38,362 bases of DNA from Microcaldota archaeon (GTDB lineage: Archaea > Micrarchaeota > Micrarchaeia > Micrarchaeales > Micrarchaeaceae), in assembly GCA_021785805.1 (NCBI GenBank), contig JAJYEJ010000002.1, forward strand, positions 3,073 to 41,434. Reading direction: 5' to 3'. The notes beneath the pieces were generated by a model. That model was given only the letters and a program-made list of their open reading frames with translations. It made no database searches and was not told the DNA's origin. A program made the position numbers and the translations under genes. Below are positions 1 to 38,362 of this stretch, one piece after another (within the stretch, counting starts at the first letter, position 1; the number at the start of each line of letters is the position of its first letter).

Positions 1-275
1 AGCACTCCGGTCAATGGGCTTATCGTCACCGTCGGGGTGGTCGTGTTCGGAATCGCCTTCAGTACTGGAGGGGTCGCATTGAAGTAAATCGGTGTCGCAC
101 CACCGTTCGCTATGACGAGATGAAGCGTTTCGCTTCCGCTCATATTCACTACGAAGTTCAGCGGACCTGCTACCTCCTCAAGCTGGCCGTTGGCCACTCC
201 AAGGTCAAGCAGAGAGAAAGAAAGAAAAAGCAAGAGAAGGACCGATAAAGCTATAGTCCTCTCTTTGTTCGGCAT
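1..275 (-). CDS. Secreted/surface protein, partial (C-terminus runs off the window)
   Basis: Manual translation from ATG at 275: MPNKERTIALSVLLLLFLSFSLLDLGVANGQLEEVAGPLNFVVNMSGSETLHLVIANGG...; N-terminal signal peptide; open to position 1. Confidence 0.75.
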   Translation of the reverse strand, partial: MPNKERTIALSVLLLLFLSFSLLDLGVANGQLEEVAGPLNFVVNMSGSETLHLVIANGGATPIYFNATPPVLKAIPNTTTPTVTISPLTGV

Positions 276-288
276 TCACATAACACCA

Positions 289-798
289 TTAGCAGGTTAC
301 TTCCAGTGTTATCGTCTGCGTATATACTGCCGCTGTCTGCCCTGCTGGAACATTGAGCCCGAAGTATATGTCATTCGTTGATGCTCCGGTCGGGACAACT
401 ATCCCGGTGTCGACCCCAGTGGTGTATCCCAATGCGGTTCCCGGACCTCCCGATGTTTTCGCCCACAGGGTATTGCTCACACCCATCGTGCCCGAAGGGG
501 ATCCAGTCCAATCTACGCCATATACGACAGCATTCGCATTAGTGTTGCCTATCGTGTCCGAAAGCACTATAACATTTGTAGTCGGTGCGCTTGAGCCTGG
601 CAGTACTGTGCCAAAGCTAATCGCAGTGTTCGATATGTCGAGAGCGCACGTGAGAGGCACATTGACCGTGCCCGTAATCGTGTTCGTCGCGGCGCCTGCA
701 AACATCACTCCGCCTTGCAACAGAGCGAATCCCAACACTGCGAGAAGCATTGCCGTAGCTGCTATGCCGAAGCCAGCCGCTGTCCTATTACTTCTCAT
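289..798 (-). CDS. Small secreted protein consisting of signal peptide plus a 120-aa Cys-bounded domain
   Basis: 169 aa ORF; signal peptide MRSNRTAAGFGIAATAMLLAVLGFALL; residues from TCALDIS to ITLEVTC align over 120 aa with the C-terminus of the next gene. Confidence 0.85.
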   Translation of the reverse strand: MRSNRTAAGFGIAATAMLLAVLGFALLQGGVMFAGAATNTITGTVNVPLTCALDISNTAISFGTVLPGSSAPTTNVIVLSDTIGNTNANAVVYGVDWTGSPSGTMGVSNTLWAKTSGGPGTALGYTTGVDTGIVVPTGASTNDIYFGLNVPAGQTAAVYTQTITLEVTC

Positions 799-871
799 TT
801 AATCGCCTACTCAATTCTGTATGTTAAATTAAAAAGCCTTTTGGTATCGTTCAGTATAATGGAATGGCACC

Positions 872-3800
872 TCAACAGCTCGTCTCGAGGGTTATGGTCT
901 GGGTATACGAAGGCGACGGGGACTGTCCTGTAGGCACACCAAGACCGAAATATATGTCGTTTCCGGAGCCTGCCGGGAGCAGTATGCCTGTGTTGGCCGG
1001 GAGGGTCCCGAGCGGCGTAGCCGAGCCCCATGGGGTGCCGCTGGTCTTCGAATAGACCGTATTGCTCACCCCGAAGTTCAATGGCCCTGAAGCCCAGTTG
1101 TTTCCGTAGACGAACAATATGGAGTTGACGTTCCCTACGTCGGTGACCGCCACCGAGTTGTCCGTAGGCAGGCTTGTGGAGGGGTATACGGTCCCGAAAG
1201 CTATGTTGTTGTCGCTCACGTCTATCCCGCATGTCGCCGGGGTGAAAGTAACCTGGACCGTATTGCCTGCGATGGCGGCTCCCGAAGCTGGAGATACAAG
1301 ATAATTCACCGCCCCGACCATCTGGTCAGGTATGCTGTAAGAGTACGTTCCTGGCGTGTCCTGGAACTGTATCGTATTCTGTGTCGAGGAAAGCGTCTGT
1401 CCATTGTATATGACGTTCCACGCGTTTCCGCCTGGGAGACCGGTCTCGGCGAAGCTGGTTATCCCGTTCCAGTCCGCTGTAACGATACCGTTGCCGTTGA
1501 CGTTGAGGTTGGTCACTGTGGCTATGGAGTTGAAAACTGTGAGGTTGGCGCTATTGCTTGTCGTCCACCTGCTGAATACGTAGTTGCCGGAGGGCGGCGC
1601 CAGAGCCTGTATGTTTCCGGTCCCTATGACTCTCATCACCTGTCCATTCGAATATACGCTCTCGTTCGTGTTTATTGTCGCCGAGGACGGGGTGTCATCC
1701 AGTGTCACATACCTGGGCTGGAACACATAAGCCGCAAGCGCGACTGCTCCGGCGGATTTTGGCGTCGCGGAGGCGGTGTAGCTCCCAGATGCCGTGTTCG
1801 TGCAGGTTGCGATTTCGGTAGCGGCGCCAGGATTCCCGGCGTAATCCGCCAGTAGGTATTCCTGCCGTGTGCAGCCGCTCGGTATCGATGTGCTTGAGAA
1901 CTCCTGCCCGCCGCTCGCTATCAACAGCAATACGAAGGAGTTGGAGGAGGCCACATTGTAGTTGAGCGTCTGACTCGTTACGCTGTTGCCTGCGCTTGTA
2001 TACAGTTGGTAATTGGTCTGATTTATCCCTATCCCGGCTATGGACTCTCCAGCATTCCCGGAGGCGCCTACCGTATTCGCGGAGCATACGTTTGTGTTCT
2101 GATGCCCCACTGATGCGGCCGGGGGCGGACTGGAAGCGTCTGTAGCATTAGCGTCTCCGAACCACGTCAGAGGCTTTGGCGAAGTCGAGAATGTCGTAAA
2201 GGCGCCTGCATTGCAGTAGTGTCCCGAATATGCGCCAGGGAGGGAAACGGACAACAGGCCGCCCAGAGGCAACGAGTTCGAGCCGAAGCTGAACGGTACC
2301 GAATATGCGGCAGCCGTTATCTGGAAATTTCCTGTCAGCGAAGCTGAAGTATAGTTCGCGTTTCCAAGCGTGTCGAACAACTCGGCGTAGGTCCCCGGGG
2401 CTGAACTCGTGGTATACGCCGAAGATGACGAGGTCGTCGCGGTAAGGACATTGTTGACATATAAGCTTCCAGTAAGCTGGGAGTTGTAGGTCGTTATGGA
2501 ATAATCCACCACGCCCCCGTTGCCGTCATATTGATAGCTCTGCGGCACAGTGAGGGAGAGCGAAGGATAGGCCTGCACTACTGTCAGGGCGTTGTCCGAC
2601 GTATACTGGCTTACTGTGGAATCGTATGCCACTACGTTATACGTGCCTGCCGGCATCGGTGCGTCGGAAGGGGGGTTGCATGTCGAAATGGCATCACAGG
2701 ATACCGATCCAGTGCCAGTGGCAACCACGCTTCCGGGGGATGTCCCTTTCCCTACTAATATCTGTACAGTATCGGAACCGGATGGTGCTGTCGCAGTTAT
2801 CGTGTCACCCTGGTCATACGCGACCGAATTGCTCTGCATAACCAACGATAACGTACCTGCCTTGGAGAAGGCCACAGAGACGGAATTCCCAGCCACTGCG
2901 CTCCCGCTTTGGGGGAACGGGACATAGGTGCTTCCGCCAACTATTTGATTGGCTATGGAAAACGGATACGTCCCAGGTACGGTATCGAACGTGAGCGTAT
3001 TCGATGTCGAGGATTCCAATGAACTGTCATATACGACGTTCCATGTGGTGCTTGGAGGTAGCCCTGACTCGCTGAATGCGGTTATCCCATTGAAATCCGC
3101 GGTTATTATCCCATTGCCTTCTATGGTGGCCACGGTCGACGTCGAGAGCGCGTTCCCGATTACTATATTCGATGGATTGCTCACGGTCCAGCCTGTAAAG
3201 CTGTATGTCCCTGTCGCAGGCGCAGCTGCCGTTATGGGATTCGTCCCTATCACGGTCATCGTCGCCCCGTTCGGATAGCGGATCCCGTTATTGGTTATTA
3301 TGTTCCCTGTAGCTGGATTTATGTCCAATACGACCCCATAGGGGGCGAAGACATATGCTGCCAAAACCCCTATGCCGGGGGATGCCGATGGCGTCATGGT
3401 AAGCGTGTATGTGCCTGGATTCTGTGTGCATACTGCACTTACGGATGAATCCTGTCCGGAGGTGAGCAGGGACGTGGTCTTGGTGCAGCCTGAAGGCAGG
3501 GCGCCCAGGGAGCAATCCTCCCATCCGCATGCACCGACGATCGCGACAAAGCTATTCGACGCGCCCACCGTATAACTCAGCGTTGTCTTAGAACCGCCGC
3601 TCACGTTCGCCGCACTATACTGCGCGGACCTTGAGATGAGCGCATTGAATCCTATCCCTGAAGTTATCTCATACCACGAGGTGGACTGCTGGCACCACCC
3701 GACATTGGTCGACTGGTATCCTGTCGAGGCGCAGTTGCCTCCGCAGCTGCTGTAATAAGCGCTCTTCGCCACGGTGAACGATTCTGCAGGTATGCTGTAT

Positions 3801-4621
3801 CCTCCGGTACCGCATGCGAATACGTACGACGTGAAGCCTGGAGGCAGCGTAAGTACGACGTTGGTGGTGGAGCTTGACTGGGTATTCCCTGCAAGATAAG
3901 AGACCGCATAGCTCGAGAGCGAATCCGATACGCCTGAGAAGTAGAATGACGTGATGTTTGAACCGTATAAGGAGGTCGGGAGAGGAAGCCACTTCCCGCT
4001 GTTGTATTTGAACAAGGTAACGTTGCCCGGATTTCCACCGTTGCCTATGATCCAGCTTCTGGGGACAGAGAAATTATACGTGACGTTCGATATGAACTGA
4101 TCGGCATTCGCTGCAGTGCCGAGCAGGGAGGCAGCGCTCTGATTGATCTGTATGTATTGATAGACATCGCCAGGTGCGGTTTCCGGCGCCTGACTAAAAG
4201 GTACGGACGAGTTCGATACCGTGATGTTGAGCTGCTTTATCCTGCTATGCAGCCGTATATCCATGCTCCTGAACGCGGTCCCTCCCAGGCTGATGCGGAA
4301 CCTCTCCCCTCTCACGTCTAACGATCCCCTCCATTCCATCCCTGTGCCGTTAAGAGCGAAGCCCTCCGGAGGCGTGCCTATGGAAAGTTGCGCTCCGTAT
4401 GTTCCGGTTCCGTTCGTCTGGTTGCCTCCGTACGATGTGGTGTTGGCCGATATGTTGCCTGACGCCTCACTGCTGTTATATCCGCCAGATGATGAATTGG
4501 TCGCGTTCGTATGATTGTAAGCCGTATCGCCTGCCGCTCCAGCATGAGCTATCAGTGCTGCCATAGAAAGCAGCATTCCGATTACGAGCCAAGCGAGAAC
4601 CAGATGCACATTCCTGATCAT
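872..4621 (-). CDS. Large secreted surface protein with N-terminal PGF-pre-PGF-like domain, duplicated internal modules and C-terminal Cys-bounded domain
   Basis: 1249 aa ORF; signal peptide MIRNVHLVLAWLVIGMLLSMAALIAHAG; many N-x-S/T sequons; DVYQYIQINQSAA...FKYNSGKWLPLPT...SYAVSYLAG resembles PGF-pre-PGF domains; internal repeats. Confidence 0.85.
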   Translation of the reverse strand: MIRNVHLVLAWLVIGMLLSMAALIAHAGAAGDTAYNHTNATNSSSGGYNSSEASGNISANTTSYGGNQTNGTGTYGAQLSIGTPPEGFALNGTGMEWRGSLDVRGERFRISLGGTAFRSMDIRLHSRIKQLNITVSNSSVPFSQAPETAPGDVYQYIQINQSAASLLGTAANADQFISNVTYNFSVPRSWIIGNGGNPGNVTLFKYNSGKWLPLPTSLYGSNITSFYFSGVSDSLSSYAVSYLAGNTQSSSTTNVVLTLPPGFTSYVFACGTGGYSIPAESFTVAKSAYYSSCGGNCASTGYQSTNVGWCQQSTSWYEITSGIGFNALISRSAQYSAANVSGGSKTTLSYTVGASNSFVAIVGACGWEDCSLGALPSGCTKTTSLLTSGQDSSVSAVCTQNPGTYTLTMTPSASPGIGVLAAYVFAPYGVVLDINPATGNIITNNGIRYPNGATMTVIGTNPITAAAPATGTYSFTGWTVSNPSNIVIGNALSTSTVATIEGNGIITADFNGITAFSESGLPPSTTWNVVYDSSLESSTSNTLTFDTVPGTYPFSIANQIVGGSTYVPFPQSGSAVAGNSVSVAFSKAGTLSLVMQSNSVAYDQGDTITATAPSGSDTVQILVGKGTSPGSVVATGTGSVSCDAISTCNPPSDAPMPAGTYNVVAYDSTVSQYTSDNALTVVQAYPSLSLTVPQSYQYDGNGGVVDYSITTYNSQLTGSLYVNNVLTATTSSSSAYTTSSAPGTYAELFDTLGNANYTSASLTGNFQITAAAYSVPFSFGSNSLPLGGLLSVSLPGAYSGHYCNAGAFTTFSTSPKPLTWFGDANATDASSPPPAASVGHQNTNVCSANTVGASGNAGESIAGIGINQTNYQLYTSAGNSVTSQTLNYNVASSNSFVLLLIASGGQEFSSTSIPSGCTRQEYLLADYAGNPGAATEIATCTNTASGSYTASATPKSAGAVALAAYVFQPRYVTLDDTPSSATINTNESVYSNGQVMRVIGTGNIQALAPPSGNYVFSRWTTSNSANLTVFNSIATVTNLNVNGNGIVTADWNGITSFAETGLPGGNAWNVIYNGQTLSSTQNTIQFQDTPGTYSYSIPDQMVGAVNYLVSPASGAAIAGNTVQVTFTPATCGIDVSDNNIAFGTVYPSTSLPTDNSVAVTDVGNVNSILFVYGNNWASGPLNFGVSNTVYSKTSGTPWGSATPLGTLPANTGILLPAGSGNDIYFGLGVPTGQSPSPSYTQTITLETSC

Positions 4622-4692
4622 GCTACCACTACAAATTATGCGGGAGACTTATTAAGGTTTTCATAGCAGATAACCTAAGGATCTGCAAAGGG

Positions 4693-6078
4693 ATGTCCAT
4701 GTCATATGCGATAAGGTTCGGCACTAACGGATGGAGGGACAGGATGGACGGTGGGTTCAGCGAAGAGAATGTCCTAAGGGCGCTTCACGCCATAGCCGCA
4801 TACTCGAAAAAGACCTACGGCAAAGGCACCGTCATAATCGGTTTCGACGCCAGGAACCATTCACTGGAGTACGCACACCTGGCTTATGACATGTTCACGT
4901 CACAGGGCTTCGATGCGATGATGACCGACTCCCCGACCCCGACTCCTGTGCTGGAATTTTCCGTCAAGGATAAGGGCGCCGTCTGCGGTGTGGAGATAAC
5001 CGCGAGCCACAACCCTGCAGTGTATAACGGCATAAAGTTCATACCTGGATACGGCGCCCCAGCGAGCAAGGCGATAACAGACGAGATAGAGCGAATGGTG
5101 CCGTTTCACGCTGGTGTCCCAAGGCACGCCGAGCCGAAGACATTCTCGCCAAAAGCGGAGTACCTTAACGCGATAAAAGGGAAGATAGACCTTGGCAAGG
5201 TATCATCGCTCAGGGTAGTGGTGGATCCGTTCTACGGGACCACTATCGGATACCTGTCAGAAGCGCTCGCACAGGATGGGGTCAAGGTGGAGCAGATACA
5301 CAGCAATTACGACCCGGACTTCGGCGGCATGAACCCGGAGCCGAATGAAGAGTCGACCGCAGAGCTTGCTAAGAAAGTGCTCGAAACAGGAGCGGATATC
5401 GGAATAGCGAACGACGGCGACGGTGACAGATTTGTAGCCATAGACGGCAAAGGCGCGTTCTACCCTTCAAACAAGGCATGCCTTATAATCGCGGAGTACC
5501 TGTTCGGCACAAAAAGGAAAACCGGCAGGGTCGCCAAGACGGTCGCCGTTACCGCTGCGCTTGATAGGCTGTGCGAGGCGTATGGCGTCCCAGTGACTGA
5601 GGTCCCGGTGGGCTCCAAGTACATATCGCAGGAATTGATGGATGGCGCAGTTCTGGGAGTGGAGTCCACGGCAGGAGTCAGTTTCGGGTGGTGGCTCCCG
5701 GACAGGGACGGCATAGCGGCAGGGATGCTACTGTGCGAGATCATGGCGAACACCGGAAAACCGCTCGACACGCTGTGGCAGGAGGCAGCGAGCAAGTATG
5801 GATACGGGGTATACGAGGAGTTGGAATTTCCCCTCCAGCAGAAGCTTGAGGTGAACATGGACTTCCTTGTGAAAGAGGATTCCCGTTCTGAGTTCGGAGG
5901 GGCGCAGATAACAGGAAGGAGCAAGATCGATGGGATAAAGTTCCTTCTGGATGATGGGGCTTGGGTGTTAATAAGACGGTCCGGCACCGAACCCCTGGTA
6001 AGGGTTTACATAGAAGCTGCAACGAAGAGCAGGGCCGACGAGCTCATCGTGGCGGTAAAAAGGATCCTCGGATTATAG
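4693..6078 (+). CDS. Phosphoglucomutase/phosphomannomutase family protein (alpha-D-phosphohexomutase)
   Basis: 461 aa; active-site TASHNP, metal-binding DGDGDR, phosphate-binding RRSGTEPLVRVY. Confidence 0.95.
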   Translation: MSMSYAIRFGTNGWRDRMDGGFSEENVLRALHAIAAYSKKTYGKGTVIIGFDARNHSLEYAHLAYDMFTSQGFDAMMTDSPTPTPVLEFSVKDKGAVCGVEITASHNPAVYNGIKFIPGYGAPASKAITDEIERMVPFHAGVPRHAEPKTFSPKAEYLNAIKGKIDLGKVSSLRVVVDPFYGTTIGYLSEALAQDGVKVEQIHSNYDPDFGGMNPEPNEESTAELAKKVLETGADIGIANDGDGDRFVAIDGKGAFYPSNKACLIIAEYLFGTKRKTGRVAKTVAVTAALDRLCEAYGVPVTEVPVGSKYISQELMDGAVLGVESTAGVSFGWWLPDRDGIAAGMLLCEIMANTGKPLDTLWQEAASKYGYGVYEELEFPLQQKLEVNMDFLVKEDSRSEFGGAQITGRSKIDGIKFLLDDGAWVLIRRSGTEPLVRVYIEAATKSRADELIVAVKRILGL

Positions 6079-7149
6079 CGCCTTCGCCCTATCGCCCGCG
6101 TCTGTGCGCAGCGAGCCTATCGCATCAAAGTAGACCCCTTCGTTCTCATGTATGTATCCCAGAAGGGTCTGGCAGTCCTCGTGCGGCAACAACGGTGTCG
6201 AAGAGAGCAGTCTAACGGTCTCTATATCTATCACTAAGCCTGTCCTGCTCAGCTTTATCAATCCTGCCATCGCCCTGCCCGCCATGCTGAGTATCCAATC
6301 CAGATTCGCGCGCCTCCTTACTCCGTCCAAAGCGGCTTCGTATGCGGCTATCGGCTCCTTCAATGCCTTCAGGTTGTCGTCCAGCGCCCTTGCGTCGAGC
6401 ATAAGCCTATTCGAGGTAGCGACATCGTCGACGTTCAGTAACCTCTCCAGGTTGACCCTGCTAAAGAATACATTGAGTACGTCCTTGACGCAGTCCATGG
6501 CTTTGGTCGTGAGGGCATAATATGTATGGATCTCGGTAAGTCCACCGATCGTCTCCTTGACCTTATCGCTTGCCTCCCCTCCGTCCTTGACGTAAGCCAG
6601 TGCGGCGTCTATCGCCGCCTTCAGCTTCGGGATGTCCCGCTCATCCTGGCCCACCAAGCCATCAAATATACCGTCAACGGATTCGTCCAGGCCGCAAGGG
6701 TCAAAGGCATCCGCCAGCCTGCGGAGAATCTCAACAGTGTAGTGGAAGTTCTGCGGCCCAATCATATTATAGAGATCGTAGCCAATCTGTGTCCAGTCTC
6801 CAGTGTCGCCTTCGAGCCTGGACACGAGCGAATCCGAATCCTTGCACATGTCGTTTGCAAGCCCCATTGCCACGGTGGCGTACTCGATCCTAAGGATATC
6901 AAGTATGATCTGTACCTCGTCCCCGTGGATAAAATTCCTGGCTTTGTCGGACCTGACCTTAGGGGAATCTATTGGATTGAACTTGCCGTCAAAGAAGAAG
7001 ATATGCTCGAACAGCCCGCTTAGCTGCGATGTTACCTCATTAGCCCTACCCAGTGCGCGTTCTCCATAATCGATTGCGCAGTCATTGTGCAGTGTAATCT
7101 CCATCCCGCTTATTGGCATTATGTTCTTTCCGGTTTTGCGTGCATCCAT
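6073..7149 (-). CDS. Hypothetical protein, largely helical
   Basis: 358 aa ORF; convergent 6-nt overlap with the phosphohexomutase; TATA-like element upstream (minus-strand CTTTTTATAT, about 7199-7208); no family recognised. Confidence 0.8.
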   Translation of the reverse strand: MDARKTGKNIMPISGMEITLHNDCAIDYGERALGRANEVTSQLSGLFEHIFFFDGKFNPIDSPKVRSDKARNFIHGDEVQIILDILRIEYATVAMGLANDMCKDSDSLVSRLEGDTGDWTQIGYDLYNMIGPQNFHYTVEILRRLADAFDPCGLDESVDGIFDGLVGQDERDIPKLKAAIDAALAYVKDGGEASDKVKETIGGLTEIHTYYALTTKAMDCVKDVLNVFFSRVNLERLLNVDDVATSNRLMLDARALDDNLKALKEPIAAYEAALDGVRRRANLDWILSMAGRAMAGLIKLSRTGLVIDIETVRLLSSTPLLPHEDCQTLLGYIHENEGVYFDAIGSLRTDAGDRAKAL

Positions 7150-7223
7150 AGAAACACTCGATACGAACGGTTCGACCGCAGGCGGTTGCGTGCTTCAGAT
7201 ATAAAAAGGCATACCATCAGGTT

Positions 7224-7709
7224 TCAGGAATCGGATTGGTCCTTCCTCATCATTCTTAACAACTGCTCATGGTACTGTTCCGAAGGATTGTAAGAAGGCA
7301 TCTCCGGATGGGTGCTGAAGTAAGAGCCCTTGAACGGCTTGTTGTTCAGATAAATCTCCAACATGAATGCGTCGCTGCACTTCATCGCCCCTCTCAGCAC
7401 GACCAGGAATGCCGCATCATTCGTATAATCCGATATCTCCTGCAGGTTCCTGGCAACTCCGATACGATCCTTTATGTCAGGGAACTTGGCAAAAAGCCCG
7501 GCACATCCTGCCATCGCCTCCGGCACCTTGCGGAGCCCTATCATCGCAAGATGCATCCCTATCTCGTCGGCATCCCTAACTCCTTTTCCCGAAAGCGAGT
7601 CTACGAGTGAACGGACGTAATCCAAAGCGCGGGTTTCAATCTCGGGCCTTGGCCGGCTTATATCAAATCTCCCATCGTGTGCCAAAGCATGTGGCGCTCC
7701 TGTTACCAT
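7224..7709 (-). CDS. Hypothetical protein
   Basis: 161 aa ORF, same strand as neighbours; no family recognised. Confidence 0.75.
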   Translation of the reverse strand: MVTGAPHALAHDGRFDISRPRPEIETRALDYVRSLVDSLSGKGVRDADEIGMHLAMIGLRKVPEAMAGCAGLFAKFPDIKDRIGVARNLQEISDYTNDAAFLVVLRGAMKCSDAFMLEIYLNNKPFKGSYFSTHPEMPSYNPSEQYHEQLLRMMRKDQSDS

Positions 7710-7786
7710 ATCCTATCAACCTCCCAATATGGCTCCGCTGGACATGATATATAAGCGTTTCTATAATCCAGCGAGCAACCACTTAG

Positions 7787-8458
7787 CTAAAAGCCATGCC
7801 CTGAGGGCTCTTCGGTTTCGGACGGCGCCTCTTTCCTTAGCCTCCTCACATTTTCCATCCATAACGAGTAGTTTGCCGAAGCCCCGCGGAACATCACGTG
7901 CTCCTTCGTGCCATCCGGATACCCGCTCATCAATACACTGCGTTTGGGTTCCATGTGGTGCATGGCCTCCTCTAGCTCCTTAAGCGAGCGCAACATCATC
8001 CTGCTCACTCCGGTGTGCGCAGGCAGGGCCTCTTGCACTGGGAAAAAAGAGGCCTTGGCGCGCATTACCAGTTTCTTGTGGTGGGGTGCCTCCACTTTTT
8101 GGATATCTGCAATGGCTGCCCTAAAGCCTCCGATGTTGTGGGTCCTCGCCAAATTAGCCAATTGCGTTGAAACGAATACCGATGTCTCCGCATCGGAACG
8201 GGTCTTCCGCATCTCCGTAACAGATTCACGAATCTTTAGCATACCGTCATCGGTCTTGCCTATCTTCTGAAGGTTATTCACTATAGCGGTCAGACGCCTG
8301 CGCCTGTCGTCCGTCATTCCCCCATTCATATAATCGAGGACCAACTTCCTGGCATCCGCAAAGGTCTCTTCCTCAAGCGCATCATGCCATCTAATCCTTG
8401 GCGCATTTTGTTGTCTTGTTTTGCTAGTCGGCATTAAACCATCGTTAAGGACTCCCAA
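7787..8458 (-). CDS. Hypothetical protein, helical, basic N-terminus
   Basis: 223 aa ORF; no family recognised. Confidence 0.75.
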   Translation of the reverse strand: MGVLNDGLMPTSKTRQQNAPRIRWHDALEEETFADARKLVLDYMNGGMTDDRRRRLTAIVNNLQKIGKTDDGMLKIRESVTEMRKTRSDAETSVFVSTQLANLARTHNIGGFRAAIADIQKVEAPHHKKLVMRAKASFFPVQEALPAHTGVSRMMLRSLKELEEAMHHMEPKRSVLMSGYPDGTKEHVMFRGASANYSLWMENVRRLRKEAPSETEEPSGHGF

Positions 8459-8631
8459 ATCACATATATATTAGTTTCCTCGACCCGGACTTTGCGTCAT
8501 TATTACCATACGTTAAGGGGTATCTTGGCCATGGTTGGCGCACACGAGGAACTTTCCGCAATCGCAAGCGCAAAAGCGCCGGATAATCATTCTTTTAAAC
8601 ATTCCTTGCCAAACAATTTACGGCGTTTCAC

Positions 8632-9327
8632 ATGCGGACAATCGGGATATCAATAGGCGGCAGCATACTATCTACAAGAGAGGGCTACAACATAGAATTC
8701 GCAAAGAAATTCGCCACTCTCCTGTCAGGCTACAAAGACTACAAGTTCGTGGTCGTTGCCGGAGGAGGTCAGCTCGCCAGGGACTACATCAAGCTTACAG
8801 GCACCCTGGTAAACGACGCATTCCTGCTAGACGAGATAGGGACGACAGTCACGCGGCTTAATGCAATAATGCTCAAGAACGTATTCAAGAAGGGCGAAGT
8901 ATATCCATCGATACCCAGAACACTGGACGAGGTAAAAGCTGCGCATTCGATAAGCAAGATAGTGGTCCTGGGCGGGTTGATGGAAGGCATAACTACGGAT
9001 ACCGTGACTGTGCTGGCATGTGAAGCTGTCGGAGCCGATACTATGCTAAACATCAGCAAGGAAGCGTTCGTATACGACAGGGATCCGAAAGAGCCTAACG
9101 CCAAGAAGCTTCCAAGACTGACGTATGAGCAGATGCTTGCAATCGCATCGAAATACGACACCAGAGGTCCTGGCACTAACTTCATATTCGATGTGATAGC
9201 TACAGGCATGGCCAGGAGGTCGGGAATGAAGGTGCTGTTCACCGACAATGATGTCGAGCACATAAAGCAGGCGATAGAGGGAAGGGCGCACTATGGGAGC
9301 ATGATGGGCCCAGACGGCAAGGGATAG
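8632..9327 (+). CDS. pyrH: Uridylate kinase (archaeal UMP kinase, amino acid kinase family)
   Basis: 231 aa; ISIGGSIL..., VVVAGGGQLARDYIK, FVYDRDPKEPNAKKLPRLTYEQ, ARRSGMKVLFTDN typical of archaeal PyrH; TATA-like TTTTAAACA about 35 nt upstream. Confidence 0.93.
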   Translation: MRTIGISIGGSILSTREGYNIEFAKKFATLLSGYKDYKFVVVAGGGQLARDYIKLTGTLVNDAFLLDEIGTTVTRLNAIMLKNVFKKGEVYPSIPRTLDEVKAAHSISKIVVLGGLMEGITTDTVTVLACEAVGADTMLNISKEAFVYDRDPKEPNAKKLPRLTYEQMLAIASKYDTRGPGTNFIFDVIATGMARRSGMKVLFTDNDVEHIKQAIEGRAHYGSMMGPDGKG

Positions 9328-9331
9328 CCAT

Positions 9332-9769
9332 CTACGGTTCCATGCCCTGCCATGTCTGTGTAGTGGACTTCCTTCTCCTCGGGATGTAGACGTACTCTTT
9401 GCCCCACGCATCCTTGACCTTTATCCTGGTCGGCCTTACCTTGGTGTATTTCGAGAGCTGGAACGTGTCCTTTGTAGCCTCCTCTGTGTACATAGGGCCC
9501 TGCACAGGCGCATAACCGGGCTCCTTCTCCACCCCCTCTATCGTTATGCACGATACAGGACACTCCTCCGGGCATATCATGCAGCCTATGCACTTATTGA
9601 CCTGTATCGGATATTCCGTCATGTCTAATGCGACATCGGCATCGCTTTTCTCGTCCTCTACGTTCTTATGCCTGGGTCGTGTGAAATCAAGCGCGTTGAC
9701 TGGACATACGTCGCCGCATATGCCGCATTGTATGCAAAGGGTGTTGTCGAAGTTGAATTTAAAGGGCAT
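9332..9769 (-). CDS. Ferredoxin-type 2x[4Fe-4S] protein
   Basis: CIQCGICGDVCP and CIGCMICPEECP motifs. Confidence 0.9.
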   Translation of the reverse strand: MPFKFNFDNTLCIQCGICGDVCPVNALDFTRPRHKNVEDEKSDADVALDMTEYPIQVNKCIGCMICPEECPVSCITIEGVEKEPGYAPVQGPMYTEEATKDTFQLSKYTKVRPTRIKVKDAWGKEYVYIPRRRKSTTQTWQGMEP

Positions 9770-9780
9770 TTACCCTCACA

Positions 9781-10527
9781 TCATTTTGTCCCCGTATCGG
9801 GCTTCTGCTGCGGTTGCTGGGACACGGTCTTTGCCACCGGGTTCGGCGTGGTTATCACGTTCCGCTTAGATATGTTGTTGCCAGACCTGAATCCGACGGA
9901 TATCGCTATGCCCCCAGCGATCAACAGCAGCGCAAATGTCACGTAGAAGCTGTATATCGCCAGAGTGGTGTTGTTTATCGAGTTGAAATACGTATTGAAG
10001 AAGCCCCAAATGTTCGAAGGGTTCAGAGACACTGTAGGCGGCAAAGTCGCCAATGCTGTCGCGCTCTCAGTCACGAATACCGTGCCTATCACGTACAGGA
10101 AGCCCCCCAGCACAACCAGGATGGTCAGCCAGCTGTTATATTTCGGGTCCTCGTCGGTGTCCTTTATCAGAAGCAGGACCAGCGCAAACGCATAAAGGTC
10201 TATGGCCAGGAGCTGGAACGGCACGGCTATCGGATAATCCTGGTAAGTGCCTGGCCAGAAGAGGCTGACGCCCAGGAAGACTATGACGAAGATACTGGCA
10301 TCCCTGAGCAATATGAACAGCAGCCACCAAAGGTCTGCGGCAAGCCTAAGCGTGAACTTTCTCAGGATCCTGAGGAAGTAGCCCCTTGCGATCTGCATCG
10401 ATATCGCAAGTATCACAAGGATCTCGATAATCACAGCTATGGTGTTCTCGGTATATATCGAACCCGCTGTTACGTAAGTGGAAGCCGGATTGGCCGCCTG
10501 GAGCAGAAAAGGTACAAGCCAAAGCAT
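9781..10527 (-). CDS. Multi-pass membrane protein of unknown function
   Basis: 248 aa with several hydrophobic segments; 12 nt upstream of the ferredoxin gene on the same strand. Confidence 0.82.
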   Translation of the reverse strand: MLWLVPFLLQAANPASTYVTAGSIYTENTIAVIIEILVILAISMQIARGYFLRILRKFTLRLAADLWWLLFILLRDASIFVIVFLGVSLFWPGTYQDYPIAVPFQLLAIDLYAFALVLLLIKDTDEDPKYNSWLTILVVLGGFLYVIGTVFVTESATALATLPPTVSLNPSNIWGFFNTYFNSINNTTLAIYSFYVTFALLLIAGGIAISVGFRSGNNISKRNVITTPNPVAKTVSQQPQQKPDTGTK

Positions 10528-10590
10528 ACAATCACATTACTGATTTACATGTATGGTTAGGCTTATAAAAGTATCCGTCCGGATAGCTAC

Positions 10591-11157
10591 TTACTGCAAC
10601 TTCAAAACGACGATATCTTCAAAGAAGTAGTGCGCCTTTGCCAGGATCTCTGCACCATCTTTCATGTCCTTATCATACCCATTCGGACCGGTCTCAATAA
10701 TGAGGGCGCATCCTTCCTGCAGCAGGTGCTCCTTGTACTCCGCGATAAAGCGGTCCATCACCTCTCTCCCTTTTACGCCTCCAAGCAACGCCCTGTCCTC
10801 TCCCTTGACACCCTCGTTTAACGCATCGGATGGCACATATGGCGGATTAAATATTATCATATCGAACCTTTCCACTATGCTGTCGAACATGTCACCTGTC
10901 ACGAATCTCCCCGACACTCCGTTGAGTTCCGCGTTTCGCTTCGCGCACTCCACGGCCTTCTCCTCTATGTCGGAAAACGTCACCGAACACCCAAGGAGTG
11001 CGGCCGTTATCCCCTGTATCCCCGTTCCGGTGCCTAGGTCAAGGACCTTGCTCCCCGCTTTTGCAATCCTCATCACGGCGTCGGAGAGCAGGTACGAATC
11101 CTCTCTTGGCGTGTAAACCCCATCGCAGCTCCGTATCATTGCCTCAGGGCCGGTCAT
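10591..11157 (-). CDS. HemK/Mtq2-like class I SAM methyltransferase (N5-glutamine type)
   Basis: Start trimmed to MTGPEAM at 11157, giving an ATGA overlap with the permease stop; VLDLGTGTGIQGI SAM motif; NPPYVPSD catalytic motif. Confidence 0.9.
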   Translation of the reverse strand: MTGPEAMIRSCDGVYTPREDSYLLSDAVMRIAKAGSKVLDLGTGTGIQGITAALLGCSVTFSDIEEKAVECAKRNAELNGVSGRFVTGDMFDSIVERFDMIIFNPPYVPSDALNEGVKGEDRALLGGVKGREVMDRFIAEYKEHLLQEGCALIIETGPNGYDKDMKDGAEILAKAHYFFEDIVVLKLQ

Positions 11158-11939
11158 AATATCGATTCCTTCCGAAAGCTCTTCACGCCTACATATACGA
11201 TTATCACGTCTATGAGCGCGAGCGCGGCTATCGCATACACGAAGAACGCCACTGTCAGGTCTGCGATTCCCAATATGGAAACAAAAGGCATTATCAGGAC
11301 AGGCAACACCAGGAGCGTGCTTATCTGCTGCGCCTCCTTTATCCCTCTCACATGCGACGATACGAGCACCACTATGCCTATCGTAGCGACCGCGAGGAAC
11401 GGGGATGTCAGCAGCATGAGGATCCATGGCACGGTCGGCAACAGTGACGCTCCGAACGCCCTGAACGCCAGCGCATTCGTTATCGTGCCGTAGAGCGCGA
11501 AAACCCCTACGGTGAGGAGTATCGTCGGGATGAGCGAAGCCATTATCTTCCCGAGAAGCATCTCGGGGATGGTGATCGATGTCGAAAGCAGAGCCTCGGA
11601 GGTCTTCCTCTCCTTCTCGCCGGCGAAACTATCGGCAGCTATGACCGATGCCGTAAGTATCGGCATGGTGAGGAATACCGGTCCTAATACGTTCACGGTG
11701 AAGAACAGCATGAACTTCAGGCTGTTCGGGTTGCTTACGCTCGCCGCAGTGATTACAGCCTCGGGCAGTATCCTCGAGGCTATCGCAGGCGCGGCGTATA
11801 TCGCCACATAGAAAGTAAGCACAGGGAGCAGGATTGCAAAGAAGAGCGGCACGCCAAGCATCGGTCCGTAGATGGAGGCGCTGCTGAACACCTCCTTCAC
11901 GTCCTTTATTGCGATAGCGTACGATTTTGCGAAATCCAA
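11154..11939 (-). CDS. ABC-2 type transporter permease
   Basis: 261 aa polytopic; ADSFAGEKERKTSEALLSTSIT is typical of NatB/ABC-2 permeases; adjacent ATPase gene. Confidence 0.88.
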   Translation of the reverse strand: MDFAKSYAIAIKDVKEVFSSASIYGPMLGVPLFFAILLPVLTFYVAIYAAPAIASRILPEAVITAASVSNPNSLKFMLFFTVNVLGPVFLTMPILTASVIAADSFAGEKERKTSEALLSTSITIPEMLLGKIMASLIPTILLTVGVFALYGTITNALAFRAFGASLLPTVPWILMLLTSPFLAVATIGIVVLVSSHVRGIKEAQQISTLLVLPVLIMPFVSILGIADLTVAFFVYAIAALALIDVIIVYVGVKSFRKESIL

Positions 11940-11943
11940 ATAC

Positions 11944-12864
11944 TCACCCTTTTGCGAACAAGCTCTCGAGAAGCGGTTCCGAATAATCTATGCTGACTAT
12001 CGGAATGCCGCGGTCTACTAAATATCTTACCGCTTTGTTGATATCGGAGTAATGGTAAACCCTTATAGCGAGAGCCGAAGACCCGTTCCCAAGCACTCCC
12101 GCAAAGCCTGGAGTCCTCTTCAGCGTTGCGGCGCTTGCCTCCTTTGCCAATCTTATGTTCACCAGGGCGTTATCGAGCACTGCCGAGTAGAGCCCCGTGG
12201 TCGTGGTATCCTTTACGATCCCGCCTTTCCGTATCACAACAACCCTTCCGTTGAACCTCGTCGCCTCGTCGATCTTCTGCGTCACCATTACTACCGTGCG
12301 CCCATCCCTCGCGTAATCTGTCATAAACCTCCTGACCGTTCCCGAGGAATTCACATCGAGGAACGCCGTCGGTTCATCAAGGAGCAGCACCTCCGGATCG
12401 TTCAACATCGACCTGCACAGGCCGATCTTCTGCTTTGTCCCCCTGCTAAGGGTATACACCTTAGCACCGATATACTCGAGAGCGTCAAGCTCCTTCAAGA
12501 TGTCATGCGCCACTTCCATGATTTGCGTATCGCCGAGGCCATATAGCCTTCCGAAGAACCTCAGGTTGTCCTTAACGCTAAGATAATCGTACAGCGCGTA
12601 ATTGTCGGTTAGCAGGGACATCCTGTCCTTTACCTCATTCTCCACATAAGGGTCAAATCCAAGTACGCTGACGGAACCCGAATCCACCTTATACAATCCA
12701 TCTATGCACCTTAGCAGTGTGCTCTTGCCAGCTCCATTCGGGCCTAGGACAACGCTAATGCCTCTCTTGAAAGAAAGCGTTACGCCATCTATCGCTGCGG
12801 ATCTGCCGAACCTCTTGGTTACGGATTTCAATGAAATCTGATTGGCCACGGAAGAATTCCTCAT
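11944..12864 (-). CDS. ABC transporter ATP-binding protein
   Basis: Walker A GPNGAGKST, signature LSRGTKQKIGL, Walker B VLLLDEPTAFLD. Confidence 0.95.
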   Translation of the reverse strand: MRNSSVANQISLKSVTKRFGRSAAIDGVTLSFKRGISVVLGPNGAGKSTLLRCIDGLYKVDSGSVSVLGFDPYVENEVKDRMSLLTDNYALYDYLSVKDNLRFFGRLYGLGDTQIMEVAHDILKELDALEYIGAKVYTLSRGTKQKIGLCRSMLNDPEVLLLDEPTAFLDVNSSGTVRRFMTDYARDGRTVVMVTQKIDEATRFNGRVVVIRKGGIVKDTTTTGLYSAVLDNALVNIRLAKEASAATLKRTPGFAGVLGNGSSALAIRVYHYSDINKAVRYLVDRGIPIVSIDYSEPLLESLFAKG

Positions 12865-12957
12865 CGAACATTCTTATTCCTATGTCCCATCTTTTCCCTG
12901 CCAAAGAACCAATGCCATCTTAAGGACATCCGACCTGATATGGCGCTTCAGACCGAT

Positions 12958-13710
12958 CTACCTGCAAGCCTTATCTCTGTCCAAGCGCCTCATGAGCGCG
13001 TTCAACCTCTCCTTTGTCAGTTGTTCCTCATCAAGTATCCTCACGGAACCCGGATAGAACATGAGTACCTCGCGTTCCCCGCTGAATGTGGTGCCGGAGT
13101 CCCATACCCCGTCGAAACCGAGGGATATCGCGTATTCCGTCAAAAAACCCGAAACTTCAGACAGGGATTCGTCCCTTTCCACCGGATTTCCAGAAAGCAC
13201 ACCATTCCTGATCCTAGTCAGGCAGTCCAAAAACGAATCCTTGTTAAGCAGGAAATACGACTCTTCCGGTCGCCATTCCCTTTCCAATAGGGCTACGCCA
13301 AGATAAGACCAGTCTGCATCATCTATCATATTGCCAACGAAATTGGCGAAGCCTGCAGCAATCGTGTCATATGCGTCACTCTTCATAGCGCTGAAAAGGC
13401 GCACATCCCTAATCTCGCATCTATACAGGGAGGCGCCTGCGCCTCTCTTTATATCATGTTCGCGATACAGTATGGCTGACTTCTCATTGTCTGTAAGGTA
13501 GACCCCGTCAAACATGGATGTTATGATGGAAGGTTCAAGGGTCCTGAGCCCAGGGACGGTCGCTCTATAGAAACGCCCCTTTGAGATGTGCGTGCTATAC
13601 CTTCTAATACACTCATCGCTGATCGTGCCTCTTGCCAAACGCTTAAGGGTATCCCTAGGGGTCTCGATCTCGTGCTCTATGTGTCTGTAGCCAACGGTCA
13701 TATCAATCAT
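12958..13710 (-). CDS. Putative ADP-ribosyltransferase-fold protein (tentative)
   Basis: Start trimmed to MIDMTVGY at 13710 (8-nt overlap with upstream gene stop); FYRAT..., GVYLTDNEKSAILYRE...GASLYRCEI, and GFDGVWDSGTTFSGEREVLMFYPGSVRIL resemble ART-fold elements including an ExE-like ERE. Confidence 0.7.
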   Translation of the reverse strand: MIDMTVGYRHIEHEIETPRDTLKRLARGTISDECIRRYSTHISKGRFYRATVPGLRTLEPSIITSMFDGVYLTDNEKSAILYREHDIKRGAGASLYRCEIRDVRLFSAMKSDAYDTIAAGFANFVGNMIDDADWSYLGVALLEREWRPEESYFLLNKDSFLDCLTRIRNGVLSGNPVERDESLSEVSGFLTEYAISLGFDGVWDSGTTFSGEREVLMFYPGSVRILDEEQLTKERLNALMRRLDRDKACR

Positions 13711-14503
13711 TCCCAGAGGAGGGCGCATCACTGAGCTGGCTGTCCAGCTTTCCGGGCAAAGAGAAGTAATCGCGGGCTTCACGTACCAGGCATTTTGCCT
13801 TATCGGTGAGCCCCCAGGTGTCCTGCGGCCCTGAATTCTGTTGAAGCTTTATCAAGTATCCTTCAGATGTGAGCCTGTCCATAAACCTCTCGAACGTATC
13901 CAACCTCCTTTCCCTGGCGGCGCCCCTTGGCCTTTTCATACCGTTGAAGTACAGGAGTTTGATTCTGGTGCCAGTCACCACGTCAAGGGCATAGCATGCC
14001 GACAGGATTAAGACGTCCTTGAACGGCAGTTTATGGTCTACAGCTTCGCCGAGATAGTCTCCGGAATGGCGCTTCCGCCCAGCGTCGACCCTTAACATCC
14101 TTTCCCTACTGTCCCCTATCGCGCAGAAACCGTCCAGCAAGGACGATATATCCCTGATAAGATCGTGCAGCTCCGATGAAGCTCTTACGGAGTGGAGATC
14201 ATTATCGTGTATGAGGTACCTGCCCCTTATCATCCCCGAAACTATATATGCCGCATTCCTCGGGCTCGACCCTTCCGGCATCCGTTCACGGACGAAGCCG
14301 GTGAGGCTACTGCAGCAGATATGGCTCTCTTGAAGGGCGTCTCTGAATATGATAATACGGCCTATTGTGGAAAGACCGAGGCTCCTGTGGCTGTCCATGA
14401 GAGCGGAGAATGGCTTATAGATATCCCTCCAGCCCGGGATGGCGGCATCCGCTCCGCCCGCCACCGAAGCATAACTGTCCCTCCTTACGCTTATTGCTGT
14501 CAT
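13703..14503 (-). CDS. Hypothetical protein with C-terminal winged-helix-like segment
   Basis: 266 aa; C-terminal ERRLDTFERFMDRLTSEGYLIKLQQNSGPQDTWGLTDKAKCLVREARDYF resembles a wHTH; own TATA-like element upstream. Confidence 0.72.
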   Translation of the reverse strand: MTAISVRRDSYASVAGGADAAIPGWRDIYKPFSALMDSHRSLGLSTIGRIIIFRDALQESHICCSSLTGFVRERMPEGSSPRNAAYIVSGMIRGRYLIHDNDLHSVRASSELHDLIRDISSLLDGFCAIGDSRERMLRVDAGRKRHSGDYLGEAVDHKLPFKDVLILSACYALDVVTGTRIKLLYFNGMKRPRGAARERRLDTFERFMDRLTSEGYLIKLQQNSGPQDTWGLTDKAKCLVREARDYFSLPGKLDSQLSDAPSSGND

Positions 14504-14528
14504 AGGATCCGAAGTACCTGGTTTTTCC

Positions 14529-14542
14529 AGATATTTATATGC
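14529..14542 (-). promoter_or_regulatory. TATA-box promoter for the two-gene operon 14503-12958
   Basis: Minus-strand GCATATAAATATCT lies about 25-35 nt upstream of ATG 14503, between it and the lhr-like stop at 14560; fits a leaderless or near-leaderless transcript. Confidence 0.5.
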
Positions 14543-14559
14543 ACCTTCCTGCCTTTCCT

Positions 14560-17331
14560 CTATCTTATCGCCCAGTACTTCTTGTTCTTTATGAACTGCT
14601 TCTGCGCCTCTATCAGGTCCGTGTAGAAAAGCCTATCCTCCTTCCTGAACATCATCAGTATCCTGGCCGCGCTTGTCGGACCCACCCCGTAAGTGGATAA
14701 CGCTATTGCTGCCCTTCCCCCGTAGGAGTCAATCAGGCTGGCCTGTCTCATTATCTCTGCAAGCAGGTCCCTCTCCGAGCCCGAGAGCCTTTTTCCATTC
14801 TTCCTCTTCTCCAGCACCTCCACATAACTGTCATCATGCGGGGCTATCAGCGGACTGCTGCAGTTTGGGCATCTTATCTTGTCATCGGACTTGATTTCAT
14901 CAAGTTTCCTGCTGAAGAACATCCCGCAGTACGTGCATATTAGCTTTATGCTCTTCGCAAGCATGAACTTCGAGAACGATTCAACCAGTTCCCGGTTCGG
15001 CAATATCGGCATTATGAGCTCCTTCGTGTAATAAGCGGATGCGAGTATCTCCTTTGACAGGGGCGACAGGCTGACTACCTCAACGGTCCTGATCCTCCTC
15101 TTTCCTGTAGAAAGCTCATGGAAAAGGGCCCTCAATGCCTCTATATCGAAATAGTTGTGCATCAGCTCCCTTACGGTCTCCGAATAGACCGGCGTGCCGC
15201 TAAGCACTTTCATTATCCTTTTTGCCACCGATCTTGTCACGGTTGCGTCCTTTTCCACTATCCCGAACAGCTTCGCCACAGTAATGAACCTGTAGCGGAA
15301 AAGCTCCGTATCCTGGACGGTCTCTTCAAGTGTTCTTGCAGGGTCTTCCCTTGACATCCTGTCGATTATGCCATCAAGGTCGGTCTCGCGTGGCATCTCC
15401 AGGAATATCAGGTACGGCGAACTTTTCGTGTTTATGCTCCTGCCCGTGAACTTTACCACCGCATGCGCTATCAGCCTCGACAGGGCCTCATTCGCAAGGG
15501 TACCCAATCCGGTATATAGTATCTTGTAGCCCTCCGCCTGCTCAATGAATAGTTCAGACCTGTTCGGTATGCCAACTGCGCCTTGACGCTCTATGAAATC
15601 CTTTATCTCACCCTTTAGCGCGATTGACGCGGAGCCTGAGGAATCGACAAGGGATCTGTCGTTAAGGAGTTCAAAGACGCCCTCGGTCACCCCTCTGCTT
15701 ACCGGGATGTCCTCCCCGCTCCAATCCGGAATAGCCGCATCAAGGTCGCTGCTCGGCTCTACGGTTATGGTATTCTCATCGATGCTTATCACCTTCCATG
15801 GGAGGCCTTTGGTTATGAAGATGGAGTTCTCATCCACGGAGCTTGCGACGAACTTCTCGTCGAGCGAGGAGATTATCCTGTTCGTCGACATATCCCTGAC
15901 CATGAAGCGCTGCGTATCGGGTATCACGCTCAGGTGGGAGTAATAGTACATCCTCGTCCGCGGACCCGATGAGACGACATTTCCGTCAAACCCTATCATG
16001 CGCTGCCGTTCCATGAAGTAGAGCAGCTCCTTCAGCGCCTTCCCGTCGAGCTTCGAATAAGCGAACGCCCTCGTTATGATTCCATATACCTCCGACATGG
16101 TGGAGGTCCCTTTGTCGAGCGCTATTCCGCATATCTGGTTCGCGAGCACATCGAGCGCGTTCTCGTGGATGCTGAACCTCTCAAGCGCGCCTTCATCTAC
16201 GTTCCTTGAGATTGCGATCGATTCTATCGCGTCTATCATGCTGGCTGAGACTATCGCCCCTCTCGATGTACCCTTTTCCGTATGCCCACTCCTTCCTATC
16301 CTTTGGATCGCCCTCAGCGCCTGCCTAGGCGATCCGTAATGCACGACCAGATCGACATGTCCTATGTCTATGCCGAGCTCTAGCGAGCTCGTTGCTATTA
16401 TGCTCTTTATCCTATGGGCTTTGAACGAATCCTCCATATCCACCCTTTCCTTCCTGTCCAACGAGCTGTGGTGTACGCCTATCCCGCCGAAAGGCTCCAC
16501 CTTGTTCAGGTTGATGAGCCTGTTCCCCAGGGATTCGACGATCTGCCTGGTATTGGCGAATATCAATGTCGAATTGGAAGCCATTACATGCCCCGCTATC
16601 GTCTCAAGCCTCGCAGCCGCATTCCCGTCAAGTCCGAATTTTTCCATGAAATCGTTGAGCTTCTTGCTATGTCTGTGTGGCAGTTCAACCTGTATCGACA
16701 TGCGCTTCTTGTAGTCGATAGATGCGACTTCGCAGTTCCTGTTGCCGCATAAGAACTTCGATATCATCTCCGGGTCGCCGACCGTCGCGCTTATGCCTAT
16801 CCTCTGGAATCCGGGCGAGAGTTCCTCGAGCCTCTCGAGCGCTAGAGACAGCTGCGCACCTCTCTTGTTATGGTAAAGTTCATGGATCTCATCAATAACG
16901 ACCACCTTTACCTTTCTCAGCGCTGCGCCTATCGTCTTTGTCGGCAGTATGCTCTGCAAGGTTTCAGGCGTTGTGATGAGCAGCATAGGGGCGCTCCTCG
17001 CCTGCCTCGCCCTCTCGCTCTGTGTGGTATCGCCGTGCCTTACTGATACAGTGACTCCAAGTTCACTGCACATCTTCTCCACCCTCCCTATCATGTCCCT
17101 GTTGAGCGCCCTGAGCGGGGTAATGTAAAGCGCCTTCACCCCCAGCCTGTCCTCTTCCTTCAGTATCCTATCCAGCAATGGCAGGAGAGCCGCCTCCGTT
17201 TTCCCCGCTCCCGTCGGGGCTATCACTATGCAGTTGTCTCCTCCCGCTATCAGTGGTATTGCCTTCTTCTGTATGTCGGTATAACCGCCGTGCTTTTCCA
17301 AGAAGCGTTGGTACACGATAGACATGATCAT
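14560..17331 (-). CDS. Lhr-family DEAD/DEAH ATP-dependent helicase with C-terminal Cys4 zinc-binding segment
   Basis: APTGAGKTEAALLP, DEIHELYHNKRGAQLSLALERLEEL, SSLELGIDIGHVDLVVHYGSPRQALRAIQRIGRSGH; C-terminal CTYCG...CPNC. Confidence 0.93.
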   Translation of the reverse strand: MIMSIVYQRFLEKHGGYTDIQKKAIPLIAGGDNCIVIAPTGAGKTEAALLPLLDRILKEEDRLGVKALYITPLRALNRDMIGRVEKMCSELGVTVSVRHGDTTQSERARQARSAPMLLITTPETLQSILPTKTIGAALRKVKVVVIDEIHELYHNKRGAQLSLALERLEELSPGFQRIGISATVGDPEMISKFLCGNRNCEVASIDYKKRMSIQVELPHRHSKKLNDFMEKFGLDGNAAARLETIAGHVMASNSTLIFANTRQIVESLGNRLINLNKVEPFGGIGVHHSSLDRKERVDMEDSFKAHRIKSIIATSSLELGIDIGHVDLVVHYGSPRQALRAIQRIGRSGHTEKGTSRGAIVSASMIDAIESIAISRNVDEGALERFSIHENALDVLANQICGIALDKGTSTMSEVYGIITRAFAYSKLDGKALKELLYFMERQRMIGFDGNVVSSGPRTRMYYYSHLSVIPDTQRFMVRDMSTNRIISSLDEKFVASSVDENSIFITKGLPWKVISIDENTITVEPSSDLDAAIPDWSGEDIPVSRGVTEGVFELLNDRSLVDSSGSASIALKGEIKDFIERQGAVGIPNRSELFIEQAEGYKILYTGLGTLANEALSRLIAHAVVKFTGRSINTKSSPYLIFLEMPRETDLDGIIDRMSREDPARTLEETVQDTELFRYRFITVAKLFGIVEKDATVTRSVAKRIMKVLSGTPVYSETVRELMHNYFDIEALRALFHELSTGKRRIRTVEVVSLSPLSKEILASAYYTKELIMPILPNRELVESFSKFMLAKSIKLICTYCGMFFSRKLDEIKSDDKIRCPNCSSPLIAPHDDSYVEVLEKRKNGKRLSGSERDLLAEIMRQASLIDSYGGRAAIALSTYGVGPTSAARILMMFRKEDRLFYTDLIEAQKQFIKNKKYWAIR

Positions 17332-19349
17332 CTGCCCGTCCTGCGTCTTGCTGCCTTTCTCATCTGCGCCCTCTTCCTCGAGAAATAATACCTTTCAAGG
17401 ACCACTATGGTCAATATGACTGCCGGTATCACCGCCACCGCTCCAGGCGTCAGGAAGGTCACTATGGAGTTCCCGCCTTCGCTCGTGTCTATGCTCTGCC
17501 TCTGCCCGAAGTAATCCTCATAGCCCTCTACGTACCCGTATGGGACGTCGACGAACTTGATCGCGCCGCTCGGGCCCAAAGTGGTATTGACCATCGTCCC
17601 GTTGGCGAATGTCGCGTTCACGCTTGCGACGACCGGGAAGCCAAAGTAACTCCTTGCGCCTATCGTGACATTGTAGACCGGTACGGCGAAGGATACCGTC
17701 TTCGGGTAGCTCACGTTCCGTATCACGTAGCCTACTGAGATATTGACGCCTTTGTAATCCACGCCGTCTACGGTGTATGTCCTGTTTGCGAACATATACG
17801 TGCTTCCGTAGCTCGTAGTCCCGCTCACATTGATCGCGGAGACGGATATCGGGTTGCCGTAAGCGTCTTCCGCATTCAGCGTGACTAGGTACTGTTGCAG
17901 GTACTCCGCGGTGAGGAATACCGGCGCATCGACCTTTACGCTAAACGTGCTTTCGTTAGAACCGTTGTTCCAGTCGTAGAACGCCATCCTGCTTCCTCTT
18001 CCAGCAGACACATACGGGTCCATCAGCGATACCTTTGCTACGGAGCCATTATCATACCAACCGCTCCCGGTCGCATTGCCATATGGGGTTTCCGCGTTGA
18101 CCAGATATTGTATGACCCATTCCGTCGAGATGTTAATCGGAGAATCCACCGCTACGGAAGTGTTCATTCCGGTCTCGCCGTTGCTCCACCTCACAAAGCT
18201 CGCGCGTTTGCCCATGCCTACGGTTATCCTGTTCGCGTCAAGCGTTACTCTGGCGGTGGAGCTGGCGTTGTACCAACCGCTCCCGGAGATGAGACCGTAC
18301 GATGTGCTCGCATTCACGTAATACTGCAAGCCCCACATGGCCGTCTCAGTTATGTTTCCATCCATATTCACTGTCGCATCGGGATTGGGTCCGGTGTACG
18401 CCCCAGTCCCTGCCCCGGCCCATCCCAGGAATACCTCGCGTTCCCCGGAAGAGACGTTAACCGCAGCAGGTTCGTAAAGCTGGAGCGTGGAGTAAGCGGA
18501 ATAGTTTCCGGATTGCCCCGCAGTGCCGTACGCCGTCACCACATTGAGCTTGTATCCGAGGCTCCATAGGAGCGCATAGTTGCTAGGCACGGGTATCCCG
18601 GATCCGACCATGAAATTATTCTGTTTGTTGTTTATCTCTTCGACGCCATAGGGGTTGCCCAGGAATCTGCTGCTGCCCTTTCCGTATCCTATGTAAGTGT
18701 ATCCCCTTACGACCTGGAGGAACTTGCCGTTCTGCTGGAACATCAGGTCCTTGAATGGCACATCGGGCATAGACTGCGAGGCGTCAGGAGCATCTGCATA
18801 TTCCGCTATCGCCGCTGGCGGGTTAGGCCCAGAATTATCCGTGCCGAGATCCACGCTGCCTATCTGCTGCCCGTTCATATATATGTACCAGACGTTCCCA
18901 GATGAGTCGAACGAGTACGTGTTGTAAGTGCCGTTCTGCCCTGCTGAACCATCAGGCCCAAGCTCTCCGAGAAAGCTCTCGCCGTAATAGTTTGCAGGAA
19001 AATACTCCCAGAACCATGACGCATGCCCTGCTGTCAGGTACGTCTGGCCGGTGCAGCCCGATAGGGTGCAGTTCGAGGCGAAGTCTCCCGTGGCGTTAGG
19101 CACCTCGTACCCTACCTGTATGAAAGCCCCATTGGACAGGGTCTCTCCGACCCAGTAGCCGAAAGAGCCCGTGCCTATCTGCTGCGGGGCGATGGTCTGT
19201 ATCTGTATGGAAGCTCCGGTGTTGAATTCGGTCGATGAATCCCCCTGTGCGCCTGTTTGGAACCAGTACTGGGCGGAACTTACTGCAGGCGCCACAGCCA
19301 CCGCTATCAGGAAAAGCATCAATAGCCGTTGCACGCTATACCCTGACAT
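17328..19349 (-). CDS. Secreted surface protein with about 70-aa tandem repeats and C-terminal transmembrane anchor
   Basis: Start trimmed to MSGYSVQRLLMLFLIAVAVAPAVSSAQYW (signal peptide); repeats QYYVNASTSYGLISGSGWY... / QYLVNAETPYGNATGSGWY...; C-terminal VAVIPAVILTIVVLERYYF then basic tail. Confidence 0.85.
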   Translation of the reverse strand: MSGYSVQRLLMLFLIAVAVAPAVSSAQYWFQTGAQGDSSTEFNTGASIQIQTIAPQQIGTGSFGYWVGETLSNGAFIQVGYEVPNATGDFASNCTLSGCTGQTYLTAGHASWFWEYFPANYYGESFLGELGPDGSAGQNGTYNTYSFDSSGNVWYIYMNGQQIGSVDLGTDNSGPNPPAAIAEYADAPDASQSMPDVPFKDLMFQQNGKFLQVVRGYTYIGYGKGSSRFLGNPYGVEEINNKQNNFMVGSGIPVPSNYALLWSLGYKLNVVTAYGTAGQSGNYSAYSTLQLYEPAAVNVSSGEREVFLGWAGAGTGAYTGPNPDATVNMDGNITETAMWGLQYYVNASTSYGLISGSGWYNASSTARVTLDANRITVGMGKRASFVRWSNGETGMNTSVAVDSPINISTEWVIQYLVNAETPYGNATGSGWYDNGSVAKVSLMDPYVSAGRGSRMAFYDWNNGSNESTFSVKVDAPVFLTAEYLQQYLVTLNAEDAYGNPISVSAINVSGTTSYGSTYMFANRTYTVDGVDYKGVNISVGYVIRNVSYPKTVSFAVPVYNVTIGARSYFGFPVVASVNATFANGTMVNTTLGPSGAIKFVDVPYGYVEGYEDYFGQRQSIDTSEGGNSIVTFLTPGAVAVIPAVILTIVVLERYYFSRKRAQMRKAARRRTGR

Positions 19350-20139
19350 ACTCAATACCGAGTTCATTAAGTTTATCCAATATGCCTTTGCGCTGCGTGG
19401 CATTGACGCTGGCCCACTCGATGACGCATACCTCTGGCTTCGGCCTTGACCTGTCAAACGCCTGCTGCAGCATATCCACTTCCGTGATGAAATGCTTCGG
19501 CATCATGTGGGCGAATGCATATTTCCCTTCCAGCGCGAGTTTGGTGAATTTCGAAGGGTAGTGCGTTGACCCCACCCCCACGGCTACCTTATCAAAGCTC
19601 TCATCAGCCTCGGTCAACGCCCTAACCAGGCAACCTGCGAGTCCAGCCGCAAGCGGTTTGCTGTTTACGATGTCGTCATTGCCTCCGACCTCAAGATAGA
19701 GTGAAGGGGTCGTAAGCAAAGGGCCATGATGCGTTGCCTCGTATGTGACATCGATGTCCTTGGTAGGTAATGTACTCATCTTCTTCAACACGTTGAGCAT
19801 GGCTGCGGGTGCAGCTACGCCGAGCTCCCTGGGTTTGCCTCCCAGCTTCGCCTCCTCGGACCAGTTGCCCTCAGGGTGCACGGTGAAGGAGGGCACTCCA
19901 GCTGCGCTGCGATGCCGGCTAAGGAAGAACACCAGGTCAGTCCTGACCAGGCTGTCGAGGAAATCGGCGTTTATGTGGGGTTCGCTTATCTCCAACATCT
20001 CCACTCCGGGAAGGTCATGCGATATGAAGTGCCTGCGCCCCTGCAAAGGGTCCGCTTCCTCAAAGCGGGTGCTGGACTTGAGCGCTTCAGCGGCGTTAAT
20101 GGATGTCGGATCCATCAATGAGTATACCACGAACGGCAT
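19336..20139 (-). CDS. dtdA: D-aminoacyl-tRNA deacylase, archaeal DtdA type
   Basis: 267 aa; FFLSRHRSAAGVPSFTVHPEGNW, YEATHHGP, EVGG, GVGSTHYPSKFTKLALEGKYAFAHMMPKH motifs. Confidence 0.92.
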   Translation of the reverse strand: MPFVVYSLMDPTSINAAEALKSSTRFEEADPLQGRRHFISHDLPGVEMLEISEPHINADFLDSLVRTDLVFFLSRHRSAAGVPSFTVHPEGNWSEEAKLGGKPRELGVAAPAAMLNVLKKMSTLPTKDIDVTYEATHHGPLLTTPSLYLEVGGNDDIVNSKPLAAGLAGCLVRALTEADESFDKVAVGVGSTHYPSKFTKLALEGKYAFAHMMPKHFITEVDMLQQAFDRSRPKPEVCVIEWASVNATQRKGILDKLNELGIEYVRV

Positions 20140-20205
20140 TCTATGACCTACGACGCGTATCTAAGCGCAGGGTAGGCTTTTATTTGTTGCCCAGAGAATA
20201 AAACC

Positions 20206-20532
20206 ATGGAAATAAGGAGCACGCAGTGGTTCGCGAGACACCGCGAGGACTTTGTATGCGAGAACTGCAGCATGGTGATCAAGGGCAACGGATTCACCGA
20301 CCATTGCCCAGATTGCCTGTTCAGCAAGCATGTCGATATCAATCCCGGAGACAGGGCGGAGAACTGCCGCGGTATGATGGCGCCTATCCGCGCACTGCAC
20401 AACAGGAAGAATTTCGTCCTATACTATAAATGCCTAAAATGCGGGGTAAACAAGAGGGTCAACGCATCCGCAGAGGATAACAACAAACTGCTTCTGTCCC
20501 TTACTGCTTCTGTATCAAAACGCAGTAGATAA
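20206..20532 (+). CDS. RNHCP-domain zinc-binding protein
   Basis: FVCENCSMVIKG...DHCPDCLFSKHVDINPGDRAENCRGMMAPI...YKCLKCG matches the RNHCP consensus. Confidence 0.88.
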   Translation: MEIRSTQWFARHREDFVCENCSMVIKGNGFTDHCPDCLFSKHVDINPGDRAENCRGMMAPIRALHNRKNFVLYYKCLKCGVNKRVNASAEDNNKLLLSLTASVSKRSR

Positions 20533-20671
20533 ATCCACCGGCATGGCGCCGGGTCGGGAAGCATGCAATCCTGTCCACGGACAGTGTACGAATATCGACC
20601 AGGTATTCCATCTGCGGATACTAAGGAATAAAAACACTCGTAGAGAATCAGATAAACGTATCGGTGGCGTG

Positions 20672-21028
20672 ATGCTGTATAACTACCTAGCGATTGTCTT
20701 CTTCATCGCCTTCGCCATATTCATGCCAGTATCGCTTCTCATCACCTCCAGACTCATAAGGAGCAGCAAGCCCGGGAACAAAGTCAAGAATGCGCCATAC
20801 GAGAGCGCAGAGGAGCCCATAGGGGAGATCAAGGACACGGACATAGAGTACATGCCGTTCTTCGCGATATTCCTGCCGTTCGAGATTGTCGCGATGATAC
20901 TGGCGCTGTGGTCGGTATCCGTGAGGAGCCTGAGCTTCACGACAAACATGTCTGTCATAGGGCTTGCGATAGTCGCGATGATCATGTCACTGATAGGTTA
21001 TCTTTACATACGTGAGAAACATGCCTGA
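20672..21028 (+). CDS. nuoA: NADH-quinone oxidoreductase subunit A-like
   Basis: Start trimmed to MLYNYLAIVFFIAF; APYESAEEPIG...Y.PFFAIFLPFEIVAMILALWSVS typical of NuoA/NdhC; followed by nuoBCD. Confidence 0.88.
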   Translation: MLYNYLAIVFFIAFAIFMPVSLLITSRLIRSSKPGNKVKNAPYESAEEPIGEIKDTDIEYMPFFAIFLPFEIVAMILALWSVSVRSLSFTTNMSVIGLAIVAMIMSLIGYLYIREKHA

Positions 21029-21701
21029 AGCGGAAACTGTAACCGGAGTGGCGGAGGCTGAAGCCCAGCCGCAGCCGCCGGAGGGCACCCCATACACCGC
21101 AGAGCAGTTCCTGAACGCGAGGGAGCGGATGGACAAACTCTATCTAGAGACCGCATCGATAAAGGGGAAGCCAGTGAACGCCATGTTTGCGAAGCTAAGC
21201 GACCTCACCAAGATGATGTCAAAAAACGTTCTCAGCTGGGGCAAGACGAATTCCATGTGGCCGCTACAGTTCGGCCTAGCCTGCTGCGCGATAGAGCTTA
21301 TGGACTTTGGAGCTGCCAGGATAGACGCGGAGAGGAAGGGATACCTCCTATTCAGGGCAACACCAAGACAATGTGATGTCATGATCGTAGCTGGATGGGT
21401 CACCAAGTCGGTGGTCCCAAGGATAAAGAGGCTATACGAGCAGATGGCATCGCCAAAATACGTGATCGCATACGGAGAATGCGCCACATGCGGAGGGCCA
21501 TGGTGGGAAAGCTATAACATAATAAAGGGCATAGACCAGGTCCTCCCAGTCGATGTTTATGTTGCAGGTTGTCCGCCAAAACCGGAGAACCTTTTCGGAG
21601 CGCTAATGAAGCTACAGAAGAAAGTAGGTGGGAATGTTGCAGGAGATACCGAGAGAGGCGTTAGTGAAAACGCTAGAAGGAATGAAGGCGAGAGGGTTTA
21701 A
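21012..21701 (+). CDS. nuoB: NADH-quinone oxidoreductase subunit B-like
   Basis: FGLACCAIELM, CDVMIVAGWVTKSVVPRIKRLYEQM, ECATCGGPW, VAGCPPKPE: all four N2 cluster cysteines present. Confidence 0.95.
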   Translation: MRNMPEAETVTGVAEAEAQPQPPEGTPYTAEQFLNARERMDKLYLETASIKGKPVNAMFAKLSDLTKMMSKNVLSWGKTNSMWPLQFGLACCAIELMDFGAARIDAERKGYLLFRATPRQCDVMIVAGWVTKSVVPRIKRLYEQMASPKYVIAYGECATCGGPWWESYNIIKGIDQVLPVDVYVAGCPPKPENLFGALMKLQKKVGGNVAGDTERGVSENARRNEGERV

Positions 21702-22008
21702 CTATCTCGTCAAGATAACGGCAGTAGACTACACGAGCTACGTAGAGCTAGTGTACATACTGTATAACCTCTCTACGAAAGCCCAGGAAATAGTCAAGGT
21801 GAAGCTGCAGCCGAACGGCATGGAGGTCGAAACTGTGATGCCGATATTCTCGGCTGCGGACTGGTACGAGAGAGAATTGTCGGAGATGTTCGGGATAAGG
21901 ATAAAGGGGAGGAACGCGCGCAGGCTGCTTCTTGAGGAATGGGACGGCGTCGATGCGCCTCTCATGAAGAGCTTCGTATGGGGAACGGATTACAAGAGGC
22001 AGAGCTGA
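21628..22008 (+). CDS. nuoC: NADH-quinone oxidoreductase subunit C-like
   Basis: 126 aa; VYILYNLSTKAQEIVKVKL...SADWYERELSEMFGIRIKGRNARRLLLEEW typical NuoC; exact start uncertain (21628 or 21634). Confidence 0.88.
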   Translation: MGMLQEIPREALVKTLEGMKARGFNYLVKITAVDYTSYVELVYILYNLSTKAQEIVKVKLQPNGMEVETVMPIFSAADWYERELSEMFGIRIKGRNARRLLLEEWDGVDAPLMKSFVWGTDYKRQS

Positions 22009-23102
22009 TGGCCATGATGAGGATAAACGTAGGGCCGTTGCACCCTAGCACTCACGGAGTCCTGAGGTTAGTCGTGGATGTGGATGGCGACACCATAATG
22101 AATGTGGAGCCGCACATAGGCTTCCTGCACAGGGGCGTGGAGAAACTGTGCGAGACAAGGATGTATATGCAGAACCCCTCATACTTCGAGAAGCTCGATT
22201 ACATAGCCCCGATGAGTTGGCAGGAACTCTATGTCGCCTCTGTGGAGCAGGCGATGGGGGTCCAGGTGAAGGAGGCTGCGCAGTACGCCAGGGTCATACT
22301 TCTGGAATTCCAGAGGATAGCGAACCACCTCCTCTGGACGGGCACCATGGCCAACGACATCGGCCAGATGTTCACCATATTCATGTGGTGCTTCAGGGAA
22401 AGGGATAAGGTGCTCAAGCTCCTGGAAGACGTGACCGGAGGCAGGATGTTCTACCTGAACATGAGGCTCGGCGGGATACAGAGGCCATTGCCCCCTGATT
22501 TCAAGGACAGGGCTTATGCGCTTGCCGACTACCTGGAGAAGAAGGTAAGGGAATACCCAGATGTCCTCGATGCGAACAGCGTATTCATGGAGAGGATGCG
22601 GGGGGTCGGCGCGATAAGCAAGGAAGACGCGATAAACTACGGGGTGACCGGACCTGTCCTCAGGGCAGCCGGCGTGGAAGAGGATGTAAGGAGGTCCAGC
22701 CCGTATTACGTGTACGACAAGATGGATTTCAGGATTCCAACCGGGAGAAACGGCGACTGCTACGACAGGTATAGGGTGAGGTATGAGGAGATGCTCCAGA
22801 GCATAAGGATAATAAGGCAGGCGCTGGACACGCTGCCGGACGGTGACATGGTCGGCGCCCCAATAAAGCTCATCGGCCCTCCGGCCAAACCCGACATAGT
22901 CGTGGCAAGAAGGGAGCTTCCAAAAGGGGAGGGCCTGATATACATGGTCCCGGACAAGCAGAGGCCATACCGGATATCGCTAAGGGCTCCAGGGTTCGTC
23001 AACCTCGCAGCTCTGCCTAAGATGGCGGTTGGTGCCAAGTTCGCCGACCTCTTCGCCATATTCGGAAGCCTCGATATAATATTCGGTGAGACTGACAGGT
23101 AA
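22008..23102 (+). CDS. nuoD: NADH-quinone oxidoreductase subunit D-like
   Basis: Start trimmed to MAMMRINVGPLHPSTHGVLRL; GFLHRGVEKL, SPYYVYDKMDFRIPTGRNGDCYDRYRVR, GSLDIIFGETDR end. Confidence 0.95.
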   Translation: MAMMRINVGPLHPSTHGVLRLVVDVDGDTIMNVEPHIGFLHRGVEKLCETRMYMQNPSYFEKLDYIAPMSWQELYVASVEQAMGVQVKEAAQYARVILLEFQRIANHLLWTGTMANDIGQMFTIFMWCFRERDKVLKLLEDVTGGRMFYLNMRLGGIQRPLPPDFKDRAYALADYLEKKVREYPDVLDANSVFMERMRGVGAISKEDAINYGVTGPVLRAAGVEEDVRRSSPYYVYDKMDFRIPTGRNGDCYDRYRVRYEEMLQSIRIIRQALDTLPDGDMVGAPIKLIGPPAKPDIVVARRELPKGEGLIYMVPDKQRPYRISLRAPGFVNLAALPKMAVGAKFADLFAIFGSLDIIFGETDR

Positions 23103-23129
23103 CACCTGGCGTCTAGCCCTACTGCTGCG

Positions 23130-24698
23130 CTATGGGGCGGTGCCGTTGTACTCTAGGAGATAGCCGGTGCCGTTGTAGGCGTACACCCTGTAATTCGTGT
23201 TGTTCGCGAAGAATGACTGCGCATAGCCGACATCTATATACGCATTGAGGCTTATGTTCTCATTCAGGTCTATAAGCGCATACTGCGGAGTGAAGAATCT
23301 GTCTATATTGGTGCTGGGGTCGAACTGTTCAAGATATCTTCTTGTGGCGACATGCGGCACTATGTAGAAATCCGTGATAAGAGAGGCATTTTTCGGCACA
23401 ATCATGATCAGCGAATTAATCTGGGAATCGAGCGCAGCCTGTTGCGGTCCTACCATAAAGAGGAAGTCCTGTCCCAGATTGTTGACGTTCTTTGAATAGA
23501 CCATGGCCGGATAGAATACCAAGATTATTGCGGTTACGCATACGATTGAAACTACTAGGAATGTGATGGCTGTCTGCATATACTCATGCCCGAATTTGTT
23601 GTGCATATATGTGGCAACGACCCCCTTCCTCTCCTTGATCATCATGAGCCCGATTATTGCGCCTACTATGGTTCCGCCGAGCACATAGCTGAAATACTGG
23701 TCCCATACCACTATAAAATTCAGGTTGTGCAGGAAGAATACTATCGATAGCCATGGTAAATCGAAGATAAGGGTGATTAGCGGGTCGAATATGATTACCG
23801 CTCCAAAGCTGAAGAACACTATTATCAATCCGTATATGAGATACCCGTCGAATTGAGGATCCCACGGCTGGCCTCCGGCATTGCCCGTAAGCGCACCCAC
23901 CATGTTGCCCACCACACCGGTCCCGCTATTCGATACCTTGAACTGCGCCGGAAGATCGCTATATGAAGTGCTGTAGCTGTTGACGAGCACAGAAGTGACA
24001 TATGCCTCCAGAGCTATCGCAGCCACGGCCAGAATGATGATGCTTGAAGCCAGCATAAGCCTCTGTTTGCGTAAATCAGCGTCTTTCGTATAACTGAAGT
24101 CGTAAAGGAACAGGCCAACACCTAGCGGTATGGCGAGGAACGGTGCGCTCTCTATCGACCCCAAGAACAACAGCAGCGATATAAAGAACCACCGCTTGTT
24201 CAGCTTCATATAAAGATAGAACGTCAGTACGAATAACGGTATGAGCAGGAACTCCGCATGGTAGTCGAAGATGAGCATACCGTACATACCAGGATTAAGC
24301 AGATAGACTATACAGAATATGACTCCTAGCGTGCTGCTCTTAGCCAGGTCCTTTACCACGAAGAATATCAGCAATCCCGTCAGCGACAGCCCCAACGCCT
24401 GTATGAAGAGCAAGGTAAGCGAGGACTGGTAGAGATAGAATATAGGAAGAAATAATATCTGATCGGGCGATATGTGGTTCCAGAATACGAAGTATTGCAG
24501 ACCGTGCATCACGCCCGGATAATTGAGATGGTAATAGAAGCTCATCGTAGAGAAGCCGAGGTCGGAGTATTCATGGAAGGTGTTGTATGCATTGATTCCA
24601 AACATCGTCCAGTATACTACGCTTATCAGGGTTACAGCTATCGCTATGTACAATGCCGTCTTGTCCTTTAGAATAAGCTTTTCCAGTTTCGCGGCCAC
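23130..24698 (-). CDS. DUF2079-like polytopic membrane protein
   Basis: LIFDYHAEFLLIPLFVLTFYLYMKLNKRWFFISLLLFLGSIESAPFLAIPLGVGL resembles DUF2079; the track ORF extends into antisense of the glycosyltransferase, so a GTG start at 24698 is preferred (uncertain). Confidence 0.75.
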   Translation of the reverse strand: MAAKLEKLILKDKTALYIAIAVTLISVVYWTMFGINAYNTFHEYSDLGFSTMSFYYHLNYPGVMHGLQYFVFWNHISPDQILFLPIFYLYQSSLTLLFIQALGLSLTGLLIFFVVKDLAKSSTLGVIFCIVYLLNPGMYGMLIFDYHAEFLLIPLFVLTFYLYMKLNKRWFFISLLLFLGSIESAPFLAIPLGVGLFLYDFSYTKDADLRKQRLMLASSIIILAVAAIALEAYVTSVLVNSYSTSYSDLPAQFKVSNSGTGVVGNMVGALTGNAGGQPWDPQFDGYLIYGLIIVFFSFGAVIIFDPLITLIFDLPWLSIVFFLHNLNFIVVWDQYFSYVLGGTIVGAIIGLMMIKERKGVVATYMHNKFGHEYMQTAITFLVVSIVCVTAIILVFYPAMVYSKNVNNLGQDFLFMVGPQQAALDSQINSLIMIVPKNASLITDFYIVPHVATRRYLEQFDPSTNIDRFFTPQYALIDLNENISLNAYIDVGYAQSFFANNTNYRVYAYNGTGYLLEYNGTAP

Positions 24699-24765
24699 GG
24701 AGAGGATTAGCAGCAAAACATTAAAAGATATCGTCCCAAGAGGATTAGACTGTTTGGTGCGTCTA

Positions 24766-25473
24766 ATGGGACCTAGGCTCAGCTTGATACTTCCGGTATA
24801 CAACGAACGCGACAGGCTCTCCAAGAACTTCAAGAGCATATACGACGAAGCGAAGCGACTAGGCACGTTCGAGATCATAATAGCCGAAGACGGCTCCACC
24901 GACGGTTCCAAGGAGCTGGCCAATAGGCTCTCCAAGCGGGATGGCGTGAAGGTCCTTTCAGTGAAGGGGCGGACTGGGCGCGGCGGGGCGATAAAACGGG
25001 CTGTCAAGATAGCTCACGGCAATGTCATAGGGTATATAGACATCGACCTCGCTGTGCCGCTCAGATACATGAAGGATGCGATAAAGCTGGTCGAAGACGG
25101 CCACCCCGTCGTCACGGGCTCAAGGTACGAGAAGGGGGCGGACACCACCAGAAGCATTTACAGGCACATTGCCAGCAAGTCCTACAATCTGCTGCTAAAG
25201 GTTCTGTTGTCGTCTAAGGTCAAGGATCATCAATGCGGATTCAAGTTCTGGTCAGGGAAGTACATAAAGAAGGCGATAAAGGACATAAAGGACAATCACT
25301 GGTTCTTCGACTCCGAGATGCTTGTCAGGGCGGAGCGTACCGGCATAACCCCATACGAGCTTCCTGTCGAGTGGCACGAGGGGAGGGAGACAAAGGTGCG
25401 GCTAAAGGACAACATCTACTTCGTAAAACAGATTCTCAGGCTAAGATCAGAACTGGCCATGCCCCATAAGTGA
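24766..25473 (+). CDS. Family 2 glycosyltransferase, dolichyl-phosphate sugar synthase-like
   Basis: MGPRLSLILPVYNERDRL...IIAEDGSTDGS...GRGGAIKRAVKIAHGNVIGYIDIDLAVP...DHQCGFKFW; start trimmed from the track ORF. Confidence 0.9.
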   Translation: MGPRLSLILPVYNERDRLSKNFKSIYDEAKRLGTFEIIIAEDGSTDGSKELANRLSKRDGVKVLSVKGRTGRGGAIKRAVKIAHGNVIGYIDIDLAVPLRYMKDAIKLVEDGHPVVTGSRYEKGADTTRSIYRHIASKSYNLLLKVLLSSKVKDHQCGFKFWSGKYIKKAIKDIKDNHWFFDSEMLVRAERTGITPYELPVEWHEGRETKVRLKDNIYFVKQILRLRSELAMPHK

Positions 25474-25552
25474 AAAGCCGAAAGCCCAGATTGGTGTTCT
25501 CCAGCGGATACGCATTTAGCATTTATCTTATACCATACGGCTTGTGGCGTAT

Positions 25553-26290
25553 TCAAGCCTTCCTGAGCTTGGACACGGATCCGAAGTCGATAGTCGAGCC
25601 ATAACCTATCGCAATCGCACGCATGCCATCAACCCTGGTTCTCCTGAAAACCGGTGACAGCAGCGTGCTAGCCGGCTGCATGTTCACATCGGTCCCAGCC
25701 GCATAATAGTTTATGGCCGGCAGGACCAGAAGCGGTTTTCCTTCGTATCTGCCGTACAGGAAGCACCTAAGCTTCTCCTTTATGCCTGTCGCGTTGTATA
25801 TCCCTATGGCCGGATGCTCATGCCCCATTATCAGCATCTTTGCCTTTTTCACGCCTTCCGGGAGTTCCTCTCCATGGAAGAAGAGGTAGCCGCCTATCAG
25901 AGCCTCCTGCCGGTAGACCTTCAGCTTGAAAGGTTCCTTGTACCTTTCCACAAAGTTGTCATGATTGCCCTTTATGAGCACAGGCATCGCCTTCTTCTCC
26001 TTAAGGAAGTTTATGAAGTCGTAAAGCTCGTTGAACTCCTCCTGGTCCACGGTGGAGAACTCGTTCTTTATGTCTCCGTCCACTATAACGGTATCGGCCT
26101 TTGTGGACTTTAATGCTCCCCCGATCATGTCCATTATCTTCTTGAGGTTCGCCTTTGGGAGGAAGACGCCGCTCTTGACCATGACGCCCTCGTAGCCCAG
26201 ATGTAGGTCTGCCACGACCAACGCGTTAAGGCTCCGTATGTACGCTATGGGTAACCCATCAAGCAGCTCCACATCCTTTGTCAAGTTCAT
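25553..26290 (-). CDS. Metallophosphoesterase, COG1407-like
   Basis: VADLHLGYE, IVDGDIKNEF, LIKGNHDNF, FFHGEELP, IMGHEHPAIGI metallophosphoesterase motifs. Confidence 0.9.
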   Translation of the reverse strand: MNLTKDVELLDGLPIAYIRSLNALVVADLHLGYEGVMVKSGVFLPKANLKKIMDMIGGALKSTKADTVIVDGDIKNEFSTVDQEEFNELYDFINFLKEKKAMPVLIKGNHDNFVERYKEPFKLKVYRQEALIGGYLFFHGEELPEGVKKAKMLIMGHEHPAIGIYNATGIKEKLRCFLYGRYEGKPLLVLPAINYYAAGTDVNMQPASTLLSPVFRRTRVDGMRAIAIGYGSTIDFGSVSKLRKA

Positions 26291-26396
26291 GTTAAGCCTA
26301 TCTAACGATGATTACCTTATGCTATAAGAAACATATGATATTATGGTATAAACATCAAAAGCATAAAATCTCTTTCTAACGTGTTAGCGAAAACCA

Positions 26397-26408
26397 GAGT
26401 TTAAATAA
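26397..26408 (+). promoter_or_regulatory. TATA-box-like promoter upstream of the pilin/propeller gene
   Basis: GAGTTTAAATAAG about 45-50 nt upstream of ATG 26451. Confidence 0.4.
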
Positions 26409-26450
26409 GTACATCTCAAATGTCCGTATATATTATTAAATGGCGAAAAT

Positions 26451-27833
26451 ATGGCAAACGCTCTAAGGTCCCAGTCCGCGATGGAGTACCTCATGACATA
26501 CGGATGGGCGATCCTCATAGTGGCTGTGGTCCTGGGTGCGCTCTACAGCCTCGGCATCTTCAACGGTGCCAATTTCCTTGGAGGGACATGCGTAGCATCT
26601 CCAGGATACCTCTGCAGCAATCCGCTCCTGGCCACCGACGGTACGCTTTCCCTAACATACGGGTATCAGGGACCCAATGTCACGGTAGCGGGGTTCGCAT
26701 GCACCAACACGACCACTGCGCCCTCGTCCTTCACGTCATCAGGGTCCTCTAACCTTGAACCTGGGCAGGAGGAGAGCGTAAGTGTCTCGTGCCCTCTCTC
26801 ATCGAGCGCAACGATCGGGACCTCTTACTCCGGTTATCTGTGGGTGGAATACGACCAGGCGGGTCAGAGCGACCTTATATCGAGGTTCGCTACCGTAAGG
26901 GTTGACGCAAGTACACAAGAGCAATACTACGTCTGGGTCGCAAATTATGACTCTAGCACAATAAGCGTGATCAGCACCTCAAACAATGTGGTGGTCAAGA
27001 CGATCACACTAGGTTCAGGCTATTATCCGGTTAGTATCGCTATCACCCCAAATGGGCAGTATGTATACGTGACTGATTCTAACAACGGGGACCTCAGCGT
27101 GATAAACACCGTAACATACGCTGTCACTACAATCTCATTGGGTCCCTCCAGTTCATATCCTTGGGATGTTGCATTCACCCCTAACGGACAGTACGCTTAC
27201 GTTGTGCTCAGGGGAACTGATGTGGTCGACGTGATAAACACCGCAACGCTTGGCGTCAGTGACACGATTACGTTGCCATCAGGCGCTAATCCATGGAGCG
27301 TAAGCATCACCCCGAACGGACAGTACGCATATATAGTAGATACTAATGATGCTGCAGTCAATGTAATCAGCACTTCTACCCTACTTCCAGTCTCCGGAGA
27401 TCCGATTGCAGTGGCTCCATCACCCACTGTTCTTGTATTCGCGCCAAATGGCAACTATGGTTATCTAATAAGTTTAGCTCAAAAACCTGCCAACGTAATC
27501 AGCACCTCAACCAATCTTCCTATCGCAACCTTTGGCGGTTATTACCAGTCTTTCGGTGCGGCAGTCACTCCCAATGGCCAAGATATTTTTGTGACAGATT
27601 ATAATACCGGTGTAGTCTACGAATATAGCACATCGACTTATGCTATGATCGCGGGTCCGATCACTACAGCACAGGCCGCGTATGGGGTCGCAGTCACCCC
27701 TAACGGCGAATATGCATATGTTACAAACCAGCAAGCAGCATCAGTAACTGTCATCAACGTAGCCACAGGTAAAGTTATCACTACGATACCTGTTGGGCTT
27801 AATCCCGAAGGTGTCGCTATAACACCAACATAA
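26451..27833 (+). CDS. Class III signal peptide (pilin-like) protein fused to a 7-repeat YVTN-type beta-propeller
   Basis: MANALRSQSAMEYLMTYGWAILIVAVVLGALYSLGIF (QSAMEY class III motif); seven roughly 42-aa YVYVT...ISVI...P.GV.ITPNGQ repeats. Confidence 0.9.
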   Translation: MANALRSQSAMEYLMTYGWAILIVAVVLGALYSLGIFNGANFLGGTCVASPGYLCSNPLLATDGTLSLTYGYQGPNVTVAGFACTNTTTAPSSFTSSGSSNLEPGQEESVSVSCPLSSSATIGTSYSGYLWVEYDQAGQSDLISRFATVRVDASTQEQYYVWVANYDSSTISVISTSNNVVVKTITLGSGYYPVSIAITPNGQYVYVTDSNNGDLSVINTVTYAVTTISLGPSSSYPWDVAFTPNGQYAYVVLRGTDVVDVINTATLGVSDTITLPSGANPWSVSITPNGQYAYIVDTNDAAVNVISTSTLLPVSGDPIAVAPSPTVLVFAPNGNYGYLISLAQKPANVISTSTNLPIATFGGYYQSFGAAVTPNGQDIFVTDYNTGVVYEYSTSTYAMIAGPITTAQAAYGVAVTPNGEYAYVTNQQAASVTVINVATGKVITTIPVGLNPEGVAITPT

Positions 27834-28457
27834 AGGGCAATGATTCAGGTGAGTTAGTAAGTTCAAGTATAAGCATCCTTTAAGCAAGACCTGTTTACAC
27901 CAACATTCCTAACTAGGGGTTGATTGGAGAAGGAAAGAGCACCGCCTGCCATCGACATGGCAAAGCAAGCGTGTCCTGCTGAGCCCCGAGACTGTTGGAA
28001 TCATTTTTGGCGTTGGCGCTGTATGTATCCTTCGTACAGATACAATGACAGAATCTCCGATGAAGCGAACTGCATGCTTGTACCGGTCTAACTCGCATCT
28101 CATAGGGGCATGCAACGAAAGAGGACACACTAACACTTGGTTTGAGGCTAGCGAGATTCATGGGCCAGCTTATCGCGCTTCCTGGCACGATCAAGCGGTG
28201 CGGACCTTACGACACCTGTCATCTTATCGGTGTACCAATGCTTAACCGCGTATTTTTCAAGTTCATGGACTACGCAGAGCGGCATACTGAAGACACATGT
28301 GACAATAATCGGGAAAACGACATGGCGCGTTATGCCATAATAGGGAAATAGTATGAGGTGCTGCAAAGGTATTCCACCTCCGGATACATGTGCTGGCTAT
28401 AATGACTGCCGCATCCATGTACGTGCCCATATGTGTGCTGGTGGCTAAGCTGTCAGG

Positions 28458-31133
28458 TCACCTCGCCTTTCCGCCTATCTTCTTCATGACCTGCTTGTGC
28501 AGGTACTGCAGGTATCTGCCCCTTTCCTTCATCAGCACCACATCCGCCCTTCCGAAGGTGATCAGCGAATGCGCGAACGGGCTAGGCAGCGGCGTCTCTA
28601 TGATCTCCCACCGCATCTTTCCATCCTTCAGCATGGCCAGCACCTGCTCTGCCCTCGGAAGGTCCATCTTCTCGTTCAGTATCTCCCTGTAAGCCTCTTT
28701 TATCAGGGGGAAGTTCGGGTCCATCTCCTCGGCGGCCTTGAATACGAGCTGGGAGTTCGTCTGCTGCCTGCCTACTCCTATCCTCCAGCCCTTGTAATTC
28801 CTCAGGATCATGAAGCTCCTTCCGGCCACATGCCTGAATATCCTCTTCATGAGTTCGGTGTTCCTTATGTTCTTCCTCATGTCAGATGCGAGATTCCCGG
28901 AAGAGAGATCGTTTATCGCCTCCTGCATTATCTTGCTGTCGATGTGCAGGCTCTCATCGCTGACCAGCATGAATCCGTTGTCATTTATCATGATCCCTAT
29001 ATCCTCGTTGAGCAGCTCCCCTATCTCCATCGCGAAAGCCCTCGAGAGCGCGTCATTGACCCTTCTTCCGAATAGGGAATGGAAGATCAGGTAATGCTTC
29101 TCCGTAGCCGGGTCAGCCGTGGATTCGATGAGCAGCATCTCTATGCTCGGCAGCGCCTTTGCGTAAAGCAGCTGCTCGGCGAAGTAGCTGAAGATGGCCG
29201 TTTTCGAATTTTCATCGACAGGGAACTTTCCAAGGTAATCGCTTATCTCCTTCGGCATCCTGGACGTTCTCCCGTATGCTGTCTTCCTCCTGCCGAGGTA
29301 ACTGTTCATCACCTTCCCGAACTCGGCCCTGAACTCGCCTATCCTTGTGGCAAGCTCGAAGCTGAGCGGCAGCTGCTCCGAGAACCATGGGGGTATCGTC
29401 GGGGACGACGCCTGCGCCTGCGTGACATAGCATTTCATAGCCTTTGCATATTCGAACTTGTACAGCTTCCCCCCTAAAGTGAAAATGTCCCCGGGCTTCA
29501 GCCTCATCAGGAACTCCTCTTCTATGTTGCCTATCCATCTCTTCGTCCCTTCCAGCACAACGTTCACCGCTACCTCATCAGGTATCGTGCCGAGGTTGAG
29601 CATGTATATCACCTTTGTGAACTTACCTCTCTTGCCGAATGCGTTCTCCTTCTCGTCGTACCATATCTTTCCATACACCCTCCTGCTCTCCAAGCCCACG
29701 TAATTGCCTGCAAGGTAGTTCAGAAGGGCGACGAAGTCCTGTTTCTGGAGGTTGTGGTAAGCATACGATCCTTTTACCACGCTGTAAGCCTCATCCACAT
29801 CCCATCTCTTGGCCAGCGCCATGCCCACGATGTGCTGTGCCAATACGTCGAGCGCATTCTGCGGGACCGTGAACGAGTCGAGATGCCGCTTTAGCGCAGC
29901 ATCCAGCATCACCGTGCACTCCACGAGGTCGTCGCGATTGAGCACGATCATCTCGCCTTTCGCCGTCGACTTGTAGGAATGGCCTGCCCTCCCTATCCTC
30001 TGCACGGCCCTCGTGACGCTCTTCGGCGATCCTAACTGCACCACATTCTCTATCGAACCTATGTCGACTCCAAGCTCCAGGCTAGTCGACGAGACCGCGC
30101 ACTTTATCGATCCCTTCTTCAGCATCTCCTCCACCTCCAGCCTAGACTCCCTCGACAATGAACCATGGTGCGCCGCTATGTCCTCACCGTACCCGAACCT
30201 CTTCTTCAGGTTGAAGACCACTCTCTCAGTGCCGCTCCTGGTGTTGGTGAATATGAGCGTGGTCTTGCTCTCCTTTATGATCCCGTTTATCCTCTTGTAG
30301 AGCTCATCCTCTATCTCACCCTCTTTCGCATAGATGAGATCCTTTACCGGGCTTATGACCTTTACGTCGAGCTTCTTGCTCCATGACGCGTCGACTATCA
30401 TGCAATCGTTCGGCTCCTTGCCATTGTACCCTGCCAGGTATTTCGCAGCCTCATCAAGCGGATAGAGCGTGGCTCCGAGCCCCACCCTGGCGAATCTCCC
30501 ATTGGCGAGGTTGGCTAGCCTCTCGACAGAGAGCGACAGGTGCACCCCCCTCTTATTGTTCGCCAGCTCGTGAACCTCATCCAGTACCAGGAATTCTACG
30601 GTCTTCAGGTGCTCTACGAACTTCTGCGAGTTGAGCAGTATCGCAAGGCTTTCCGGCGTTGTGACCAGTATGTTTGGCGGCTTGGCGAGCATCTGCTGCC
30701 GTTCCTTCTGAGTCGTATCTCCTGTCCTGACACCTATGGTCACCTGCCTGATGTTATGCTTGATTATCTCTATCCCCCTGTCCTTCTTTATCGCATCATA
30801 CACCTCCTCCAGCGGCCTTGCGAGGTTCCTGTGTATGTCGTTGTTAAGCGCCCTCAGCGGGGATACGTATATGCAGTAGACCCTGTTCTCTAGCTTCCCT
30901 TCGAGCGAGTAATCGAACAGCCTGCTTATTATGGACAGGAAGGCTGACATCGTCTTCCCGGATCCGGTCGGTGCCGTGACGAGGGTGTTCCTGCCTTCGC
31001 TTATCAGCTTGAACGAGTATCTCTGCGGAGGGGTCAGCCCATCGAAGTTCTTGGTAAACCAGTCCCTGACATACTTGTTAAGCACGCCTAGGCTTTCCTT
31101 GTCGGTAAACGGCTCTTTCGCGTATTCTATCAT
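28458..31133 (-). CDS. Lhr-family ATP-dependent helicase (second paralog)
   Basis: TAPTGSGKTMSAFLSIISRLF, VSPLRALNNDIHRN, LVLDEVHELANNKRGVHLSLSVERL, STSLELGVDIGSIENVVQLGSPKSVTRAVQRIGRAGH. Confidence 0.94.
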   Translation of the reverse strand: MIEYAKEPFTDKESLGVLNKYVRDWFTKNFDGLTPPQRYSFKLISEGRNTLVTAPTGSGKTMSAFLSIISRLFDYSLEGKLENRVYCIYVSPLRALNNDIHRNLARPLEEVYDAIKKDRGIEIIKHNIRQVTIGVRTGDTTQKERQQMLAKPPNILVTTPESLAILLNSQKFVEHLKTVEFLVLDEVHELANNKRGVHLSLSVERLANLANGRFARVGLGATLYPLDEAAKYLAGYNGKEPNDCMIVDASWSKKLDVKVISPVKDLIYAKEGEIEDELYKRINGIIKESKTTLIFTNTRSGTERVVFNLKKRFGYGEDIAAHHGSLSRESRLEVEEMLKKGSIKCAVSSTSLELGVDIGSIENVVQLGSPKSVTRAVQRIGRAGHSYKSTAKGEMIVLNRDDLVECTVMLDAALKRHLDSFTVPQNALDVLAQHIVGMALAKRWDVDEAYSVVKGSYAYHNLQKQDFVALLNYLAGNYVGLESRRVYGKIWYDEKENAFGKRGKFTKVIYMLNLGTIPDEVAVNVVLEGTKRWIGNIEEEFLMRLKPGDIFTLGGKLYKFEYAKAMKCYVTQAQASSPTIPPWFSEQLPLSFELATRIGEFRAEFGKVMNSYLGRRKTAYGRTSRMPKEISDYLGKFPVDENSKTAIFSYFAEQLLYAKALPSIEMLLIESTADPATEKHYLIFHSLFGRRVNDALSRAFAMEIGELLNEDIGIMINDNGFMLVSDESLHIDSKIMQEAINDLSSGNLASDMRKNIRNTELMKRIFRHVAGRSFMILRNYKGWRIGVGRQQTNSQLVFKAAEEMDPNFPLIKEAYREILNEKMDLPRAEQVLAMLKDGKMRWEIIETPLPSPFAHSLITFGRADVVLMKERGRYLQYLHKQVMKKIGGKAR

Positions 31134-31304
31134 CGTTGCACCTGGCGCGGATAGTTATATGGAATCCTGAATTTAAAGTATTTGCCAAAAAATCGTGTAT
31201 CTTATATCTATGAATGCGATGCGCTTTGGCACATTGTGGGTATGCTCTATGGGGCCATCCCAAGCCCAGCCTCCCAGATTGGATCGGTAAAGCCTGCGCA
31301 TAGT

Positions 31305-31318
31305 AAGCTATAAATATA
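31305..31318 (+). promoter_or_regulatory. TATA-box promoter for the 31346 gene
   Basis: AAGCTATAAATATATC about 30 nt upstream of ATG 31346; near-leaderless geometry. Confidence 0.5.
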
Positions 31319-31345
31319 TCTCGCAATTGATTAGTCCAAGAGAGC

Positions 31346-32332
31346 ATGCACGGCGCCAGAGGCAGGAACACGTTCAGCGGTGCGTCAGGCATAGCATTAA
31401 TACTGGTTCTTGCAATATCATGGTTTTCCATCGCCCCATGGGCAGCACAGGCTTCGTACCAGCAACAGAGCGTGGTCGCCATACAGAATAATGGCTGTTT
31501 CCTGGTCTCAGGACTCGCTGCGCAAATGGAATATGTGGCAATCCTGAACGGGTCGCAGGTGTCAATATACGACAACCAGGTTGGCATTAACTACACCAAT
31601 ATCACGGTCAATGGGCAGACGCAGAACCTCTCGCAGCAGATGGCCATAAACGTGAACAGGACCTCGGTCATAATAAAGCTCATCAGCATATCGCAAAAGT
31701 CGGGCGGCAGCGCCACGCTACAGGTGTGCTATTATCCAACGCCCGCAAGGCAGCAACCGACGCAATACAAGTCCTTCAGCAACACCACCGTGATACCTCC
31801 GCAGAGCAAGCCTCCATCGCTCGCCGGTGCGCAGCCTCCGAAGCAGGTCATAACGCTATTTCCCGGATTGCTCATTACTGGCATAGGCGGGTTCCTTCTC
31901 GGAGCGATAATCGTGTACACGATAATGAGGGGCAGGAGAGGGGATGGCGATGACGACACGGGCGAGAACGAGTTCGTGTCCACGCCGGCGAACGCCGGAA
32001 AGGGCGATGAAAGAAGTTCAGCTCCTCTTACGATCCCGCTTAATCCGAAGTCCCCTATCGAACCCAAAAAACCCGTCGATGTGGAAGAGCCGAAGAACCC
32101 ACAGGTAAAGTCTCCGCCTCTGCCTGCGGATGAGGAAGAGACCCCAATCGAAAAGGAGGTAAGGGAGGCGCCTGTAGAGGAGGACCTGAAGCCCGGACCT
32201 GCAAAAACCCAGCCGCATGTCCAACCCCAGCAGAGAGAGAGGCCAAAGGACAAGCCTCAGCCGCCGCAGGCTAAGGGCAAGGACAAAGATAAGAAAAAGA
32301 AGCAACGGCAGTCTAAAATCTCACCAGGCTGA
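31346..32332 (+). CDS. Single-pass membrane protein with extracellular domain and long Pro/Lys/Glu-rich cytoplasmic tail
   Basis: Signal peptide; sequons; TM LFPGLLITGIGGFLLGAIIVYTIM followed by about 130 aa of charged low-complexity sequence. Confidence 0.82.
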   Translation: MHGARGRNTFSGASGIALILVLAISWFSIAPWAAQASYQQQSVVAIQNNGCFLVSGLAAQMEYVAILNGSQVSIYDNQVGINYTNITVNGQTQNLSQQMAINVNRTSVIIKLISISQKSGGSATLQVCYYPTPARQQPTQYKSFSNTTVIPPQSKPPSLAGAQPPKQVITLFPGLLITGIGGFLLGAIIVYTIMRGRRGDGDDDTGENEFVSTPANAGKGDERSSAPLTIPLNPKSPIEPKKPVDVEEPKNPQVKSPPLPADEEETPIEKEVREAPVEEDLKPGPAKTQPHVQPQQRERPKDKPQPPQAKGKDKDKKKKQRQSKISPG

Positions 32333-32384
32333 CATCCGGCCCAGCCTAATCGTTTCAGATCCTGGCTATGCCTGCACATTTACA

Positions 32385-32765
32385 TTACTTGTATATCGAC
32401 TGGTACTTCTGTCCCTGGGTATCTATTATGTGTATGCACTCGCCCTCGCACTCTATCAGGCATGCCTGGCAGAGTATGCATGCAGGCCCGTTCACCGCGA
32501 CTGACTTCTGCTTGAAGTGGTCGTGGCACTTCTGGACATCGTTGTTCCATTTCGCATATACCTCAGGGAGGTCCTGTCCCTTCCACTGGTCCTCCGGGGG
32601 CGCTGCATCGCTGTTAACGTCTGGCGCTCCCTTGTCCTTCATTACGAATACCGCTACCGGGCACACGTCGAAGCAGTGTGAGCATCCTGTGCATCGCGGT
32701 TTATCTACGTATACTACCATTCCCGGGGTAGCTGTTCCTGGTGCTTCATCTACCATCTTGATCAA
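32385..32765 (-). CDS. Ferredoxin-type [4Fe-4S] protein
   Basis: CTGCSHCFDVCP and CILCQACLIEC motifs, with a long insert carrying CHDHF. Confidence 0.88.
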   Translation of the reverse strand: MIKMVDEAPGTATPGMVVYVDKPRCTGCSHCFDVCPVAVFVMKDKGAPDVNSDAAPPEDQWKGQDLPEVYAKWNNDVQKCHDHFKQKSVAVNGPACILCQACLIECEGECIHIIDTQGQKYQSIYK

Positions 32766-32795
32766 CCTATTTTCGTTAAATATGCATTTGACGCC

Positions 32796-34196
32796 TTATA
32801 TAATTGTTGCGCTTGTCAACTTTACATCCCTTACAAGAAGCGCAGGTGTGAAGTTGTAATCCTGCGAATCCCAGTTGTATACCTGCACTGTGTCGCCGCC
32901 TGTCGCATCCATCTCCTTGAGCATCCTCGGCAAAGAGTCGTTTATCCTTATGCCTGCGCTCGCAGAGCCTTTCGCCCCCATGCTTATGCGATACCTTATC
33001 TCGCCGTTCTCCACATAGAAGGCAGCATCCCTGGGGACGGTGGAGAACTCTCCCGAGACATAATTGCTGAATCTGGTATACCATACGTTTGTGACAAGGA
33101 CTCCTCTCTTCACCTCCTTTACCAGCTCCTCTACGCTCTTCATATGGTTCTTGTGCGTGATCAAGGTGCCTGTGGAGTCGGGGCTCACCAATCCCGCATT
33201 CCCTGTGGTCTTTGTCCCGTACTTCCTTGCAGTTGATGTATTGTGCAGGTACGTCTTGAGCGTCCCGTCCTTTATCACAGTCGTCTTCTGCGATGGCACC
33301 CCCTCCTGATCGAAAGCGTAAGACGATAATCCATCCGGCGCGCTCGCATCGTCGTATACCGAGATGTCGGTGTCAGTGACATTCTTTCCCAGCTTGTCCA
33401 TCAGGAACGAGAATCCGGCCTCTACCGAACCCATCGATACCGCCGAGCCTATCCTGTCTACGAGTACGCCTGCAGCTATCGGCATGTATATCACATCGTA
33501 ATTCCCTTCGGCTATCATGCCGCTGGTCCTAGCCATCTTTGCTGTCCTCACTGCATAGTCCCCAAGCCCTTCGTAATCTATACCGTCAAGCGTCCTCGAT
33601 GCCCCGTTGCTCTGTACGCTTGTCTCGCTGTCCATGAACACCCTCGCCGAGAAGCTGACGCTCGTGTCCTTCTCCGTAGCATCGACGTTCCCGCTGGTCA
33701 TCAGGCGCCTTCTACCGCGGTAAAGCGTCAGCATCCCGTGCACGTACGATGCACCTCCGTCAAGAGCGGTTGACACTACCCTCGATACTATATCCTCCGC
33801 GTCATAATCCCCATTCTCCACCGACGGGTCGTAGTTCAGGGCGGACTTGTACCTGTATGGCCCCTCAGCTATCCCGTGGTAATCCCTGTTCACCTGGAGG
33901 AGCTCTACTGTCTTCAGCGCCCTGTCGAGCTTCTTCCTCATCTCCTCCCTGCCTACCAACCCCAGGTTGGTGAAGAGGAGCCTTTTTCCCTTCGCTATGA
34001 ATACCCCTATATCGCTGTCATCGATGTCGACCACGGAATCGACCCTGCTGTCGACTACCTTCACGTAAGTCGACGTCCCGCTGCTGGAGGTGACCACTAC
34101 GTCTTCGGCCTTCCCTTCAAGCTCACCGAACACGAACTCTATCGCATCGTCGATGGCCTCTTCAGCGCCCTTCCCGCCTCTTTTTCCCATGGCCAT
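32796..34196 (-). CDS. TldE/PmbA-family protein
   Basis: Start trimmed to MAMGKRGGKG at 34196, 6-nt overlap with the tldD stop; adjacent to tldD; GVLVTNVWYTRFSNYVSGEFSTV...MGAKGS typical of the TldE/PmbA C-terminus. Confidence 0.88.
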   Translation of the reverse strand: MAMGKRGGKGAEEAIDDAIEFVFGELEGKAEDVVVTSSSGTSTYVKVVDSRVDSVVDIDDSDIGVFIAKGKRLLFTNLGLVGREEMRKKLDRALKTVELLQVNRDYHGIAEGPYRYKSALNYDPSVENGDYDAEDIVSRVVSTALDGGASYVHGMLTLYRGRRRLMTSGNVDATEKDTSVSFSARVFMDSETSVQSNGASRTLDGIDYEGLGDYAVRTAKMARTSGMIAEGNYDVIYMPIAAGVLVDRIGSAVSMGSVEAGFSFLMDKLGKNVTDTDISVYDDASAPDGLSSYAFDQEGVPSQKTTVIKDGTLKTYLHNTSTARKYGTKTTGNAGLVSPDSTGTLITHKNHMKSVEELVKEVKRGVLVTNVWYTRFSNYVSGEFSTVPRDAAFYVENGEIRYRISMGAKGSASAGIRINDSLPRMLKEMDATGGDTVQVYNWDSQDYNFTPALLVRDVKLTSATII

Positions 34197-34201
34197 AAAC
34201 G

Positions 34202-35599
34202 TCACTTGAATGTAAGTAGCGCGCTCGCGCCTCCCATGTTCGTAGGCGCATCCTGCATCGGTTCTCCCTTTCCGCATCTGCCGTACACCAATTCGAACTC
34301 ATCTCCAACCATCTTCACCGAGTTCCAGAAGTTAAGCGTTGTGGTCTCGAGTGCGAAGTTCTTCACGGGCTTGCCGAGTTTCCCGTTCTCGATCAGGTAT
34401 ACCTCGTTGCCCTGGTACTTCGAGAAGCTCCTTGTATCGTCTATGTTCCATTCTGTGAAGCTCTTGACGTATACGCCGTTCCTGGCCTCTGCGATGAGGT
34501 CGTCCAAAGAGTTCCTCCTGTCGGGTTCGAGGTACGTGTTTGCCATCCTTATGAGCGGTTCCTTTCCCGCGTCCGAGCTCCTCGCCGACCCGTTGCTCCT
34601 GGTGCCGAACACCGCTGCGGTCTCCCTGTTCTGCAACAGTTCGTTCTGGATCCCATCCTTCACAAGGATCCTCTTCCTCGCCTTGACTCCCTCATCGTCA
34701 TACAGGTAGAAGCCCGCTGATCCCTTTATCGTAGGGTCGTCGCATATAGTCACCGCCTCGCTCCCTATCCTCATCCCGAGATTATCCTTTGTCAGGTAGC
34801 TGAGGCCGGCCTGCGCCGCTTCCCTTCCCAGGACCCGATCCGCTTCCGACGGATGGCCTATGCTCTCGTGCACCGCTATCCCGGTTATCTCAGGGGCTAT
34901 GACCACGTTCTTCATCCTTTTGTTGATGTTCACCCCCTTCTCCATCACCTCCTTCATGCTCTTCGCCTTGTCCTTCACCTTCTCCGAAAGCCCGGACCTC
35001 TCGAAGCCCTCCAGCCCTCCTGTCGCTCCATGCTGGAATATGTATTGCCTGGTATTGCTTCCCGCATCTACCACGATGGAATAGAAGACCGAGGTCTTAG
35101 GGATCGAGCTCTCTATGGAAGAGCCTTCGCTGTTCTCGAAATACCTGTGCACCTTTTCGTAATCCACTCCACCGTACCTGAACTTCAGGTACTTGACCTT
35201 TGCGATATCGGAATCCTCCTTGGTGAAGGACCTCAGCAGCGCACCGTCGGACATGGCTTCCTTCTCGGGAATCCTGTAATTTGACTTGTAGGTCCCTTCA
35301 GGGTCTATAGAGGTCTGTCCCTGCTCCCTGAATCCCTTAAGGTTCCCTAACATGCCCGACAGCCTTTCTCCGGTCGGCCAGTTGATGGACAGGGTATAGA
35401 GGTATCTATTCTTCAATATCCGTACCCTCAGGATGACATCCTCTCCGCTCGCCGCCGCTTCGAGTATACCGTCCCTCAGGGAATAACCCTCCATACGAGT
35501 GTGCTCTAAGGTCGAATCTGCATATGTGGCCCCGTCCTTGAGAGCAAGCGCTACGGCTCTTGATACAAGGCCGGTGTCGAATTGCGCCTTGGCTGACAT
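34202..35599 (-). CDS. tldD: TldD-family metalloprotease
   Basis: GIAVHESIGHPSEADR (HExxxH metal motif), GSAGFYLYDDEGVKARKRILVKDGI. Confidence 0.92.
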   Translation of the reverse strand: MSAKAQFDTGLVSRAVALALKDGATYADSTLEHTRMEGYSLRDGILEAAASGEDVILRVRILKNRYLYTLSINWPTGERLSGMLGNLKGFREQGQTSIDPEGTYKSNYRIPEKEAMSDGALLRSFTKEDSDIAKVKYLKFRYGGVDYEKVHRYFENSEGSSIESSIPKTSVFYSIVVDAGSNTRQYIFQHGATGGLEGFERSGLSEKVKDKAKSMKEVMEKGVNINKRMKNVVIAPEITGIAVHESIGHPSEADRVLGREAAQAGLSYLTKDNLGMRIGSEAVTICDDPTIKGSAGFYLYDDEGVKARKRILVKDGIQNELLQNRETAAVFGTRSNGSARSSDAGKEPLIRMANTYLEPDRRNSLDDLIAEARNGVYVKSFTEWNIDDTRSFSKYQGNEVYLIENGKLGKPVKNFALETTTLNFWNSVKMVGDEFELVYGRCGKGEPMQDAPTNMGGASALLTFK

Positions 35600-35618
35600 C
35601 CCACCACGGGGTCAGCGG

Positions 35619-35930
35619 CTAGCCGAATAGGCTCGCCAGCCCTCCAGCGGCTTCCTCCTCGGACTTCTTGTCTTCCTTCTCCTCTTTCTTCTTCTCCGCG
35701 TGGCCTGCTGCCGGTGCAGCTCCTGGCGCCGGTGCGGCGACTGAGACTTGAGCGGTCTGTGCGTTCTTTATGACGTCCTTTATGTTGACCTCCTTGAGCG
35801 AAGCGACTATCGCCTTAGCGCGCGCTTCGTCAGGGCTCATGCCTGCAGCCTTGACTACCTCCATGAGGCTCTTCTCATTGATCTCCTTACCTGCCGCGTC
35901 AAGAAGTAATGCCGCGTATATATATTCCAT
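35619..35930 (-). CDS. rpl12: 50S ribosomal protein L12/P1
   Basis: [30 protein letters not shown]...[13 protein letters not shown]; start trimmed to 35930. Confidence 0.95.
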
Positions 35931-35967
35931 AACTTCACCTAATATCAATGCAATCCTTTTCCATCTT

Positions 35968-36810
35968 TCATGCCTGCTCCGCCGGCGCCATGGCGTTAAG
36001 CGCACTGGCCTGCGCCGCTGCCTGCTGCACCAAGAGCTCGACTATGCCTGGTTCAGGAGCCTTGCTCTCCAGCCCAAGGTGCAAGGCTATCCTGGCCCCT
36101 TTGGCGAGCAACGGTCTTATCGTATAAGCGTTTATCACGTTGGCGGCGAGCGAGAGAGCGAACGCCCTGTTGAACCCCACTGCAACATCCATGATCGTCT
36201 TCGATGGGTCTATGTCTAGTATCTCCCTCTTGAACACGAGCCCTTCGGAAAGCAGGACGGATGGCGCTATCATGGTGCTGAACGGCATTATATCAAGGGT
36301 CTTGAGCGCCTTCGCCACAGACGTGCTTATCCTAGAGCCCTTATTGACCAGCACCTTGTCCTTTGCGATTACCACCTTGCCCTTCTGTATCTGGACGTCT
36401 ATGCCGGCCTGCTTGAGCTCGGTAACAGCCTGGCCCGGCTGCACTCCGGTCTCGCCTCCCTTTATGGATATGTCCTCAGGCGCGACCTGGTTCGGCTTAG
36501 CCGCCAGCTTTATCGTAGTCGCCTTGAACTTCTTGAAAAGCGTGAACGGGTCGGCGTTTGTCATGACTATCGCCGATGTGCCGCTTATCTCCCCAACCAG
36601 GTTCTTGGTTTTCGGATCACCCTCAAGCACGCGTACCAGCAGGGACTTCTTCCCGGTGAGGAATCTCACATCGCTGCGCATCTTGTTTCTCGATGACTGG
36701 AGGAGCCTGTCAGGGATTCCGCTCAGGGGCACCACGCCTATGGTGCTGTAGCTCTTCAGGGCCTTCTTCGCGTCCTCGACGAATTTCATTTTTTCCTCTT
36801 TGTTAAGCAT
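35968..36810 (-). CDS. rplP0: 50S ribosomal protein L10/P0
   Basis: 280 aa, [44 protein letters not shown]...; between L1 and L12 genes. Confidence 0.95.
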
Positions 36811-36820
36811 GTTTCCACCT

Positions 36821-37453
36821 TCATACGAGCCTTACCGGCTTGCTCATCGTCAGCTTCAGGAAAACGGACTTTATATACTGCTTCCCTGGCTTCTTGGCGA
36901 ATGTACCAAGGACCTCATCCACATTCTGCGCGATTTGCTCTGTCGCCATCTTCTCGTTCCCTACCGTGCAGTGCGCCGTAGGCAGGTACTTGCCCTTGCT
37001 CCTTACGAATATGGATTTGCTGATGTTGTTTATCGCTGTAGAAACGTCAGTTCCTATCAAGGGCTTCGGCATCTTGTTCCTGGGTCCAAGGACCTGTCCG
37101 AGAGCCTTCGCGATCTGCGGCATGAGCGCAGGCTGCGCCAGCAGCTCAGCCTTGAGCAATGAGGACATCGCGGTCTTGTCGTTGGCGAGTGAAGGGAGCT
37201 CGGAGCTCTTTATCACCTTCGCGCCGAGACTCTGCGCATTCTCCGCCAGGGTCCTGTCATCGCTGAAGACTATGACGCCGCTGGTCTTCCCTTTGCCGTT
37301 CGGCAGCATTATAGCGGCGTTTAGCCTGTTGTCCGGCTTGCTGAAATCTACCCCCGAGAAGTTCACTATCATGTCTACGCTCTGCGTAAACTTGCGTTTG
37401 CCCTTATTCTCGTCTATTAAAGCACTAAGCTTGCCTAGCATCTCTTTGTCCAT
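36821..37453 (-). CDS. rpl1: 50S ribosomal protein L1
   Basis: 210 aa; LGPRNKMPKPL motif, FTQSVDMIVNFSGVDFSKPDNRLN; followed by L10 and L12. Confidence 0.95.
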   Translation of the reverse strand: MDKEMLGKLSALIDENKGKRKFTQSVDMIVNFSGVDFSKPDNRLNAAIMLPNGKGKTSGVIVFSDDRTLAENAQSLGAKVIKSSELPSLANDKTAMSSLLKAELLAQPALMPQIAKALGQVLGPRNKMPKPLIGTDVSTAINNISKSIFVRSKGKYLPTAHCTVGNEKMATEQIAQNVDEVLGTFAKKPGKQYIKSVFLKLTMSKPVRLV

Positions 37454-37516
37454 CTTTATCTCCCTCCTGCCTGGGGCAGTGCTGTCGGGAAAAGCAGCAG
37501 ATATATTCCATCATAA

Positions 37517-37528
37517 ACGTTTAAATAC
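37517..37528 (-). promoter_or_regulatory. TATA-box promoter for the L1-L10-L12 operon
   Basis: Minus-strand GGTATTTAAACG about 65-75 nt upstream of ATG 37453. Confidence 0.45.
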
Positions 37529-37678
37529 CTAACGCATCGGACAGCGGCCCGGTCCGTATACCATCAATACTGATTATGCGTATAGGTATGGACATATGCC
37601 AGTTCGGTGCATGTGCATCTGCCTTCCTGTCCGTATGTGCGATCATGGCCCCTGCGCGGCGTAGCGTAATGGCATCAC

Positions 37679-37703
37679 CGCAAACGCCAGGCATGCGTTT
37701 GCG
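37679..37703. other. Perfect 9-bp inverted repeat with 7-nt loop
   Basis: CGCAAACGC-CAGGCAT-GCGTTTGCG in intergenic DNA. Confidence 0.8.
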
Positions 37704-37764
37704 CACACATAAGGCTGCACAAGTGCTTCGTCACCCGTATAACCCCGTGCCGTAAAAAGGTAAG

Positions 37765-37775
37765 GTATTTAAAAG
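37765..37775 (+). promoter_or_regulatory. TATA-box promoter upstream of the tandem repeats
   Basis: AAAAAGGTAAGGTATTTAAAAG; purine-rich BRE-like plus TATA, about 25-30 nt upstream of ATG 37799. Confidence 0.5.
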
Positions 37776-37794
37776 CTCTTATCCCAGTGTGGAA

Positions 37795-37950
37795 TACAAT
37801 GGTGAATAATGATGGGCGGAAATGGAGGAGGAAGTTAGATATCCGATACAATGGTGAATAGAATGATGAGCGGAAGTGGAGGGATGGAGTTAGATATCAG
37901 ATACAATGGTGAATAGAATGATGAGCGGAAGTGGAGGAGGAGGTTAAGAT
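37795..37950 (+). repeat. Three imperfect tandem repeats, 52-55 bp each, each beginning TACAATGGTGAAT
   Basis: Unit starts at 37795, 37847 and 37902; shared TACAATGGTGAATA...ATGATG(A/G)GCGGAA(A/G)TGGAGG...GTTAGATATC. Confidence 0.9.
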
Positions 37951-37965
37951 CCAAATCGATATCGT

Positions 37966-37980
37966 TGCTACTGAGTAGCA
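37966..37980. terminator. Possible bidirectional terminator hairpin between convergent units
   Basis: TGCTACTGAGTAGCA palindrome followed on + by T-rich TATTTCTCATTATTTGTGATACTTTTATT; just beyond the stop of the minus ORF ending at 37984. Confidence 0.35.
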
Positions 37981-37983
37981 TGC

Positions 37984-38304
37984 CTATTTCTCATTATTTG
38001 TGATACTTTTATTAGCCGTGCCTCTTTTTTCTTCAATCAGTCTCCTCATAGCGTCTGCACTAGACGATTCCTCCATGTCGAATCTCCTGAATCCGAGATT
38101 CCCTATCAGGAAGTTAGTCATGACCGCGCTCTTTATCCTTATCCCCTTGACTTTGCCCTGCATCTCCTCCTTTAGCCTTTCCATGCCCCCATCATCATAT
38201 ATCGGGGCCACCAGCACAGCACCATTAGGGGAGGATGCATCAGCCAGATATATGAACTTGTTGGTCGGCCTTCCTGTATCCTCTATCGTGCTCTCCAGGT
38301 ATCC
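37984..38304 (-). pseudogene. Hypothetical ORF fragment, possibly frameshifted or with non-canonical start
   Basis: Coding-like frame GYLESTIEDTGRPTNKFIYLADASSPNGAVLVAPIYDDGGMERLKEEMQGKVKGIRIKSAVMTNFLIGNLGFRRFDMEE... stays open upstream of the track GTG (38217) to a TGA near 38305 without an ATG. Confidence 0.45.
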
Positions 38305-38362
38305 TCATGTTAAGGACAGTGAGATCCTGTCGAGTGCCAACTCTTGGCATGTTCGTCTTATG

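Follow-up and report, generated by a model that had tools for sequence, protein, structure and literature searches.

The gene at positions 26451-27833 (plus strand) of the window, by which we mean the whole 38,362-nucleotide stretch of Micrarchaeota DNA that was analyzed, belongs to a family of proteins that are probably archaeal modular pilins, in which one conserved polymerising base carries exchangeable display heads that are swapped by recombination. An earlier note on this DNA described the gene by itself. That single-gene observation stands, and the more important finding, which it missed, is a wider pattern: the gene is one of at least 15 sisters that carry interchangeable heads on a base that stays constant. 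The recognition and holding of partners by tiny, reduced archaea is largely an open question, and for the present organisms, which are probable symbionts, head swapping may be a way to change the targets of attachment.

Anatomy of the window protein

The open reading frame that had been proposed was recovered exactly. It starts at an ATG and encodes a protein of 460 amino acids that consists of a prepilin base and a YVTN propeller head. A TATA-like box (TTTAAATA, 26400-26407, plus strand) can be read in the sequence ~43 nt upstream of the ATG, and the pilin gene may have this promoter element of its own. The N-terminus MANALRSQSAMEYLMTYGWAILIVAVVLGALYSLGIF is of the archaeal prepilin type, as was first stated. 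The leader peptide MANALRS (26451-26471, plus strand) is predicted to be cut by a prepilin peptidase before Q8, and the leader/helix junction RS/QSAMEY fits the class III rule, in which K or R and then A, G or S are followed by Q-x-x-x-E/Y. Among 113 relatives, the residue at position -2 before the Q is K or R in 101 and the residue at position -1 is A, L, S or G in 107. The leader is followed by a hydrophobic N-terminal helix that runs from Q8 to residue 33 (26472-26549, plus strand; helix 10-33 in the AlphaFold2 model) and has a highest 19-residue hydropathy of 2.4. Such a helix is the polymerisation helix of type IV pilins.

The ~120 residues that come next had been regarded as a linker, which is not what was found. 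Residues ~38-155 are confidently predicted by AlphaFold2 to be a folded β-sandwich, probably a pilin-like one, with strands at residues 46-153 (26586-26909, plus strand), and the base modelled alone has a pLDDT of 89. Alignment of the paralogs in the same genome determined that the columns of the four conserved cysteines (Cys47, Cys55, Cys84 and Cys114) are invariant. When the base was compared to known structures using Foldseek, the matches ranked 1, 2 and 4 were the S. islandicus tri-pilus, the P. calidifontis pilus and the M. hungatei archaellum; these matches to archaeal type IV filaments are modest (E = 1.7e-3 to 6.8e-3, TM ~0.3). A profile match of the base to the designed Kelch protein 8pjw spans 23 residues and was judged to be spurious. 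The viral fold library gave no match at E ≤ 0.001, and the bacterial N-methylation motif of IPR012902 was not found in the protein in a Pfam search at E ≤ 1. The N-terminal ~150 residues would make up a complete pilin with a leader, a filament-packing helix and a small β-sandwich.

The junction between base and head is at residues ~150-157 (26898-26921, plus strand), where the identity between paralogs collapses. The exchangeable head (residues 160-457; 26928-27821, plus strand) is a YVTN β-propeller, and the seven repeats that the earlier note had counted were borne out when structure prediction gave a seven-bladed propeller. The YVTN repeat profile TIGR02276 matched with E = 1.1e-28 (99 bits, cut-off 27.85), and a search of solved structures matched the YVTN propeller of a Methanosarcina S-layer protein (PDB 1l0q) with E = 1.7e-32. 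The AlphaFold2 model, which was built with 39 sequences and has a mean pLDDT of 90.5 and a pTM of 0.76, contains ~28 strands in residues 160-457, equal to seven four-stranded blades. The top Foldseek match was also 1l0q (31% identity over 305 columns, rmsd 1.8 Å), and a seven-bladed designed propeller matched with a TMt of 0.85.

A constant base with different heads

A protein search of the window's own genome (905 kb, 71 contigs, 84% complete) with the window protein gave a row of matches that cover residues ~1-158 only. At least 15 genes of this genome share a base of ~145 residues, at 73-95% amino acid identity to the window copy, and this family takes up roughly 20 kb of the 0.9 Mb genome. 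The heads of the 15 genes were counted after split genes were joined (C46a with C3, C66a with C20, and C30b across a gap). These include ten YVTN-like propellers, two Kelch-like heads (assigned via PF13964/PF24681), one DUF2341 head, one glycine-rich head and one unnamed 'AAYVF' head, and LamG heads were found on more distant prepilin-like genes. A concrete list of heads is now available for binding tests. The 'AAYVF' domain, which forms the head of C34b and of pilins from other genomes, is also carried by a probably secreted protein of 1249 residues that is encoded in the window (872-4621, minus strand; 33% identity, E = 4e-10), and heads therefore also circulate on non-pilin surface proteins. 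Two neighbouring genes of the window (289-798 and 872-4621, both minus strand) encode probably secreted proteins with a common C-terminal domain that was recognized by eye (C-x-x-D-I/V-S...IxFGTV...TLE-x-x-C).

Among nine close paralogs, the nucleotide identity is 0.84-0.95 per 10-codon block and falls from 0.85 to 0.29 by codon ~150 counted from Q8. The stretch Q8-I23 is invariant across the 15 paralogs of the genome, as are the QSAMEYLMTYGWAI segment and many residues of the sandwich. The four-fold sites of the base are ~31-78% identical between copies, which shows that recent duplication cannot by itself account for the similarity. Since the amino acid identity of 73-95% is kept despite this drift at four-fold sites, the base is held by purifying selection, as is expected if all of the copies must fit one machine or filament.

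All 60 of the relatives have the base, with 5-38 copies each, as do 149 of the 156 genomes of the phylum Micrarchaeota. The copy number is high in the order of the window's genome and in one further family (f11) and is mostly 1-5 elsewhere in the phylum. The relatives that have names are Micrarchaeota MAGs, a few of which are labelled Marsarchaeota. The existence of this family suggests that modular pilins are not confined to bacteria but occur on a large scale in archaea. Very large reading frames with a pilin base also occur, of 5127 residues (G083:C1:256369, L239) and 2066 residues (G110:C3:37382). Every genome used is a draft assembly in which pilin bases break contigs, and contigs C3, C16, C20, C46 and C66 of the window's genome (G000) end within or beside base copies. 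The copy numbers are underestimates because the base repeats break short-read assemblies.

The base and the head have separate histories. In pairs of genes from the window's genome with alignable heads, the four-fold identity is 0.62-0.75 in the base and 0.18-0.27 in the head, where the saturation value (random expectation) is 0.263. The corresponding values for a more distant Kelch pair are 0.37 and 0.27. The bases are also mosaic, as three pairs have over-long shared third-position runs (family-wise p of 0.0003, 0.001 and 0.008) that would be a sign of recombination between bases. The base tree groups strongly by genome (31 changes versus 51.5 in shuffles), while 25 of the 42 heads are matched best by a head from a different genome. 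In an independent genome (G099), there are 19 similar bases, the best pairs of which are 91-96% identical in amino acids, and the heads are of DUF2341, LamG-like, glycine-rich and other types. Four headed pilins of this genome form a tandem array with near-alike bases and different heads (L226:3158-10885, contig C17). Some of its close pairs have related heads, and whole-gene duplication thus occurs too.

Heads are replaced at orthologous loci. The syntenic heads were compared in one pair of congeners (G009 and G007) that have three pilin genes in conserved synteny, and across the three loci the four-fold identity is 0.35-0.69 in the flanks, 0.41-0.59 in the bases and 0.22-0.24 in the heads. 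At the first locus, the nucleotide similarity is 82.6% through codon 171 and is absent in the head, which is YVTN in one congener and Kelch in the other, and it returns past the stop, after 16 nt in G009 and after 77 nt in G007. At the second locus, the similarity ends at codon 165, a DUF2341 head stands against an unrelated head, and the similarity is back 73 nt (G009) and 658 nt (G007) past the stop. The heads of the third locus are both Kelch-like and are saturated at silent sites. Head replacement between congeners with the flanks kept points to the parts of the cell surface on which the pressure from host, virus or surface is changing. No donor was found for any replaced head, and we infer homologous recombination as the swapping agent from the boundaries and the mosaic bases. 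A candidate for a leftover old head behind a replaced one (L199, 5940-6620) was rejected as its similarity to heads is not convincing.

The same data could be explained with no exchange of heads if overwriting through gene conversion (concerted evolution), or else selection, kept the bases alike as the heads diverged rapidly in place. The mosaic bases and their genome-specific clustering are what this would predict, and the same-type heads at one syntenic locus are still 41% identical. At the other two syntenic loci, however, the heads belong to different families (YVTN versus Kelch, and DUF2341 versus another), the similarity of the bases does not exceed that of the flanking genes, and a change of fold family is not readily explained by fast divergence. 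We regard this explanation as improbable.

Proposed display of the heads and comparison to known systems

In keeping with the pilin that the earlier note had proposed, pilus assembly and prepilin peptidase genes are present in the genome. These include three PF00437 ATPases, two PF00482 platform genes above the cut-off and one just under it, and a single A24 prepilin peptidase (PF01478) whose match is weak, at 27.5 bits in the genome search and 24.4 bits when the reading frame was scanned alone (cut-off 26.5). On contig C66, one of the ATPase reading frames ends ~90 bp away from the sister gene with the DUF2341 head. Short headless members of ~160-210 residues occur beside the headed ones and are likely the major pilins.

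Leader cleavage, incorporation into a filament and adhesion are proposed for the headed proteins. The leader would be cut before Q8 by the single A24 peptidase of the genome, and the base would most likely be processed and assembled together with the headless pilins, so that the heads would be shown on filaments. The C-terminal propeller would face outwards as a display head, and what it binds would probably be partner cells, glycans or proteins. Heads would be swapped in place by recombination, with homology provided by the conserved base on one side and by the flanking sequence past the stop on the other, and new copies would also enter new places, such as that of the window copy between lhr and a phosphoesterase gene. 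The outcome would be one assembly machine with a changing set of heads, and binding-type heads would presumably be used for attachment to partner archaea or surfaces. A broader possibility, which is put forward tentatively, is a genome-wide combinatorial display in which one selected base is kept in many copies and recombination within the base moves the heads (propellers, lectin-like and glycine-rich) from locus to locus and from strain to strain. The binding repertoire of a single pilus machine would then keep changing, probably tracking changing host archaea.

Whether the headed proteins enter filaments bears on an alternative that we regard as unlikely, namely that the prepilin-like N-terminus is a membrane anchor only, the headed proteins are single S-layer-like surface proteins and the headless ones form pili. 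The headless members are available for that role, the YVTN/Kelch propeller proteins of Mia14 are interpreted as surface-layer proteins (PMC5498576), and reading frames as large as that of 5127 residues in G083 are hard to picture within a filament. Against this, selection acts on the whole pilin fold, with the QSAMEYLMTYGWAI segment and many sandwich residues invariant in 15 copies, which goes beyond a mere hydrophobic anchor. Additionally, an ATPase gene adjoins a headed member and the large-headed modular pilins of bacteria belong to pili (PMC8179133). The function of the head itself could also be a different one, as a propeller of the lactonase or quinoprotein kind could be an enzyme that is tethered to the surface through the pilin base. 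The lactonase profile PF10282 does exceed its cut-off (39.2 bits versus 21.7), and the hydrazine synthase beta and quinohemoprotein profiles match at well below theirs. This is very unlikely, however, given that the closest match is the archaeal S-layer propeller 1l0q and that the sister heads are of Kelch-like, DUF2341, glycine-rich and LamG types, a variety that suggests binding more than a single chemistry. The propeller is best read as a head for adhesion or display, and the earlier interpretation as an adhesive pilin is to that extent supported.

Among known proteins, bacterial modular pilins are the closest in kind, and the system that varies in the most similar way is the PilV shufflon. 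Raynaud et al. (2021) described modular pilins such as PilB and PilC of S. sanguinis, in which a pilin module is joined to a larger module that is unrelated to pili (vWA, lectin and many others) and the adhesins are displayed by filaments (PMC8179133). The Micrarchaeota proteins likewise have an N-terminal pilin module and a C-terminal module that is not pilus-specific. The bacterial census was defined by the motif IPR012902 (PMC8179133), whereas the base described here is of the archaeal class III type and lacks that motif. The proteins also differ from their bacterial counterparts in that at least 15 headed copies share one base in a genome of ~0.9 Mb and in that heads are replaced at orthologous loci. 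The PilV shufflon is a system of IncI plasmids in which a minor type IV pilin has a constant N-terminus and a C-terminus that is varied by recombination, which alters the cells that are bound. These C-termini are short (69-113 residues), and a dedicated recombinase flips invertible cassettes at one locus (PMC9045228). A constant N-terminus with alternative C-termini is common to both systems but in the Micrarchaeota whole domains of 200-400 residues are exchanged in many separate genes at many loci. No silent or orphan head cassettes were found in the member contigs examined, where each pilin-type head has a base once split contigs are joined. Tyrosine recombinases are present, the nearest of which (G000:C16:4659-5156) is ~4 kb from two headed pilins, and no cassettes were seen. 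The family works like both systems and is a member of neither set because it is without the shufflon cassettes and without the bacterial motif.

Mia14 (Ca. Mancarchaeum) is also a member of the Micrarchaeota and has the same head types. Its YVTN/Kelch propellers are fused to a 'CARDB-like' adhesion-like module and are called S-layer proteins that are interpreted to function in cell-cell interaction, and two T4P systems and one FlaK are described (PMC5498576). The account of these proteins in that report mentions neither a pilin base nor a constant-base family, and no exchange of heads. The propeller of 1l0q is alike, but it accompanies PKD domains and not a pilin. No description of an archaeal constant pilin base with exchanged heads was found in a literature search, a weak one that covered mainly open-access texts.

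The window copy and its neighbours

A synteny comparison places the window copy in a 2,167-bp insertion (26291-28457) that separates two genes which lie side by side in 11 congeners. The flanking genes encode a calcineurin-like phosphoesterase (25553-26290, minus strand; PF00149), which has Lhr as its neighbour in congeners, and an Lhr-type helicase (28458-31133, minus strand; PF08494, PF19306 and PF00270). The spacing between the two, measured from the ends of the matches, is 6-23 nt in all 11 congeners in which both were found together, versus 2,167 bp here. The 8-bp sequence AGATAGGC is present near both ends of the insertion and is only suggestive as a target-site duplication, because an 8-bp match would arise by chance in the compared stretches with a probability of ~0.1. 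A search of the genome with the insertion found nothing that is repeated elsewhere except the base and no shared ends, and no Rfam match was obtained for RNA families in the insertion. Mobile-element borders were considered and rejected, as the regions up- and downstream of the 15 genes share only local duplications (C46a/C46b/C16c and C30a/C30b).

Behind the pilin gene, the insertion includes ~620 bp (27834-28457) with no convincing gene. The 38-kb window has two different Lhr-type helicases (14560-17331 and 28458-31133, both minus strand), and both are found in most congeners. A Complex I-like cluster (20543-23102, plus strand) is also present in the window, with a confirmed 49-kDa subunit (PF00346, E = 4e-83) and neighbours that resemble NuoA/B/C by eye, which is notable for a reduced archaeon.
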